From NCBI RefSeq assembly GCF_002844395.1, contig NZ_CP025197.1:1860001-1924000 (forward strand): a stretch of DNA of 64,000 nt, written 5' to 3'. Positions 1 to 64,000 of this stretch are shown in pieces. Every line of letters starts with the position of its first letter. Position 1 is the stretch's first letter. The DNA comes from Acetivibrio saccincola. GTDB taxonomy: Bacteria > Bacillota > Clostridia > Acetivibrionales > Acetivibrionaceae. The translations under genes and the position numbers were made by a program. The notes below the pieces were generated by a model, which saw only the letters and a list, made by a program, of their open reading frames with translations, made no database searches and was not told the origin of the DNA.

Positions 1-1
1 T

Positions 2-1270
2 ACACCGGGACAGGTTTCAAAATTCTGGATAGTTAAATCGTGGTATATAGGGAAAGTGGAAATGCTTGCAAACGGGTTATTTGTGCAAAATTATATGTAT
101 TTAAAAAATTATGACAAGTATGTTTTAAGTGAACCTTCTGGATATTCCATGGAAAAAATTAAAGAAATAAATGACAGGCTCTCTAAAGAGTTTCCTAAAA
201 GTACTAAATCAGATATAAAGCCTGATATAGTACTAATTATGTGTGAAAGCTTTTGGGATCCTACGGTATTAAAGGGCGTACATTTTAGTGAGGATATTAT
301 GAAAAATTTTAATAAATATAAAAAGGGGGAAATAGTCTCCCCTGCCATAGGCGGAGGAACTTCAAACGTTGAATTTGAAGCTTTAACCGGGCTTAGCACT
401 TATTTTTTAGGTCCCGGGGTGCTGGCATACAATGTATACTTTAGAAGGGATACCCCTGGCATTGTCTCAGTTTTAAATGATAACGGATACAATACAATTG
501 CAATTCATCCCTACAAGGCTGAAATGTATAACCGGGACAAGGTGTATAAATTTTTGGGCTTTGATGAATTTATTTCATTAGATAGTTTCAATGCTGATAC
601 TGATTTAAAGGGACCATATGTATCAGATGACAGGCTTATAGACAAAGTACTTGAAATTTTATCAAAAAAAGATGATGAACCAAAATTCATTTGGGTTCTT
701 ACAATGCAAAATCATGACCCTTATGTGGATAAATATGATAAATTAGAGGTGTCAGTAACATCGGACAAACTTAATGATGAAGAAAAAATCATTTTAAGCA
801 CATATGCAGAAGGGGTAAGGGATGGTGCAAATTCTTTAGATAAACTTATTAGCAAATTAGAAAACTCGTCAACTCCAACCCTTGTGTACTTTTTTGGCGA
901 CCACCTGCCAAGGATGGGCAGCTTAGAAAAAATGTACGAAATTTATGACCGCTTAAATCCTGAGGAAGACCCGTACAAAAGAGAATTCAGATACTATGTA
1001 ACGCCATATGCATCCTGGTCCAACTTTAAAGAAACCACATCCTTCCACCTGCCAGTTTCTCCGGCTCATATAGCACTTGAAATATTAAAGGATTCGGGAG
1101 TTGAATACCCAAGCTATTTTAATATATTAGACGGGCTAAAAAAGGATCATGCCTTTTTGCACCAGATTTTAAGTAAGGATATAGATAGGGAAAACCAATA
1201 TATAAAAGACTATGAAATGATTGAGTATGATTTAATTTTGGGAAATCAGTACTTAAAGGATTTTGAGTAA
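2..1270 (+). CDS. LTA synthase family sulfatase-fold protein (5' end outside window)
   Basis: This is the catalytic domain of an LtaS-like phosphoglycerol transferase, a membrane-anchored enzyme that acts outside the cell on phosphatidylglycerol to build lipoteichoic-acid-type polymers. Visible motifs are the metal-binding Glu in MCESFWDP, the nucleophile Thr in GGGTSNVEFEAL (about residue 102 of the ORF that begins at the GTG at 56), and the metal pair in FFGDHLPRM. The reading frame is open leftwards to base 2 with no stop, so the GTG at 56 is probably not the true start. The multi-pass membrane N-terminus expected for the family must lie before the window. No clear terminator follows. Family assignment is firm; the exact polymer made is not visible. 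Confidence 0.9.
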   Translation, partial: TPGQVSKFWIVKSWYIGKVEMLANGLFVQNYMYLKNYDKYVLSEPSGYSMEKIKEINDRLSKEFPKSTKSDIKPDIVLIMCESFWDPTVLKGVHFSEDIMKNFNKYKKGEIVSPAIGGGTSNVEFEALTGLSTYFLGPGVLAYNVYFRRDTPGIVSVLNDNGYNTIAIHPYKAEMYNRDKVYKFLGFDEFISLDSFNADTDLKGPYVSDDRLIDKVLEILSKKDDEPKFIWVLTMQNHDPYVDKYDKLEVSVTSDKLNDEEKIILSTYAEGVRDGANSLDKLISKLENSSTPTLVYFFGDHLPRMGSLEKMYEIYDRLNPEEDPYKREFRYYVTPYASWSNFKETTSFHLPVSPAHIALEILKDSGVEYPSYFNILDGLKKDHAFLHQILSKDIDRENQYIKDYEMIEYDLILGNQYLKDFE

Positions 1271-1321
1271 TATTAGGAGTGTTTTTTTTTGGAAGAATTG
1301 TAGCTTGATGGGATAAAGCTT

Positions 1322-1510
1322 TTATATTCCCATCATTACTTTATTCCAATCAACTTCTACTCCAAGGGCTTCTGCTACTGCCCGTTACGGTACATAAGAA
1401 CGGCCGTTGTATATAAGGGTATCCATTTCACTTCCGTCCATACCCTTAAAAGCATTATTAATAATTGCATCAACAACCTTCTCATTTATAGGAAATTTTA
1501 AAATTGTCAT
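1322..1510 (-). pseudogene. Copper amine oxidase N-terminal-domain fragment with in-frame TAA
   Basis: Reading the minus strand from an ATG at 1510 gives about 62 codons. A segment YNGRSYVP-stop-RAVAEALGVEVDW is the typical stalk/CuAO_N repeat used by clostridial secreted proteins. The TAA at 1387-1385 (codon 42) replaces a residue that is normally Leu, Val or Ile in this motif. The reading frame then continues to a second stop at 1322. There is no signal peptide, so this is either a remnant of a longer protein or a small cytoplasmic relative. It lies just downstream of the LTA-synthase-like gene, tail to tail. Confidence 0.6.
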
Positions 1511-1530
1511 TTTTTCATTGAGTTATTTTA

Positions 1531-1810
1531 TCAATTTCCGTTATTTCTTTTTAAAATTTGCCATGCAGAAAAACCTATTCCAGGCAGGGAACCCCAATCA
1601 AATATAAAAGCTACCCACCACAACCTGCGATACGGATTAGACGGGAAAATCAAAAAAGCCGCACAAATAAGGCATCCTGATAAAAACGGAATCCAGGAAG
1701 GAGCAGGCTTACGTTTAATATACCCCTGCCAAAAAACCATCCAATTTAAAATAAAAATCCAAAACCCGGGTACCTAAAATCAAAGAAATCAAATATTGCA
1801 TATTTTTCAC
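1531..1810 (-). pseudogene. Small membrane protein with a frameshift
   Basis: From a GTG at 1810, preceded by a GAGAGG ribosome site, the minus strand encodes a hydrophobic start (MQYLISLILGT). It then shifts frame within the ACCCGGGTACC tract (about 1765-1773). Removing one base there joins it to the open frame at 1740-1531, giving a roughly 90-residue protein with three hydrophobic stretches, one of them rich in Trp (RRLWWVAFIFDWGSLPG). No family is recognised. The lesion could be a genuine mutation or a sequencing error. The gene lies 24 bases downstream of a GNAT gene on the same strand and may be co-transcribed with it. Confidence 0.5.
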
Positions 1811-1834
1811 AACACAAATCCTCTCTTTGATAAA

Positions 1835-2257
1835 CTACTCATTTATAATCTTATTTCTGTACACCAAATCTTCCCTAGCGGTAAAACCTCTTTTTTCCCA
1901 AAAGGAATTCCCAATTTGGTTATCTGAAAAAACAACCAGTGCCACTTTGTTAATCCCTTCTTTTTTCAGTGCATTCAAAGCCGCTTCAACTAAAGCACTT
2001 CCAACTCCGTTATTGCGTTCTTCCGGGGATACCGCAGCATGATAAATAAATCCCCGCCTTCCGTCATTCCCGCATAAAATTGTACCGATAATCTTATTAT
2101 CTTTTTCGGCTACAAAACATGTTTTTGGATTTCGTTTTAAATATCTTTCAATCCCCTCTCTTGAGTCGTCCAAATCATTAAGTCCTATTCCCGGAGTATT
2201 CATCCACAAATTATATACACTGTCATAGTCATCAATTGTCATTTTTCTTATAATCAT
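1835..2257 (-). CDS. GNAT family N-acetyltransferase (YpeA-like)
   Basis: This 140-residue protein has the full GNAT layout. The N-terminal strand is MIIRKMTIDDYDSVYNLW, the central beta strands include CFVAEKDNKIIGT, and the acetyl-CoA loop is AAVSPEERNNGVGSAL, followed by the C-terminal FWEKRGFTAR signature. It transfers an acetyl group from acetyl-CoA to an amine; the substrate is not predictable. The overall order resembles the YpeA subfamily. The ATG at 2257 has a GGAGAAAGG ribosome site. It is a stand-alone accessory gene beside damaged neighbours. Confidence 0.88.
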   Translation of the reverse strand: MIIRKMTIDDYDSVYNLWMNTPGIGLNDLDDSREGIERYLKRNPKTCFVAEKDNKIIGTILCGNDGRRGFIYHAAVSPEERNNGVGSALVEAALNALKKEGINKVALVVFSDNQIGNSFWEKRGFTAREDLVYRNKIINE

Positions 2258-2322
2258 TTACCTTTCTCCTCCTGCTTTTCTGCCTCATTTACTAACATAA
2301 TTTAAATTACTTACCAGTAAGT

Positions 2323-2886
2323 TTATGGGGTGTCTTGCTCACATAAAGGAAATTTAACCCATTCCCAATAATTCATAATTTCAATTTCGTAATTATCATT
2401 TTCTACATTATATCTGTGTGAGTGTGGTGCAGGTATCTTAACAGCTCCTTCTATAAAACCTAAATCATTTAATTTCTTTTGGTTCTTACTTACATCTCCA
2501 TAGATGTAAATAAGATTATGATTATCGTAAACAGCTAATTGCTTGGTTTTTATTGAACCAATCCAAATATGATGTCGCCCATCTTTTTCAAAATAGTCTT
2601 TAAATTTATCTAAAAAATCATTGACCTCAGCATTATTTAATGGATATGGACACTGATATCTTCCAAGTTCATTTTCGCACCTAGATACTATTAATACATA
2701 TAAAATATAATATGGAGGCTCAAAATCCTTTACTATATCTTTGATCAACATAATCTGATTGTTTTTAGGAGCAACAACAATTCTTTCAAAATTTGGATAT
2801 TGCTCAAGAGTCCAATTATTCTGATAGTAATATTCTGTTTCTATCATCTCATTATCAAAGACACCAAATTTATAATACTTACTCAT
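2323..2886 (-). CDS. Hypothetical protein, 187 residues
   Basis: No family is recognised. The protein is soluble, rich in Tyr and Trp, with no signal peptide or membrane segment; its C-terminus contains PHSHRYNVENDNYEIEIMNYWEW. The start is placed at the ATG at 2886 (MSKYYKFGVFDN) because GGGGGAAG lies seven bases before it. The upstream ATG at 2910 would make that ribosome site part of the coding region. It has about 65 bases to the GNAT gene downstream and about 100 bases to the ABC permease upstream, and is probably its own unit. Confidence 0.6.
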   Translation of the reverse strand: MSKYYKFGVFDNEMIETEYYYQNNWTLEQYPNFERIVVAPKNNQIMLIKDIVKDFEPPYYILYVLIVSRCENELGRYQCPYPLNNAEVNDFLDKFKDYFEKDGRHHIWIGSIKTKQLAVYDNHNLIYIYGDVSKNQKKLNDLGFIEGAVKIPAPHSHRYNVENDNYEIEIMNYWEWVKFPLCEQDTP

Positions 2887-3012
2887 ATATATTCTTCCCC
2901 CTAAGCCCATTCTGTTTATTTCACCTTAAAATTTACTATTTATGTCTTTTTTAATTATATACTAAAAAAGATAACTCGCACATATTTTTTACTCCAAAAA
3001 ATTCTTTGTATC

Positions 3013-5268
3013 TTATTCCCTGTTTTTTAAAGCCTCATTCATTGGTATTCTCCTAACTTTACCAAGATGCAATGCATTAATCCCAAAGTAAGCTATAACC
3101 CCGACTAAAACAATTTTCACATAAACCGACACCGGCAGGTAAAAATCCATATACCCCTCAATTAATGAGGATATATATACCAGAATCATTTTAAATAAAT
3201 TTGCCTCCAGAGGCAGACAAACCAACAATGATATCAAAACCACAATTGCGGAAGTATCCAAATATAGTTTCCTTATTTCTTTTTTTTCGTACCCGAATAC
3301 CTTCATAAAGGAAATATAAAGGGAATTCTTATCAATTACAATTTTAGTCAATAGGTACATCAATACTAAATAGGCAAATACAGAAAACACATTTATAATA
3401 GCAATAACATTTCCAAAGGAAATCATCACCTGTTTTGCCACCCCAAGGAAATCACTTCTGTTCATGAATTTGGCAATATAAGCATCGTCAATATCAAGTT
3501 TTTTCTGTGACACATAACTGTTAAAGGTACCTGTATCCTTTTCAAGAAGCCTGCACAAATTATTTATGCTCATATAAACTCCAAGATTATTGGTATACGG
3601 GCAAATTTCATCCACCACCAAAGAATATTTTTTCTCATAAACGGTATCCTCAAAAATAATCTCATCACCTACATTAACCTTTAGCTTTTTTGCAAAGGAA
3701 TCGGATACTATAATGTGGTTTTCTTCTCTAGGTATCTTAAAGTCATTAAAAATATCACTGTCTTCTTGTACACCGTAAAAAGTTACTTTCACATTATCCT
3801 TAGTCAGGTAGTACTCCGTCTCTAAGGAATAAATTAATACCTTTTCTCCCCCTTTCGCTTCTACAGGAACTTTTAATATATACTGATACTCATACGGAAT
3901 GGTGTCGTCAATGGTATCCACATAATAATCCATGAGGGGCTTTAAGCCTATTCCAAACATCAATAAAAAGCTGGATAAAAAGATGCCAAAAAACAGTACC
4001 AGATAGCTTCCTTTATTTTGAAGAATCACACGAATCCTAAAGCGGTTTATAAATTTGAAGTTCGGAAGCTTTGCTGCCTTTTTTTGCTTTCTCTTCTTAA
4101 GATCCTTTCTAAGAAAACGATGAGGTGACAGGGACATTTTATTTACAAGGAGCAAAAGATTTATCACAATCATAATAACTATAGGAATTATTGTGGTTTT
4201 TATAAATGCTACCTGATTAAATTTGACGGTCAAAGGCGGCAGGCAGTATGATTTATAGTAAATCCGCTTAAACGGTTCAATCATCACCGTATACCCCAAA
4301 GCATTTCCCGCTACCAATGCAAGAAATGTAACAATGATAGGCAGAGCTATGTAGTGAAGAACCAGTTCGGCTTTTTTATATCCCATCGAACGAAGGGTGC
4401 CGATGATTGAAGCTTCTTCCTCAATGGTATGTGCAGAAAGTACTGCAAATACAAAGGCAATAATTACCACCAGAATATAGATTAATACTTCCATTATAGG
4501 TCCGTCTTTTCCCATATCATTAGGAAGGAAACTGATACTTTGATTATCTTTTGCAATTAAGAAATCCTGGACATTCACACCGTTACCCACAAGAATCTTA
4601 CGGATTCTGTTGGCGGCTTCCACCTTCTCTTTATCAGAGAGATTCCGATCATTGTGGCGGTAACTGTAGCGGTATGTAACGGTACTTTCCTCAAACCCTG
4701 CAAAGCCTTCATTTGATACCACACACACACCAAACCCGGTGGTATTCATAACCAGGTCCTGGTTACTCAAAAACAGGGAACTATAATCAGGCAAAGAAAT
4801 TGTCCCTGAAACGGTAAATATAATTTTGTTCAGTTCAAGAGAATCCCCCACCTTAATATTATGGTTTTCGGCAAATAACCGGTCCACTGCAATCTCATTT
4901 TTATCGGCCGGAAGTGAACCTTCAAAAAGAGCCGGGATATTCATTTCACTTCTTTCATTAAAAATATATACCTTTGTCCCTCCGTTGAATTCCTCCGCCG
5001 TGCTGTAAAAATTATCGCAAAGGACAATGTCTTCTTCCTCCAGCTTGCTTTTTATTTTATCTTCTAACGGAAACGCTGCTTCAAAATATCCGTCTTCTAC
5101 CTTATTTTCAATCAGGTATTCATCCAATGAATACTTAGCACTCTCCATCACACACAAAAATCCGGATTCTAAAATGATGGTAGTGACCAAAAGCAAAAAC
5201 GTACATATATATCTTCCCACATTTTTTTTGAGTTCGCGTAAATAACGTTTGCTTAACGGATTTCTCAT
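3013..5268 (-). CDS. FtsX/MacB-type ABC transporter permease with two FtsX domains
   Basis: This large permease (about 751 residues) has the duplicated FtsX architecture. An N-terminal membrane segment (RYICTFLLLVTTIILESGFL) is followed by an extracellular domain, three membrane helices around residues 260-385, then a second unit with one helix, an extracellular domain and three C-terminal helices. Proteins of this type work by mechanotransmission with a LolD/MacB-like ATPase, moving lipids, peptides or antibiotics rather than ions. The ATG at 5268 is preferred over the GTG at 5277 because the AGGAGG ribosome site overlaps the GTG. It follows its ATPase by 12 bases in the same transcript, behind the riboswitch-like leader at 6084-6178. 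The substrate is unknown. Confidence 0.85.
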   Translation of the reverse strand: MRNPLSKRYLRELKKNVGRYICTFLLLVTTIILESGFLCVMESAKYSLDEYLIENKVEDGYFEAAFPLEDKIKSKLEEEDIVLCDNFYSTAEEFNGGTKVYIFNERSEMNIPALFEGSLPADKNEIAVDRLFAENHNIKVGDSLELNKIIFTVSGTISLPDYSSLFLSNQDLVMNTTGFGVCVVSNEGFAGFEESTVTYRYSYRHNDRNLSDKEKVEAANRIRKILVGNGVNVQDFLIAKDNQSISFLPNDMGKDGPIMEVLIYILVVIIAFVFAVLSAHTIEEEASIIGTLRSMGYKKAELVLHYIALPIIVTFLALVAGNALGYTVMIEPFKRIYYKSYCLPPLTVKFNQVAFIKTTIIPIVIMIVINLLLLVNKMSLSPHRFLRKDLKKRKQKKAAKLPNFKFINRFRIRVILQNKGSYLVLFFGIFLSSFLLMFGIGLKPLMDYYVDTIDDTIPYEYQYILKVPVEAKGGEKVLIYSLETEYYLTKDNVKVTFYGVQEDSDIFNDFKIPREENHIIVSDSFAKKLKVNVGDEIIFEDTVYEKKYSLVVDEICPYTNNLGVYMSINNLCRLLEKDTGTFNSYVSQKKLDIDDAYIAKFMNRSDFLGVAKQVMISFGNVIAIINVFSVFAYLVLMYLLTKIVIDKNSLYISFMKVFGYEKKEIRKLYLDTSAIVVLISLLVCLPLEANLFKMILVYISSLIEGYMDFYLPVSVYVKIVLVGVIAYFGINALHLGKVRRIPMNEALKNRE

Positions 5269-5280
5269 GCCGGTCACCTC

Positions 5281-5979
5281 CTACCACTCTAACAGGCCGG
5301 CAGGTATGGGATTTTCATTTACATAGTCTGAGACAATGACACCATCCCGCATTCTTAGTACATGGTTGGCTATATTTTTAATTGCATCATTATGGGTCAC
5401 AATGATAATTGTATTGCTGTATTTTTTATTTATTTCCTCTATAAGGCTTAAAATTTCTTTTGATGTCTGGTAGTCAAGAGCTCCCGTTGGTTCATCACAC
5501 AAAAGAACGGACGGGTTCTTAACCAGGGCTCTTCCAATGGCACAACGCTGCTGCTGTCCGCCGGACAATTGAGAAGGCAGTTTATCCTTATGTTCATATA
5601 GACCAAGGGTTTTCAATAATTCATCTATTTCCAAAGGATTCTTGCTAAGGTATGCACATACCTCAATATTTTCCTTCAGGGTAAGGTTGGGAACCAGATT
5701 ATAAAACTGGAATACAAACCCTAAATGGTTTCTCCTGTATTGGGTAAGTTCCTTTTCATTCATGTATTTTGTGCAGCTTTCCCCTATATCTACACATCCG
5801 GAATCTGCCGTTTCAATTCCTCCAATGATGTTTAGAAGCGTGGATTTTCCTGAACCTGACGGTCCAAGCAATACACATATTTCTCCGTCCTTAATCTCGC
5901 AGTTTACCCCCCTTAACACTTCAACTTTAGAATCTCCTTCGCCGTAAAATTTGTGAACATCATTTACTTTAATTCTCAT
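5281..5979 (-). CDS. ABC transporter ATP-binding protein (LolD/MacB-like)
   Basis: This 232-residue ATPase partners the permease next to it. It has Walker A GPSGSGKST at residues 39-47, the Q-loop region FVFQFYNLVPNLT, the signature LSGGQQQR, and Walker B with DEPTGALD, then the H-loop THN. The YNLVPNLT region and DEPTGALD are typical of the MacB/LolD branch. It is the first gene of the two-gene operon and lies about 30 bases after the leader's terminator hairpin, so its transcription would depend on read-through of that hairpin. Confidence 0.93.
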   Translation of the reverse strand: MRIKVNDVHKFYGEGDSKVEVLRGVNCEIKDGEICVLLGPSGSGKSTLLNIIGGIETADSGCVDIGESCTKYMNEKELTQYRRNHLGFVFQFYNLVPNLTLKENIEVCAYLSKNPLEIDELLKTLGLYEHKDKLPSQLSGGQQQRCAIGRALVKNPSVLLCDEPTGALDYQTSKEILSLIEEINKKYSNTIIIVTHNDAIKNIANHVLRMRDGVIVSDYVNENPIPAGLLEW

Positions 5980-6010
5980 TCACTATCCCCCTTTGTCATG
6001 TTAAAAAGCA

Positions 6011-6042
6011 TAAAAAAAAACGGATACGTCGCTGTATCCGTT
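6011..6042 (-). terminator. Rho-independent terminator of the riboswitch leader
   Basis: On the minus strand the 8-bp stem ACGGATAC/GTATCCGT with a six-base loop is followed directly by a run of nine or ten T. It lies between the aptamer-like leader and the ABC ATPase start, the normal position for a riboswitch expression platform. Confidence 0.85.
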
Positions 6043-6083
6043 AACTTCCTATATTTACGAAACCCGGGTACAGCCACGCTATA

Positions 6084-6178
6084 CTCGAGTCTCGTCATTT
6101 AATGCAAAACCAGGTTCGTGATTTTCACAAACCAGTATGTTGGCTTGCAACGCTTTCGCGCTGACTACTCCCTCAAAG
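6084..6178 (-). ncRNA. Probable yybP-ykoY (Mn2+-sensing) riboswitch aptamer
   Basis: The transcript begins with a P1 strand TTTGAG, then GGGAGTAG, and closes with GACGAGA followed by CTCGAG that pairs with P1 (with G-U pairs). Between them are a perfect CAGCGC-GAAA-GCGTTG hairpin and a GGTTTGTG/CACGAACC hairpin with CCAACATACTGG beside it. The GGGAGUAG near the 5' P1 and CRAGA just before the 3' P1 are the hallmark of the yybP-ykoY family, whose members bind Mn2+. A strong promoter lies upstream and a terminator downstream. The family call rests on recalled consensus, not on a covariance search. Confidence 0.65.
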
Positions 6179-6186
6179 GTAAATAT

Positions 6187-6215
6187 ATTTTATCATATAA
6201 AGTAAGTCGAGTCAA
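6187..6215 (-). promoter_or_regulatory. Sigma-A promoter for the riboswitch-ABC operon
   Basis: On the minus strand, TTGACT (6215-6210), a 17-base spacer and TAAAAT (6192-6187) lie immediately before the leader RNA. This would start transcription a few bases before the P1 stem. Confidence 0.75.
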
Positions 6216-6338
6216 TCCTTTTAATTCCATAATTTGCATTGTCCGAATAATATAAAACCCCGTCCTCCCAAAAGTAGATTTTGCAAACCTGTTTATTGCT
6301 TTTGGAAACGGAACTTTACTTGAAATTATTGGAAATTT

Positions 6339-6980
6339 CTATTTCAATATCTCTATAATTCCAACCTTACTCTCTTCTTCAGACCCATCCATTGGATTCA
6401 TTGGAGAATGAATATTGTACATATAACCAAAACTGCCGTATCTACCTTTAATACCGTTTTTAACTTTATCCTCATCGATGGCAAAATGCTTTACTTTCCC
6501 GCAGAGTATAATCCATTTACTTCCTTCAAAAAGTGATTTTTCCCATTCAAGGCTGCATTCTAAATTTAAAAAGCACTCTTTAATTCTCGGTGCACTTACT
6601 ACTTTTGCAGCCTCTAGTGTAAAACCGGATTTTTTTATTTCGTCATCAGAGTAATCATTATTCTTTATAGTTGAGTAACACTTTTCAAGGTTTGTTACAT
6701 CTGGAAAGTTCACACAAAAGTCTTTGCGCTCTTTTATGTTTTTGTAAGTATGCTGATGACTTAACATTGATAAAATGCAATAGTAATTTTCACCTTCACC
6801 TGTAAACGTTGACCAAGCATGAAAGCAAGCATTAGGTTTATCGTTATCTTTATATGTTGTTACTAAAAATAACGGCTGAGGAATAGCACTTACATATTCC
6901 ATCCAAGAAAATATATCATACTGACCCTCCCATTTCTGTGTAAGAGCCTTTGGTTTTTCAATACCTAATTCCAGTTTCAT
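6339..6980 (-). CDS. Flavin reductase family protein (FMN-binding split barrel)
   Basis: The 213-residue protein matches the flavin-reductase-like split barrel. It has the substrate/flavin segment SAIPQPLFLVTT near residue 35, then PNACFHAWSTFTGEG and the loop HQHTYKNIKERKDFCVNFP. Family members bind FMN and use NAD(P)H to reduce flavins or small molecules. There is no signal peptide. It precedes the riboswitch promoter on the same strand but is separated from it by about 120 bases that hold a possible short coding remnant. It is likely monocistronic. Confidence 0.8.
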   Translation of the reverse strand: MKLELGIEKPKALTQKWEGQYDIFSWMEYVSAIPQPLFLVTTYKDNDKPNACFHAWSTFTGEGENYYCILSMLSHQHTYKNIKERKDFCVNFPDVTNLEKCYSTIKNNDYSDDEIKKSGFTLEAAKVVSAPRIKECFLNLECSLEWEKSLFEGSKWIILCGKVKHFAIDEDKVKNGIKGRYGSFGYMYNIHSPMNPMDGSEEESKVGIIEILK

Positions 6981-7054
6981 AAGTTATCCCTCTTTTAACA
7001 AAACGGTTATACTTTTAATCGCAGTCAGTGACAATAACTATATGTCCTCAAGGC

Positions 7055-8554
7055 TTATTTATTCATAAATACAAGCCGAATATCTGCTTGAGAATCTCTT
7101 GTCCACCATTGCAAAACTTCAACTGCCACCTTGTTTTTGGTAACAAAAATATTTCCGATACCACCATCTATGGCCGAATTATCAATTGTAAACTCTCTAA
7201 TAAACTTGTTATCGGTTCCGTCTAATTTCACGCTGTACAGCTTTAACTTTTGTGAATAATATATTCTATCTTCATATATGTTAAATTCAGGTACTTCATC
7301 TAAACCTTCAAGAATAACTTTTTTAGTCATAGTTCTTAGATCATAACCTATAATATTATAGACAAACCTTGGTGACTCGTATGCATAATAAACCACTCCG
7401 TTATGTGTAAGAGGCGTATCAATAGCAAAAAGCTTTGGCAATAACGGATTTCTTTCCTTGCTGCCGTTTAAATCTGTCCAAATATAAGGTTTTTGATTAT
7501 ATGTACTTGCAAAATACAAATTATTGCCTTCCACACAAAAAGCCCATAGTGATTGTTCATTGTTTATCATCGTTTCATTGCTGCCATCTAAATCAATTCT
7601 CTTTAATGTGCGGGTATAGTTATCATTATTCCAATCATCAAAATATATCCAATCGTCTACTACCAACATATATCTAGCTTCTTCATTTACTTTATTTGTT
7701 ACTTTTGTAAGGTTAGTGCCATCTTTTTTTATTTTATAGATAGCATATGAATGATGGATTTTTTTGTCTCCAAAGTCTTTTAAGAAGTAAATCCAATCAC
7801 CAACTAAATTCAAGTCATATATAATTTCGCTTGTTAATAATAACTTTTTATTACCTCCATTTACATCCATTCTATATAACTTATCTTGCCTCTTAAGCCT
7901 ATTTCGCTCTACATAAAATATGGTTCCGTCATTGTCCTCAGCTACTATTCCCCATTGTCTTATGTTTCCGGCCGTATTTCCTAACTTTTGGTTTAAATCA
8001 CGTATTAATCTGTCCATCAACTCTTTATCTTCAACTTCAGATAAATTGCAATTTTTATCTGAAACCGATACTAATCCATTATAATAAAGTATGTCTTTTT
8101 TTAAGAGTTCTTCAACGAAGAACCTCAAAGGCAAGTAAGTTCTGTTATTAATTAATTGCGGAGGAACATCTATTTCTCTTTCAGTGTTGTTTAAAATAAC
8201 TTTATTATTGCCTATATACATTGTTAATTCGCTGTTATTAATACTTATATCTATTCTTTTGTTGCTTCCGTCCCATTTTATATTTCCACCAAAATTCTCA
8301 ACAAAGAATCTTACCGGCAACAACGTTCTTCCATCAATAACAATTGGTGTAACTGACGAATTTGAAATATCTATTCTGTCAAAAAATCCATCAACATAAC
8401 ATTTGTCACTTCCAATAAATACAATTATTTTATCTTTTAATTTGTTATCAATATAAATGCCTTCATAAATGTCTTCATCCTCTAACGAAAAAGCTTTTAA
8501 ATTTGTACTGAAAAGTAGAATTAAAACCAATACATAAACAATACCTTTTCTCAT
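7055..8554 (-). CDS. Secreted protein: copper amine oxidase N-domains plus DUF5050 beta-propeller
   Basis: The protein has a signal peptide (MRKGIVYVLVLILLFSTNLKAFS). Two CuAO_N/stalk motifs follow at about residues 70-160 (IDGRTLLPVRFFVENFGG and INNRTYLPLRFFVEELL). About 300 residues of TolB/DUF5050-type repeats come next, recognisable as DWIYFLKD, IYKIKKDGTNLTKV, DWIYFDDW and LKRIDLDGSNETMI. It is probably exported and cell-wall associated. The propeller is likely a binding scaffold; no catalytic residues are visible. A second, broken DUF5050 tail lies at the left edge of the transposon (12780-12864), so the family is present twice in this region. Confidence 0.82.
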   Translation of the reverse strand: MRKGIVYVLVLILLFSTNLKAFSLEDEDIYEGIYIDNKLKDKIIVFIGSDKCYVDGFFDRIDISNSSVTPIVIDGRTLLPVRFFVENFGGNIKWDGSNKRIDISINNSELTMYIGNNKVILNNTEREIDVPPQLINNRTYLPLRFFVEELLKKDILYYNGLVSVSDKNCNLSEVEDKELMDRLIRDLNQKLGNTAGNIRQWGIVAEDNDGTIFYVERNRLKRQDKLYRMDVNGGNKKLLLTSEIIYDLNLVGDWIYFLKDFGDKKIHHSYAIYKIKKDGTNLTKVTNKVNEEARYMLVVDDWIYFDDWNNDNYTRTLKRIDLDGSNETMINNEQSLWAFCVEGNNLYFASTYNQKPYIWTDLNGSKERNPLLPKLFAIDTPLTHNGVVYYAYESPRFVYNIIGYDLRTMTKKVILEGLDEVPEFNIYEDRIYYSQKLKLYSVKLDGTDNKFIREFTIDNSAIDGGIGNIFVTKNKVAVEVLQWWTRDSQADIRLVFMNK

Positions 8555-8648
8555 TCAATCGCTCCTTTACATAAATATAGTTTTAATTACTTATAATTCA
8601 AAATTAACAATCATAATTTTAGCATAATAACATTTTTTTTGCAACATA

Positions 8649-8822
8649 CTAAGTGTTTAAATAATATAATTGCTCCAATAAAATTGGTACTAACCAAATT
8701 CCCCATGCCACAATAAACCACATAGCAAATGTCTTGAAACTTTCATTAAAAGCTTTGATAATATGTTTTCTCTTTTCAATTGCTTTTATTGCTTTATCAT
8801 TGAGAATGTTTAAAATGTCCAT
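8649..8822 (-). CDS. Small single-pass membrane protein, 57 residues
   Basis: From an ATG at 8822 the minus strand encodes a charged amphipathic N-terminus (MDILNILNDKAIKAIEKRKH) and one hydrophobic segment (FAMWFIVAWGIWLVPILL). AAAGGATGG lies upstream, somewhat far at about 12 bases. No family is recognised. It fills an otherwise empty 350-base gap between the DUF5050 protein and GrpB. Confidence 0.45.
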   Translation of the reverse strand: MDILNILNDKAIKAIEKRKHIIKAFNESFKTFAMWFIVAWGIWLVPILLEQLYYLNT

Positions 8823-8903
8823 ACATCTATCCCATCCTTTCTATGGCAAACCCTACAAATTCTCATTTCTCTGAATTTTACGTACCATCACTGCTTTCAT
8901 AAA

Positions 8904-9488
8904 TTAAAATACAGGTACATACTTTCCTTTTAATTTGTTTTTCGCCATCTGTGTTACTTCTTTTATAAATTCAGATTTTGCTTTTGTATATCCATCACGA
9001 TTAAATTCGTATATCTTTTTTAGCTCTAGCTTGAGCTCACCGTACCTTTTTGCCAAATCAGGATTACTGATCAAATAATCTCTAAAATATAATTCATCCC
9101 AATCTCCGGGATATCTGACATGGACATGATAAGCCTGTCCTTTAAATCCTTCCGGAGTATATCCCTTTAGAAACATTATATGGGGAGGAGGGTTATCAAC
9201 CTGGGGACTATAGATATATCCAATCTCCTCCATCTTTCTTATTATGTAGTCATTCTCAACATATTCAAATACTTCAAGCAAGATATCAATAGTAGGCTTT
9301 GCAAGCATTCCGGAAATTGACGTACTACCAAAATGGTTTATTCTGAATATCTTTTCAGCCCCAATTGCTTTTTCAATATGTAATTTTTCCTCGCTATAAA
9401 GCCTGGGCCAATCTTTATTGTATTCAGTAATTATTATAGGAAATAACCTCCATAGCTCCTCATTGCTCATTTCAGAAAGTTTTTTCAT
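8904..9488 (-). CDS. GrpB family protein (UPF0157)
   Basis: This is a 194-residue GrpB-like protein of the nucleotidyltransferase superfamily. The motif FGSTSISGMLAKPTIDILLEV near residues 52-72 carries the G-S and D-x-D-like positions of the fold. HVHVRYPGDW and FRDYLISNPDLAKRYGELK are the usual C-terminal signatures. The biochemical role of the family is not established; members may act on nucleotides or dephospho-CoA-related substrates. AGGTGG precedes the ATG at 9488. It is directly preceded by a 29-codon ORF that may be translationally linked. Confidence 0.88.
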   Translation of the reverse strand: MKKLSEMSNEELWRLFPIIITEYNKDWPRLYSEEKLHIEKAIGAEKIFRINHFGSTSISGMLAKPTIDILLEVFEYVENDYIIRKMEEIGYIYSPQVDNPPPHIMFLKGYTPEGFKGQAYHVHVRYPGDWDELYFRDYLISNPDLAKRYGELKLELKKIYEFNRDGYTKAKSEFIKEVTQMAKNKLKGKYVPVF

Positions 9489-9514
9489 TTTACTTGTCCA
9501 CCTTTATTCTTCTT

Positions 9515-9604
9515 TCAGAATTCTTTCTTCAAATCTTCCTGCTCACCGGTTATTAGTGATAAATCTAAAAAGTCCTTTTTATTCTCTAATATGTATACTT
9601 CCAT
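9515..9604 (-). CDS. Short ORF, 29 residues, strong ribosome site
   Basis: An ATG at 9604 with GGGAGGT seven bases upstream opens a 29-codon frame (MEVYILENKKDFLDL...) ending 26 bases before GrpB. The sequence resembles the N-terminal strand and helix of some GNAT proteins, so it may be a truncated acetyltransferase or a leader peptide. This is weakly supported. Confidence 0.35.
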   Translation of the reverse strand: MEVYILENKKDFLDLSLITGEQEDLKKEF

Positions 9605-9733
9605 ATTTTACCTCCCGTAAGGCAAATACACTATTTAAGTGTTTTCTACATGCTCTTCAAAAATCAATTGGAGGACTTCGGGTGGAGATTTAACTCCACT
9701 TGAAGACTAAATATGATTTAGTACCCTACGGAA

Positions 9734-9961
9734 TCAATAAATCAGCTCTTTTTTGAGACTAGGTTCCAATTCCAAAACATAACCTACAAAACCTGAAAAA
9801 TGGTCGTTGGTATTCCATTGAGATGCTATTTCCTCTGCATACCCCTGATTTAATACAGGATAAAAAATCGGTTGCTGTGGTAACCGTGGCGGAAAACCTC
9901 TAAATCCCAATTCTATTATCTTCTTTAACTCTTTTAATCCTACCGGCCTATATAGCTTCAT
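9734..9961 (-). CDS. Shortened 'ADP-ribosylation/crystallin J1'-type conserved protein
   Basis: The 75-residue product begins KLYRPVGLKELKKIIELGF and continues RGFPPRLPQQPIFYPVLNQ, then YAEEIASQWNT and GFVGYVLELE. These are the conserved motifs of a small bacterial family often labelled ADP-ribosylation/crystallin J1. Family members I recall run about 110 residues and continue into a V-G-G / PAEELEEFN segment, which is absent here. The frame stops after LKKELIY and no other frame downstream restores it. It is probably a 3'-truncated gene. No function is established. Confidence 0.5.
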   Translation of the reverse strand: MKLYRPVGLKELKKIIELGFRGFPPRLPQQPIFYPVLNQGYAEEIASQWNTNDHFSGFVGYVLELEPSLKKELIY

Positions 9962-10061
9962 AGTATCACCTTCTTTATAATTTTAAAAATTTTCTAAGCC
10001 TTCTTTCTACCAAGTCTACTTACGGTAATTCTTATTGACCCCTATTCCTTCGCTTTTTTTA

Positions 10062-10751
10062 TTATATCCATCCGTTATTAATCCAATGCTGATTATCGGC
10101 AGAAGGAGTTTCTTCTTTCTTCAAGAGTACCTTGTGAATCATTCTACATATATTAAACAGAACTCTTACCTTAAGTCCCATGTGTCCGTGTTTGAACAGA
10201 ACGTATTTTTTGGCAAGATTAGTAACCTTTCGCTTAATTTTATTTTTCCGCTTATCGGATAATTCTTTCCAATTTACGCCCTCCATCAGCCCAAATCCAA
10301 GACACCTTACATCGGAAATTCCCAACCATTGAAGACTGGTTGCAATATCCTTCTGCGCTTCCCTGTTTGAAGCACCGATGCTGTTTGTAAGAATAACGGC
10401 ACGCTTTGTAAACATTGCTTTATCGGGACGATGAACCATCCAGTGGCAGCAAAAGTGATCAAGCAACGCTTTCATTTGACCCGGGGTGCGCAAAGCATAT
10501 ACCGGAGCGGCAAAAACAAGCAGGTCGGCCTTAAGCATTGCATTCCAAACAGGCATTGTATATTCTGCATGGGGGCATAGTTTTTCATCTTTGAAAAAAC
10601 ATGTCTTGCACCCGGTGCAAAAATGTGGCATATCCTTCGGAAAATAATACTCGACTATTTCATTTCCATCCCTCAGCACAGATAAAAATGTTTCCTTAAT
10701 TTGGTATGTGCAGCCTTTTATTTCTGTGCCGTTAATCACAACAATATTCAT
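10062..10751 (-). CDS. Flavodoxin-fold NAD(P)H-dependent oxidoreductase
   Basis: This 229-residue protein has the NADPH-dependent FMN reductase/flavodoxin fold. The N-terminal strand and phosphate loop are MNIVVINGTEIKGCTYQ. A Cys-rich stretch CTGCKTCFFKDEKLC sits near residue 50, and the FMN contact region is FAAPVYALRTPGQMKALLDHF. The ATG at 10751 is chosen because AAGGAGAAG lies just upstream and the flavodoxin fold begins at that Met; the longer frame adds only unrelated residues. Such proteins reduce quinones or flavins in the cytoplasm. The upstream GNAT gene ends 40 bases before it, so the two may form an operon. Confidence 0.85.
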   Translation of the reverse strand: MNIVVINGTEIKGCTYQIKETFLSVLRDGNEIVEYYFPKDMPHFCTGCKTCFFKDEKLCPHAEYTMPVWNAMLKADLLVFAAPVYALRTPGQMKALLDHFCCHWMVHRPDKAMFTKRAVILTNSIGASNREAQKDIATSLQWLGISDVRCLGFGLMEGVNWKELSDKRKNKIKRKVTNLAKKYVLFKHGHMGLKVRVLFNICRMIHKVLLKKEETPSADNQHWINNGWI

Positions 10752-10791
10752 TAAACTTCTCCTTAACAATAATAAATTGAAATGAGCTACA

Positions 10792-11250
10792 CTAATTTGC
10801 AACAATTTTTTCCAAGCTTACTAATGTTAATTTTTCTGATATTTTTTCTTCTTTAAAAATCCTGTATCCAAGCTTATTATATAAATATATGTTCTTTACA
10901 CTCTTTTTCCCTGTAAACAGATCATACCTCTTACAGCCTTTAAAGCAATTTTCTATGCTGTTCATTAATGCAGTTCCAATTCCCCTGTTTTGAAAATCAG
11001 GATGAACAATGAGTTTTCCAATATAACAAGTACCGTCCTGCAAATTAGCCCTGACCGACCCAATTATTTTCCCTGAATCAACAGCTTTTAAAAATGTTTT
11101 ATAAGCATATTCACTTTTAATATCTTCAATGGTTTGAAGCAAGGGAGGAATTGAAAAGTCATTGCAAATTTCTGCCTCACTTAAATAAGCTAACTTCTGT
11201 AATGCTAAAATCTCCTCTAAATCCGATATAAGTGCATTTTCAATAATCAT
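10792..11250 (-). CDS. GNAT family N-acetyltransferase
   Basis: This 152-residue acetyltransferase has the acetyl-CoA loop LIVHPDFQNRGIGTALMN (residues about 80-97), the preceding strand GTCYIGKL, and the terminal LYNKLGYRIFKEEKI. GGGGGT precedes the ATG at 11250. The gap to the P-loop kinase is 23 bases, so kinase, GNAT and flavodoxin genes may be one transcript. The substrate is unknown. Confidence 0.87.
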   Translation of the reverse strand: MIIENALISDLEEILALQKLAYLSEAEICNDFSIPPLLQTIEDIKSEYAYKTFLKAVDSGKIIGSVRANLQDGTCYIGKLIVHPDFQNRGIGTALMNSIENCFKGCKRYDLFTGKKSVKNIYLYNKLGYRIFKEEKISEKLTLVSLEKIVAN

Positions 11251-11273
11251 AAAAAGACCCCCGGTTATTCAAG

Positions 11274-11801
11274 TCATTTCCTTTTTTGCAACAAAAATCT
11301 ACTGTCTTTTAAAATAATATCAACAGCATCATCCACTGACAAATTCGTTGTATCCAATATAAACCTCTTATCAATATCTTTTTCTTTAAATTCATTAAGC
11401 AGCTCAACTGCCCTGTTTCCCATAATTTCATCGGCAGGTCTTGACAAATCCCTCCGGATAACTGTTTCCTCACTTGCGGTTAAAACAACATATTTGAGTT
11501 TTATGTCTTTATAAACGATATTATTTAAATCTTCCGGGAAAAGAACATAATCAATTACTACGGTATAGTTACTGTCTATATAATTTTTAATCATGTCTTT
11601 TATATTTTTCAATAATAATTTTAATCGGCTCCCATCATCTTTCCATGGACTAACATACCCGCCAACATACATTTCATAAATGTAATCAACGTTTAAGTGA
11701 ACACTCAAACTGTATTTTTCTGCAATTTTTCTGGATATGGTGGACTTTCCTACGCCACAGGAACCTGAAATAACATAAACTATTTTTTCTTCAAAATCCA
11801 A
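11274..11801 (-). CDS. P-loop nucleotide kinase-like protein (AAA/shikimate-kinase type)
   Basis: The 175-residue protein starts with a P-loop, VISGSCGVGKSTISRKIAE (about residues 10-28). A DxD-like strand VVIDYVLFPED and an Arg-rich lid (RRDLSRPADEIMGNR) follow. The size and layout fit small-molecule kinases related to gluconate or shikimate kinases, or chloramphenicol phosphotransferase. Substrate prediction is not possible. It appears to be the first gene of a three-gene run. Confidence 0.75.
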   Translation of the reverse strand: MDFEEKIVYVISGSCGVGKSTISRKIAEKYSLSVHLNVDYIYEMYVGGYVSPWKDDGSRLKLLLKNIKDMIKNYIDSNYTVVIDYVLFPEDLNNIVYKDIKLKYVVLTASEETVIRRDLSRPADEIMGNRAVELLNEFKEKDIDKRFILDTTNLSVDDAVDIILKDSRFLLQKRK

Positions 11802-11890
11802 TTAAATACCCCACTTTTTTAAATATTATCTATGTACTCATTAAATTCTCAGCATTGCTGTAATTTTTTTTACTTGTATATTAAAATAAC

Positions 11891-11968
11891 TTAAAATAAT
11901 TGTTTTTGCAAGTGAAAATTTATAAAAGTACCTGTTTTTAACGGTTCAGGATGATACTTAAATTTCAT
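11891..11968 (-). pseudogene. CbrC-family N-terminal remnant, 25 codons
   Basis: An ATG at 11968 with AAAGGAG upstream encodes MKFKYHPEPLKTGTF and then stops after ten more residues. KYHPDPLKTG is the opening motif of CbrC/UPF0167 proteins, which are far longer and Cys-rich. This is therefore likely a truncated relic with its ribosome site intact. Confidence 0.4.
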
Positions 11969-12003
11969 ATATTCATCTCTCCTTTATAAATCTTCACTAA
12001 ATA

Positions 12004-12719
12004 TTAATACCAATATACAACTTGTTTTCTTGGCAGACTAAAAGCAACTCCAGCCAAAAAAAATGAAGTCATCCGGATAAATATAATAGTCTTCCGTTAT
12101 AAAACTCATATAATACTTATGTTTTAGAATCTCACTTTGTGCTTTTAAGGCTGCCATTTCACTTGTGGTAACATATTTTATTTCTGTAAATAATTCTTCT
12201 TTGTCCACTCCAAATTTTTCTAAAGTGCTCTCAAAATCCGAATCGCTAAGGGTCATAGACAGTCGTAAAAATTTTTCCCTTGCAAAAAACCTCTAAAGTA
12301 CTCTATTTTAATGTTAGAAGCACTTTCAGGAATTTCAGCAGGGAAATGTTTAATATATGGTGAATGAGGATAATTGTTTTCTTCTAATATTTGCTTATAG
12401 TATTTGATATCGGTAAATGGTCCTGATGTTTCCCAACTTAATCCCATATAGCCTCTAATTAATCCCAAAATATAAACTACTATACATATAGGCACAATGA
12501 TTTTACTTAGTTTTCTATTAAATGGAAATAACTTAAAATAATTATTACTAAACCCGGTATTATTGTAAATAGGTATATATAAAATCTTTTAGGCTCAAAT
12601 GCCATTGGATCTATAGAAATTATATATTTTGAGGAAACAATCATTAATAATCCAATCAGTAATCCAATAAATAAATTTATTTTATTCTTTACTTTTAGCA
12701 GTATATTAATATTCTCACT
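12004..12719 (-). pseudogene. Membrane-anchored conserved protein broken by several frameshifts
   Basis: Four overlapping minus-strand pieces read as one protein if single bases are restored. The first (12719-12507) carries hydrophobic helices (INLFIGLLIGLLMIVS and YLFTIIPGLVIIILSY) and lacks a start in frame with its GGGGGA site. The second (12495-12253) has another helix and then KHFPAEIPESASNIKIEYFRGFLQG. The third (12256-12038) needs one extra T in the AATTTTTAC run to follow FLQGKN. The C-terminus needs a shift in an eight-T run, giving GVAFSLPRKQVVYWY and a stop at 12004. HFPxEIP and PGFLQG-type motifs occur in a clostridial family of unknown function. Confidence 0.6.
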
Positions 12720-12779
12720 TCCCCCTTAAAATTTATTTTTAACTCACATTGTCCATGAATGAAAATCCATTTAAAATAT

Positions 12780-12864
12780 TTATTTTATAATCCAATTAAT
12801 AGAATAACCATCAGCATAATCATTATAGATTAATTCTTTTCCTGTTCCATCTAAATTCATTATA
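12780..12864 (-). pseudogene. DUF5050-type C-terminal remnant cut by the transposon
   Basis: Minus-strand codons running out of the left transposon end read HIMNLDGTGKELIYND, then YADGYSINWIIK and stop. The MNLDGTGKE unit matches the repeat of DUF5050/TolB-like propellers such as the intact gene at 7055-8554. Only the last blade survives; everything upstream is replaced by the mobile element. Confidence 0.5.
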
Positions 12865-12869
12865 TGTAG

Positions 12870-12979
12870 ATTTTCATTTTAATTTAGGTAAATCTACCCT
12901 TATTTTATCACATTAAAATAGGTGAAAAAAATTTTTAACCCTACCGCAATTTGAAAAAATATTTTCACTTTACAGTAGG
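12870..12979 (+). repeat. Left-end transposase binding-site array
   Basis: Three copies in the same orientation lie at 12870-12888 (ATTTTCATTTTAATTTAGG), 12902-12922 (ATTTTATCAC...AAATAGG) and 12961-12979 (ATTTTCACTTTACAGTAGG). A fourth, opposite-facing copy at 12940-12960 (CCTACCGCAATTTGAAAAAA) abuts the third to make a near palindrome. These are inverted relative to the right-end array. Confidence 0.7.
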
Positions 12980-13017
12980 ATTATTTTTTATAATATATTG
13001 CGGAGGGTGATGTAAAA

Positions 13018-13611
13018 ATGCAATATATCTTCAATGTTCATGAAGGAATTCATGAATATATTAAACTTGGGAGAAATTATCCTTTTCCACCGCCACCAAC
13101 TAAAAGATGTCACAATCCAAAATGCAATAAATTAGTTAGTTTCCGCAAACATGGCTTCTATGAAAGATATTATTACTCAAAAGAATATAAAGGGAAAATA
13201 GTAATCAGACGCTATATATGTCCTCTATGTGGATGCACCATATCATATATTCCTAACTTTTGTTTACCCGGATTTATTAATGCAATAAATCATATTTTTG
13301 AATACATATATAATTTATTTTATCGTAAAGGTAGTATTAATTCAGTTATAAAACAACTAAATCTAAAAAACAACGTACAGTTTTCAAGGCAAATTCTATA
13401 CTATTACAGAAAAAAATTCATTAAAAATCTCAATACAATACAAAATGGATTAAGACAAATAATACACAAAGTGAAATTACCGGATGAAACTCTTGGAAAC
13501 ACAGAAAAAGCAAGAAACGTTTTAGCAATAGTAGTAAGAGAATTCCCCAACATTCAACTATTCTCTCAAAAATACTATCAAGCTACCGCTAAAACATTTC
13601 TTGCAGCATGA
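13018..13611 (+). CDS. DUF6431 domain protein of the transposon
   Basis: The 197-residue product carries a zinc-ribbon-like module: CHNPKCNK near residue 31 and CPLCGCTISYIPNFCLPGF near residue 67. A helical, basic region follows. Proteins annotated DUF6431 sit upstream of DDE-transposase/ExeA-ATPase pairs in Firmicute mobile elements; the role is unknown, possibly DNA recognition or target choice. GGAGGGTGAT precedes the ATG. About 170 non-coding bases separate it from the transposase start. The C-terminus TAKTFLAA looks like a natural end. Confidence 0.7.
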   Translation: MQYIFNVHEGIHEYIKLGRNYPFPPPPTKRCHNPKCNKLVSFRKHGFYERYYYSKEYKGKIVIRRYICPLCGCTISYIPNFCLPGFINAINHIFEYIYNLFYRKGSINSVIKQLNLKNNVQFSRQILYYYRKKFIKNLNTIQNGLRQIIHKVKLPDETLGNTEKARNVLAIVVREFPNIQLFSQKYYQATAKTFLAA

Positions 13612-13780
13612 TTATAACATTAAAATAGGATTTTAAAAAGCGTCTTATGAAAAATTTTTAATGAAATCAACCGCAACACCATATTTTCCTTTACTTGAGC
13701 AAATAACTATGGTAACATCCGTGGTAAAGAACAGCCTGACCGGTCATGGCTTCCTAAAAATGCAACAGGAGGTCAGAAAT

Positions 13781-14718
13781 ATGTTAAGTGAAGAGGTAAG
13801 AAATGCCATTGCGTTAAAAAGATTTTCACTGATAAGTCCGATCCTAAATGGACAAGTGAATAATCGTAAGGACTATTATGCTCAAATTTCATCAAAACCC
13901 GTAGAAATGCCACACTATGGCATAAGAAAATATTCACCTAAAACAATAGAGTCCTGGTACTGTGATTACATGCGTGGAGGATTGGATGCATTAAAACCCG
14001 GATACCGGAAAGACAGGGGTAATTGTAGAAAAATAGATACAGAACTTGCTGAAAAAATCCTTGAGACGAAAAGAAAATATCCTAAAGCGCCTACTACAAT
14101 CATCTATGATAAACTAATAAAAAAAGGCATATTAAAAGAAGGGCAAATATCACTTACCACACTATACAGGTTTTTAAAATTTTCAAATCATGAAAGCATT
14201 TATGAAACTGAAGAGAAAAAAGAAATTAAAAGATTTGCACATCAATATATAAATGAGTTGTGGTATGGGGATTTAATGTATGGACCTTACATACAGGAAG
14301 AGGCATACCTTCCCTGCTCTATACGGACAATGGGAAGATTTACCGTTCACAGCAGTTTGAATTTATGTGCGCGGACGTAGGATGCGCTCTTATACATTCG
14401 AAACCCTTTGTTGCACATAGCCGGGGAAAAATAGAAAGGTTCTTTTTAACAGTTAGAAAAAGATTTTTATCCCAACTTAATATGAATAAAATTAAGAGTT
14501 TGGAAGAGCCGGTATTCATATACCATGAAGGCAAGAAAATCGGTGAAGCCTTGCAGGTTAATTTTCATGACAATGCCCATATGAAACGAAGGGGCAGACC
14601 TAAAAATTCTGAGTTAATAGTGGATTTACAAAATAACGAAGTATCTGTAACACATGCTGACATGCCTAAATCAAAACAAACAATTTCATTTAAAACAATT
14701 ATGGAAGGAGAGAAATAA
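13781..14718 (+). pseudogene. DDE (Mu/IS481-like) transposase with internal deletion and frameshift
   Basis: From the ATG at 13781, chosen for its AGGAGG site, the gene encodes an HTH region (KYSPKTIESWYCDYMRGGLDAL) and the first catalytic Asp (ELWYGDLMYGPY). The frame then breaks near 14310. The other frame resumes with the second Asp (LLYTDNGKIYRS) and the Glu (HSRGKIERFF), then a basic C-terminal tail (KRRGRPKNS). Around 40-50 residues expected between the two Asp positions are missing, so a deletion rather than a single-base slip explains the break. The element cannot make full-length transposase. Confidence 0.8.
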
Positions 14719-14720
14719 TT

Positions 14721-15521
14721 ATGTTCAGACAGTTTTTTGGACTAAAATACAATCCTTTTGGAAAAGAAATTGATATTTCTGATGTTTATGAAAGTGAAGA
14801 TATTAAGGAATTAAATTCAAGATTTAAATATATTCAAAACATCCGGGGAATGTTTCTTTTAGTCGGTGAACCGGGAATGGGAAAATCCACCGCCTTAAGA
14901 AAATTTTCAGCCGGGTTAAATCCGGGACTTTACAAACCCTGCTATTTTTCTCTCTCAACAGTTACCGTTATGGATTTTTACCGGGGTCTTTTAATATCTT
15001 TAGGAGAAGTGCCTTCACATAAGAAGGTTACAATGTTTCATCAGATACAACAAGCAATAATGTCTTTGTACTATAATCAAAAAATTACTCCGGTTATTAT
15101 CCTTGACGAGGTACAGATGCTGTCAAACAGCATACTTGAAGAATTAAGGCTTTTATTTAACTTTAAAATGGACTCTGAAAATCCTTTTATATTAATATTG
15201 TCGGGGCAATCGCAAATCAGGAACAAATTACAGTTAGCGGTAAATGCACCTTTAAAGCAGCGTATAGCCGTAAAATACGTAATGCAGGGGTTAAAGCCTG
15301 AGGAACTTTCAGACTATATTTTTACAAGGCTAAAGTCTGCCGGTTTACATGAAAATATATTTACCCAGGCTGCAATTGAAGCTATTTATTCTGCATCAAA
15401 AGGCGTACCCCGCCTTGTTAACAGTCTTGCAACCTCAAGCCTTATGTATGCTTGTTCAATAAAGCAAAAGCATGTAGATGAAGAAATCGTATACCAAGGA
15501 CAAAAAGACTTTGATATCTAA
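14721..15521 (+). CDS. TnsC/TniB/ExeA-like AAA ATPase of the transposon
   Basis: The 266-residue ATPase has the N-terminal FFGLKYNPFGKE typical of ExeA/TniB-like proteins, Walker A GEPGMGKST at about residue 53, and Walker B VIILDEVQML near residue 128. Sensor-like SGQSQIRNKL and the Arg-rich end SKGVPRLVNSLATSSL follow. In Tn7/Tn5053 systems this protein selects target DNA and activates the transposase. It starts two bases after the transposase stop with GGAGAG upstream, so the two are co-translated. It appears intact. Confidence 0.85.
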   Translation: MFRQFFGLKYNPFGKEIDISDVYESEDIKELNSRFKYIQNIRGMFLLVGEPGMGKSTALRKFSAGLNPGLYKPCYFSLSTVTVMDFYRGLLISLGEVPSHKKVTMFHQIQQAIMSLYYNQKITPVIILDEVQMLSNSILEELRLLFNFKMDSENPFILILSGQSQIRNKLQLAVNAPLKQRIAVKYVMQGLKPEELSDYIFTRLKSAGLHENIFTQAAIEAIYSASKGVPRLVNSLATSSLMYACSIKQKHVDEEIVYQGQKDFDI

Positions 15522-15648
15522 AATACTTTTATCTTTAACCGGCAGCCTTAGTACAACGGTTATAAACCGTTTAAGTAATAAATGTTGTAAACTTATTGAA
15601 TTTATACTTAAAAGTTTTCTATTATCAATATTTTGATTAAAATTTTAA

Positions 15649-15675
15649 GAGCAGTTAATCTGCTCATTTTTATTA
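15649..15675 (+). terminator. Terminator after the transposon ATPase
   Basis: GAGCAG/CTGCTC stem with a five-base loop followed by ATTTTTATT, lying between the ATPase and the right-end repeats. Confidence 0.55.
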
Positions 15676-15728
15676 TACAAATTTGAAAGTGTTATGCAAT
15701 ACTTATTTTTCCAAATTTTATTTTGAAT

Positions 15729-15847
15729 CCTACTGGCATTTGAAAATTTGATTATCGCGTTCCTATTTTAATTTGAAAATATTCACTAATTTGTGGTAAA
15801 ATTGACCTAAAATAATTTGAAAATATTATCTAATTTAATTTGAAAAT
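15729..15847 (+). repeat. Right-end transposase binding-site array, four copies
   Basis: Four 19-base or near-19-base units, all in one orientation and all ending ATTTGAAAAT, lie at 15729-15747 (CCTACTGGC...), 15762-15780 (CCTATTTTA...), 15806-15824 (CCTAAAATA...) and 15830-15847 (CTAATTTA..., one base short). Spacing is 33, 44 and 23 bases. The CCTACTG variant also has an inverted partner in the left end (12970-12979 region). Confidence 0.8.
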
Positions 15848-16190
15848 TTACAATATGTAAATCTATCCCAAACCTTGAAGGAACCTTTGACGGCATAATT
15901 TCTTTTCTGTTTCCCTGGACAACTTTCATGTGAACCTGAAGGTTTATTACACTATGTAGCTTTATACCGTAAACATCAAAAAGGCTTTTAATATATCTGA
16001 TACTTCTTTCGGAAGTTGTGTAAACACAAATTTTATACCCCAAATATTTCAATTCTTTACATAATTCTCTTATTCCTTCCCGAAGCTTTTCTTTAAAGAA
16101 AAAAGCCTTGAAATGTTTAACAGGCTTTTCATATACTGCGTCTTTATCTGTCAATATTAACGTATCATCCAAATCAAAGGAAATTTTCAT
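15807..16190 (-). pseudogene. HAD-family phosphatase truncated by the transposon
   Basis: The N-terminal 113 residues form a HAD hydrolase: FDLDDTLI (catalytic Asp pair, residues 5-12), YKICVYTTSER (motif II) and PSRFGIDLHI. After HI, at 15853, the frame enters the transposon end and adds 14 meaningless residues before a stop. The expected acidic motif (IDDS-like) that should follow is lost, so the enzyme is presumably inactive. The missing 3' part is not found on the other side of the element. Confidence 0.8.
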
Positions 16191-16299
16191 TTAAAACCCC
16201 CACATTCTTTACATAAAAGAAGACTACACGTCCTTCTCTTTTTAAAAGCACTGAATTAAAATTTAGCTTTTTAAATTTTAAATTTAAATTAATACAGCT

Positions 16300-16899
16300 C
16301 TACTTAGACTTCTCATTAAATAAAGAATTATAATATTTATACTTTTCAATGTTATTTTCTAATTTATATAGTTGTGCCAGCTCAGAATAAATATACTCGG
16401 AAGAAGGTCCGTTATTTACTGAAAATTCAAAATATTTTATGGCTTCCTCATTTAGTCCTTCATCCCGGAGGATATATGCTAAATCTTCAGCAATAAAAAC
16501 ATTATTTGATTTTGAAAATCCCTCTTTCAAAATATCTATGCCAATTTTAGGGTTGATTTTAGAGTAAAACAATTCATAGTTTCCAAAACATGCAATGGGG
16601 ACTGCAGAAATAACATCCCCTTCCCATTCATGAGTGCATTTGCAAAATATATTATCCTTTTCAACAAAATATGTACAGTCGCTAATCCTTTCAGTCATTG
16701 AAATATCAATGTAGCAATCAACAACTTTATCCTTTGTAATAATATTTTTGGCCTTTATGATGTAAAATCCTTCTCTTTCCGGCAATATCTCTTCTTTTAA
16801 TGGCTCCACCTTCCATGAATAAAATCCTTCATCACCGCTGCTTAAAACTTCAAAGATTTTGCATTGAGGATTGCTGACTATTGCTTCTACTAAATCCAT
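16300..16899 (-). CDS. Hypothetical protein with C-terminal TPR-like helices
   Basis: The protein is soluble with 199 residues. The N-terminal half contains Cys residues (CFVE-like YFVEKDNIFCKCTHEWEGD) and no known motif. Residues about 125-195 look like two tetratricopeptide-type helices (FIAEDLAYILRDEGLNEEAIKYFE and YSELAQLYKLENNIEKYKYY). No function can be assigned. It stands between the truncated HAD gene and the macro-domain gene, all on the minus strand, with short gaps. Confidence 0.6.
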   Translation of the reverse strand: MDLVEAIVSNPQCKIFEVLSSGDEGFYSWKVEPLKEEILPEREGFYIIKAKNIITKDKVVDCYIDISMTERISDCTYFVEKDNIFCKCTHEWEGDVISAVPIACFGNYELFYSKINPKIGIDILKEGFSKSNNVFIAEDLAYILRDEGLNEEAIKYFEFSVNNGPSSEYIYSELAQLYKLENNIEKYKYYNSLFNEKSK

Positions 16900-16952
16900 A
16901 ATTACGCCACCTTTTTATTATTTATTATTACAAGGACTTTACTGCAACCACC

Positions 16953-17483
16953 TTAAATATAGTCTAAATATATTTTGTAATTTTCATCATCAAAGCAGAC
17001 AAATATAACCTCTGTTATACTTGTATCTTTTTGCAGGAAATTTACAACCTCATTAATGGCAATTTCAGCTGCTAAATCCTTTGGAAACCTGTACACACCT
17101 GTACTGATGTTTGGAAAAGCAATTCTTTTTACATTATTTTCAACAGCTAATTTTAAACTGTTGTAATAGCACTTTCTAAGAAGTTCCTTTTCGTTATTTT
17201 CCCCGCCTTTCCAAACAGGTCCCACTGTGTGTATAACATATTTTGCTTTTAATTTACCTGCCGTTGTTATAACTGCTTCTCCTGTCCTGCATCCCCCTTG
17301 TTTTTCTCTTATCTTTATACACTCTTCCAATATTTCTTTTCCGCCTGCCCTATGTATTGCACCATCTACACCACCGCCACCAAGCAAACTGTTATTTGCG
17401 GCGTTAACTATTGCATCGGTTTCTATTTTTGTTATGTCACCTTTAATAACTTTAATTCTATCTTCAACATTATCAAAAACCAC
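16953..17483 (-). CDS. Macro domain protein (O-acetyl-ADP-ribose deacetylase type)
   Basis: The 176-residue protein is a single macro domain. The ADP-ribose-binding motifs are [21 protein letters not shown] (about residues 15-35) and [31 protein letters not shown] supplies the phosphate loop. Members of the YmdB/MacroD class hydrolyse O-acetyl-ADP-ribose or remove ADP-ribose from proteins. It lies about 200 bases downstream of trmD on the same strand, where rplS would be expected. Confidence 0.92.
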
Positions 17484-17681
17484 AATATTTCCCCTTTCTA
17501 TTTAAAACCCTTATGTTATAATCTTCAATCTCTATATTAAAATCTCCATTAAAATCTTCCTGCCACAAAATAATTGTCTATATTATATATTCTTCTAAAT
17601 AAAAATCTTTTTTCCTGCTTTTAATGCTTATTTTTTAATTAGATTTATTTTTTCATTCTTTATTTAGACTCATTTTTTTGA

Positions 17682-18368
17682 TTAATCTCTTTTTTTCAAA
17701 AGGTCAGGTCTTTTTTCTAAAGTTCTTTTTAACGACTGTTCTTTTCTCCACTCCTCTATTTTGGCATGATGTCCTGAGAGCAAAATATCAGGTACTTTCC
17801 TGCCCATAAATTCATAAGGCCTTGTATATTGGGGGTATTCAAGAAGCCCATTGTAGTGGGATTCATTTTTATATGCATCTTCACTTGGAAGTACATCAGG
17901 AACCAGCCTGCTTACAGAATCTATTAGTACCATTGCAGGAATTTCTCCGCCGGTTAGTACATAGTCCCCTATTGAAATTTCCTCATCAACAATTTCTTCA
18001 ATAATCCTCTCATCAACACCTTCGTAATGCCCGCAAAGAAGAATTAAGTGTTTTTCCTTTGACAATTCCACTACTTTTTTCTGATTCAGAACCTTCCCCT
18101 GAGGGCTCAAATAAATTACCTTAGGCTTATGGGGAAGATCTTTTACAATTGATAAATATGCATCATAAATGGGCTGGGGCGTCATTACCATACCTCCCCC
18201 GCCGCCATATGGGTAATCGTCCACCTTCTTATGTTTGTCCTTAGAAAAATCCCTTATATTTATTGCATTTATTTCAATTATGTTTTTTTCCTGTGCCCTT
18301 CCTATTATGCTTTCTTTCATCACTGCATGAAATATATCCGGAAAAAGAGTTAAAACATCAAATCTCAT
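17682..18368 (-). CDS. trmD: tRNA (guanine37-N1)-methyltransferase TrmD
   Basis: TrmD methylates G37 of tRNAs reading CNN codons, using S-adenosylmethionine, and prevents frameshifting. The 228-residue protein begins [13 protein letters not shown]. It shows the trefoil-knot motifs [23 protein letters not shown] and [15 protein letters not shown] (about residues 60-140), followed by the family's YTRP and [13 protein letters not shown]. It overlaps the 3' end of rimM by 11 bases and belongs to the ffh-rpsP-khpA-rimM-trmD operon. rplS, the normal next gene, is absent. Confidence 0.98.
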
Positions 18369-18882
18369 CGTCCACCAGCCCTTCAGGTAAACTTACCACC
18401 ATCTTTTTATTTTCAATTGAAACATCTTTAACAACCGACTTTAATGCAGGTATCAGTATATCTTTTCCTTTTTTCCTCTTTACAATATAAACATCATTGC
18501 TGCCTGTCTTGAGGACATCTTTTAATTTTCCAACAACCTCCCCTGATTCCTCATACACATCCATTCCTATTAAATCACATATAAAAAAGGAATCTTCAGG
18601 AAGGTCTACAGCATCTTTTCTATCAATTATCACATATGAATTTTTAAACTTTTCTGCATCATTTATATTGGTTATTTCTTTAAATTTTATATACACAAAA
18701 TTCTTATGATACCTTACTTTTTCCACATTGTATTTTTCCATATTCCCTGATATATCAGGAGAAATATACGCCTGTTTTAATTTATCAAATCTTTTTGGAT
18801 CGTCAGTTAAGGGTATAATTTTAAGTTCCCCTCTTATACCATGGGTATTTACAATTTTTCCTATTTGCAAGAATTTTATCAT
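18358..18882 (-). CDS. rimM: 16S rRNA processing protein RimM
   Basis: RimM binds ribosomal protein S19 and helps mature the 30S head. The 174-residue protein has the N-terminal RimM barrel ([16 protein letters not shown]) and the C-terminal PRC barrel ([22 protein letters not shown] and [20 protein letters not shown]). Length is normal. The 166 bases upstream to khpA hold a 46-bp inverted repeat. Confidence 0.96.
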
Positions 18883-18929
18883 AATAGAAACACCACCAAA
18901 AAGTATTTTTCATTATACAGCCTGTCCTG

Positions 18930-18975
18930 TTATATAAAAGATGTGGACAAAAATTTGTCCACATCTTTTATATAA
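18930..18975. repeat. Perfect 22-bp inverted repeat with 2-base centre
   Basis: TTATATAAAAGATGTGGACAAA and its exact complement are separated by two bases. It lies between khpA and rimM inside the ribosomal operon. No T-run follows on either strand, so it is not a standard terminator. It could be an RNA processing hairpin or a miniature element. Confidence 0.8.
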
Positions 18976-19048
18976 ACATCATATAAGTATCAAAATATTT
19001 AAAATTACAAGGAATAAAATCCCCATATAATTTTGCTAAAGCAATATT

Positions 19049-19279
19049 TTACTGTAGTATTTCTACAGACACTCTTTTGTCTTCTTTTACAGCGGCAGCT
19101 TTCATAACAGTCCTTATCGCTTTTGCTATTCTGCCCTGTTTGCCTATTACTTTACCCATATCATCTTTTGCTACTTTTAACTCAAGTATAACGGATTTTT
19201 CACCCTCTACTTCATTAACAGATACTTCATCTGGGTTATCTACTAATGCTTTAGCAAGTGTTTCGAGAAGTTCTTTCAT
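19049..19279 (-). CDS. khpA: KH domain RNA-binding protein KhpA (YlqC)
   Basis: The 76-residue protein is a single KH domain with the GKVIGKQGRIAKAIR loop (GxxG as GKQG). KhpA binds RNA, usually with KhpB, and influences cell elongation and division in Firmicutes. It sits in its conserved place, 33 bases downstream of rpsP. The ribosome site is GGGAGG upstream of the ATG at 19279. Confidence 0.95.
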   Translation of the reverse strand: MKELLETLAKALVDNPDEVSVNEVEGEKSVILELKVAKDDMGKVIGKQGRIAKAIRTVMKAAAVKEDKRVSVEILQ

Positions 19280-19312
19280 ATTCCTGCCTCCCGTATTATT
19301 TTACCCATTATT

Positions 19313-19555
19313 TTAAGCTTCCTCAACCTTTTTTAAAAGGGCTTTTACTTTATCTGTAGGTTGTGCTCCATTTTTAATCCATTTTTGCGCCTTTTCAACA
19401 TCAATTTTAACTTCAGGCGGGTCAGTCATAGGATTGTAAAATCCTATTTCCTCAATAAACCTACCGTCTCTTGGAGATCTTGAATCAGCTACAACAACTC
19501 TATAGAAAGGACTTTTTTTTGCACCCATTCTTCTTAATCTTATTTTAACTGCCAT
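19313..19555 (-). CDS. rpsP: 30S ribosomal protein S16
   Basis: The 80-residue S16 has the diagnostic start [20 protein letters not shown] and continues [22 protein letters not shown]. It assembles early in the central/5' domain of the 30S subunit. GGGAGGTG lies just before the ATG. It follows ffh by 38 bases in the same operon. Confidence 0.99.
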
Positions 19556-19593
19556 TTTTTCACCTCCCGACTTTAAAATAAACTGATTTTTTA

Positions 19594-20940
19594 TTAAAAT
19601 GGCATTCGGAATTTTCCAAATCCCTTTTTGCCACGTTTGCCAAATTTAGTCATTTCAGACATGGATTTGAACATTTTTTTCATGTTTTCAAAATCTTTTA
19701 AAAGCCTGTTAACCTGCTGTACTGTAGTGCCGCTGCCCCTGGCAATCCTCTTTCTCCTGCTGCCGTTTATAATTGATGGGTTTAATCTTTCCTCTTTGGT
19801 CATTGACTGTATTATAGCTTCAATATGAACCATCTTTTTTTCATCAATTTCTACATTTTTAAGTGCATTGGCGTTAAGACCCGGAATCATTCCTAACAAT
19901 TGATTTAAAGGTCCCATTTTTCTAATCTGCTGCATTTGCTCTAGGAAATCATCCAATGTAAACTGCTGTGTGCGCATTTTTTTCTCTAATTCCATGGCCT
20001 TTTTCTCATCAAACGCTTCCTGGGCTTTTTCAATGAGACTTAAAACATCCCCCATCCCAAGGATTCTAGATGCCATCCTGTCAGGGAAAAACGGTTCTAT
20101 TTCATTTAGTTTTTCCCCGGTACCTATAAACTTTATAGGCTTTCCGGTAACTGCTTTTACAGATAGAGCAGCACCGCCTCTTGTGTCGCCATCAAGTTTA
20201 GTAAGTATGATTCCATCTATTCCTAATTTTTCATTAAAGGTTTTTGCCACATTAACAGCATCCTGACCTGTCATAGAGTCTACAACAAGCAGGATTTCCT
20301 GGGGCATTACCGCCATCTTTATGTTTTCTAACTCATTCATAAGCTCTTCATCTATGTGAAGCCTTCCGGCAGTATCTATTATGACTAAATCAAACTGGTT
20401 TGAAATGGCATGTTCAACAGCTGCCTTTGCTATATCAACAGGTTTTTTGCTGTTTTCTATCGCAAAAACATCAATATCAAGCTGGCCTCCAACAACCTGG
20501 AGCTGCTTTATAGCCGCAGGTCTGTAAACGTCACATGCCACCAGTAGGGGTTTTTTCCCCTGTTTTCTTAAAAGATTGGCAAGCTTTCCGGTGGTGGTTG
20601 TTTTACCAGAACCCTGAAGCCCTACCATCATATATACAGTTGGCGGCTTAGAAGAAAAAGTTACCTTACTCTGGCTTGAGCCCATAAGGTCAATCATTTC
20701 TTCATTTACTATTTTTATAACCTGCTGTCCTGGAGTCAGGCTTTCTAAAACATCCTGACCAACAGCCCTTTCAGAAACCTTGTCAATAAAGTCCTTTACC
20801 ACTTTAAAGTTAACGTCAGCCTCTAAAAGAGCAAGCTTTATTTCACGCATCATTTGTTTTACATCTTTTTCTGTAACTCTTCCTTTTCCCCTAAACTTCT
20901 TTATAGTCTCCTGAAGCTTACTGGATAACCCTTCAAAAAC
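19594..20940 (-). CDS. ffh: Signal recognition particle protein Ffh
   Basis: Ffh is the SRP54 GTPase that, with 4.5S/6S RNA, targets membrane and secreted proteins to the translocase. The start is set at the ATG at 20940 ([13 protein letters not shown]) with GAGGTG nine bases upstream. The longer frame to 20982 would overlap ylxM and add a non-family leader. The N domain comes first, then the G domain with [17 protein letters not shown] and [12 protein letters not shown], then a Met-rich M domain with the [13 protein letters not shown]-binding signature near the C-terminus. Length, about 448 residues, is normal. Confidence 0.98.
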
Positions 20941-20971
20941 CATAATATAAGACACCTCATTTTCGATATCC

Positions 20972-21325
20972 TTAACTTTCAATTATCTTCCGTATTTCTT
21001 CCTCTACCATTTTCAAAATAGAAATATCTTCTTCTTTCATATTGCTTTTATCTATATCCTCTAAATACTTTAGTATCTTTTTTTCTTTGTCTTTTTGTAC
21101 TGCAAATTTATTTATAAGCCCAAGCTTATCTTCCATATCTTTAAGTATTGCTTTGCACCTCTTTATATTGTCATAAACGCCCTGCCTGCTTATATTAAGG
21201 TGCTGGGCTATTTCACCTAAGGAGTAGTCGCTGTTAAAGTGTAAATCCATAATCTCATACTGTCTTTCAGTAAGTATCTGTCCGTAAAAATCCAAAAGCA
21301 TTGACATTTTATAAACATCATCCAT
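20972..21325 (-). CDS. ylxM: YlxM family SRP-associated DNA-binding protein
   Basis: The 117-residue YlxM protein has a sigma-like helix-turn-helix, LNSDYSLGEIAQHLNIS-type (residues about 30-47 read HFNSDYSLGEIAQHLNISRQ). In Firmicutes it precedes ffh, and in streptococci YlxM modulates SRP assembly. It ends 32 bases before ffh, and its 3' end lies near the Ffh ribosome site, suggesting coupled translation. It is likely the first gene of the ffh-trmD operon. Confidence 0.93.
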   Translation of the reverse strand: MDDVYKMSMLLDFYGQILTERQYEIMDLHFNSDYSLGEIAQHLNISRQGVYDNIKRCKAILKDMEDKLGLINKFAVQKDKEKKILKYLEDIDKSNMKEEDISILKMVEEEIRKIIES

Positions 21326-21383
21326 ATTTTATTCACCTGTAAAGTAAAACACTTTACACCCCATTTTATTTCAATTTAAAGCA

Positions 21384-22250
21384 TTAGTCAAGAGTTTTTT
21401 TAAATTTTTTATTTTTTAGTTCATTTATAATAAAATCTAAATATAAAGATACAATATTTATATCAGTTGTTGAATACAGCATTCTTGCCCCTACAACATC
21501 TTCAATTTCGTTAAAAACCATTTTTCCTCCGTCAAATACAAAGTCTATACCTACAAGTCCAAAATCAAAAAGCTCAATTATTTTATATACTGTAGATTTT
21601 TCTTCAGGGCTTAAACTATAAACTTTTGCAGAGCCTCCTAAAGAGTAATTGCTTCTAAAATCAGAATCAGAAACCCTTAAAATTGAGGCTATTATTTTGT
21701 CCTTTAATACATAAACCCTTAAATCTTTCCCCAAATCACCGGCAGGTTTTTGAATTACTATATTTTCATCAGGAATCAGGTCTACAGCCTTTTTAAATTG
21801 TTCTTCATTTTTAACTAAAAAAACATTTTCCCCGCCACTGCCAAAGGAAGGCTTTACAATTGAAGGGTATTCTATGGAAACTGAGGCGCCTTTTTTTAAA
21901 AAAAGCGTGTCCATAATTTTAACATTTGCTTTAGAAACGTATTGATAAGTTTTTTGTTTGTCATTGCATATATAACTTACAAAGCTGTTATTAAAAACAG
22001 GTACCCCCATATTCTCAAATTGTTTGCTTAAAAGAGGATTAATGGTTCTCATGATAACAAATTGAGGAAGACTGCACTCTTCCTCCTTATAAAAGAGTGC
22101 ACATTTATTATCCTTTATACCAAATTCAATATCTTCAATTAAAATAAGTTTAAGTTTTATATTTCTTTTTCTACACTCTTTAAAATATATATTGATATAG
22201 TGTATATTTCTGTCAACCCTGGACTTGTCGTAAAGTAGCCATGCTTCCAT
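21384..22250 (-). CDS. RimK-like ATP-grasp ligase (first of a pair)
   Basis: The 288-residue protein has the ATP-grasp fold. PSIVKPSFGSGGENVFLV is the ATP-binding lysine and glycine loop near residue 130, VIQKPAGDLGKDLRVYV is the central region, and GIDFVFDGGKMVFNEIEDVVGARM is the metal-binding strand. RimK-type enzymes join an amino acid or amine to a carboxylate with ATP. A possible oddity is an ExEx pattern (NEIED) rather than EvN at the metal site. A homologue of similar length lies 270 bases upstream. The acceptor is unknown. Confidence 0.8.
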   Translation of the reverse strand: MEAWLLYDKSRVDRNIHYINIYFKECRKRNIKLKLILIEDIEFGIKDNKCALFYKEEECSLPQFVIMRTINPLLSKQFENMGVPVFNNSFVSYICNDKQKTYQYVSKANVKIMDTLFLKKGASVSIEYPSIVKPSFGSGGENVFLVKNEEQFKKAVDLIPDENIVIQKPAGDLGKDLRVYVLKDKIIASILRVSDSDFRSNYSLGGSAKVYSLSPEEKSTVYKIIELFDFGLVGIDFVFDGGKMVFNEIEDVVGARMLYSTTDINIVSLYLDFIINELKNKKFKKTLD

Positions 22251-22519
22251 TATTTTATTCCTTTAGCTCCCCTTTTCTCATAATCTAAAACTTAACCGTA
22301 GCTTATGCAATTTTCACGCAACATTCTTTATGCTTAATTTAAAACTTAACTAAAAAACTTTTAAAAATGATTTATTTTAAATCTTACTTAAAATTGCTTT
22401 TAAAAAATTTTAAGCTTTTCCATCAAATTAATTTTATAAAAATTAATTTATAAAAACTGCTCTTTTAATAAAACTCTACTTATAAAACTGTACTTTTCCG
22501 TACAAAAACTTTCTAAGTT

Positions 22520-23428
22520 TTAGTTGGCATAAAGCTTCATGTCTAAGTTAAACCCGTTTATTTCATCTATAATATGTCTTATAATGTAATCTGCCACATT
22601 AACCCCCGTGCAATCATATATATTTTTAAAATGTGCATTTGAATTCACTTCACAAAAAACCGGCTCATCATTTTCGCCAAACAATATATCTACTCCGGCA
22701 AAATCCAAACCAAGAGCATCACATACTTTAACAGCAAGTTCAATCTGGGCATCAGCGGGGGTATATTCTTTCATTTTTCCTCCATTTGTTATATTAGCCC
22801 TGAAATCATTATCATTATAGCGGTACATTGATGTCACCATTTTCCCGCCGACAATGTGTATTCTAACATCCCTGCCCTTACTGGACTCAATAAATTCTTG
22901 AAAGAGAATAGGTCTTACTCCCAAAGATTTAAGAAGCTCTATTAATTCATCTTTGTTTTGTACCAAATAAACTTGCCGCCCAAAGGAGCCAAAGCACTCC
23001 TTTACTATTAAGGGAAATCCTAATGTTTCTATTACCATGTCAATATATTCTTCTTTTTCATAATCCACATCCCAGTAAATTTTAGGTGATACAATGGTTT
23101 TAGGTGTTTTTATACCTTGTTGGGAAAGCTTAATATGTGATAGTGATTTGTCATCACATATTTCAATTGCTGATGCCGTGTTAAATAGCCTGAATCCCTT
23201 TTCTTCAAGAAAATTTGCAAGTCTTATATCCTTATCCCAAAACAAAATAAAGCTTGGTTTTTCAAAAATGCTAATGTTATCGTAATCAAATAAACCACAC
23301 ATTAATTCAACATTTGTTTTTTTAATTAAATTAACTTGTTGTCTTTCTGCCGCTTCCTGAAGCATATTAAAAATTTCCATAAATTTTTTTGACTTAACAA
23401 AATGATTTACAACAAGCCATCCTGTCAT
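22520..23428 (-). CDS. RimK-like ATP-grasp ligase (second of a pair)
   Basis: The start at 23428 (MTGWLVVNHFVKS) is supported by AAGGAG seven bases upstream; the frame to 23461 is not. ATP-grasp motifs are FPLIVKECFGSFGRQVYLVQ (Lys and Gly loop), LFQEFIESSKGRDVRIHIVGG and GVDILFGENDEPVFCEVNSNAHF, with the classic E-x-N metal site. This is close to RimK/LysX-type ligases (about 302 residues). It and the next gene downstream share layout and may act in sequence on one substrate. The 42-bp palindrome at 23453-23494 lies right before its ribosome site. Confidence 0.82.
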   Translation of the reverse strand: MTGWLVVNHFVKSKKFMEIFNMLQEAAERQQVNLIKKTNVELMCGLFDYDNISIFEKPSFILFWDKDIRLANFLEEKGFRLFNTASAIEICDDKSLSHIKLSQQGIKTPKTIVSPKIYWDVDYEKEEYIDMVIETLGFPLIVKECFGSFGRQVYLVQNKDELIELLKSLGVRPILFQEFIESSKGRDVRIHIVGGKMVTSMYRYNDNDFRANITNGGKMKEYTPADAQIELAVKVCDALGLDFAGVDILFGENDEPVFCEVNSNAHFKNIYDCTGVNVADYIIRHIIDEINGFNLDMKLYAN

Positions 23429-23452
23429 AATGCTTCTCCTTAACATATCATA

Positions 23453-23494
23453 TTTATGCAAAAATCAGTTTTTAAAAACTGATTTTTGCATAAA
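23453..23494. repeat. Perfect 42-bp palindrome
   Basis: TTTATGCAAAAATCAGTTTTT is followed immediately by its exact complement. It lies between the yneA-like gene and the ATP-grasp gene, both on the minus strand. As RNA it would fold into a hairpin, possibly ending the SOS transcript, but no T-run follows. Confidence 0.85.
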
Positions 23495-23550
23495 CATTTT
23501 ATCAGAAGAATGATTTTTTTAAAAGAGTTTTAGGCAATAAATTTTAATAA

Positions 23551-23835
23551 TCATTCAACAATTATTACAAGTTCGTCTCCGGCTTTAATCTCACTGTTTT
23601 CTAAATCATTTATCTCCATTATTCTATGTATGTATTCCCTTATATCACCTTTTTTATTGTAGCGCTCTGCAATATCCCACAGAGTATCACCGCTGTTTAT
23701 TTTAATTATTTCATAACACTCTTCTTTATATCCATAGATATTTACCATTGATATTATTATAAACATTGAAGTTATGACAAAAGCCATAAAGAAAATAAAT
23801 CTCTTTTTATTTTTTAAAACGTATCTTTTTTTCAT
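23551..23835 (-). CDS. LysM membrane protein, YneA-like SOS division inhibitor candidate
   Basis: The ATG at 23835 follows GGGAG by eight bases. The protein (94 residues) has a basic N-terminus, one transmembrane segment (FIFFMAFVITSMFIIISMV) and a C-terminal LysM domain (IKINSGDTLWDIAERYN...). This is the layout of YneA, which blocks cell division during SOS and sits divergent from lexA in Bacillus. The gene is divergent from lexA here too. Its promoter TTGACA-17-TATAAT contains a LexA box in the spacer. Function is inferred from layout and context; sequence similarity to YneA outside LysM is not assessed. Confidence 0.85.
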   Translation of the reverse strand: MKKRYVLKNKKRFIFFMAFVITSMFIIISMVNIYGYKEECYEIIKINSGDTLWDIAERYNKKGDIREYIHRIMEINDLENSEIKAGDELVIIVE

Positions 23836-23862
23836 AAAACCAACTCCCAAACAAATGATCTA

Positions 23863-23937
23863 AGAAACATGCGTTCTTATAAAGAATTATACCGAACAAA
23901 AGTTCTTATGTCAATACTTTTGCCGAACATTAGTTTG
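23863..23937. promoter_or_regulatory. Three LexA (SOS) boxes in the lexA/yneA intergenic region
   Basis: CGAACATTAGTTTG (23924-23937) fits the Firmicute consensus CGAACRNRYGTTYG closely. CGAACAAAAGTTCT (23893-23906) is one mismatch-type variant and lies inside the spacer of the leftward promoter. A weaker AGAAACATGCGTTCT lies at 23863-23877, downstream of that promoter. Together they would repress both genes. Confidence 0.88.
23886..23914 (-). promoter_or_regulatory. Promoter of the yneA-like gene
   Basis: TTGACA (23914-23909), 17-base spacer, TATAAT (23891-23886) on the minus strand; a consensus promoter with a LexA box in the spacer. Confidence 0.85.
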
Positions 23938-23963
23938 TTTTTTGAAAAATAATGTGATATAAT
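23935..23963 (+). promoter_or_regulatory. Promoter of lexA
   Basis: TTGTTT (23935-23940), 17-base spacer, TATAAT (23958-23963). The -35 overlaps the best LexA box, consistent with autorepression. Confidence 0.75.
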
Positions 23964-24007
23964 ATCATTAGGATAAATAAAGACTAATATTTTCAAGAGG
24001 TGAAAAA

Positions 24008-24688
24008 ATGAAAAATAAACTTACGAAAAAACAACAGGAAATTCTCGATTTTTTAAATAAAGAAATAGAAGCTAAAGGCTACCCCCCTTCAGTAAGGGAA
24101 ATATGCAAAGCCGTCGGTCTTAAATCCACATCCACAGTACACAGTTACCTTACCAAATTAGAAGAGAAAGGCTATATAGTAAAAGGTCCTGCTAAATCAC
24201 GGGCTCTTAGGGTTGTAAAAGGAAGTAAAGGTGAAAATTTAGAAAATTCCAATAAAAATTTTGATGATAATAAAAATGATAATCATAAAAAGGATTACTA
24301 TAGTAAAAAAGAACTTGTTGAAGTGCCTATAGTTGGAAAAGTTACTGCAGGTCAGCCTATACTTGCAGTTGAAAATATAGAAGATACTTTCCCACTGCCT
24401 TTGGATTTTGTTCAAAATTCTTCTGCATTTATGCTTAAAGTAAGTGGGGACAGCATGATAGAAGCAGGTATTTTAGACAATGACTATATACTGGTAAGGC
24501 AGCAGTCCACCGCTGTAAACGGGGATATAGTGGTGGCGCTCATTGGAGACGAAGCAACTGTTAAAACTTTTTACCGAGAAAAAGAACATATAAGACTTCA
24601 GCCGGAAAACAAATATTTAGACCCCATTATAGTAAAAGAGGATTTAACCATTCTAGGTAAAGTTATAGGCGTTTTTAGAAAAATGTAA
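24008..24688 (+). CDS. lexA: SOS regulator LexA
   Basis: LexA represses the DNA-damage regulon and cleaves itself when RecA is activated. The winged helix (residues 1-65, [16 protein letters not shown] and [16 protein letters not shown]) is followed by an unusually polar Asn/Lys/Asp linker (about 75-102). The peptidase domain has the cleavage site Ala114-Gly115 (VTAGQP), Ser149 (SGDSM) and Lys186 (EATVKTF). At 226 residues it is a little longer than the usual 200-210 because of the linker. AAGAGG precedes the ATG. Confidence 0.98.
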
Positions 24689-24782
24689 TTTAGAGTATAG
24701 AGGTAAAAAACTTAGGGATAAAGTTTTGATGTAAAGTAGTTAAGGAATAAAGTTGAGGGGTAAAGTTTTAGGAATATGGCTA

Positions 24783-24818
24783 AAAGAGACTTCACTTAAA
24801 CCGGAAGTCTCTTTTTTT
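24783..24818 (+). terminator. Terminator downstream of lexA
   Basis: AAAGAGACTTC pairs with GAAGTCTCTTT around a nine-to-ten-base loop and runs into seven T. It is about 95 bases after the lexA stop. The A-run on the other side could let it also end the hfq transcript from the left-going strand. Confidence 0.8.
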
Positions 24819-24944
24819 GCCCGTATACCATATTTAAAGGAACTACAAGAACTTAAATTAAATATAGATTACCTTTTTTAAAATTTGTAAAACAATTTTA
24901 AAGGACAAGGCATTTAATACTTTTACCCTTTGCTGTTTTTAATC

Positions 24945-25193
24945 TTATTCGGCAGAACCCCTGGAGTCATTAAAAATAAGACTAACCAATTTCATTGGGC
25001 TAATTGTGGAAATAGCATGTTTGTAAATTAGCTGCTGTCTACCGTCGCTGTCTAAAACAACGGTAAAATTATCAAACCCTTTTACCAGCCCTTTTAATTG
25101 AAAGCCATTGGTAAGATAGACAGTAACAGGAATATGTTCCTTCCTTACCTGATTTAAAAAGACATCTTGTAAATTAATAGTACTCTTAGACAC
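24945..25193 (-). CDS. hfq: RNA chaperone Hfq
   Basis: The 82-residue Hfq has the Sm1 motif ([35 protein letters not shown]) and Sm2 (IYKHAISTI, the KHA-type segment of the central pore). Hfq forms hexamers that bind sRNAs and A-rich mRNA. It stands downstream of miaA as in many bacteria, with a 106-base gap, and ends the mutS-mutL-miaA-hfq group. Confidence 0.97.
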
Positions 25194-25299
25194 AAGTAAT
25201 CCTCCTCTTTTTCTCTCTTTATTTTCTTTCTTTATTTCTTTCTTTTATTAAAAACATAAATAATTATTTCAATTGATAGTGTATACTATAATTTATATT

Positions 25300-26241
25300 C
25301 TACAAGATAATTCCATGTCTTGCAATATGATATTTGATTTTTTCTATAATTTCTTTTTCTTTTTTTATCTCATCTACTTTAATCCAGTAAACATTTTTTA
25401 ATTTTTTAAACCAGGTAATCTGTCTTTTTGCATACCTTCTTGTGTCCCTTTTTAATATATATACTGCTTCTTCTTTGGATATTTCCCCTTTTAAATATGA
25501 TATTATCTCTTTATAACCTAATCCCTGCATAGCTATGGTATTTTTATCATACCCCATTTCCATTAAATTCTTAACTTCTTCTACCAACCCCTGTTCCATC
25601 ATAAGATCAACTCTTTTTTCTATATCTTCATAAAGCTTTTCTCTCTCTTTGGTAAGACCTATAATAATATAATTATATTTGGGAGGATTATTTAAAGATT
25701 CCTCCTGATGGAGAGAAATTGGCTTTTTGGTATGGGTATAAACCTCTATAGCCCTTATTACTCTTTTAACATTGTTCATATGTATTTTCTCTGCAGCTTT
25801 TGGGTCGATAGCTTTTAACTTGTTATAAACGTACTCATTTCCATATTTTTTCGCTTCTTTTGCAAGTCTTTCTCTCAAATCCCAGTCACAAATAGTATCG
25901 GCAAATTCAATATTATAAACAAGTGAATTTATATAAAGTCCTGTACCGCCGCATACTATCGGGACTTTCCCTTTTTTTAAAATTTCTTCAGTATATTTGT
26001 ATGCAAGTTTTTGATATTTTACAACATTAAATTCTTCAGAGGGCTCTACTTCGTCTATAAGGTAGTGCTTTATTCCTGCCATTTCTTCTTTAGTGGGCTT
26101 TGCTGTCCCTATATTCATATATTTATACACTTGCATTGAATCGGCAGAAATTATTTCCCCCTGTATTTCCTTTGCAAGTTCTATTGAAACCTTTGTTTTC
26201 CCAGAAGCTGTAGGTCCTATAATAACTACTACATTATCCAT
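25300..26241 (-). CDS. miaA: tRNA dimethylallyltransferase MiaA
   Basis: MiaA adds a dimethylallyl group to A37 of tRNAs reading UNN codons; MiaB (33334-34749) then methylthiolates it. The 313-residue protein has the P-loop GPTASGKTKVSIELA, ISADSMQVYKYMNIGTAKP, the CGGTGLYI motif and the C-terminal RRYAKRQITWFKK. It starts four bases after the mutL stop, so it is co-transcribed with it. Confidence 0.98.
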   Translation of the reverse strand: MDNVVVIIGPTASGKTKVSIELAKEIQGEIISADSMQVYKYMNIGTAKPTKEEMAGIKHYLIDEVEPSEEFNVVKYQKLAYKYTEEILKKGKVPIVCGGTGLYINSLVYNIEFADTICDWDLRERLAKEAKKYGNEYVYNKLKAIDPKAAEKIHMNNVKRVIRAIEVYTHTKKPISLHQEESLNNPPKYNYIIIGLTKEREKLYEDIEKRVDLMMEQGLVEEVKNLMEMGYDKNTIAMQGLGYKEIISYLKGEISKEEAVYILKRDTRRYAKRQITWFKKLKNVYWIKVDEIKKEKEIIEKIKYHIARHGIIL

Positions 26242-26245
26242 ATCC

Positions 26246-28417
26246 TTAAACTATCCTTTTAAACATCTTTTCTAATTCATATTTTGTAATTTTTATAATT
26301 GTTGGCCTGCCGTGGGGACAGGTATAAGGATTTTTAAGCTGTGAAAGCTTCTTTATAATATTTCTGATTTCAATGTCCCCAAGCTTTTCATTGGCTTTAA
26401 CTGCTCCTTTACACGCCATTTTATAAAGTACTTCCTCTGCTATATAAACATTGTCTTTTTTATTTTCCGACATTAGAAAATCCAAAACATCCAAAAAAGC
26501 TTCCCTTATACTGCCGCCTTCACTGTTTGCAGGAACCGATCTTAGTATAATAGAATTATCGCCAAAATTTTCAGTAATAAAACCTAACTTATTAAGCATT
26601 TCACTTTTGTCATTTATAAATTCTGCCTCCTGGCTTGTAAGCTCTATAACAACAGGCTCTAAAAGGTACTGGGCTAAATTTTCTTCCTTGTAGTACTTTT
26701 CTTTTAATTCTTCAAAAACAATCCTTTCATGGGCTGCATGCTGGTCTATTAAAACTAAATTTTCACCCTTTTGAAGTATAATATATGTTGAAAAAACCTG
26801 TCCAATTATTCTATAGTCAGTGAATATATCCTCTTTTGCTTCAAGGGTTATGTCTTCCACCCCTTGCGGCTCTTCTTTCAGTAGAGGTCCGGATGCTTTT
26901 TGCTTAGCTTTAATAGGTTTTGCTGCTTCTATCCCTGCTATTTCATTTTTTACTGTTTCAGTTTCTGTTATTCCATGCTTTACTGCTTTCGGCTCTGTTA
27001 TTTCATTCTTTTCTCTCTTTGATTCTGCTATTTCATGCTTTGCTGCCTCCGGTTCTGCTATTTCGGGCTTAATTATTTCAGGTTCAGCTGCTTCATGTTT
27101 AGTTATTTTTGTTTCGGTTATTTCAGGTTCAGTTATTTTAAGTTTAGCTATAGATTCAGTTTCTTTAATTTTAGCAGATTTAAGTTCAATTGTTTCAGAT
27201 ACGGATTTTCTTTTTTCTTCTGCTTTTGGTTCACCTTCATTAATCTCAGCTTCTTTAAGTTCAGCTGTTTCACATCCGGTTATTTTTGATTCAGCTTTTT
27301 CAGGCTTAGACATTTGAGACCCACTTTTTATATTGCCAATTCTCTCTTGGATATATTCATCCTTTTTGGAATTTATTTCGTACTTAAAAATATTATTCTT
27401 ACTCTCAATTTCAATATTTTTTACAAGGGACTCACTTAAAAGGGCGTTGTTTATAGCATAATACACAGCCCTGAACACATCCTGTTCATTTGTAAACCGC
27501 ACTTCCATTTTTGTAGGATGCACATTTACATCAACTAAAACCGGGTTAATCTTTATGTTTAAAACGACAAAGGGAAATTTGTTTTTCATAAGGCTTGTTT
27601 TATAAGCCTCATCAATGGCAGCGGTTATTGTTTTATTTTTAATATATCTTCCGTTTATATAAATGGACTGCCAGTTCCTGTTAGACCTTGCTATGGAAGG
27701 CTTCCCTGCATATCCCTCTATCTCAAACATTTCGTCTTTATAAGTAATTTTAATACACTCTTTTGCGGTCTCCCTTCCGTATATGCTGAATATTGTACTA
27801 AGAAGGTCTTTATTTCCCGGTGTATGTACAACTGTTTTTTTATTATTTACAAGTTTAAAAGATATATGGGGGTTTCCTAATGCTATTCTATTTAATATAT
27901 CTGAAATATATCCTGCCTCAGTAGAGTCTTTTTTTAAAAATTTAAACCTTGCAGGGGTGTTAAAAAACAAATCCCTTACCACAAAAGTTGTCCCTACAGG
28001 GCATCCTGCTTCCCTAACTTCTTCCACTGTACCGCCTTTTACCCTGACATAGCTTCCATAGGGTTTGTCTTTGGTCCTGGTTGTAAGCTCAACAACAGAC
28101 ACCGATGCTATGCTTGCTAAGGCTTCTCCTCTGAAACCTAATGTCAAAATTCCCTCTAAATCATTGGAGCTTCTGATTTTACTTGTTGCATGCCTTTCAA
28201 AAGCAATTAAAACATCGTCTTCTTCCATTCCGCAGCCATTGTCAATTACTTTAATAAAGGTTATACCGCCTTTTTGAATTTCCACCGTTATATTTGTGCT
28301 CCCTGCATCAATGGAGTTTTCCACAAGCTCCTTTACAACCGATGCAGGATTTTCCACAACTTCACCGGCTGCTATTTGATTGGATGTATTTTCGTCAAGT
28401 ATTACAATTTGTCCCAT
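26246..28417 (-). CDS. mutL: DNA mismatch repair endonuclease MutL
   Basis: MutL links MutS recognition to strand nicking. The GHKL ATPase domain shows ENSIDAGS, DNGCGM, RHATSKI and GFRGEALASI. The C-terminal endonuclease motifs are DQHAAHERIVFEE (from residue 558), ACKGAVKAN (about 668) and CPHGRPT (about 700), so this is a nicking-type MutL. Between them, residues about 375-540 form a long linker of degenerate short repeats rich in Glu, Lys, Ile, Thr and Ala (ITEPEITETKITKHEAAEP and similar). The 723-residue length exceeds the usual 600-670 mainly because of this linker. Confidence 0.97.
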   Translation of the reverse strand: MGQIVILDENTSNQIAAGEVVENPASVVKELVENSIDAGSTNITVEIQKGGITFIKVIDNGCGMEEDDVLIAFERHATSKIRSSNDLEGILTLGFRGEALASIASVSVVELTTRTKDKPYGSYVRVKGGTVEEVREAGCPVGTTFVVRDLFFNTPARFKFLKKDSTEAGYISDILNRIALGNPHISFKLVNNKKTVVHTPGNKDLLSTIFSIYGRETAKECIKITYKDEMFEIEGYAGKPSIARSNRNWQSIYINGRYIKNKTITAAIDEAYKTSLMKNKFPFVVLNIKINPVLVDVNVHPTKMEVRFTNEQDVFRAVYYAINNALLSESLVKNIEIESKNNIFKYEINSKKDEYIQERIGNIKSGSQMSKPEKAESKITGCETAELKEAEINEGEPKAEEKRKSVSETIELKSAKIKETESIAKLKITEPEITETKITKHEAAEPEIIKPEIAEPEAAKHEIAESKREKNEITEPKAVKHGITETETVKNEIAGIEAAKPIKAKQKASGPLLKEEPQGVEDITLEAKEDIFTDYRIIGQVFSTYIILQKGENLVLIDQHAAHERIVFEELKEKYYKEENLAQYLLEPVVIELTSQEAEFINDKSEMLNKLGFITENFGDNSIILRSVPANSEGGSIREAFLDVLDFLMSENKKDNVYIAEEVLYKMACKGAVKANEKLGDIEIRNIIKKLSQLKNPYTCPHGRPTIIKITKYELEKMFKRIV

Positions 28418-28547
28418 AAATAAAACCTTTCCTAATACTTATTTTAAAGCTTCATACCAAAATTCAATGCTAAACCCTATCTAAAAGCTTTTAAAATCTT
28501 AACTTTTTATAAATAATTTAAGTATTTTAATTGTTTTAACAATTTAT

Positions 28548-31169
28548 TCAGCTGCAGTCCCTTACCTTCTTTTGCAGATTATATAATGCATTTAGTGCAT
28601 CTAGCGGGGTAAGAGTACTAATGTCCATTTCCTTTAAATCCGTTAAAACCTCATTGGTATTTCTCTGGGCAGCATTAAATGAAAAAATATCAATCTGACC
28701 TCCAATGGGCTTTTTAGCTTTTTTGCTCCTGTCCTTTTTGCTTATATCTGCACTTTCCAATTCCTTCAATATCTCTTTTGCCCTGTTTATTACAGGAAGA
28801 GGCACCCCGGCAAGCTGGGCAACTTCAATTCCGTAGCTGTCGTCTGCACCGCCCCTTTTAATTTTTCTTAAAAATATAACATCGTCACCTTTTTTCTCAA
28901 CGGCAATACAGTAGTTTTTAATACCGTCTAAATTCTTCTCCAGCTCTGTAAGCTCGTGGTAGTGGGTTGCAAAAAGCGTCCTCGCCCCAAGTTTTTCTTT
29001 ATTAGCCACATATTCAATAACAGACCAGGCAATGCTAAGACCGTCATAGGTACTGGTTCCCCTGCCTATTTCGTCTAAAATCAAAAGACTTTTACAAGTT
29101 GCGTTGTTTAATATATTTGCAACCTCCGTCATTTCCACCATAAAAGTACTCTGCCCTGATGCCAAATCATCTGATGCACCCACACGGGTAAATATCCTGT
29201 CTACAATTCCAATTTTAGCACTTGTGGCAGGAACAAAGCTTCCAATCTGTGCCATAAGCACAATTAATGCAACCTGTCTCATATATGTTGATTTACCAGA
29301 CATATTAGGTCCTGTAATAATGGAAACTAAATTTTCCCCTCTGTCTAAGAATGTATCATTAGGCACAAATTCGCCTTCATCAATCATTTTTTCAACCACC
29401 GGATGGCGCCCGTCAACAATTTCTATAACGTCTTCATTTGTAATATTTGGCATTACATAGTTTTCCCTGTCCGCAACCTCTGCTAAAGTACACAAAACAT
29501 CAATGTTTGCAAGGGCTTTTGCCGTTGCCTTTATTCTGTTTACCTCTTTTGAAATCTCATCCCTCACCTTTGTAAACAAATTATACTCCAGCTCAACAAG
29601 CCTTTCCTGGGCACCTAAAACGGTGTCCTCAATTTCCTTTAACTCCTCCGTTATGTATCTTTCGCAGTTAGCAAGAGTCTGCTTTCTCACATATTCTTTA
29701 GGAACCTGGGAGTAGTATGACTTGGTAACTTCAATATAATAGCCAAAAACCTTGTTATATCCTATTTTTAAATTTTTAATGCCTGTTCTTTCACGTTCTT
29801 TGCTTTCCAAAGATGCAATCCAATTTTTACCTTCTCTTGAGGCTTCCCTGTATTTATCCACTTCCTCATTAAAGCCTTCTTTTATAATCCCCCCTTCTTT
29901 TACTGTAACAGGAGGATCGTCAATAATTGCCCTCTCTAATAAATCATGTACATCCAAAAGAGGGTCAAGTTCATCATAGTATTTAACATTAAGGTTTTCA
30001 CTAAGGTCTTTTAAAAGTTCTTTAATGTAGGGGATTTGGGCTATGGAATTTTTAATTGCAACTAAATCCCTGCAATTTGCACTCCCTAAAATAACTTTAC
30101 CCATAAGCCTTTCTATATCATAAACCCTTTTTAGAAGCTCCCTTATTTCCATCCTTATCATAAACTTTTCTTTTAATTCATTTACACTTTTTAGCCTGTC
30201 ATTTATATCATATATGTTTATTAAGGGCTGTTCAATCCACTTTCTTAAAGTTCTTCCCCCCATAGATGTCACTGTCCTGTCTAAAACCCACAGAAGGGAG
30301 CCTTTCCTGGACTTTTCCCGCATTGTTTCGGTAAGCTCTAAATTTCTTCTTGTAGAAATATCCAAAATCATATATTCTTCTATTTCGTACTTGGTGAAAT
30401 TTTGAATATGACTTAAATTTATTTTCTGTGTCTGTTCCAAATAGCCTATAAGGGCACCAGATGCATTTACATATAAACTAAAATCATTGTTTTCAAATTT
30501 ATAGTCTTTAAAATAACTATTTAATTTCTCACATGAAAAATCACTGGAAAATAGTTCATCATCTGCTTTGGATATATAAACATTAAATCTGTCCCTTATA
30601 AATTTAACCAAATCTATATCCTTTTCAAACTCCCCGTTTACTACAATTTCAGAAGGGGAAAACTTTGCTATTTCATCAAAAAGCTTTCCTTTGGTGTTGC
30701 CAAGTGTTATGGATGTGGCCAAAAACTCACCGGTGGAAAGGTCTGTTACAGCAAGTCCGAAATAGCTTTTTAATTTGTATATGGACATTAAGTAATTGTT
30801 TTTCTTCTCTTCAATCATTGGGGATTCTGTTATTGTACCAGGCGTAACAACCCGCACCACATCCCTTTTTACCAACCCCTTAGCCTGTGCCGGGTCTTCC
30901 ACCTGCTCACAAATAGCCACTTTGTAGCCTTTATTCACCAGCTTTGCAATGTAGGAGTCGGCGGAATGAAAAGGCACCCCACACATATGAGCCTTTTCAT
31001 CCAATCCGCATTCCCTGCTAGTTAGGGTTATTTCAAGCTCCCGAGACGCTATTTTTGCATCTTCAAAAAACATTTCATAGAAATCCCCTAATCTAAAAAA
31101 AAGAATGCAATCCTTATACTGTTCCTTTATATCAACATACTGCCGCATCATAGGTGTCAGTGTTGCCAT
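28548..31169 (-). CDS. mutS: DNA mismatch repair protein MutS
   Basis: MutS recognises mispairs. The 873-residue protein has the mismatch-binding loop FRLGDFYEMFFEDA (Phe-x-Glu at about residues 29-31), the connector and lever domains, and the ATPase with GPNMSGKSTYMRQVAL, STFMVEM, LLILDEIGRGTSTYDG and THYHELTELE. The C-terminal tail is present. It is followed after 130 bases by mutL. Confidence 0.99.
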   Translation of the reverse strand: MATLTPMMRQYVDIKEQYKDCILFFRLGDFYEMFFEDAKIASRELEITLTSRECGLDEKAHMCGVPFHSADSYIAKLVNKGYKVAICEQVEDPAQAKGLVKRDVVRVVTPGTITESPMIEEKKNNYLMSIYKLKSYFGLAVTDLSTGEFLATSITLGNTKGKLFDEIAKFSPSEIVVNGEFEKDIDLVKFIRDRFNVYISKADDELFSSDFSCEKLNSYFKDYKFENNDFSLYVNASGALIGYLEQTQKINLSHIQNFTKYEIEEYMILDISTRRNLELTETMREKSRKGSLLWVLDRTVTSMGGRTLRKWIEQPLINIYDINDRLKSVNELKEKFMIRMEIRELLKRVYDIERLMGKVILGSANCRDLVAIKNSIAQIPYIKELLKDLSENLNVKYYDELDPLLDVHDLLERAIIDDPPVTVKEGGIIKEGFNEEVDKYREASREGKNWIASLESKERERTGIKNLKIGYNKVFGYYIEVTKSYYSQVPKEYVRKQTLANCERYITEELKEIEDTVLGAQERLVELEYNLFTKVRDEISKEVNRIKATAKALANIDVLCTLAEVADRENYVMPNITNEDVIEIVDGRHPVVEKMIDEGEFVPNDTFLDRGENLVSIITGPNMSGKSTYMRQVALIVLMAQIGSFVPATSAKIGIVDRIFTRVGASDDLASGQSTFMVEMTEVANILNNATCKSLLILDEIGRGTSTYDGLSIAWSVIEYVANKEKLGARTLFATHYHELTELEKNLDGIKNYCIAVEKKGDDVIFLRKIKRGGADDSYGIEVAQLAGVPLPVINRAKEILKELESADISKKDRSKKAKKPIGGQIDIFSFNAAQRNTNEVLTDLKEMDISTLTPLDALNALYNLQKKVRDCS

Positions 31170-31358
31170 TTTATCTTACCTCTTCTCTATAATTTGTCAC
31201 ATAGATGTCAAAGCCATCATATAATATAAAATGCATCATATAATATAAGATATATCATATCATATAATAAAAAATATAATCAAAATACAACTTATATATA
31301 CCCCTTAATTTATATAAACATATATAATTTGCGTGAATATATTAAATTAACCCGTAAT

Positions 31359-31745
31359 TTATCTGCATCCCCTGCCACAGGAAGAGCCGCATTTTTCCGG
31401 CATGCACTGTTCTTCACCTGTAATAGAGTATATAAGCACATCATTTACCTTTTTTATAAGGCTGTCCAGCCTGTCCTTGGATTCAAGGTAATTTCTGGTT
31501 ATGTCGCATTTATTGACTTCATCAAATTTAAGTGAAAGTTTTTGTTTTATTTCATCTAGTACTTCCTTTTCTGCATCTTCATGAGCTGCCCGCATCATCT
31601 CAGTCTGCAGCGTTTGGTACTCACGGAGTATAGCCCTTGCTTTATGGTCTCTTTCAAGGTCAGCTTCCCACTTTTTGAATGTAAGCATCTGTTCTGATGA
31701 TCCAATCATTTCACCAAGTTCTTTTGCTTTTTCCAATATATCCAT
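31359..31745 (-). CDS. YlbF/YmcA family protein with Cys-rich tail
   Basis: The 128-residue protein is a helical YlbF/YmcA-type (Com_YlbF) protein: MDILEKAKELGEMI then RDHKARAILREYQTLQTEM. In Bacillus, YlbF, YmcA and YaaT form the Y-complex that modulates RNase Y; YlbF and YmcA bind Fe-S clusters through C-terminal cysteines. Here the C-terminus CMPEKCGSSCGRGC has five cysteines in 14 residues, fitting a cluster site. It sits upstream of mutS on the same strand. The ribosome site is GGGTGAT. Confidence 0.8.
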   Translation of the reverse strand: MDILEKAKELGEMIGSSEQMLTFKKWEADLERDHKARAILREYQTLQTEMMRAAHEDAEKEVLDEIKQKLSLKFDEVNKCDITRNYLESKDRLDSLIKKVNDVLIYSITGEEQCMPEKCGSSCGRGCR

Positions 31746-31913
31746 ATTATCACCCTTTTAAATATATTTTGTACATTGCTGTGTTGAAAAGATATTGAGT
31801 GTACATTTTAGCTAATGCTTTATATAATTTTTTATATAATTTTATCATAAAACAGCTTAAAAATTAACAATAAATTTTTAAAAGCCTTCTTATAAATTTA
31901 CCGGCTTATTAAT

Positions 31914-33299
31914 TCAATTATAAATTTTAAAAAAGGATATTTTGCTTTTTAAAGGAGTATAAAATTTTTGTGTATACATGGGAGTTCCGTCAGAGTCCAA
32001 AGAAACTCCTATGCCTATATGTGTAAAATTTCCCAGGATATTATCCCTATGTCCTTTTTTTGAATTCATTAAGGCTTCGTGGGCAAATATTGCACACATT
32101 TGACCTGTGGCAATATTTTCAGCTGCATTTCTATAATTGATCCCTGCATTTTTTAATCTGTCAAAGGGGCTTTGCCCTCTAAGGTTCATATGGTCAAAAA
32201 AGTTATTCTGTGTCATATCTATGCTGTGCATCCTTGCTGCGGCAGAAGCCTTTTCATCAAAAGTCAAAAGAGGCTTATTATACCTTTTCCTAACTGTGTT
32301 TGCCAGATCAAATAACTGTCTTTCATAACTTTCCACCAATTCTTTTGAAGGCTTTCCGTAATACCCGTGTAGCGAATGTTCCGTTGCATAGTCTATAAGC
32401 ATAAAGGAAGTTACCCTTTCTTCATTGTGTATGTCGTGAAAAATAGTGGCATAATATCTTTTTTCAACATCATAGGTTTGAAATTCAGTTTTTCCGTCAC
32501 TGTTTATTTCACTTGTCACATATCTTTTATTACCCTTTATAATAGTAGGCGGTGCAGGTCTTCCAAAAAATTCACGCACTTCTTCTATTGATGAATTATA
32601 ACCAATGGTTCCATTTATTTTATAGTGCAAAGAATTAGTATAAATACCCACTACAACTTTATTTTTTATACCCACCATAAGGTATTTTTCCAAATCGGAA
32701 TTGTAAACATACCAGTCAAACCCATACCTGCTTAAATCTATTCTGTCCGGTTTCCCAAGTATATGCTCAACATACTCTAATGGAGCACCCATAAGCCATT
32801 CTATGTTGTCCTGGTATTTTTCAGCCAAAAGCTCTAACCCAATTTCTTCAATATAGGCAAAAGGGTAGTGTGGGATATTTATTTCTACAGTCCTGTTTTT
32901 TGCGTCCCAGGATACATTTGCACCTAATGTTTCCGCAATAAACCTTAAGGGAACCATAGTCCTACCATTTACTATGGTGGCAGGGACATCCAGTAAAAAG
33001 TCCCCCTCCTGGCTTACGCTAACCTTTTTGTCATTAATGCGGAAGTATATCTGAAGGGTTTCCTTCATAATGAGAACCGCTTTTTCCTCAGGAAACCACC
33101 TTACCCGTGCATTTAAATTTTCAAAAACTCCTCTTACAGGAACCATAGTCCTGCCATCTATAATAATTGGCTTTACATCTTCAAATTTTATTAAAAACCC
33201 GTTTATGGTAACTTTAATGTCATCATTTCCATGTACATTTACAGCACTAAATGTAAAAAGAAATACAACTATTACGGCAACTGTAGCAAACTTTTTCAT
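31914..33299 (-). CDS. Secreted CAP-domain protein with copper amine oxidase N-domains
   Basis: A signal peptide (MKKFATVAVIVVFLFTFSAVNVHG) is followed by two CuAO_N/stalk units at about residues 25-135 (IDGRTMVPVRGVFENL and VNGRTMVPLRFIAETLGANVSWD). A central domain of CAP-associated type (WLMGAPLEYVEHILGKPDRID) follows, then a C-terminal CAP/SCP domain of about 120 residues (VRKRYNKPLLTFDEKASAAARMHS, FFDHMNLRGQSPFDRL, AENIATGQ). It probably acts at the cell wall, with no enzymatic residues proven. It lies between ylbF and miaB on the same strand. Confidence 0.88.
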   Translation of the reverse strand: MKKFATVAVIVVFLFTFSAVNVHGNDDIKVTINGFLIKFEDVKPIIIDGRTMVPVRGVFENLNARVRWFPEEKAVLIMKETLQIYFRINDKKVSVSQEGDFLLDVPATIVNGRTMVPLRFIAETLGANVSWDAKNRTVEINIPHYPFAYIEEIGLELLAEKYQDNIEWLMGAPLEYVEHILGKPDRIDLSRYGFDWYVYNSDLEKYLMVGIKNKVVVGIYTNSLHYKINGTIGYNSSIEEVREFFGRPAPPTIIKGNKRYVTSEINSDGKTEFQTYDVEKRYYATIFHDIHNEERVTSFMLIDYATEHSLHGYYGKPSKELVESYERQLFDLANTVRKRYNKPLLTFDEKASAAARMHSIDMTQNNFFDHMNLRGQSPFDRLKNAGINYRNAAENIATGQMCAIFAHEALMNSKKGHRDNILGNFTHIGIGVSLDSDGTPMYTQKFYTPLKSKISFFKIYN

Positions 33300-33333
33300 T
33301 AATAAGATACCCCCTGTATTTAACTTTTCTTAA

Positions 33334-34749
33334 TTAACATTCCTTAATTAGCCTTCCTTCTAATGACCAAGTCTTAACTTCTTCTATTAAAACATTTTTT
33401 AATTTGCCAATATCATCTTCACTTCCCTTATAATTCACTATTTTATTCCCCCTTGTTCTTCCTGTATATATATTATCGTTAGTTTTACTAATTCCCTCAA
33501 CAAGAATTTCTACTTTTTTCCCTAAAAAAGTTTCATTAATCTCCCTGCTTATTGAATTTTGCAGGGTTAGAAGTCTTTCAAATCTTTCTTTTTTCACTTC
33601 ATCCGGAACCTGGTTTTTACTTTTTGCAGCAGGTGTACCTGTTCTTTTTGAGTATAAAAATGTGTAAGCAGAATCAAAACGTACTTTTCTTATAATGTCT
33701 AAAGTATCTTCAAAATCCTCATCCGTCTCTCCCGGAAATCCCACAATTATGTCCGTTGTAAGTGAAATACCCGGTATGTTTTCCTTTACCTTCATAACAA
33801 GTTCTAAATACTCTTCCTTTGTATAACCCCTGTTCATTTCCTTTAAAACCTTTGTACTTCCGGCCTGAAAAGGAAGATGCAAGTGTTCGCAAACCTTATC
33901 TAAATCCCTCATTGCAAATATAAGTTCATCTGACAAATCCTTTGGATGGGAAGTTAAAAACCTGATTCTTTCAATACCAGGAACTTCATTCAATTGATAT
34001 AAAAGCTCTGCAAAGGTAACTTTAACAGACAAATCCTTACCGTAGGAGTTTACATTCTGGCCAAGAAGTGTTATCTCCTTAAACCCTTGACGTCCTAACA
34101 TCATTACCTCTTCTTTTATATCTTTTACTTCCCTGCTTCTCTCTCTTCCCCGTACATATGGGACAATACAGTATGAGCAGAAATTATTGCACCCGTACAT
34201 AACTGTAATCCATGCTTTTATATTGTCTTTCCTCTTAACAGGAATGTTTTCCACTATTTGCCCGTCTGCATACAATACATCAATAATCATTTTGTCCCTG
34301 TCAAAGGATTTATAAAGAAGTTCCGGGAATTTATGAAGATTGTGGGTCCCAAAAATCAGGTCAACATGTCTATACGTCTTCTCGATATGACTGACCACTT
34401 CCTTTTGCTGCATCATACATCCGCATATTGCAATTTTAAGTTCCGGTTTTTCCTCTTTTAGCCTCTTTAAAGAGCCTAAATGACCGTATACCTTTTGTTC
34501 TGCATGTTCCCTGACACAGCAGGTATTGTATATAATAAGGTCAGATTCATCCACATCATCAGTTTCAACATATCCCATATTAGAAAGCATTCCTGCAAGC
34601 TTTTCAGAATCATGCTCATTCATCTGGCACCCAAAAGTATTCAGGTAATATTTGGGAATTTTCCCGTCATTTCTGTCTGCAACCAGCTGTATAAATTCCT
34701 TTTGCCTCTCTAACTCTTCTTCTAGAACATGGCTGTCTCTTCTTTCCAA
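33334..34749 (-). CDS. miaB: tRNA-2-methylthio-N6-dimethylallyladenosine synthase MiaB
   Basis: MiaB is a radical-SAM methylthiotransferase that acts after MiaA. The N-terminal UPF0004 domain carries the auxiliary cluster cysteines ([35 protein letters not shown]). The radical-SAM CxxxCxxC is [17 protein letters not shown] near residue 190, and the C-terminal TRAM domain begins at about 405. Length is 471 residues. The start codon is followed by a short polar leader, as in related MiaB proteins. It follows the PRTase-like gene by 27 bases. Confidence 0.98.
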
Positions 34750-34776
34750 AATCCTTCCTCCTTTTAAAGCTACAAA

Positions 34777-35649
34777 TTAAAATTCCAAGCCTTTTAGCCC
34801 GTAAATATCTTTTTCAATACAAAGTCTTGCTCTTTCCCTGTCTTTACCGTCAGATTCAAGGGATTCTCTTAAAAAGTCAGGATTGTTTTTTAAAAATAAA
34901 GCCATTGACTCTTTAGGATTCTCTAAATACTTACTTATCAAATCAAATTGTTCCTGGTTAATAATACCCATTGCCAAAACTTCTTTAAAAAAGCTGACAT
35001 CTATATTTATCATGGAAAAAGACTTAATCCCGTTTTTCTCAAGAAGTTCCCTTCCCCCCTGCATTCTGTCTACAACTACAACACTCCAAAAAATTTTACC
35101 GCCCTTTTCTTTAATTGCAGGTATCCATGCCCTCTCATAGCTTGAAGCTTCAGTTATAAGGTCTGCTATATGCAGTACTTTTCCCCCATTTAGATTTTTT
35201 AAATACTCGGTTTTGCCGTTACAGGTTATAACAGTGTCCAAATCTTTATATATTGTTATGTGAGGTTTTTCTAATATTTTAGACACGGGTATGGAAAAAA
35301 ACCAATCCCTTCTCTCTCCCCCTGATATGTAGCCAACCTCATCTAAATCTATATTGCTTTTAATAAAATTACACATTTCATCAATTACGCCCTTATAGAT
35401 GTCATTGCTTTGGTAATTTTTATATGTTTCAGAAAAAAGCTTTTCAGGCAAGGTTAGTTTATTCCCCTTTTCCCTGTCTATAAAACCCAATAAATCTATA
35501 GCCTTTTCCTCACTGCCATAAAGAAAATGAGTATTTATATAATAAGGACCAATTGTACCTGAAGTATACCAAAATGGCTTTTGGTGAGAACTTATTCTAA
35601 TTGCACAAGTTTCAAAAATCCAGTTTAGAAAATTATTGCTGTTTTTCAT
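34777..35649 (-). CDS. Orotate phosphoribosyltransferase-like protein
   Basis: The 290-residue soluble protein has FWYTSGTIGPYYINTHF (OPRT-like substrate hood, residues about 27-43), VGYISGGERRDWFFSIPVSK, GGKVLHIADLITEASSYER (PRPP-like loop) and VVVVDRMQGGRELLEKNGI, the last being strongly OPRT-like. It is longer than PyrE (about 190-210) because of an insertion and a 70-residue helical tail. It may act on PRPP but lacks a clean DD-GGS motif, so substrate and activity are uncertain. The GGAGGG site precedes the ATG. Confidence 0.6.
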   Translation of the reverse strand: MKNSNNFLNWIFETCAIRISSHQKPFWYTSGTIGPYYINTHFLYGSEEKAIDLLGFIDREKGNKLTLPEKLFSETYKNYQSNDIYKGVIDEMCNFIKSNIDLDEVGYISGGERRDWFFSIPVSKILEKPHITIYKDLDTVITCNGKTEYLKNLNGGKVLHIADLITEASSYERAWIPAIKEKGGKIFWSVVVVDRMQGGRELLEKNGIKSFSMINIDVSFFKEVLAMGIINQEQFDLISKYLENPKESMALFLKNNPDFLRESLESDGKDRERARLCIEKDIYGLKGLEF

Positions 35650-35976
35650 TGTTACTCCCTCCGGTTTAAAATTTCATATCTTATGTAGCATAAGGCGTCA
35701 CATTAATTGCAGCCACCACTATGATATGTTATAATGTAATTATAGCAATATAACTAATTTAAAATCCCGTTAAATATAAATCAAAATATAAATCTTATGT
35801 AATATTATATATAATAATCATGAAATGTAAACGGTATTTTTATTTTAAAATTCACAACTTAAGGCATACAGTACTTAACTTTTTTCTTTTGCAATATTAA
35901 TATAATACCAACTTAATTAATATAATACCAACTTATCAGTTTCTATAAAACAATTCAATTTGTTGCAGGGAGGGAA
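35650..35976. other. Intergenic region with a 20-bp tandem repeat
   Basis: This 327-base AT-rich gap separates divergent genes. It contains two direct copies of ATTAATATAATACCAACTTA (35896-35915 and 35916-35935) just upstream of the rightward gene. The repeat could be a duplicated promoter element (TATAAT occurs in each copy) or a regulator site. Nothing else is recognised. Confidence 0.6.
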
Positions 35977-36285
35977 ATGGGAATGAGAAAGGGCGACAGA
36001 CTAATAGCTTGTAACAGGGAATGGACAGGAATTACTGTAACAACAAAAAACGGTAAGCGTGTTTTTCTGGATTATTCACAAATACAAGAAATCAGAATTG
36101 GCTACTATACCATAACAAAACTATTTTCTAAAAAAACAACTGAAAAAATAGAAATCGTTGTCAAAGGGGCAAAAAAACCTATTATTTTAACTAAGTTAAT
36201 GGATTGGGATAATTTTGAGCAATACAAAAAAGAAATTTCTAAATTCGCTACAGACAACAAAATCCCAATTGTGACCGGAGATTAA
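35977..36285 (+). CDS. Hypothetical protein, 102 residues
   Basis: The protein is short, basic and soluble, with predicted beta-rich character (GDRLIACNREWTGITVTTKNGKRVFLDYSQI...), resembling small PH-like domains that respond to no known ligand. There is no signal peptide. GGGAGGG lies upstream of the start. No family can be named. It stands alone between two minus-strand genes and has its own upstream tandem repeat. Confidence 0.55.
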   Translation: MGMRKGDRLIACNREWTGITVTTKNGKRVFLDYSQIQEIRIGYYTITKLFSKKTTEKIEIVVKGAKKPIILTKLMDWDNFEQYKKEISKFATDNKIPIVTGD

Positions 36286-36366
36286 AATATTTTTTGGGCT
36301 TTGTAATATTTTTTAAGGCTGTGGCATTTAAAAACCAGTGCCACAACCTATAAAATTTTTAAAAAG

Positions 36367-37726
36367 TCAGTGAGCACTTAATTGAACTCCCAGTTTAAAA
36401 TTTAAATAATTATTAATCATTGCCACCATCTCTTCCCTTGTTGAAAGCTTGTCTAGAAATAAATCTCCATTATAACCACTGATTATTCCATAATTATATA
36501 ATTTTATAATGTCTTCCGGAATGCCACTGGATACATTAGAAAAAGTGTTTTCACCTTTAGACACTAATAAATAATTTTCTTTACTTAACATGTTTATGTC
36601 AAAATCATAGTCTAATGCTTTAGAAAGTACAAGAAAGGATTCTAAACGGCTTATTGTTTCCTTTCTTCTTTCATGCCACGAATCATCAATAAAACCTCTC
36701 TTTACTGCTTCATCAATGTATCCTTTAGACCAGTATTCCTGCTGTTCATAAGGCTCAATTCCCTTTATTTTCATAAGAAGGCTTATAAACTCCTCTTTTG
36801 TAGCTTCATTACAAGGTCTGAAAGAACCGTCTTCGTACCCCCGGATATACCCTTTTTGTAAAAATGAGTCTATTTGAACCCTAGACCATCTAAATCTTAT
36901 ATCATAAAAACTTTTTTGAAGTTCAACTGTGTTTTGTGTAAAACCGTAGTCAAAAAGCTCTCTTACTTCCTCAAACATATTTGTCCTGTCAGGATTTTCA
37001 AAACAACACATATTAATTCTGCTCCTTCATTGTTTCTTGCAGAAAATACACCTGTGTTTAAAGCTGCTTTGGTGTTTCCTGTTTTAACGCCGTTTACTGT
37101 GTAAAGGTGTTTATAGCCGGGGCAACGTATTCACTTTTTAATACAATCTCCCTGAATTTTGCATTAGACATGGCATAGCGGGTTATACATGCCAAATCCC
37201 TGGCAGTTGTTTTGTTATCAGGAAAGCCGTCTTCCACATCCAAACCTATGGGATTTGAAAAGTTGGTGTTTTTAGCACCGATTTCCCTTGCCTTTTTATT
37301 CATGAGGTTTACAAAACCATTAATGCTCCCTGCAATATTTTCAGCAATAACATTGGCGGCATCATTTGCAGATGCAAGCATTAACATATGTAAAAGGTCA
37401 TTTTAGTATATTTGTTCTCCGGGCTGTATTCCAACGTTAGAACCGCCAAGTCCTATAGATTTTACTGCAAAACTACTTGCAGTGCAGGGTTTTGAAAAAT
37501 CACCAAGTTCAATGGCCAGTATTGCTGTCATAATTTTGGATACACTTGCAGGATGCAATTTCGTATCAGCATTCTTTTCTAAAATTACTTTGTCGGAATT
37601 TGCATCAATTAATATGTAAGCTGCACTGTTTGAAGCTATGTTCACATTTTGCTGTGCATATGAATAAAATGAAGTTAGTGTAAAGACAATGTATAGGATG
37701 ATTACTGAAGACCTGAACTTCAACAT
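36367..37726 (-). pseudogene. DacF-like D-Ala-D-Ala carboxypeptidase with SLH domains, broken
   Basis: Three frames join into one S11-family peptidase. The first (37726-37403) has a signal peptide and SVSKIMT (catalytic SxxK) and ends at an in-frame TAA after PGEQIY. The same frame resumes at once with NDLLHMLMLASANDAAN, the SxN site. Near 37105 the frame shifts and about 20 residues are missing. The third frame continues YTVNGVKTGNT (KTG motif), then FEEVRELFDYGF. Residues after that form two S-layer homology-like segments (GYIRGYEDGSFRPCNEATKEE, and ISGYNGDLFLDKLSTREEM). The intact ancestor would have trimmed peptidoglycan at the S-layer. Confidence 0.85.
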
Positions 37727-38126
37727 ATAAATCCCCCTGATAAACTGTTTTTATAGTTTTATCGACATTCCTTTGTAAAAATATTAACACACTATAGTAT
37801 AAAAAGATGCTAAAAAGATTTTTTTAAACTAAATGTAAAATAAAATCTTTTGGTAAAATAAAATTGTATTGGTCGAAACTACCTGGGAAATATAATATTT
37901 ATCATGTTATAATAAAAAATATTTAACCCTTTGCACAGAATTGATTACTAATTAATTCCATTGCAACTTACTTCCTGTAACAAGATGAAATCTTTATATC
38001 TAAATGAATTCTTAATGAATTTTTTATGAATAAAGGAAGTCTTTATGTTTAAAGGATTTAATCCGATATATAATAATATTTAATGGGTATTAAAATATTA
38101 TATAGCAAAGATGTAGGGGGTATATA
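37727..38126. other. 400-base intergenic region, AT-rich
   Basis: The gap lies between the divergent dacF remnant and the GH77 gene. Weak promoter-like sequences occur on both sides: TTTACA-18-TATAAA facing dacF, and TATAAT at 38069-38074 facing the GH77 gene with a poor -35. No RNA structure, repeat or coding frame is recognised. Confidence 0.5.
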
Positions 38127-40316
38127 ATGAAAAAGTCATATGTAAAAAAATCAAAGGTTATCGTACCAGTATTCGCCGCCAATTCATCCTCAAGTTTTAC
38201 CCGGTTAAATGACGTGATTAAAATACTTCTTACAGTGTTTCCCGAAATATATTACTCAGGAAATAATGAGTCAGAAAAAATTTTAGAGAAAATAGATTTT
38301 GACCCGTTTTTTAAAATGGCTGCCATAAAAACCGCTTTGAACCTTCTTACAAGACGGGACTTTTCTGGAAATCTTGAAGATCTAATATATATTATGCACT
38401 TTTTAAAAGACATTGGTGTTTCCGGTATTGCAGAACTTCCATTTACCCAAAAACACCAAAGTACAACAAGTCCTTTTTCTTCATCATCTTTTGGATTGGA
38501 ACTGGATTATTTGGTTTTAGAGTTGGTTCCTGAAGTACAGGAAAGTCCTGAGCTTTTAGCTATGATTCCTAAAAGGCCTGCTTCTTATGAAAAGGATATG
38601 GTCTGTGATTTTGCCATGCACCGTGAAATACGTAAAGGGATATTAGCTAAGGCATATAAAAAATTTGTTGATAAAATTTCCAAAGATCCACAATCTGAAC
38701 GGGCTAAGGAATATGAGGAATATGTTAACACCTATAAGGAAAACTTAGAGATAAATGCTATATTCTCCATTGTGCAAAGTAAAGTGCTAAATACTTATAT
38801 GGATGCAATGCCTGATTTCAGAACCTGGCCGGAAAGGTATCAAAATCCGGAAAGCGAAGAAGTAAAGATATTGGCATCCCTTCATTCTGAAGAAATTGAA
38901 ATTTATAAATACAGCCAGTTTTGTATGCACGAACAGCAGCTTTTTATAAAAGAATTATACAATGAGCTTGGACTTAAGCGGGAAGTAAATATTGCATTTG
39001 GAATTGACCCCTCTGCCAGCGGGGATGTGTGGGCACTTCAAGGAAAGGCGTTTAATATTGAATATGAGCTTGGGACTGACAACGGTCAAAACTGGTGCAT
39101 CCCGCCGTATATCACAGAAAGCGAAGCTTACTATGAATTGATGGAACAGAGAATAAAATACCTGGCCCAATATATCGACGTTATATTTTTAGACCATATG
39201 TGCGGCTATGCCACCCAGTACATCATAAAAAAAGGAGTGCCAAATGACCCGGGAAGGTATGAAATTGACCCTTCCAACAGGGCACAAAAAATTAAGAATG
39301 TTAAGAGAATCATTAAAATTGCCCTAAAACACGGACTTGAAGTTGGAGGGGAAACTCTTGGGGACGCTCCAAGACAAAGTGCTGTTGAAGAAGCCATCAG
39401 GAAAATGAAAAAGGAAGGACACCCCATTGCAGAAATGTATGTTGCCCCTCATAAGAGTTTGGGAGGCCAGTATTCAAATCCTCAAAAACTGCCTGAGGAT
39501 ATAGAGTTGTTTTTAACCACCCACGATTTACCTACCATTATCCAAATTCTCTGCGGTAAAAGAGGGGATATTGATTTGTGGGACTTCAGGTACCCGGAGC
39601 ACAAAATAGCCAACTTTTTAAGCCAGCAGTTTGGAATTTTGACAACCCCGAATCAAACGCCTTTAAATCCTGAAGACATAACCTCCCAAATGGGTATTGC
39701 CATGTTGGAAGCCTTTGTGACGTCTTCTGCCCAAACTGTAACCATTCCCCTGCAGGATATTTTTGCACTTCTATATCCTGAGGAAGTGGGTATAAAAGAG
39801 TATTTTAATATAAATATTGCCGGCACTTCCTGCAGTATTGAAAACCAAAATAAAAATTTCTGCAGGATTTTGCCCCCTATTCAAAAACTTGAGCCTTTTA
39901 AAAAGCAGCTTACAAAGATTTTTAACAGGGAAAGCCAGCCCTTTGACTACCCTGAAAGACTCATTGAACATGGTACATTTTTTACATGGATTGCAAACAT
40001 AACACCTGGAAGAAAAATAATATATCAAAACCCTGTAACTAAAAAATGGGATGAACTAAAGCACGGTAAAGAAGGTACCCCTGTACTGGAAATTGTGGTC
40101 TCAAACCTTACTGACGAAAAACAAATTGGCGCTGTTGAACTGCCGAAAAAATTCAGAAAGGCTATTAAGAAAAACAGAAAGTATAAACTATTAGATATTG
40201 CATACCCAAGTGCTAAAGGAAAAGCTTACTACAGAACAAGCGAGGAAATGCTAGGACAAATATATATAGAGCTTTCCAAAAAAACAGACCACCACTTTAT
40301 AGTGTATGAATTATAA
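38127..40316 (+). CDS. Divergent GH77 4-alpha-glucanotransferase-like protein
   Basis: The 729-residue cytoplasmic protein retains the GH77 (MalQ) catalytic layout: nucleophile Asp356 in FLDHMCGYA, acid/base Glu409 in GGETLGDAP, and Asp467 in TTHDLPT, followed by the family C-terminal IPLQDIFALL. It would transfer alpha-1,4-glucans. However, it lacks the usual tyrosine/tryptophan-rich acceptor motifs and is about 200 residues longer than standard MalQ, with a 130-residue Ser-rich-flanked N-terminal part. The glucan substrate is therefore uncertain. GGGGG lies before the ATG, and a clear terminator follows. It is monocistronic. Confidence 0.7.
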   Translation: MKKSYVKKSKVIVPVFAANSSSSFTRLNDVIKILLTVFPEIYYSGNNESEKILEKIDFDPFFKMAAIKTALNLLTRRDFSGNLEDLIYIMHFLKDIGVSGIAELPFTQKHQSTTSPFSSSSFGLELDYLVLELVPEVQESPELLAMIPKRPASYEKDMVCDFAMHREIRKGILAKAYKKFVDKISKDPQSERAKEYEEYVNTYKENLEINAIFSIVQSKVLNTYMDAMPDFRTWPERYQNPESEEVKILASLHSEEIEIYKYSQFCMHEQQLFIKELYNELGLKREVNIAFGIDPSASGDVWALQGKAFNIEYELGTDNGQNWCIPPYITESEAYYELMEQRIKYLAQYIDVIFLDHMCGYATQYIIKKGVPNDPGRYEIDPSNRAQKIKNVKRIIKIALKHGLEVGGETLGDAPRQSAVEEAIRKMKKEGHPIAEMYVAPHKSLGGQYSNPQKLPEDIELFLTTHDLPTIIQILCGKRGDIDLWDFRYPEHKIANFLSQQFGILTTPNQTPLNPEDITSQMGIAMLEAFVTSSAQTVTIPLQDIFALLYPEEVGIKEYFNINIAGTSCSIENQNKNFCRILPPIQKLEPFKKQLTKIFNRESQPFDYPERLIEHGTFFTWIANITPGRKIIYQNPVTKKWDELKHGKEGTPVLEIVVSNLTDEKQIGAVELPKKFRKAIKKNRKYKLLDIAYPSAKGKAYYRTSEEMLGQIYIELSKKTDHHFIVYEL

Positions 40317-40381
40317 AGAACTGGATATCCCAATGCATGACTATGGTAAAATTGATGAAATTTAGCGTAAAAAGTTGAAAT

Positions 40382-40425
40382 TTAGCTGTGGCAAGGGTAA
40401 ACCTTTTGCCACAGCTTTCTTTTTT
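40382..40425 (+). terminator. Terminator after the GH77 gene
   Basis: AGCTGTGGCAA pairs with TTGCCACAGCT around GGGTAAACCTT and is followed by TTCTTTTTT. Confidence 0.9.
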
Positions 40426-40569
40426 AATTAATTTATTTTAATTTATTTTTTGAATTTAATTCTTTTAAGTTTACTTTTTTCCGGTTCTCCCCTTTTTTAT
40501 ACTCTCACCCCATATACTTTTTCTTTTTTATAATGATACATCCTTTAATGCTTTTATCATACTTCCCTG

Positions 40570-41469
40570 CTATTTAGGATTTACATGTACCATACAGTGT
40601 TTTACCATTTCAAACTCTCTTTCAATTGCATCATGCACCCTTTCAGCAACTTCATGGGCTTCATTTAATGATTTAGAGCCATCCGCAACAATTTCCACAT
40701 CAACATACATTTTATTCCCAAATAATCTGGTTTTAATTTCATCAATATGCAGCACCCCTTCCTGGGCCTTTATTACATTCCTGATTTTCTCTAATATTTC
40801 TTCATCACAGGATTTATCTACCAGTTTATCAACGGACTCTCTAAAAATATCAAAGGCTGCTTTGCCTATAAATATACATATTACTAAACCGGCAACCGGA
40901 TCAAGTATGGGAAATCCTATACGTGCCCCTAAAATTCCTATAAATGCACCTATTGATGACAGTGAATCCGAGCGGTGGTGCCAGGCATCTGCCATAAGTG
41001 AACCTGAGTTGATTTTCTTTGCTGCACTTCTGGTATACCAATACATCCACTCTTTAACAGCAATTGATAAAACAGCTGCAATAAGTGCCAATACCCCCGG
41101 AATTTCAAGTTCTCCATAATTTCCGCCAAATATTTTTTCTAATCCATTTAATCCGATAAACATTCCCGTAACAGCCAGCATAACTGAAAGCACAATGGAT
41201 GCAACGGATTCCAGCCTTTCATGCCCGTATTGATGAGTGCTGTCAGCTTTTTTGTGTGAAATGTTAACACCTATAATTACTATGAAAGTACTAAATACAT
41301 CAGAAGCCGTATGTATAGCATCTGAAACCATTGCCCCCGACTTTGCAAATATACCTGCAAAAAGTTTTAAAATAAATAATATGAGATTCATAATAATGGT
41401 TATTTTAGATACTTTCATGGCAATTTTTTTTGCTTGGGAATTGCTAAATTGAATATCGTCTTTTTTCAC
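40570..41469 (-). CDS. Cation diffusion facilitator family transporter
   Basis: CDF proteins export divalent metals (Zn, Fe, Mn, Co) in exchange for protons. The roughly 299-residue protein has six membrane helices and the metal-site motifs in helix 2 (SDAIHTASDVF; HxxxD) and helix 5 (ADAWHHRSDSLSS; HxxxD). The cytoplasmic ferredoxin-like domain is at the C-terminus (DVEIVADGSKSLNEAHEVAERVHDAIE...). The second of two adjacent GTG codons (41469) has better spacing from GGAGG. The metal is not predictable by eye. Confidence 0.93.
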   Translation of the reverse strand: MKKDDIQFSNSQAKKIAMKVSKITIIMNLILFILKLFAGIFAKSGAMVSDAIHTASDVFSTFIVIIGVNISHKKADSTHQYGHERLESVASIVLSVMLAVTGMFIGLNGLEKIFGGNYGELEIPGVLALIAAVLSIAVKEWMYWYTRSAAKKINSGSLMADAWHHRSDSLSSIGAFIGILGARIGFPILDPVAGLVICIFIGKAAFDIFRESVDKLVDKSCDEEILEKIRNVIKAQEGVLHIDEIKTRLFGNKMYVDVEIVADGSKSLNEAHEVAERVHDAIEREFEMVKHCMVHVNPK

Positions 41470-41592
41470 CACGGTTCCTCCGTTTTTACTAATATTATAC
41501 CTGCTTTTTATTTTCCACTAAATTTATATATTAAGCATCTTTTTAATTTAAATTATGCTATAAATATCATTTTTATAAAATGATGTTTAGAT

Positions 41593-43287
41593 TTACAGAC
41601 CATCAATAACTCCTAAAACATACCTATTTAACAAGGCATAATCTAAAGTGTTTATTATTCCATCCCTATTTAAATCCGCTGTATTTATACCATTAAGGTT
41701 TGGAAATTCGTTGATAATTTCCAAAAGATATCTTCCAAGCAGCACGCAGTCAAGTGAATTAACTGTATTATCACCATTTAAATCCCCATATAATATACCC
41801 TGATTTAAATACCGTTCTTTCGCAGGAATTGTTCCGTTTAACCTGTCTGCACCTATTGAAGGCCATTCTAAAGACTTGTAAAAAGATGGCTTTGAATTAT
41901 GATAATATGAAACCGGTATGATGTGACCGGAAACTCTTTCATCCCATTCAATTGAGCCGTTGATATAATTTCCATGTATTAAAAAAGTGGAAGGATCTAT
42001 TAAATGAGGGTATCGGCTGTCTGTATCCCACAACAAACTACCCTTTACCAGTTCATTACCTAAAAATACCTGATAGTTTGAAGAATCTTCAATCCTGATT
42101 CCTTCAGTCTCTATCCTGTTGCGCAAAAAAGTATTTGCTCCTGAAGGTCCCCAATAGTCTGACACGGTTATTTTCTGAACTATATTTCCCTCAAAAAGAT
42201 TAGCATGGGGGTAATGCCCGTGGAGTGAAATATCTGCAGGCGTCCAGTTGCCTCCTTCGCTTTGATAAGGCTCTATAGAATAGTTATATCCAAAAACATT
42301 GCCGTTTGAACCTAGCTGTGCCATCATGGAATGCCTTAAATGCTTAAATATATTATTTTCAATAAGGCAGTTTGTAGAATGAAACCACAGCTGGACACCG
42401 TACCCATGTCCTCCGCCGCTCCAGTCGGTGGCGTCATCAAAAAAACTGTCCCTTATTTCTATGCGGTACCCTGTATTTACATGCACATGGCATTTTCTTG
42501 CAAGCTTACTGTGAACATTTTTCACCCAGCAGTTGGCAGTATTTTTAAAATAAAATATGCTTGTGTCGCTTCTATCAAGCCTTTCCACTGAAAAATCTTC
42601 AAAACCCACATATTCTACAAACCCCTGGGTTCTGATTACAGGATTTAAATTTTGTTTATAATCATGCTTTAAAGGATTGTCTATTATTATGGTATTTCCT
42701 TCAACGGAAACTATTTTGGCAATTTGTCCAATTGCACCTTCTGCCCAGTTCACATTCCACTCCGGCAAAGTATACATGACATCCGGATTATTTTCCTGCT
42801 GTATTTCCACGTACTGTCCCGGCTTAAAGGATGACCCGCCTTCCACCAGTAGCCTGTTTGAGCCCATTGTAAACCCGCCGGCAAGTTTTTGCCAGGCACC
42901 TCTTTTGTAAGTTATAATTTCAAAAGCATTTGAATTATGATCTATTAGAAGATGGGTTTTATCCGTACCCTCTCCCCGGAGCACAACAGGCTTATTAAAG
43001 GTTAGTGGGGATTTTATCAGGTAGTTTCCTTCCGGTATAAAAACCCCGCCGCCTTCAGTAACGGCTGAAACAGCAGCTTTAAAGGCTTCGTAGTCATCTG
43101 TTACCCCATCACCTTTAGCACCGAAATCCAGAACATTTACCACATTAGGTACATCAGGGATTCCTCCCTCCACTCCGGGATTCCATATGTACTCTTCCGG
43201 CGTGTTTATGGCAGTGACAAAATATCCTTCAGCTAGCAGGAAGATAATTAGGAAAACAATTAATAGAAAGGATGAAAACTTTTTCAT
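41593..43287 (-). CDS. Secreted right-handed beta-helix protein with type I dockerin (cellulosomal)
   Basis: A signal peptide (MKKFSSFLLIVFLIIFLLAEGYFVTA) is followed by a Pectate_lyase_3-like beta-helix. It begins VLDFGAKGDGVTDDYEAFKAA, then VLRGEGTDKTHLLI, and ends at about residue 480. Residues 500-564 are a type I dockerin with two EF-hand-like loops, DLNGDNTVNSLD and DLNRDGIINTLD. Dockerins plug enzymes into cohesin scaffolds, so this protein is probably a cellulosome component acting on a pectic or other polysaccharide. The catalytic residues are not identifiable by eye. At recognition positions 10-11 of the loops it has Ser-Leu and Thr-Leu rather than the Ser-Thr of typical C. thermocellum dockerins. 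Confidence 0.88.
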   Translation of the reverse strand: MKKFSSFLLIVFLIIFLLAEGYFVTAINTPEEYIWNPGVEGGIPDVPNVVNVLDFGAKGDGVTDDYEAFKAAVSAVTEGGGVFIPEGNYLIKSPLTFNKPVVLRGEGTDKTHLLIDHNSNAFEIITYKRGAWQKLAGGFTMGSNRLLVEGGSSFKPGQYVEIQQENNPDVMYTLPEWNVNWAEGAIGQIAKIVSVEGNTIIIDNPLKHDYKQNLNPVIRTQGFVEYVGFEDFSVERLDRSDTSIFYFKNTANCWVKNVHSKLARKCHVHVNTGYRIEIRDSFFDDATDWSGGGHGYGVQLWFHSTNCLIENNIFKHLRHSMMAQLGSNGNVFGYNYSIEPYQSEGGNWTPADISLHGHYPHANLFEGNIVQKITVSDYWGPSGANTFLRNRIETEGIRIEDSSNYQVFLGNELVKGSLLWDTDSRYPHLIDPSTFLIHGNYINGSIEWDERVSGHIIPVSYYHNSKPSFYKSLEWPSIGADRLNGTIPAKERYLNQGILYGDLNGDNTVNSLDCVLLGRYLLEIINEFPNLNGINTADLNRDGIINTLDYALLNRYVLGVIDGL

Positions 43288-43366
43288 GATTGATACCTCA
43301 TATAAATTATTGTTAAATATATATTGTAATTATATTATATAATATCCGGCATAAAGCATCAAATTG

Positions 43367-43404
43367 AAAAAAAAAAAAAATGAGACAAGTATATCCCCTG
43401 TCCC
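43367..43404 (-). terminator. Terminator after the L,D-transpeptidase gene
   Basis: On the minus strand an eight-pair hairpin GGGACAGG/CTTGTCTC (with G-U pairs) is followed by A and then 14 T, after the stop at 43450. Confidence 0.75.
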
Positions 43405-43449
43405 AATCTTTTATAATTTTTCAAAATTAATTCTTTTGCTTCCCTTTTA

Positions 43450-44472
43450 TTAATTTATAAATACAGTAGTTCCTTGAGATACATAATCATAAAACCATTT
43501 ACTATCTTCCAGAGAAAGCCTGACACATCCTGCTGAAGCCCTTTTTCCCAGTGTATCGTCTATAATATTTTGATTAATATCCATTGATATACTGTGAAAA
43601 AGATAATCTCCAGAAAATCTTACCCAGTATTTTGCCCCGCTTCCTAATCTGTGTGAGTAAAACCAAGTACCTCTGTCCTGGATTTTATATGTACCTCTTA
43701 TAGTCGGAGAATTATTTTTTCCTGTTGCACAAACCATGGTCCTTATAAGCCCTCACTTTCCTTTAGTACCAAGAAAAACATGGGTTAACTGTCTGTCAAT
43801 ATCAACCCATACAAGGTAGTGGGTATCGCTTGAAAGTCCAATATGGTTTACAAAAAATTCTATTTCTTCTTTCGTCATCCTATGTTCATTTGTTTTGGGT
43901 TCTTCCGGAATACTCAATGCTGTTTCTCTCACCCATCCTACCTTATCTCCTGATTTTACCTGATACCATATTTCACTGTAATCTCTTAAAATTTCTACTG
44001 TTTCTCCCTTTAGAAATGTTCCAATAAGGCCGCTTCCACGATGTTGATAATAATTTGTATCTTCAATAATCTCCCCATATACTGTGGATTCTTTAACTAA
44101 AGATAAAATTCTTTCTGTTTCATTAATTGCATCAGTTGCCGTTCCTTCTTCCTGCGTATCTTTTTCTTCTTCATATGTGCTTATTTGTACGCTGCCGGCA
44201 ATATTTTTATTTGATAACACAAAATCATGTTCCTTTGCAATAACAATAACCGGATTTATGATTCTTTTGCTCATAATACCTGGAAGACCATATTTATAGA
44301 TAAATTTATACAAATCAGACTCTAATAAAAATTTTCCGTTTTCATCACTAAATTTAATTGAATCTTTATAGAAAACATCTGAATTTTCACTTTCATTTGC
44401 ATTAACATTTAAAGCAAGCAATAAAAATACAATGAAAAAAATAATGAAGCTGACTTTAAATGTTTTTTTCAT
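43450..44472 (-). pseudogene. L,D-transpeptidase (YkuD) with SH3 domain, one nonsense codon
   Basis: The gene encodes a signal peptide (MKKTFKVSFIIFFIVFLLLALNVNA), a linker, an SH3-like domain (GTFLKGETVEILRDYSEIWYQVKSGDKVGWV) and a YkuD catalytic domain with HVFLGTKGK. A TGA at 43755-43753 follows, and the same frame continues LIRTMVCATGKNN, then the active-site ASAGCVRLS (SxGCxR) at the C-terminus. A single TGG-to-TGA change restores the family's GxW. Such enzymes make 3-3 peptidoglycan cross-links. As it stands only an inactive N-terminal half would be made. Confidence 0.85.
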
Positions 44473-44579
44473 AATGAATATTAACCCCCCTAAATATTAA
44501 TTGCCCGTTTTCAAACTCCCCATATATACTTAATAACCTTCAAATATTGCCTGGCTTTTGGTATCTTAACTTTTTAAAA

Positions 44580-45179
44580 TCATTTTCCGCCTTTAACAAC
44601 CCTGATTTCTACTTCTTGTTTATCGAGTTTACTCTCAAGGAAAGTAACTTTTTCATAGGTTTGCTTATATCCGTCATATAATGCTTTTATGTCGTCTTTT
44701 AATTCCACTTCTAATTTTGTAAGCTGATTACCTAATTTTTTAACATCTGCATCAAGCCCATCTAATCTAAGGTCTATTCCATCTAATCTATTATCTACCC
44801 CGCCTAACTTTTCATCAATTCCGTCTAACCTATTATCTACCCCGCCTAACCTTTCATCAATTCCGTCTAACCTATTGTCTACCCCGTCTAACCTTTCATC
44901 AATTCCGTCTAACCTATTGTCTACCCCGTCTAACCTTTCATCAATTCCGTCTAACCTATTGTCTACCCCGTCTAACCTTTCATCAATTCCGTCTAACCTA
45001 TTGTCTACCCCGTCTAACCTTTCATCAATTCCGTCTAACCTATTGTCTACCCCGTCTAACCTTTCATCAATTCCGTCTAACCTATTGTCTACCCCGCCTA
45101 ACCTTTCATCAATTCCGTCTAACCTTTTTGTAATGTCTGAATACATTTTTGTTATCAATTCATAAATTTTTTCATCCAA
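44580..45179 (-). CDS. Coiled-coil protein built from 14-residue repeats
   Basis: The 199-residue protein has a TTG start at 45179 with an AGGAG site. Residues about 19-130 are eight near-identical copies of RLDGIDERLDGVDN (DERLGGVDN and DEKLGGVDN variants at the edges), then one divergent unit and a long amphipathic coil. The DNA copies are nearly identical in 42-bp units, which suggests recent expansion. The heptad-doubled pattern (L and I/V every seven) predicts a coiled coil. No signal peptide or membrane segment is visible. It is not recognised as a known family, although similar coil-repeat proteins occur in clostridia. Confidence 0.8.
   Translation of the reverse strand: MDEKIYELITKMYSDITKRLDGIDERLGGVDNRLDGIDERLDGVDNRLDGIDERLDGVDNRLDGIDERLDGVDNRLDGIDERLDGVDNRLDGIDERLDGVDNRLDGIDERLGGVDNRLDGIDEKLGGVDNRLDGIDLRLDGLDADVKKLGNQLTKLEVELKDDIKALYDGYKQTYEKVTFLESKLDKQEVEIRVVKGGK
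44793..45128. repeat. 42-bp tandem repeat, about eight units
   Basis: The plus strand repeats AACCTATTGTCTACCCCGTC then TAACCTTTCATCAATTCCGTCT, eight times with few substitutions (GCC/GTC variants at the outer copies). It codes for the 14-residue coiled-coil units of the minus-strand gene. Confidence 0.95.
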
Positions 45180-45411
45180 ACCCTAATTCACTCCTCTTAG
45201 AGTTATAAATTATTAATTTATTTTTACATTTATTTTATTTTACCATATTATCATTTTAATTGCTATCCTTTTTTAAATTATATATAGTAAAAAGCTTACA
45301 TACAGTTTATCTATACAACCCTAAAGGGATTTAAACATGAACATTTACATTGGCTGTTTGTATCACGGTATATTTAGAATTAAACATTCCGGCCTCCATA
45401 ATTTAATTTAC

Positions 45412-46068
45412 TTAAAATTCCCTTCCTTTATACATTTTAACTGAAATCAGGTATGAAATTAATAGAATTATAAAGGATGCAGCCAGTAATCCTGACACTA
45501 TTGCAATGTCAGACTGGTTTTTTAAAAAATTAATAATTTTCACGGCAAATGCACTTTCCGGTTTTGAAAAAAACTTAACTACATAAGGAGCGGCAAAGAA
45601 TATTGAAAGAAACAATATCATGTTAAAAACCCTTGATTTAGTGAAACCTAATTTGAACATCAGCGGAAAAGATATTGAATTTAATAAACTGATGGCAAAA
45701 ATAGCACTAATTATCGATTCAAGAGTCACAGGATATGTTTTTATATTGATATTAGATACTGAAACTAGTGAATTAACAGCAATAAACGCTAATGTTCCAA
45801 TGGTAATATAGGCAAATAATGATATATACTTTGCCATTACTATATTTTTTCTCTTAATAGGAAGACTGTTTAACATAATATCCGATTTATTTTTATCATC
45901 ATGGCCAAATGCTCCCATTACCATCAAATATGAAAAAGCAACAATTGCAGCGGTATAGGCATTCCCTTCCAGACCCTGAAATGCAAAAATAACAAATATC
46001 AAATAGATAAGTGCACCAATAAAGGTTTTCTTTTGTATAAGTATATCTTTAATTACAAGTCTAAGCAT
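45412..46068 (-). CDS. ABC-2 type transporter permease
   Basis: The 218-residue protein has six hydrophobic segments (for example FIGALIYLIFVIFAFQGL, IISAIFAISLLNSISFPLMF and IVSGLLAASFIILLISYLIS) and the ABC-2 'DDKNKSDIMLNSLPIKRKNI' elbow typical of YtrC/YtrD-like permeases. It overlaps the ATPase stop by 8 bases and forms a GntR-ATPase-permease operon. The substrate is unknown. Confidence 0.8.
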   Translation of the reverse strand: MLRLVIKDILIQKKTFIGALIYLIFVIFAFQGLEGNAYTAAIVAFSYLMVMGAFGHDDKNKSDIMLNSLPIKRKNIVMAKYISLFAYITIGTLAFIAVNSLVSVSNINIKTYPVTLESIISAIFAISLLNSISFPLMFKLGFTKSRVFNMILFLSIFFAAPYVVKFFSKPESAFAVKIINFLKNQSDIAIVSGLLAASFIILLISYLISVKMYKGREF

Positions 46069-46927
46069 TTTTACCCCTCCTTGTATAATAAATCATAATA
46101 TCTTCCAACGCAGGTTTTTCAATGATGACTTTGTCACCATATAATTTTTTGATTTTTTCCTTGTCTTGTACAAGGGCTTCAAAACCATATTGATTTTTCT
46201 TAATTCCTATGAATTCGCCTAAATTACTTTCAGAAACTAATTCCTTCGGCCCCTTCACCAGACCAAAGTTATCCAGTATATCATCTTTAGAAGTGCTAAA
46301 AACTATCTCTCCGTCATTTATAAATGTAATATAGTCAGCAATTTTATCCAGGTCTGAAGTAATATGAGTAGAGAAGAAAACCCCTTTGTTCTCGTCCTGA
46401 ATTAAATCACTCAGTATATCCAAAAGTTCACTTCTTATCACCGGATCAAGTCCTGATGTAGGTTCATCCATAATTAAAAGTTCTGCATTATGTGACAGTG
46501 CAACAGCCAGTGAAAATTTCATTTTCATTCCTTTAGAAAGTTCCTTTATTTTTTTATTAACGGGAAGGCCAAAATCCTTAACATATTTATTAAAAGTGTC
46601 CTCATCCCAATCACTGTAAAAAGGGGCAATTATACTCTTCATTTCCTTAACGGTAATTTCATCATAATAGTAACTTTCATCCAATACAAACCCAATCTTG
46701 TTTTTCACTTCCACTTCATATTTAATGTTGTCTTTCCCAAATATATTTATCTCTCCGCCATCCCTGTTTATAAGATTTAATATAAGTTTAATGGTGGTAC
46801 TTTTACCGGCACCGTTAGGACCGATAAATCCCATTATAAATCCTCTTTCGAGAGTAATGTTTATGTTCTTTAAACAAAAACCCTTAAACTCTTTCCTTAA
46901 GTTTTTTATTTCAAGAATGGGTGCCAT
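46061..46927 (-). CDS. ABC transporter ATP-binding protein
   Basis: The ATG at 46927 is chosen because the GAGGAGG site inside the regulator's end lies before it; the frame to 46945 would overlap more. Motifs are Walker A GPNGAGKSTT (about residue 38), ELSKGMKMK (signature), LLIMDEPTSGLDP (Walker B) and STHITSDLDKI (H-loop). Layout resembles YtrB/BcrA-like ATPases with an extra C-terminal domain. It is the middle gene of the GntR-ABC operon. Confidence 0.92.
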   Translation of the reverse strand: MAPILEIKNLRKEFKGFCLKNINITLERGFIMGFIGPNGAGKSTTIKLILNLINRDGGEINIFGKDNIKYEVEVKNKIGFVLDESYYYDEITVKEMKSIIAPFYSDWDEDTFNKYVKDFGLPVNKKIKELSKGMKMKFSLAVALSHNAELLIMDEPTSGLDPVIRSELLDILSDLIQDENKGVFFSTHITSDLDKIADYITFINDGEIVFSTSKDDILDNFGLVKGPKELVSESNLGEFIGIKKNQYGFEALVQDKEKIKKLYGDKVIIEKPALEDIMIYYTRRGKNA

Positions 46928-46928
46928 G

Positions 46929-47306
46929 TCAATAATCCTCCTCATAAAATAGTTTTAACATTTCCAAAAGTTCATCAAAGGACAGGTCTATGGATTTTGC
47001 AGCATTTACTGCCTCCAAAAGCTTTTCTTCAACAATCCTGAGCCTTGACTCCCTTAATAGGTCCTTATTTTGTGCGGCAACATAAGTGCCCTTTCCGGGA
47101 ACAACGGTTATAAACCCTTCTTTTTGCAATTCATCATATGCTCTTTTGGTTGTAATCACACTTATTTTTAACTCCTTTGCCAGGCTCCTTATAGACGGAA
47201 GAGCATCAGCCTCTTTTAGTACACCCTTTATGATATGGTCCTTTATCTGCGAAATTATTTGCTCATAAATGGGCTTTTCAGAGGAGTTTGAAATAATAAT
47301 GTTCAT
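46929..47306 (-). CDS. GntR family regulator (YtrA subfamily)
   Basis: The 125-residue protein has the winged-helix DNA-binding domain (PIYEQIISQIKDHIIKGVLKE and PSIRSLAKELKISVITTKRAY) and a short C-terminal helical dimer region instead of an effector domain, the YtrA layout. Such regulators repress the ABC operon they head and often respond to cell-wall antibiotics. A palindrome overlapping its own -10 box supports autoregulation. Confidence 0.9.
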   Translation of the reverse strand: MNIIISNSSEKPIYEQIISQIKDHIIKGVLKEADALPSIRSLAKELKISVITTKRAYDELQKEGFITVVPGKGTYVAAQNKDLLRESRLRIVEEKLLEAVNAAKSIDLSFDELLEMLKLFYEEDY

Positions 47307-47336
47307 TTTGGCTCCTTTCCAAAAGTTATTACTGTT

Positions 47337-47382
47337 TATACCGTATATATACAGTATAATTCATATAACACTCTTTTGTCAA
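47337..47382 (-). promoter_or_regulatory. Promoter and probable GntR operator
   Basis: On the minus strand TTGACA (47382-47377), an 18-base spacer and TATACT (47358-47353) form the promoter. The near-palindrome TATACCGTATATATACAGTA (47337-47358 in full) covers the -10 box, as expected for a repressor site. Confidence 0.7.
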
Positions 47383-47425
47383 TGGATTTTTTTCAAAAAT
47401 TAATAATATAATTTATATCTATAGT

Positions 47426-47454
47426 TTGAAATAATAATAAATTGGCTGTATAAT
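47426..47454 (+). promoter_or_regulatory. Promoter of the RCC1-like lipoprotein gene
   Basis: TTGAAA (47426-47431), 17-base spacer, TATAAT (47449-47454), 45 bases before the ATG. Confidence 0.8.
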
Positions 47455-47499
47455 GAAATTAATTGAGTTTTTTTATAAAAGCGGAGGTTTAAGTAAGAT

Positions 47500-48621
47500 A
47501 TGTGGAAAACAAGCCCTAAAAAAACAACCTTGTGTTTATGCCTGATACTTATATTCAATCTGGTTACAGGGTGTTTTTTTTCAAAAAAATCAAATGAGGA
47601 ATTATATACTGAGGCAATTAACCATATAAAAGAAAAAGCATACCCCCAGGCAATGGGTATTTTAATGAAGCTGGGAGATTATAAAGACTCTGAAAATTTA
47701 TTGGAACAAATACGGTATTTAATTGAAGGTTCTTATATATGTAACGGTACTTGGGCCGTGGGAGCCATTACAAAAGACGGCAGGGTGCAAATAGCCTATA
47801 AAGGTGATAATAACAAATATACCGGTACAGAATCATTGAATAATATAAAAGCCATATGTATGGGCGGTAATTCTGTTGAGGCTCTTACAAAGGACGGAAA
47901 AGTAATAACAACAAGTACCATTTCAAAAGAAGCATTGTTGAACTTTAAATCTGACATAACCAGGGAAATAGCCAATGTTATTGAAGAAGTATCCAGTTGG
48001 GACAATATAAAAGCATTTAAGGCAAACTATCCTCAATCTGCTGTTGCAGTTACCAATGACGGATTTGTTTATACAGCTTATCCTTTCCTCGGTAAAAAAG
48101 ATGTTAAAGCAATTTCTAAGTGGAAAAATATAGTATCAATTGCAGACGGAATGGGTTATATAGCGGGTCTTAAAAAAAACGGTACTGTTGAATGTCGTGT
48201 TTTTTCTTATCCCGGAAAAATAAAAACATCAAAGTGGAAAAACATTGTTTCTATATCTGCAGGCGGCGACCTTATCGGTTTAAAAAAAGACGGAACCGTT
48301 GTATCTGCCGGTACAAACAAATTTGGAAGAGGAGAAGTATCCACCTGGAAAGACATAATTGCCATATCCAGCTGTGATATTTATACAATGGGTTTAAAAA
48401 GAGACGGTACTGTGGTTATAACTGAAGGTGCCACCGAAAGAAAAATAGATGTAAGTGACTGGACTGATATTGTAGCCATTGCAGCCGGTGAATATTTTGC
48501 CATAGGTTTAAAATCCGACGGCACAATGGTTTTATCAGGGGACTGCAGCCCTAGTGGTATTGAGACTCCTGATGTATTAAATATGAAGGATTTGTTTGTT
48601 CCGGAAATTATTATTAATTAG
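47500..48621 (+). CDS. Lipoprotein with RCC1-like beta-propeller repeats
   Basis: The 373-residue protein has a lipobox signal peptide (CLILIFNLVTGC, Cys25). A short TPR-like helical part (LYTEAINHIKEKAYPQAMGILMKLG) follows, then repeated blade units (IVSIADGMGYIAGLKKNGTV, IVSISAGGDLIGLKKDGTV, IIAISSCDIYTMGLKRDGTV, IVAIAAGEYFAIGLKSDGTM). The units match RCC1/BLIP-II-type propellers, which generally bind protein partners. It is exported and lipid-anchored. GGAGG precedes the ATG. A second, broken lipoprotein gene follows 27 bases later. Confidence 0.85.
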   Translation: MWKTSPKKTTLCLCLILIFNLVTGCFFSKKSNEELYTEAINHIKEKAYPQAMGILMKLGDYKDSENLLEQIRYLIEGSYICNGTWAVGAITKDGRVQIAYKGDNNKYTGTESLNNIKAICMGGNSVEALTKDGKVITTSTISKEALLNFKSDITREIANVIEEVSSWDNIKAFKANYPQSAVAVTNDGFVYTAYPFLGKKDVKAISKWKNIVSIADGMGYIAGLKKNGTVECRVFSYPGKIKTSKWKNIVSISAGGDLIGLKKDGTVVSAGTNKFGRGEVSTWKDIIAISSCDIYTMGLKRDGTVVITEGATERKIDVSDWTDIVAIAAGEYFAIGLKSDGTMVLSGDCSPSGIETPDVLNMKDLFVPEIIIN

Positions 48622-48647
48622 AGGTATTCTCCTAAAGGAGGTAAAAA

Positions 48648-49072
48648 ATAACAAAACTATTACTTATACTGGTTATCATTTTACTGTCAGGTTGCAGCCT
48701 GAAAAATAATGAATCAGAAAACACGCATAATGAACAACAAGTTAATAATTTTAAATAAGTCTTACCGGGATAAAAAATTGTATGTTATATCAGAAGACGG
48801 GCAAAAAAAATATAAATACGTAAATGAAGTAGATTTATCCAATATGTACATGCAAAATATCTTGTTTGGAAATTTCGGTATTATTGAGGATTGGTATTCC
48901 TCAATTCCCGTATATGTTTTACAGGCGATTTTTATAGCATTAAGGAAACTCCAACAGAGCATCCATATTATGATGTCATTGGCTGGGATGAAAATTCATT
49001 TTTTCCAAACGTTATTATGACGATTCAGAAAATAATACGCTGTATTTATTTACAAACATAAAATTAGACTAA
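48648..49072 (+). pseudogene. Lipoprotein gene with ATA start and several frameshifts
   Basis: AAAGGAGG is followed six bases later by ATA where ATG is expected, then a normal lipoprotein signal (TKLLLILVIILLSGCS). The frame stops at KNNESENTHNEQQVNNFK. Another frame continues SYRDKKLYVISEDGQKKYKY, a third reads GDFYSIKETPTEHPYYDVIG, and a fourth ends YYDDSENNTLYLFTNIKLD. At least three single-base lesions and the start change are needed to restore one protein of about 140 residues. The family is unknown. Confidence 0.6.
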
Positions 49073-49084
49073 TAGTATACCACA

Positions 49085-49735
49085 TCATCCCAACAAAATC
49101 TTTCCGATATCCTGAGCTGAGGCTGCAATGAAATCTGCACCTGCTTTTTCTAGCTCTTCCTTGCTGCCAAATCCATACAAGACACCAATGGAACTTAAGC
49201 CCATTTCCTTTGCGCCTAAAACATCATACTCCCTGTCACCAATCATTACTGCCTTTGAAAAGTCTTTAATATCAGAAATTTCAACTGCATACTTCATAAC
49301 ATCGGATTTGGTAAGCCTTGTTCCGTCAAGGGTGCTTCCTGCAATGTGGGTAAAAAACTTAGCAATGCCAAAATCCTCTAATATTTGTTTTGCATATACT
49401 TCAGGTTTGGATGTTGCAATTATAAGAGTTCTGTTATCATCCTTTAATGCTTTTATTAAATCTTCAATCCCCGGATAGAGTGTGTTTTGAAATACACCCT
49501 TTTCCTTGTAGTGCTCACGGTAGTATTTTAGTGCTTCACCTGCTTTCTCTTTTGAAAAACCATAAAAGTTTTGGAAAGATTCTATTATAGGGGGACCGAT
49601 AAATTTATACAATTCTTTTTTGTCACTGACTTTAATATTATATTTTTCAAGTGCATAGGCAACGGAACTTGTCACACCTTCTGAAGAGTCTATAATTGTC
49701 CCGTCTAAATCAAAGAATATATATTCATATCTCAT
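49085..49735 (-). CDS. HAD-family hydrolase (phosphoglycolate phosphatase-like)
   Basis: The 216-residue HAD enzyme has FFDLDGTIIDSSEGV (catalytic Asp pair), a four-helix cap, IIATSKPEVYAK (motif II), and VMIGDREYDVLGAKEMGLSSIGVL (motif IV). Close in type to Gph/PpaX, it removes phosphate from a small metabolite. Ribosome site is AGGAGG. It faces the EFR1 gene upstream on the same strand with a 31-base gap. Confidence 0.9.
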   Translation of the reverse strand: MRYEYIFFDLDGTIIDSSEGVTSSVAYALEKYNIKVSDKKELYKFIGPPIIESFQNFYGFSKEKAGEALKYYREHYKEKGVFQNTLYPGIEDLIKALKDDNRTLIIATSKPEVYAKQILEDFGIAKFFTHIAGSTLDGTRLTKSDVMKYAVEISDIKDFSKAVMIGDREYDVLGAKEMGLSSIGVLYGFGSKEELEKAGADFIAASAQDIGKILLG

Positions 49736-49766
49736 ATTAAATCCTCCTAAAGTTTATTTTTTAATA

Positions 49767-50564
49767 CTATTTTAATTTCATAGCCAGTTGTTTACATGGT
49801 CCTCTGTACTGTGCAGCTCCCTTAACATTTTCTGTATATATTGCCTGCTGTGGGCAGTTGTTAAAACATGCCCAGCAATTCCTGCATTTAGACTTGTTAA
49901 AAGTAACTTTATCTTTTTTAAAAACAACAGCACCGTAGGTACATACTCTCCCACATTCACCACATTGGGTACATAACTTTGCATCCACATATTTTTTCCC
50001 TGTAATATCTTTCATTTTAGGTTTTATATACTTAGAAAGCAAAAATCCAATTACATTGGTTCTTATTTTAACTTCATCTACACTTCTCTCCTTTGAGATC
50101 CTGTCAATATACCCGTCTAACTTGTTTATAAAACAGTTAAATTTCCAAAACTCTTTAAAGTTTGGAGAGTCTTTAATCTTTTTCTTCTTTCTCGCCCTCT
50201 TAGGCGGATAACTGGTAGGAACGCGCAGGGAATGGGCAGCTATTATTTTAAATCCCTTTTCTCTTAATTTGGTATACATACACTTCTGGGTATTTCCACT
50301 AAAATGGGAATACGTATTAAATATAAAAGCATTTTTATTTTCTTGCTTATTTAAAGAATTTATAAAGCTTTCAAAAACCTCAGGCATCCCCCACCAATGA
50401 GTATATGTACCAAAACCTATAATATCATATTCATCTAAATTAAAATACCCGCCTTCTGAAATATTATAAAAGTCAAATTGGGCATTGCTTATATTTTTAT
50501 CAATATATCTACTTGTAAGTTCAGTATTTCCCGTATTTGAACAATAACAAATTAGTCCCCTCAT
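49767..50564 (-). CDS. EFR1-family flavodoxin/ferredoxin fusion
   Basis: The ATG at 50564 (MRGLICYCSNTGNTEL) fits the flavodoxin phosphate loop better than the GTG at 50579. The first 150 residues form a flavodoxin domain with the FMN loop CSNTGNTE and YDIIGFGTYTHWWGMP. The C-terminal part carries two 4Fe-4S motifs, CTQCGECGRVCTYGAV and CRNCWACFNNCPQQA. Such fused proteins are electron carriers in anaerobes. The reaction partner is unknown. Confidence 0.9.
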   Translation of the reverse strand: MRGLICYCSNTGNTELTSRYIDKNISNAQFDFYNISEGGYFNLDEYDIIGFGTYTHWWGMPEVFESFINSLNKQENKNAFIFNTYSHFSGNTQKCMYTKLREKGFKIIAAHSLRVPTSYPPKRARKKKKIKDSPNFKEFWKFNCFINKLDGYIDRISKERSVDEVKIRTNVIGFLLSKYIKPKMKDITGKKYVDAKLCTQCGECGRVCTYGAVVFKKDKVTFNKSKCRNCWACFNNCPQQAIYTENVKGAAQYRGPCKQLAMKLK

Positions 50565-50764
50565 TTTATAAATCACCACTTTTTATATTAGCTATTAAAT
50601 AATCCTTTAAAAATGTTTCACCTTCTAGTATAATTTTTTTTTGACAATATAACAAGCTATAATGCCAAAATAATTTGTAAACAATTTAAGCTATTGACAA
50701 AACACCGCTACTTAGTGTTAAAATATATATATGTAATTATTATTTTTTTATTGGAAGGTAGAAT

Positions 50765-51076
50765 ATGCGTAAATTTCCTATTTTCATGAGTGATGAAGAA
50801 CATTGGCAGTACATGAAGGAAAACGGGGTACTCAAACTTTTTGTTATTAAGCCGTTTTATGTTTCCCTATTTATAGTTATAGCTATAGTAATTTTTAATT
50901 TTTTATTTGACTTGGCTACATTTGGGTTTAGTTACACTATAAAAATTTATACCAACAATTTTACCGATCAGTTGTCCAGAGTACTTCTACTATGGGTAAT
51001 TATGTTCCTCATATGGGCAGTGGCAAATATTGCTTTTTGGATTTATTTTTCAGTTAAATTTAGAAATAAATCATAA
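50765..51076 (+). CDS. Hypothetical two-helix membrane protein
   Basis: The 103-residue protein has two hydrophobic stretches (VIKPFYVSLFIVIAIVIFNF and LLLWVIMFLIWAVANIAFWI) and a charged N-terminus (MSDEEHWQYMKENGV). No family is recognised. GGAAGG precedes the ATG. TTGACA occurs 65 bases upstream with a poor -10. Confidence 0.55.
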   Translation: MRKFPIFMSDEEHWQYMKENGVLKLFVIKPFYVSLFIVIAIVIFNFLFDLATFGFSYTIKIYTNNFTDQLSRVLLLWVIMFLIWAVANIAFWIYFSVKFRNKS

Positions 51077-51087
51077 TTTTAAAAATT

Positions 51088-52062
51088 TTAATCTAAAGCT
51101 TCTTCAATTATTTTTATGTATTGCCGTACATTTTCATCATCTGTAGGAAAGCCATAATACCAGGGGTCAACTGCCTCGTGGGATTCCACAAAATATTTTG
51201 ATTTTATTATTATTTCAGGTCTGTATTCAAAATGAAGTATGTCAGAATGAGACCATTTACCTCCCCATATAAAATTGTTATTCTCAAATATTTTTACAAC
51301 ATCCCTAGGGTAACTATCAAGTCTTTCCTGAGCCTGTTCCGGTGTTGCCCACTTCCAGTAATCCCTGCTGTCGCTTTTTAAATCCACTGCAATTGCAAAG
51401 GCATGGGGGCTTAATAAATTGGTACCTGCTATAAAACGATAGTTGTAAGTGCCGTTTACGGGAAATACATGCTGGTATATTTCAGGCTTTACCTTAAGCA
51501 GTTGATAAACTTCATCAATGGCTTTTTTAAGTGCTTTTGAAGCATTATTATTTTTATTGAATGCAAAGGCACTTCCCCCTATAAACACATTTTCAAGATT
51601 TGAACTTACCTCTTTTTCCGAACTGCCATAAACCTCCTTAAGTAAAGGATATACCCTGATGCGCCCCGGGTCTATATTTTTTTCCATTATCTCATAGGTA
51701 TCCCATAAAGGGTATATATCCTCTAGCATATCCTGAAGATCTCCGTTATAAATTTTCTCGCTAAAGCTTTTTTCCCCTCTGTCATCATAAATAATTTCAT
51801 TACCTGACTTCATCACAATGTAAACATTCCCGTCATCCTTTTTTCTTACACCTTCTATATGTTCAGGATAGGCCATCATCAAGGACAAAATATCCCTTTT
51901 CATAGTTCTTTCATATAAACTGAATTCAGTGTCTAAGATTTTCCCCTCACTGTCATTTAGCACTTTTCGGCTAAAAGCCGTAGAAAAGCCAAAGGATAAT
52001 GATATTATTCCAATTATACAAAAGAAAACTTTTGCCCTATGCTTTGATAAATTCATTACCAT
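51088..52062 (-). CDS. VanY-type D-Ala-D-Ala carboxypeptidase (M15 family)
   Basis: The 324-residue protein has an N-terminal membrane anchor (RAKVFFCIIGIISLSFGFSTA) and a C-terminal zinc peptidase domain of M15 type. SPHAFAIAVDLK supplies the first His and Asp zinc ligands, and SHSDILHFEYRPE supplies the second His and the Glu/Tyr region. Such enzymes remove the terminal D-Ala of peptidoglycan stems outside the membrane. It is convergent with the small membrane gene and separate from van-type operons. Confidence 0.85.
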   Translation of the reverse strand: MVMNLSKHRAKVFFCIIGIISLSFGFSTAFSRKVLNDSEGKILDTEFSLYERTMKRDILSLMMAYPEHIEGVRKKDDGNVYIVMKSGNEIIYDDRGEKSFSEKIYNGDLQDMLEDIYPLWDTYEIMEKNIDPGRIRVYPLLKEVYGSSEKEVSSNLENVFIGGSAFAFNKNNNASKALKKAIDEVYQLLKVKPEIYQHVFPVNGTYNYRFIAGTNLLSPHAFAIAVDLKSDSRDYWKWATPEQAQERLDSYPRDVVKIFENNNFIWGGKWSHSDILHFEYRPEIIIKSKYFVESHEAVDPWYYGFPTDDENVRQYIKIIEEALD

Positions 52063-52184
52063 TTTAATAAGTCCGTCCTTTTTACAAAAATTCTATTTAT
52101 TTATATTCTTAAATACAATAATAAAATGCATAAAATATGGGAAAAGTAAAAATATAATACCAGTTACAAGGGAGGTTAATTTAA

Positions 52185-53218
52185 ATCAAAACTAAATATA
52201 ACAGCGGACTAAATCTGATTTTAAAATATGTAATATATGTGTCTCCTAAAGTAAAAGAAAAGCTTAAAAAGTATAAAAATAAATTAAAAACCACCAATGA
52301 CAATGAGCTTAAAAAACAGGCATTATCCAGTATACATACAAAAAGTTTTCACTGTATAGGAGGAAGCATTTATGCCTTGTACCCGGATGCTGACTTTAGC
52401 TCTTCTATACAATTTATTTGCGCATTACAGACAATAAGCGACTATCTTGACAACCTTTGTGACAAAACCAAAATTTCAGATGAAAAGGCATTCCGCCATC
52501 TTCATTTATCCCTTTTAGATGCTACAGATACTTCATCTTTTTTTGGGGATTATTATAAATACTATCCCATAAAAGAAGACAGCAAATACCTTCATTACCT
52601 TGTTTCAGAGTGCAGGTCTTCCCTTTTAAACTTACATTCATATGAAAAAGCACTCCCCTACATAAAAAAATACGTAAACTTCTATTCAAATTTGCAAACC
52701 TTTAAACACCTCTCTATTGATGTAAGGGAAAAATACTTAATAAACTGGGGCAAAAAACATTTAATTAACTATCCTGAAATAAGTATATGGAAATTTTAGC
52801 TGCAACCGGATCAACTTTAGGTATTTTTGCTATGTATGCAGCATCCTACGACCCTTTTTTTAAAGAAGAAGATTTTTCATCTTTGGACAAAGCTTATTTT
52901 CCCTGGATTTGCGGTCTTCACATTTTACTGGATTACTACATTGACTATATGGAAGATTTAGAAGAAAAGCAGCTAAACTTCACTTTTTATTATAAAGACA
53001 TAAAATTATGCGAAGAGAGGATAATATTTTTCTTAAAAAAATCTTTAGAAATGTGCAGCACTTTAAAATACCCTCTATTTCACAAAACAGTGGTAAAAGG
53101 CCTTCTTGCCATGTATTTATCAGATAAAAAAGCCTTTCAAAAACACAATAAAAAAGTAAGTACAAGCATTGTAAAAGAAGGAGAAAGTAGTACCGTATTT
53201 TACCACTGTACATGGTAA
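52185..53218 (+). pseudogene. YtpB-like tetraprenyl-beta-curcumene synthase (DUF2600), frameshifted
   Basis: The family N-terminus reads NLILKYVIYVSPKVKEKLKK, but the only frame upstream of GTG 52239 starts at ATC (52185) after GGGAGG, so the start codon seems mutated. The frame then breaks in the TGGAAATTTTAGC run (52794-52797). One extra T joins EISIWKF to LAATGSTLGIFAMYAASYD, both strongly DUF2600. The C-terminus ends STVFYHCTW. YtpB converts tetraprenyl diphosphate to a C35 terpene that strengthens membranes and spores. Confidence 0.8.
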
Positions 53219-53402
53219 GTAAAGGCCTTATTCTGTTTCCACCTGCATTTAAAATGCTTGTGCACATATCCCTTATTTTCCCTCTGCTGTCTGAAAGGAC
53301 ATTTATAAGTTCAAGCTCTATCAACTGAATTTCAGGAATGGTTTTTGTATTAAAATTAAATTTTAAATAATCACTTTGATACTCATGCCTAATGGTTTCC
53401 AT
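53204..53402 (-). pseudogene. Truncated polyprenyl diphosphate synthase (HepT-like) N-terminus
   Basis: The ATG at 53402 follows GGAG. The protein has IELELINVLSDSRGKIRDMC then NAGGNRIRPLLTMYSG, matching the AGGxRxRP start of HepT/IspB-type trans-isoprenyl synthases. After about 66 residues the frame runs into the antisense of the YtpB gene and ends there. The rest, including the DDxxD sites, is missing. It faces YtpB tail to tail, so a deletion probably joined their 3' ends. Confidence 0.75.
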
Positions 53403-53501
53403 TTTTATCTCCTTTAAAAATATTTTGTATTATTTTAAAAAACACCTGCCATTTTTATTAATAAAAGATAAAAATAGTTTAACCATTAGTTTGATTTTTT
53501 A

Positions 53502-54734
53502 TTATACTTTTTTAAATATAATGGAAGCGTTGTGTCCTCCAAATCCAAAAGAATTTGATAAAACAGCCTTTACTTTCTCTTCCCTTCCCCTATTTTCTAC
53601 ATAGTCCAAATCACATTCCGAATCCTTTTCCCTATAGCCTAAAGTCTCATGAATAAAACCGTCTTCTATTGATTTTACACACACTACGGCTTCCACGGCA
53701 CCTGCCGCCCCTAAAAGGTGGCCTATCATGGACTTGGTGGAGTTTACCGGGATGCTGTATGCCAAATCCCCAAAAACTTCTTTTATCGCCATTGTCTCAT
53801 ACTTATCATTTAAAACGGTAGAGGTGCCGTGGGCATTTATATATGAAATGTCACAAGGACTCATTGAGGCGTCCGAAAGAGCTAATTCCATTGCCCTTGC
53901 AGCACCTTCCCCCAAAGGCGCAGGAGCTGTAAGGTGATATGCATCAGAGGTAAACCCGTAACCTGCAACTTCCGCATATATTTTTGCATTTCTCCTTAGC
54001 GCATGGGAATATTCTTCCAGTATCAAGACCCCTGCCCCTTCCCCCATTACAAAACCGCTTCTTTCCCTGTCAAAGGGTATGGAAGCCCTGGATTTATCTT
54101 CACTTAAAGTAAGTGCATTCATGTTTGTAAAGCCCGCCGCCATAAGAGGGTTTATGCATGCTTCACTTCCCCCGCATATAACTATATCCGCATAACCGTA
54201 CTGTATACTCCTCATTGCTTCACCAATTGCATTTGCCCCCGCTGCACAGGCTGTTATAATTGCATTGCATATTCCTTTTGCACCAAATTCTATTGCTATG
54301 CTTCCTGCTAAAATATTTGAAAGGGATTTTGGAATCAAAAGAGGTGAAACCATGTTCATCCCGCCGGTGTGTAAATTAATTGTCTCTTTTACTATTGTGT
54401 TTATTCCGCCAACCCCGTTTCCCATTACAACACCAAGTCTTCTTTTATCAATATCAGAAGGAGAAAGACCTGCGTCAATAAAGGCTTCTCTTGCCGCAAT
54501 TATTCCAAATTGACAAAAACGGTCGCTTCTTAATATCTGCTTTTTGCTAAAATGGTCTTCAAGCTTTAAATCTTTTACTTCTGCAAAAAGTTTTGCCTTT
54601 GTATTTTTTACGTCAAAAAGAGTAGGATAGTCAATGCCACAAACACCTTTTTTAACACTGTTCCAAAAATCCTCTGCATTGTTTCCAATGGGAGTAACTG
54701 CACCAACACCTGTTACAACAACCCTTCGTTTCAT
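53502..54734 (-). CDS. fabF: 3-oxoacyl-ACP synthase II (FabF type)
   Basis: The 410-residue ketosynthase has MKRRVVVTGVGAVTPIGNN at the start, the catalytic Cys in ITACAAGANAIGEA, the two His in NAHGTSTVLND and KSMIGHLLGAAGAVEAV, and FGFGGHNAS near the end. It condenses malonyl-ACP with acyl-ACP. Its ATG overlaps the acpP stop by four bases, so the two are co-translated. Unlike general fab clusters, it faces the biotin operon across a BirA operator, suggesting a dedicated role in pimeloyl elongation. Confidence 0.95.
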   Translation of the reverse strand: MKRRVVVTGVGAVTPIGNNAEDFWNSVKKGVCGIDYPTLFDVKNTKAKLFAEVKDLKLEDHFSKKQILRSDRFCQFGIIAAREAFIDAGLSPSDIDKRRLGVVMGNGVGGINTIVKETINLHTGGMNMVSPLLIPKSLSNILAGSIAIEFGAKGICNAIITACAAGANAIGEAMRSIQYGYADIVICGGSEACINPLMAAGFTNMNALTLSEDKSRASIPFDRERSGFVMGEGAGVLILEEYSHALRRNAKIYAEVAGYGFTSDAYHLTAPAPLGEGAARAMELALSDASMSPCDISYINAHGTSTVLNDKYETMAIKEVFGDLAYSIPVNSTKSMIGHLLGAAGAVEAVVCVKSIEDGFIHETLGYREKDSECDLDYVENRGREEKVKAVLSNSFGFGGHNASIIFKKV

Positions 54735-54982
54735 TTAACCTGCCCTTTCGCACATTTAATTTGTCCTTCTACGTATTTTACTATATCCTCAACAGTTTCA
54801 AAATTTAAAACATCCTGCTGGTCAATGTCTATTTTGTACTTATTATCCAGCGACAAAACTACCTGGGATATGTCAAGGGAATCAGCATCCAATTCATCAT
54901 AAAGATGGCTCTTTAATGAAACCTCATCTTCCGGCAATCCCATAACATCTATTAATATTTTTTTAACTTCATCAAATACCAT
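54731..54982 (-). CDS. acpP: Acyl carrier protein, biotin-locus associated
   Basis: The 83-residue ACP has the phosphopantetheine Ser in ELDADSLDISQVV (residue about 36) and the usual acidic helices. It differs from typical AcpP in the LDISQ segment and a Lys/Gln C-terminal tail (QIKCAKGQVK). GGAGG precedes the ATG. It is the first gene of the acpP-fabF operon, whose promoter (TTGACA-17-GATAAT) lies in the shared BirA operator. Confidence 0.93.
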   Translation of the reverse strand: MVFDEVKKILIDVMGLPEDEVSLKSHLYDELDADSLDISQVVLSLDNKYKIDIDQQDVLNFETVEDIVKYVEGQIKCAKGQVK

Positions 54983-55152
54983 ATAAAAAAACCTCCTGCT
55001 TTTACATTTAATCTTATTTATTTAAACTTCTCTATATAAAGTGCTTTATATCTAAACCAACTTATAAATAATGCATTTTAATTTTATACTTTTTAATTTT
55101 ATACTTTAAATTTAACATCATCTTCTGTCTAAACTATATTTGCCTAAACTAT

Positions 55153-55181
55153 ATTATCTTTAAAGTATATTATATTGTCAA
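55153..55181 (-). promoter_or_regulatory. Promoter of acpP-fabF
   Basis: On the minus strand TTGACA (55181-55176), 17-base spacer, GATAAT (55158-55153). The -35 lies within the left arm of the BirA operator. Confidence 0.75.
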
Positions 55182-55207
55182 CCTATTTTTAGTTTTTGGT
55201 TGACAAT
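55174..55207. promoter_or_regulatory. BirA (biotin repressor) operator between acpP-fabF and bio genes
   Basis: ATTGTCAACC and its exact complement GGTTGACAAT are separated by 14 bases, the form of a biotin-repressor operator (TTGTNAACC-N14/15-GGTTNACAA). Each arm contains a TTGACA -35 sequence for the divergent transcripts, so binding should block both. Confidence 0.9.
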
Positions 55208-55228
55208 CTTTTTTTATTGTTATATTTT
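55200..55228 (+). promoter_or_regulatory. Promoter of the bio operon
   Basis: TTGACA (55200-55205) with TATTTT 17 bases later (55223-55228); a TATATT lies at 15 bases. The -35 is in the right arm of the BirA operator. Placement of the -10 is uncertain. Confidence 0.6.
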
Positions 55229-55276
55229 ATAATTGTCGCTCTTTATACTAGTGCTATTTTATTTAGGAGGATTTTT

Positions 55277-56443
55277 TTGGAGTATATTAATGAGATTTTA
55301 TCTAATTTAAAGAAAAACAATAAATACAGGGGAGAATTTAAAAAACTTCAGTCACCCCAAAAAGAAAAAGTTGTTATAGACGGAAGGGAAATAATTCTAC
55401 TTGGTTCTAACAATTATTTAGGTCTTTGTGACCACAAAGAAGTAAAAAAAGCCTCTATGGAAGCAATAGAAAAGTATGGGGTGGGTGCAGGAGGATCAAG
55501 GCTTACAACAGGTTCATACACACTCCATAGTATGCTGGAGGAAAAAATCAAAGATATTAAAGGCACCCAAAAAGCATTGGTGTTTAATACCGGCTACATG
55601 GCCAATTTAGGAATTATACAAGCCCTTTGCAATAAAGACTGGGTTATATTTTGCGATAAATATAATCATGCAAGCATTTTAGACGGCTGCCTTTTAAGCG
55701 GGGCCAAGTTTTTAAGATACAGGCACTGTGATATGGATGATTTGTCTTATAAGCTGGAAAATTTTAAAGGAAAGTGCAACTTAATTGTTACAGACGGGGT
55801 ATTCAGCATGGACGGTGATATTGCCCCTTTAGATAAAATTGTGGAAATTTCAAAAAAGCACAACGCCGTTATAATGGTAGACGATGCCCATGGATTTGGG
55901 GTTTTAGGAAAAGACGGGGCAGGGACTGCCTCATATTTTGGAGTAAACAGTGAAATTCATATTCACATGGGAACATTAAGCAAGGCTGTAGGCTCAATAG
56001 GAGGCTATGCCGCTTCAGAAGAATACTTTATTGAGTACTTTAAAAATTTCTCCAGAAGTTTTATTTTCTCAACGGCGCTTCCTCCTTCATCCGTTGCAGC
56101 CTCCATTAAAGCCCTGGATATTATAAAAAACGAACCTTTAAGAAGGCAGCGGCTTTTGGAAAACTCACACCGGTTTAAAATGGAGCTTAAAAATTTAGGA
56201 TTTAAAATCCCGGACACAGTAACCCCCATAATACCCGTAATTGTGGGAGATGAAGAAAAGACACTGGAATTTTCCCGGCAGCTTTTATATGACAGGATAT
56301 ACATTCCTGCAATAAGACCTCCTACGGTGCCAAAAGGAAGCAGCAGGCTCAGGATTTCAATTACTGCAGCCCATGCCTGGGAGGATTTGGAGTATGTGAT
56401 AGAAAGGCTTAAAACTACAGGCAGAAAGCTGGGGTTGATTTAA
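55277..56443 (+). CDS. bioF: 8-amino-7-oxononanoate synthase BioF
   Basis: BioF condenses pimeloyl-ACP (or CoA) with alanine. The TTG at 55277 is the start (MEYINEILSN): AGGAGG lies six bases before it, and upstream codons read through the promoter. The PLP lysine is Lys236 (GTLSKAVGSIGG); other signatures are NYLGLCDH, GAGGSRLTTG, and VDDAHGFGVLG. The 388-residue length is normal. It heads bioF-bioH-bioC-bioB-bioD-bioA. Confidence 0.97.
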   Translation: MEYINEILSNLKKNNKYRGEFKKLQSPQKEKVVIDGREIILLGSNNYLGLCDHKEVKKASMEAIEKYGVGAGGSRLTTGSYTLHSMLEEKIKDIKGTQKALVFNTGYMANLGIIQALCNKDWVIFCDKYNHASILDGCLLSGAKFLRYRHCDMDDLSYKLENFKGKCNLIVTDGVFSMDGDIAPLDKIVEISKKHNAVIMVDDAHGFGVLGKDGAGTASYFGVNSEIHIHMGTLSKAVGSIGGYAASEEYFIEYFKNFSRSFIFSTALPPSSVAASIKALDIIKNEPLRRQRLLENSHRFKMELKNLGFKIPDTVTPIIPVIVGDEEKTLEFSRQLLYDRIYIPAIRPPTVPKGSSRLRISITAAHAWEDLEYVIERLKTTGRKLGLI

Positions 56444-56444
56444 G

Positions 56445-57170
56445 ATGACAAGACATATGGTTGTGCTTACAGGTTGGGCTGTAGGTAAATTTCCCTGGAA
56501 AACTTTATTTGGCCTTTTGGAAAAACATTTTGAAATTACATTTGTGGACTGGGATGACGTTTTTTCAATAGATGGTTTTAAGAAAAAAGTCCTACACATA
56601 ATAGATGATAAAATAAAAGGCGGTAAAAATTTTACCCTTATGGGCTGGTCCTTAGGCTCTATGGTAGCAGTGGAAATTGCACAAATTCTTTATAAAAGAA
56701 TTGATAATTTAATATTGATAAGCGGCACTTTAAAATTTGTAAATGATAAAGACGACATTTATACCGCCCTTTGGTCAAAAGATACCATAGATAAAATGAT
56801 TTATATGCTAAAAAGCGATAAAGACAGCACTTTAAATAAATTTTACAAAAACTTTTTTTCTAAAACTGAAAAAAGAGACGGACATTATGAAAGATTTATG
56901 AAAGAAATAAAATTTCATAAACCTTGCTGCAATATAAATTCACTTATATGCGGCCTTGAATATCTTAAAAACACGGATTTAAGGGAAATTTCCCTTCCCC
57001 TCTCCCCTCTTGTTATACACGGGGACAGGGACGTTATTTGTCCGTACAAATCAAGTGAGTACATAAAAGAAAAATTTAAAAATGCAAAATTGGTAACATT
57101 GCAAAATACAGGGCACATACCCTTTTATACCGACCCTAGTAAGCTTTATGAAATAATAAAAAGACATTAA
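56445..57170 (+). CDS. BioH-like alpha/beta hydrolase (pimeloyl-ACP methyl ester esterase)
   Basis: The 241-residue alpha/beta hydrolase has the nucleophile elbow GWSLGSMVAVE (Ser about residue 72), an Asp region HGDRDVICP, and the C-terminal His in NTGHIPFYTDP. By position between bioF and bioC it is expected to release pimeloyl-ACP from its methyl ester, the BioH role. Sequence alone does not separate BioH from other isofunctional esterases (BioG, BioK, BioJ), so no symbol is given. It starts one base after the bioF stop. Confidence 0.8.
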   Translation: MTRHMVVLTGWAVGKFPWKTLFGLLEKHFEITFVDWDDVFSIDGFKKKVLHIIDDKIKGGKNFTLMGWSLGSMVAVEIAQILYKRIDNLILISGTLKFVNDKDDIYTALWSKDTIDKMIYMLKSDKDSTLNKFYKNFFSKTEKRDGHYERFMKEIKFHKPCCNINSLICGLEYLKNTDLREISLPLSPLVIHGDRDVICPYKSSEYIKEKFKNAKLVTLQNTGHIPFYTDPSKLYEIIKRH

Positions 57171-57184
57171 GAGGTCAGAGAATT

Positions 57185-57994
57185 ATGATTGATAAGGAAA
57201 AATTAAAAAGAAGGTTTAGCAGAAATGCAAATCAATATGATAAATATGCAAAAGTACAAAAAAAGATGGGGGATGTTTTAATTGAAAAAATAAAATCCAC
57301 CAAATGCCGGTACAAAAACATACTTGAAATAGGCTGTGGGACAGGATATGTTACAACGGCTTTATTTGAGCTTTTTAAAGACTCAAATATAACCGCCGTT
57401 GACATTGCACCAGGCATGATAAACCACGTAAAATCCAAATTATTAGATAAAAGAGTAGAATTTATCTGTGCCGATGCAGAAGAAATGGATTTTGATAAAA
57501 AATATGACCTTATTATATCAAATGCCACATTCCAGTGGTTTAATAATTTAGAAAACACTTTAAAAAAGCTGGCAGATACTCTGGCTCCTGGTGGCTTTAT
57601 GTGCTTTTCAACCTTTGGGAAAAACACTTTTACAGAGCTTAAAAAGTGCTACCAAAAGGCAAGTGTATACTTTGGCATAAAAGATACCATTTACTCAAGC
57701 CAGCCCTTTTTATCCCTTGAGGACTACAAAAAAATATGCAGCAGTATATTTAATGAAAAATTTACCCTTTCTTTTATGGAGACCTATGAATATGAGTATT
57801 TTAACTGCTGCAAAGACTTTCTTTACTCAATTAAAAAAATAGGTGCAAATAACAGCCAAAAAAACATAATAAAAGTCCCTCTGGACTTTATTGACAAAGT
57901 AATTGACATATATGATAAGGACTTTAAAAAAGACGGCAAAGTTGCAGCAACATATCACAGCTTGTTTGTTTTTATTTCTAAAAATGCAGTATAA
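57185..57994 (+). CDS. bioC: Malonyl-ACP O-methyltransferase BioC
   Basis: BioC methylates malonyl-ACP so that fatty acid enzymes extend it to pimeloyl-ACP. The 269-residue protein has the family N-terminus KLKRRFSRNANQYDKYAKVQKKM, the SAM site ILEIGCGTGYVTTAL, and FDKKYDLIISNATFQWFNN, all typical BioC. It begins 14 bases after the esterase gene. It relies on the FabF/ACP system, which may explain the adjacent acpP-fabF. Confidence 0.96.
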   Translation: MIDKEKLKRRFSRNANQYDKYAKVQKKMGDVLIEKIKSTKCRYKNILEIGCGTGYVTTALFELFKDSNITAVDIAPGMINHVKSKLLDKRVEFICADAEEMDFDKKYDLIISNATFQWFNNLENTLKKLADTLAPGGFMCFSTFGKNTFTELKKCYQKASVYFGIKDTIYSSQPFLSLEDYKKICSSIFNEKFTLSFMETYEYEYFNCCKDFLYSIKKIGANNSQKNIIKVPLDFIDKVIDIYDKDFKKDGKVAATYHSLFVFISKNAV

Positions 57995-58038
57995 AGCTTA
58001 AAAATATTTTAAATTAAATGTATTTGGAGGTACAAATT

Positions 58039-59019
58039 ATGAAAGAGTTTATTTTAAATCTAAAGGATAGAATACTAAAAGGTGAAAGCATTGCTTTTGA
58101 TGAAGCTTTAAAACTTATAAAAATAGATGAAAATGACACCTGTTCCCTTAATGTTTTATTTGAATCTGCCAATGAAATACGTGAAAATTTGGTGGGAAAA
58201 AAAGCTGACCTTTGTATAATTTTAAATGCCAAATCAGGAAGATGCTCTGAAAACTGCAAATTCTGTGCCCAATCCGCCCATTACAACACAGGGGTTTTAG
58301 AATATGATCTTTTGGAATACTCCGAAGTTTTGGAAAAAGCTTTGGAAGCTAAAGAAAACGGTGTCCACAGGTTTTCACTAGTTACCAGCGGAAAAGGGGT
58401 TGATAAAGATGAGGATATTGAAAAGCTAGCTAAAATATATGAAAGGCTTTCAAAGGACGTAGGTATAGAACTTTGTGCATCCCATGGCATTTTAACCTAC
58501 CGGCAGGCAAAAACACTTAAAGAGGCAGGAGTTATTACCTACCACCACAATGTGGAAACAAGCAAAAACCATTATAAAAACATATGCACCACCCATACCT
58601 ATGAAGACAGGGTAAAAACAATAGAAAATGCCAAAAAAGCAGGGCTGCACGTATGCTGCGGCGGGATAATAGGAATGGGTGAAAGCTTAGAAGACAGGAT
58701 AAATATGGCCTTTGAAATAAAAAGCCTTGGTATAAAATCAGTACCTGTAAATGTCCTGACCCCCATTAAAGGAACCCCTCTTGAAAATTTAGAAGTATTG
58801 TCGCCTATGGAAGTTTTAAAAACCATGGCTGTTTACAGATTTATACTCCCTGACTGCTACATCAGGTATGCAGGAGGCAGAATGGCACTAAAAGACAAGC
58901 AAGCCCTTGGCTTTAAAGCCGGAATAAATGCAGCACTTACCGGCAACTACCTCACTACAACAGGAAGTGATGTAAAAAAGGATAAAGCCATGATAATGGA
59001 GGCAGGATTTACTATATAG
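58039..59019 (+). CDS. bioB: Biotin synthase BioB
   Basis: BioB is a radical-SAM enzyme that inserts sulfur into dethiobiotin. The ATG at 58039 is chosen (MKEFILNLKD) with GGAGGT upstream rather than the ATG at 58018. The cluster cysteines are Cys69, Cys73 and Cys76 (GRCSENCKFCAQS), and the C-terminal RYAGGRMALKD and TGNYLTTTGSD motifs are present. Length about 326 residues. Confidence 0.98.
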   Translation: MKEFILNLKDRILKGESIAFDEALKLIKIDENDTCSLNVLFESANEIRENLVGKKADLCIILNAKSGRCSENCKFCAQSAHYNTGVLEYDLLEYSEVLEKALEAKENGVHRFSLVTSGKGVDKDEDIEKLAKIYERLSKDVGIELCASHGILTYRQAKTLKEAGVITYHHNVETSKNHYKNICTTHTYEDRVKTIENAKKAGLHVCCGGIIGMGESLEDRINMAFEIKSLGIKSVPVNVLTPIKGTPLENLEVLSPMEVLKTMAVYRFILPDCYIRYAGGRMALKDKQALGFKAGINAALTGNYLTTTGSDVKKDKAMIMEAGFTI

Positions 59020-59177
59020 AAATTATCAATATAGAAATTATCAATCTAAGTTTGGATAAAGTTTATAGCAATTATCAAATTCAGACTTTTATCAGGGTTA
59101 TAGTATTATTAAATTTATATTTATAACAGGATTTATATTAATTATAAAATCCAAACTATAAAAAAGGAGATTTAAAA

Positions 59178-59879
59178 ATGGGAAAAGGCATATTCATTGC
59201 AGGAACTGATACAGGTGTTGGAAAAACCTTCATCACTGCAGGCTTAAACTATTGTTTTCAAAAGGCAAACTATAAATGCTGCTCTTTTAAGCCTGTACAG
59301 TCAGGAGGAATAGAAAAAAACGGCTCCCTTATACCAGGGGATATAGAATTTGTAAAAAAACTAACCGGTATTGATGAACCTTATGAAAAATTAAACTGCT
59401 ACTGCCTGAAGGAAGAAGTTTCGCCACATTTAGCCGCTGAATTAGAAGGTGTTGAAATTGACACAAATAAGTTATTGGAAAGCTTTAATTATTTAAAAGA
59501 AAAATATAACTATACACTGGTGGAAGGTGCCGGAGGCTTAATTGTCCCCATAATAAGGGATAAATATTATATGTACCACCTTATAAAAGATTTAAATCTG
59601 CCTGTTTTACTTGTGGCAAGGGCAGGTGTGGGAACAATAAACCACACGGTCCTTTCTTGTGAATTTGCAAAAAACACTGGCATCAAAATTAAAGGAATAA
59701 TTATAAACGGCTATACCAATACATTTTGTGAAAAAGATAATATAGATATAATTGAAAAAGCTACAGGAATTCCTATAGTTTCTGTAATGCCTCAGATAAA
59801 TGTATATGATTTTTCTCACTTAAAAAGCTACTATAAAAAACATATTGAATTAGATAAAATAATAAGCTTATGTTTTTGA
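59178..59879 (+). CDS. bioD: Dethiobiotin synthetase BioD
   Basis: BioD closes the ureido ring of biotin with CO2 and ATP. The 233-residue protein has the P-loop GTDTGVGKTFITAGL (residues 9-23), the substrate loop SFKPVQSGG, and VEGAGGLIVPI. A 158-base gap with short repeats (ATATAGAAATTATCAAT) separates it from bioB. Confidence 0.97.
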   Translation: MGKGIFIAGTDTGVGKTFITAGLNYCFQKANYKCCSFKPVQSGGIEKNGSLIPGDIEFVKKLTGIDEPYEKLNCYCLKEEVSPHLAAELEGVEIDTNKLLESFNYLKEKYNYTLVEGAGGLIVPIIRDKYYMYHLIKDLNLPVLLVARAGVGTINHTVLSCEFAKNTGIKIKGIIINGYTNTFCEKDNIDIIEKATGIPIVSVMPQINVYDFSHLKSYYKKHIELDKIISLCF

Positions 59880-59926
59880 TGAAGATTTTAAGATGTAAAT
59901 TTTAAAAGAAAAGGAATGATTTTAAA

Positions 59927-61285
59927 ATGGATGAAATGAAGAGTTTACAGGAAAAGGACTTAAAATACATATGGCACCCCTGCTCCCAGATGAAAGACTA
60001 TGAGGAGTTCCCCCCTATTGTAATTAAAAGAGGGGAAGGTGCTTATTTAGAAGATATAAACGGAAAAAGGTATTTAGACGCAGTGTCATCCTGGTGGGTA
60101 AACCTTTTTGGCCACTCCAACAAGCGCATTAATGAGGCTTTGTACAGGCAGGCAAACAAATTGGAACATGTGATTTTTGCAAATTTCAGCCATGAGCCGG
60201 CTATTGAACTTTCTGAAAGAATTGTAAATATTCTTCCTGAAGGCCTTAACAAAGTGTTTTTTGGGGATAACGGTTCTTCCGCCGTTGAAATTGCATTAAA
60301 GCTAAGTTTTCAATACCACCAGCAAACCGGGAAAACAAAAAAAGTGCGCTTTTTAGCCTTAACTGATGCCTACCATGGTGAAACAATAGGGGCTCTTTCT
60401 GTGGGAGGGATTGATTTATACAGTAAAATCTATAAACCTTTATTACTTGATGTCATACGTTCCACTGGTCCTGACTGCTACCGCTGCAAATTTAATAAAC
60501 ACAGAGAAAGCTGCAGTGCAGAATGCTTTACATTTATTGAAGAAGATGTTAAGAAAATGCATGAAGAAATAAGCGCCATTATTGTAGAACCTTTAGTTCA
60601 GTGTGCTGCAGGAATGAAAATATACCCTCCCGTATACCTTAAAAAGCTTAGGGCACTTTGTGATAAATACCACATTAACCTTATTGCAGATGAAATAGCC
60701 GTTGGATTTGGGCGGACAGGCAAAATGTTTGCATGTGAACATGCCGGAATTTCCCCGGATATAATATGCCTTTCTAAAGGTCTTACAGCAGGTTACATGC
60801 CTCTTTCCTTAGTGGTTATGACAGATGAAATATACAATGCCTTTTATGACGACTACCTCAAAATGAAGGCATTTTTACACAGTCACAGCTACAGCGGCAA
60901 TCCTTTAGGATGTGCTGTTGCAATTGAATCTTTAAATATATTTGAGGATGAAAAAATACTGGAAAAAAACAGCCAAAAACAAGCTTATCTTAAAAATAAG
61001 GCGGAAAAAGAGCTCCTAAATATCCCATACGTTGGAGAATACCGGCAAATGGGTATGATAGGTGCAATTGAACTTGTAAAAGACAGAAAAACGAAAGAGC
61101 CTTTTGAGTCTGAAAAAAGGGTTGGATACAATATATATAAAAAAGCTCTTAAAAAAGGCGTTATTTTAAGACCTCTGGGAAACATAATATATTTTATGCC
61201 CCCTTATGTTGTAGAAAATAAAGATATTGACTTTATAGTAAGGGTATGTAAAGAGTCTATAAATGAGTATTTTAAAGAAATATAA
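59927..61285 (+). CDS. bioA: Adenosylmethionine-8-amino-7-oxononanoate aminotransferase BioA
   Basis: BioA converts KAPA to DAPA using S-adenosylmethionine as amino donor. The 452-residue class III aminotransferase has the PLP lysine in [26 protein letters not shown] near the start, [13 protein letters not shown], and [18 protein letters not shown]. It is the last gene of the operon and is followed by a terminator. Confidence 0.97.
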
Positions 61286-61360
61286 AGTAGTTGTTAATAT
61301 ATAGTGGTTATATTAATTATATGTATCATATTATATAAAGCTTCTGTATTTTTATTATAT

Positions 61361-61400
61361 TATAAAAGACAGGTACATTATAATACCTGTCTTTTATGTA
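61361..61400. terminator. Bidirectional terminator between bioA and the LRR gene
   Basis: TAAAAGACAGGTA pairs with TACCTGTCTTTTA around a seven-to-nine-base loop, with A and T runs on each side. It separates convergent bioA and the LRR gene. Confidence 0.75.
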
Positions 61401-61418
61401 TAACACATTGTATTTTAA

Positions 61419-62654
61419 TTAAGTCTCATTTGTTCCATCCACATCTGTTATTTCATTTGCTCCATTTTCTTCATTTGTTTCAACTACATTTTCTTCATGG
61501 GATTCATTAACTTTATTAACTTCACTTACTTCATTTACATTATTCTCTTCAACATCTTCTTTTGGTGCCATTTTCCTGTACTTTTCCAATCTTTCAAAAT
61601 CGCTTATAGGGTTTCGGTCAACCCGTACTTCTTCTAATGAAGTAAAATTATCTAAAATACTTATGTCCGAAACTAAATTGTTATATATATCTAGTTTTCT
61701 TAAATTTGTAAATCCCTCTAAAGGACTTATATCCAAAATCTTATTATTGTGAAGTGAAAGTTCATAAACATTGGTTAAACCCTCTAAACCATAAATATCA
61801 GTTATCTGGTTGTCATTTAGCTCAAGGGTAACTAAATTGGATAAATTGCTAAGGGAACTTACATCTACAATGTCGTTTTCCGCAAGAACTAAAGTCTTTA
61901 AAGAAATTAGTCCGCCTAAAGGAGTAATGTTTTTAATCCGGTTTCCTTTAAGATTTAGATTTTCTAAAGAAGTTAACTTACCAATGGCTTCTATATCGTC
62001 AATAAAGTTATAACTTAAATCCAGCTCTTTTAAATTGGCCATTTCTTCTAAAGCACCTATATTTGTAATTTGATTTTGGGATAAATTTATGTATGTTAAA
62101 TTGGTCAGCTTTCTAATTGGGCTTAAATCCCTTATGTAGTTGTTGCTTAAATCCAGTTTTTCTAAGTTTGTAAAGAACTCTAAGCCATCAAGATTTTGGA
62201 TTGAAGAATTGCTAAAATCTAAAGCTTTTATTTGGGATACATCAGTATCAAATATAACCCCTGTTTTTTTGTTTATTTTTTCCCTGATTTTATTTTCTAA
62301 GTTTTCGTCTGAAAAATCAATAAGACCTGCCTTCTTTTTAATGACAGATACATTGCCTTCATCAAAAAAATCTTCAACCTCGTCTATTCCGATTTTTCCG
62401 TCCTTAACCTTAACTGCAATAAACCCTGGATAGTCTGCAGTATCAGGTTCTACAATTGCGGTAGTTGCTCTGTCACCTTCTATAAGGTAATTTTCATAAT
62501 AAAAAGTTGTTGCTAAAACTGTTCCTCCCATAAGTACAATAACCAATAAAACAAATAAAACGGTTTTTAAAACCTTTCTATTTTTCTTTGGCGCATTCAC
62601 ACCCGGATTGTACACTTCTGAAAGAATGGAATTGCTTTCCTGCTGCTTTGTCAT
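61419..62654 (-). CDS. Leucine-rich repeat membrane protein (internalin-like)
   Basis: The 411-residue protein has a short cytoplasmic start, one membrane helix (VLKTVLFVLLVIVLMGGTVLATTF, residues about 28-51), then 9-10 LRRs of the 22-residue internalin type (LEKLDLSNNYIRDLSPIRKLTNLTYINLSQNQITNIG and so on). The C-terminal tail of about 60 residues is Asn/Glu/Val-rich low complexity. LRRs generally bind proteins or glycans. It faces bioA; the upstream start is preceded by AGGAGG. Confidence 0.85.
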   Translation of the reverse strand: MTKQQESNSILSEVYNPGVNAPKKNRKVLKTVLFVLLVIVLMGGTVLATTFYYENYLIEGDRATTAIVEPDTADYPGFIAVKVKDGKIGIDEVEDFFDEGNVSVIKKKAGLIDFSDENLENKIREKINKKTGVIFDTDVSQIKALDFSNSSIQNLDGLEFFTNLEKLDLSNNYIRDLSPIRKLTNLTYINLSQNQITNIGALEEMANLKELDLSYNFIDDIEAIGKLTSLENLNLKGNRIKNITPLGGLISLKTLVLAENDIVDVSSLSNLSNLVTLELNDNQITDIYGLEGLTNVYELSLHNNKILDISPLEGFTNLRKLDIYNNLVSDISILDNFTSLEEVRVDRNPISDFERLEKYRKMAPKEDVEENNVNEVSEVNKVNESHEENVVETNEENGANEITDVDGTNET

Positions 62655-62917
62655 AGTGAATCATCCTCCTTAAATACAATATAATTACCCCTTGATATAG
62701 CTTATACTTACCCCTTGGAATACAAACTAAAACTTTTAGACAAAAATTTTCTAGTGAGACAAAAAAAGAAGTAGTTTTTTGATTTTACAACCTATCATTG
62801 GTACAAAATCCTGTCTTATGTTTTTATTGTACCATAAATACTGCTAATTCACAATAAATTATTCAAAAAATAACAGGGTAAATATATTTTTTTTATAAAT
62901 ATATTTTTTATATTTTA

Positions 62918-63718
62918 TCATTTTAAATTTAAATCTTCATGGGATTTTTCTACAATGTTTTTAGCATCAAAAGAAGTGGTTCCTTCTGTTTTAGAAAGGT
63001 ATGCTAAAAACTCAATATTCCCCTCAGGACCTTTAATTGGGGAAAAGTCAAGACCTTTTATTTTAAGGCCGCATTCTATGGAAAAACCTAAAATATCCTC
63101 TATAACTTCCCTATGGGTATCCTTATCCTTTACCACCCCGTTTTTTCCTACCTTGTCCTTTCCTGCTTCAAACTGAGGCTTTATAAGGCATAATATTTCC
63201 CCGTCTTCTTTTAAAAGATCCACTGCCACAGGTATCACTTTTTTTAAAGAGATAAAGGATACATCTATTGCTGCGAAATCTGCTAAAACCCCTATTTGGT
63301 CCCTTGTTACATATCTTATATTTGTTCTTTCCATACACACTACACGTTCATCATTTCTAAGTTCCCAGGCAAGCTGACCGTAGCCTACATCAACGGCAAA
63401 TACTTTTTTTGCACCGTTTTTCAGCATACAGTCGGTAAACCCGCCTGTTGAAGCCCCTATATCAATGGCAACTTTTTCATTTAAATCTATTTTAAAAACT
63501 TTTATTGCCTTTTCTAATTTCAGCCCGCCCCTGCTTACATAAGGATGGACATTTTCTTTTATAAAAATTTTAGAATCTATACCAACCTTAGTACCAGGTT
63601 TATCTACCTTTTCACCGTCTACAAATACTACACCCGCCATTATTGAACTTCTGGCTTTTTCCCTGCTGTCAAAGTACCCTTTTTGAACAAGGAGTACATC
63701 CAGCCTCTCCTTTTTCAA
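62918..63718 (-). CDS. tlyA: TlyA family rRNA (cytidine-2'-O)-methyltransferase
   Basis: The protein combines an S4 RNA-binding domain (ERLDVLLVQKGYFDSREKARS at the start) with an FtsJ-like methyltransferase (AIDIGASTGGFTDCMLKNGA, LIKPQFEAGKD). TlyA 2'-O-methylates rRNA and affects capreomycin sensitivity in mycobacteria. The TTG at 63718 is set as the start: GGAGGG lies seven bases upstream and the dxs stop is at 63720. It is likely co-translated with dxs. Confidence 0.9.
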   Translation of the reverse strand: MKKERLDVLLVQKGYFDSREKARSSIMAGVVFVDGEKVDKPGTKVGIDSKIFIKENVHPYVSRGGLKLEKAIKVFKIDLNEKVAIDIGASTGGFTDCMLKNGAKKVFAVDVGYGQLAWELRNDERVVCMERTNIRYVTRDQIGVLADFAAIDVSFISLKKVIPVAVDLLKEDGEILCLIKPQFEAGKDKVGKNGVVKDKDTHREVIEDILGFSIECGLKIKGLDFSPIKGPEGNIEFLAYLSKTEGTTSFDAKNIVEKSHEDLNLK

Positions 63719-63719
63719 A

Positions 63720-64000
63720 TTAAATTCCCTCCACAACTATATCTTTTACACTGTACCTGTTAAACATTTTCATCACAGAGTTAAAAATTGATTTTGCATC
63801 CAGTCCGAACATTTTTTCCAATTCTTTTTTAGAACCATGGCAAATAAACCTGTCAGGGTATCCAAATATTTTTGTTTTAACATTTATGCCGCTTTCATTT
63901 ATAATCTCAAGTATTCTGCTTCCAAAACCACCTTCAACGGTATTGTCTTCAATGGTTACAATCTTTCCCGTTTTAATTGCAGAATTAATTATGGGCTTTG
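63720..64000 (-). CDS. dxs: 1-deoxy-D-xylulose-5-phosphate synthase, C-terminal part
   Basis: The minus strand entering from the right edge reads TGKIVTIEDNTVEGGFGSRI, then IFGYPDRFICHGSKKELEKMFGLD, matching the C-terminal transketolase domain of DXS. The gene starts outside the window. DXS makes DXP from pyruvate and glyceraldehyde 3-phosphate for isoprenoids and thiamine. It precedes tlyA, as in many Firmicutes. Confidence 0.9.
   Translation of the reverse strand, partial: KPIINSAIKTGKIVTIEDNTVEGGFGSRILEIINESGINVKTKIFGYPDRFICHGSKKELEKMFGLDAKSIFNSVMKMFNRYSVKDIVVEGI

Follow-up and report, generated by a model that had tools for sequence, protein, structure and literature searches.

A predicted BirA operator between divergent biotin and acpP-fabF genes of Acetivibrio saccincola, and a candidate dedicated ACP-ketosynthase pair

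Introduction

How cells keep scarce biotin precursor chains out of bulk fatty acid synthesis is, to our knowledge, not settled. A locus of Acetivibrio saccincola gives this question a specific form: genes for an acyl carrier protein (ACP) and a beta-ketoacyl-ACP synthase stand back to back with a biotin gene cluster, with a palindrome between them. Do the two transcripts share one BirA operator, and does the pair serve biotin synthesis? We consider it likely that the palindrome is a BirA operator for both transcripts and that the predicted role of acpP-fabF lies in the pimelate stage, with a charge-poor docking surface between the two proteins. The window referred to throughout is the whole stretch of 64,000 nucleotides that was analysed (contig NZ_CP025197.1, positions 1,860,001 to 1,924,000), and coordinates without a unit are counted from its first base.

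Genes of the locus

The left side of the locus is formed by two genes on the minus strand. The acpP-like gene (54731 to 54982) encodes the putative dedicated ACP of 83 amino acids (PF00550, E=1.8e-11) with an intact DSL motif, and its stop is overlapped by the start of the fabF-like gene (53502 to 54734), whose 410-residue product scores as a beta-ketoacyl-ACP synthase II (TIGR03150, 575 bits against a cutoff of 494) and retains the catalytic Cys-His-His residues, its TACA, AHGTST, and GHLLGA motifs being intact. The plus strand carries bioF (55277 to 56443; TIGR00858, 467 bits), for which the TTG start was chosen because AGGAGG lies at 55265 to 55270, followed by a bioH-like alpha/beta hydrolase gene (56445 to 57170; PF00561), the malonyl-ACP O-methyltransferase gene bioC (57185 to 57994; TIGR02072, 216 bits, cutoff 185), and the genes for biotin synthase (bioB, 58018 to 59019; TIGR00433, 413 bits), dethiobiotin synthase (bioD, 59178 to 59879; TIGR00347, 162 bits), and adenosylmethionine-8-amino-7-oxononanoate transaminase (bioA, 59927 to 61285; TIGR00508, 586 bits). 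The bioH-like product, encoded between bioF and bioC, is the predicted pimeloyl-ACP methyl ester esterase; its best NCBIfam model is bioH (TIGR01738) at 96 bits, below the cutoff of 207.

No FabG- or FabZ-type gene was detected beside acpP-fabF by Pfam among the 20 window open reading frames scanned (46.9 to 63.7 kb), and tblastn of the housekeeping FabG against the window gave no match at an E value of 1e-3. A second cluster, plsX-fabH-fabD-fabG-acpP-fabF, lies at ∼1.963 Mb of the genome; its genes were named by eye from the translations and its FabF by a separate search, and this FabF is 54% identical to the one in the window.

Further left in the window, a DUF2600 gene is split over two frames (52239 to 52799 and 52787 to 53218, both PF10776) with its last part missing, and of a polyprenyl synthetase gene seemingly only the first part is left, from 53402 leftward (by eye; no Pfam match). 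Judged from these frames, the DUF2600 and polyprenyl synthetase pair is decaying in the window genome. A 373-residue protein with RCC1-like repeats is encoded at 47500 to 48621 (PF13540, over cutoff).

A palindrome that fits the BirA consensus

The predicted BirA operator occupies 55174 to 55207, with no strand of its own, between the divergent acpP-fabF and bioF-bioH-like-bioC-bioB-bioD-bioA genes and 69 nt from the bioF start. An exact inverted repeat had been claimed here from the sequence, and so it proved: the 10-nt arms ATTGTCAACC (55174 to 55183) and GGTTGACAAT (55198 to 55207) are separated by a 14-nt spacer and pair with 0 mismatches. The published BirA consensus is TTGTAAACC-N14/15-GGTTTACAA (PMC545781), and the window box agrees with it, with C/G at the variable position. 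Searched as TTGTNAACC-N14/15-GGTTNACAA, the palindrome matches with 0 mismatches at spacing 14, the one such match seen in the window, whereas shuffled sequences are expected to give 0.60 matches at up to 3 mismatches. The pattern WTTGTNAACCN{13,16}GGTTNACAAW occurs at one place in the 3,604,547-base genome and its reversed control at none, and no second box with 0 or 1 mismatch was found elsewhere in the 3.6 Mb. When up to 3 mismatches are allowed, TTGTNAACC-N-GGTTNACAA shows no genome-wide excess over the control (11 versus 16 for N14 and 22 versus 23 for N15).

The BirA gene lies elsewhere, at 3.28 Mb, and encodes a 337-residue protein with HTH_11, BPL, and BPL_C domains. The genome has one detected PF03099 match, and that protein carries the N-terminal DNA-binding domain.

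Predicted divergent promoters with -35 hexamers in the palindrome arms

Each arm contains TTGACA, one per strand, with GATAAT to the left and TATTTT to the right, each 17 nt away, just as the sequence-only reading had described. For the predicted acpP promoter, the -35 hexamer lies in the left arm (55176 to 55181, minus strand; sequence and promoter scan) and the -10 hexamer GATAAT at 55153 to 55158 (minus strand; promoter scan), 17 nt from it. For the predicted bioF promoter, the -35 hexamer TTGACA lies in the right arm (55200 to 55205, plus strand; promoter scan and congener alignment), with a -10 region at 55221 to 55228 (plus strand) that is ambiguous: TATTTT (55223 to 55228, spacing 17) and TATATT (55221 to 55226, spacing 15, with a preceding TG) overlap in TTGTTATATTTTATAAT, a stretch that the congener G005 shares without change and G007 nearly so. 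On the acpP side, the left-hand GATAATATAGTTT is conserved in both, and the adjoining spacer varies.

The promoter scan matched 11 of 12 positions on the acpP side and 10 on the bioF side, and since it reported 69 promoter-like sites in 14 kb versus 58 in shuffles, the scan as such is weak evidence. The -35 hexamers are only 18 nt apart, so that simultaneous occupation of the window box by a polymerase on each side is improbable. A tandem 15-bp repeat, TGTCTAAACTATATT / TGCCTAAACTATATT, lies at the acpP -10 region (55126 to 55155), where G005 and G007 have a single copy of AAACTATATT.

Conservation in the genus

The sequence-only reading had proposed that one BirA operator serves both transcripts and that related genomes be searched for the arrangement. 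That search recovered the box, both promoters, and acpP-fabF in three congeners (a Clostridium MAG, Herbivorax sp. ANBcel31, and Acetivibrio alkalicellulosi), and the proposal is upheld, as a prediction, by the fit to the consensus, the helix-turn-helix-bearing BirA, and the conservation of the box with both promoter halves in all three. The order acpP-fabF, box, and bio genes was found in four of the five genus genomes searched (the window genome and the three congeners), four genomes of one genus not being independent observations; the fifth, 55% complete, gave weak partial FabF matches inside large frames. The boxes of the three congeners all have a -10 on both sides at exactly 17 nt. In the intergenic alignment, the box and the right-hand promoter stretch are conserved and much else has drifted, and the left-hand GATAATATAGTTT is kept in three of the four aligned genus members. 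G005 and G007 have the gene order of the window, with TTGTCAACC-14-AGTTGACAA separating acpP from bioF. In A. alkalicellulosi (G004, locus L063) the cluster is split: the box TTGTAAACC-15-AGTTGACAA separates acpP-fabF from the divergent bioH-like and bioC genes, and bioF-bioB-bioD-bioA lies about 10 kb off behind its own second box. This split, which keeps acpP-fabF with the predicted pimelate genes, is the strongest single hint at function.

The congeners also provide a reason to consider that the box controls the bio operon only, with acpP-fabF a neighbouring lipid pair that has its own promoter and an unrelated role. In all three, fabF is followed on its own strand by an open polyprenyl synthetase gene (PF00348), to which an open DUF2600 gene (PF10776) is convergent, so another role for the acpP-fabF transcript is possible, and across the Clostridial boxes described below those with a -10 match are mostly one-sided (48 of 54 among the matches listed). 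We nevertheless consider bio-only control unlikely, since in the window genome acpP-fabF is intact and constrained while its polyprenyl synthetase and DUF2600 neighbours are broken, the split cluster of A. alkalicellulosi keeps acpP-fabF with the bioH-like gene, bioC, and a box, and conservation extends to the acpP -10, which lies 17 nt from the left arm.

Descent, selection, and predicted docking surface of the ACP-FabF pair

In a phylogenetic tree, the four dedicated FabFs form one clade (support 100/100, stem 0.6), and the other full-length FabFs of the family lie in a separate clade of 15 rows. Support for the exact sister group is weak (94/68), and with so long a stem the placement of the dedicated clade is unsure. 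A recent duplication of the housekeeping fabF was considered as the origin and rejected, the dedicated FabFs forming a clade of four apart. Both genes are under purifying selection similar to that on the bio genes, with dN/dS values of 0.098, 0.101, and 0.156 for fabF and of 0.071, 0.140, and 0.042 for acpP, the last with near-saturated dS. As a separate observation on ketosynthase-like sequences, G000:C1:2669992-2673891 (L005, L006) holds a 2667-residue open frame with two ketosynthase-like stretches, and frames of 2600 to 2770 residues with similar ketosynthase matches occur in several family genomes.

In Escherichia coli, FabF residues Lys65, Arg68, and Lys69 contact AcpP residues Glu13, Gln14, Asp35, and Asp38, FabF residues Arg127, Lys128, and Arg206 contact AcpP residues Glu47, Glu48, Glu53, and Asp56, and FabF Ile108 is a gating residue of the acyl pocket (PMC7138838). 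We transferred this numbering by alignment landmarks (Cys163, Phe202, and Asp35-Ser36). All four dedicated FabFs have Leu at position 68, Asn at 127, Met at 128, and Asn at 206, whereas among 92 compared FabFs Lys or Arg occupies position 68 in 90, position 128 in 91, and position 206 in 65; position 127 varies in the compared FabFs, so that the change there is not exclusive. Position 124 is Gly in the dedicated enzymes and Lys or Arg in 89 of the 92, and position 108 is Val in place of the Ile of 87 of the 92. Lys65 and a basic residue at 69 are retained.

The partner has changed as well. All four dedicated ACPs carry Gln41, Asp47, Asn48, and Lys49, while among 37 comparison ACP segments (Bacillota, from 37 of 93 loci, the other 56 having given none) Asp47 and Asn48 are absent and Gln41 and Lys49 are found in 5 and 2, respectively. 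Over residues 41 to 53, three of the dedicated ACPs have a net charge of 0 and one has -1, whereas the 37 comparison segments range from -2 to -7. Because charge is lost on both partners at a known ACP-FabF contact patch, these sequences suggest that the patch has been largely neutralised and forms a private docking surface.

These changes also bear on the idea that acpP-fabF is co-regulated with the bio genes but is a general elongation pair, raising fatty acid synthesis flux when biotin, and hence acetyl-CoA carboxylase, is limiting. By its family score the FabF qualifies as a full KAS II, and BirA of Staphylococcus aureus also controls a fatty-acid-related operon, yhfS-yhfT (PMC6391492). 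However, the usual ACP contact residues are lost from the FabF and acidic residues from the ACP, and the physical linkage runs to the bioH-like gene and bioC, which makes a general elongation role quite improbable.

BirA boxes across the Clostridia

With a relaxed pattern, TTGTNAACYN{14,15}RGTTNACAA, the box was present in 117 of 391 Clostridial genomes, and the reversed control pattern in 5 of 391. Within 5 kb of 77 boxes among the matches listed, the window's own not included, there was a bio-gene match at 26 and a birA match at 7; 44 of the 77 had no match to the queries, a set from which bioY was absent, and 13 lay within 4 kb of the end of their locus. A Pfam scan of 11 box-neighbour open reading frames outside the genus identified 10 as BioY and the eleventh as a phosphorylase beside the L200 box. 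That the palindrome is the site of another regulator or a chance promoter pair is hardly credible given its fit to the published BirA consensus, its uniqueness in the genome, and the bioY, bioB, or birA genes that adjoin the same pattern elsewhere.

A fab-type match within 5 kb was found for 4 of the 77 boxes among the matches listed, namely, the three congeners and L167, the last rejected as a fab neighbour on account of an SDR-type FabG match at 37%; beyond the three congeners, no ACP or FabF was found within 5 kb of these boxes. Among the 80 nearest FabF loci, bio genes or a box turned up in the three congeners and in no other, and a neighbour could be missed at the 13 loci that are under 12 kb. 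In the related genus g3 of the family, a box accompanies a bioB-D-F-bioH-like-C-A cluster that lacks a nearby acpP-fabF (L056, L057, and L168), so the pair is not required for the bioH-like/bioC pathway.

We further looked at the arms of 78 distinct boxes among the matches listed, the window's included (156 arms; loci L052 to L060 and L167 to L232), which stem from related genomes and do not count as independent. A -10-like hexamer (at least 4 of 6 positions, with A2 and T6, counted from the TTNACA of the arm) is found at exactly 17 nt for 60 of the 156 arms against 3 to 16 at 36 other spacings between 8 and 44, and at 5 of 6 or better for 40 arms against 0 to 9. An outward open reading frame follows 58 of the 60 arms with a 17-nt -10 versus 74 of the 96 remaining arms. 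Because 54 of the 78 boxes have a -10 at exactly 17 nt on at least one side, the BirA half-site doubling as a -35 element is probably a common design in Clostridia.

A -10 on both sides at exactly 17 nt was found for 6 of the 78 boxes among the matches listed, these being the window box, the acpP-fabF sites of its three congeners, L199, and L200. The L199 box has bioY on one side and no open reading frame of 70 residues on the other, and the L200 box has bioY on one side and a nucleoside phosphorylase gene on the other, so that their two-sided pattern may be chance. When 16 to 18 nt is allowed, 61 of the 78 boxes have a -10 on at least one side and 13 on both, against 17 to 30 and 0 to 5, respectively, for six control spacings; the two-sided pattern is thus less exclusive than at exactly 17 nt. 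The sequence-only reading had called repressor arms that double as both promoters less usual; for one arm such use is not unusual (54 of 78), and for both it is (6 of 78 among the matches listed): the special feature of the window box is the two-sided use of its arms, which is rare among the 78. In two loci, L207 (5046 and 5159) and L209 (4988 and 5101), bioB and bioY diverge, with bioD-bioA following, and between them lie a pair of BirA boxes at a distance of 113 nt, a two-box solution to divergent control.

Discussion

From the sequences, gene family assignments, conservation, selection, and paired residue changes described above, we infer BirA binding, the transcription start sites, a response to biotin, the substrate of the pair, and its insulation. 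When biotin is scarce, the site would be free, and RNA polymerase would take the TTGACA of each arm as a -35 element and, from two divergent promoters, transcribe acpP-fabF in one direction and bioF-bioH-like-bioC-bioB-bioD-bioA in the other. With ample biotin, BirA with biotinoyl-AMP would cover the palindrome, hide both -35 hexamers, and stop both transcripts. BioC would methylate the malonyl group on the dedicated ACP, and the dedicated FabF, together with housekeeping FabG and later enzymes, would extend it to the C7 methyl ester, which the BioH-like esterase would free and BioF would take on. The matching charge loss on the docking patches would separate the pair from bulk fatty acid synthesis.

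The boldest form of this proposal is a hybrid, insulated pimelate pathway, in which the methyl-ester route of BioC/BioH would be served by a BirA-controlled private ACP and ketosynthase and kept separate from housekeeping fatty acid synthesis, with co-evolved charge-poor docking and back-to-back promoters which, their -35 boxes being the two arms of one operator, would also compete; we give it about an even chance of being right. With no FabG- or FabZ-type gene found beside the pair, the dedicated ACP must also use housekeeping enzymes, which weakens the case for full insulation. What the locus offers is a natural ACP and ketosynthase, linked to BioC and a BioH-like esterase, that appear to be controlled by biotin and whose docking interface is altered. 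The box survey further suggests a design rule, with Clostridial BirA boxes tending to hold a promoter -35 inside the repressor half-site, by which a symmetric box could drive and silence two promoters.

Divergent control by BirA is familiar from E. coli, where bioO sits between bioA and bioBFCD and one BirA operator shuts two divergent transcripts. Both of those transcripts carry bio genes, without an ACP or FabF target, whereas one side here is acpP-fabF. The E. coli operator also differs in sequence and spacing from the Bacillus type (PMC4016012). The operators of Bacillus subtilis (bioWAFDBI, yhfUTS, and yuiG) are palindromic like ours and are served by a BirA with an N-terminal helix-turn-helix, binding in EMSA requiring biotin and ATP, but the three sites as described are 5' regions of one transcript each (PMC4016012), and ours faces two divergent ones.

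As for the pathway, the window resembles E. coli in having bioC, along with a predicted BioH-like esterase, in its cluster, and encodes an additional ACP and FabF with them, where E. coli relies on general fatty acid synthesis enzymes (PMC10102598). The BioZ route of alpha-proteobacteria likewise employs a specialised ketoacyl-ACP synthase for biotin, although BioZ is KAS III-like and bypasses BioC-BioH (PMC7645780, PMC8024396), whereas the window enzyme is a KAS II encoded beside bioC. Our search of the open-licence literature found no account of a Clostridial acpP-fabF pair that stands with bioC under BirA control.

The closest precedent is Desulfovibrio. Its extended biotin operon, which includes genes for an ACP and a ketosynthase, was predicted in 2004 to adjoin a BirA site (PMC545781), and the cluster genes were found by mutant fitness in D. 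vulgaris in 2023 to be important for growth without biotin (PMC10102598). The sequence-only view that BirA control of a dedicated ACP-ketosynthase pair is less usual must therefore be narrowed to its combination with bioC and a bioH-like gene. Both systems have a BirA-linked ACP and FabF (DVU2562 and DVU2563 in Desulfovibrio) adjoining bio genes and a predicted BirA site. The Desulfovibrio cluster, as described, includes FabG- and FabZ-like genes but neither bioC nor bioH, a methyl-ester-free synthesis having been proposed, and its site separates birA from the operon; in the window the site lies between acpP and bioF, no cluster FabG or FabZ was found beside the pair, and bioC and a bioH-like gene are present. 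The BirA switch itself is thus of a known kind, and what appears to be new is its paired target, a dedicated ACP and FabF combined with a BioC/BioH-type pathway, together with the paired charge loss that would give the two proteins a private interface.
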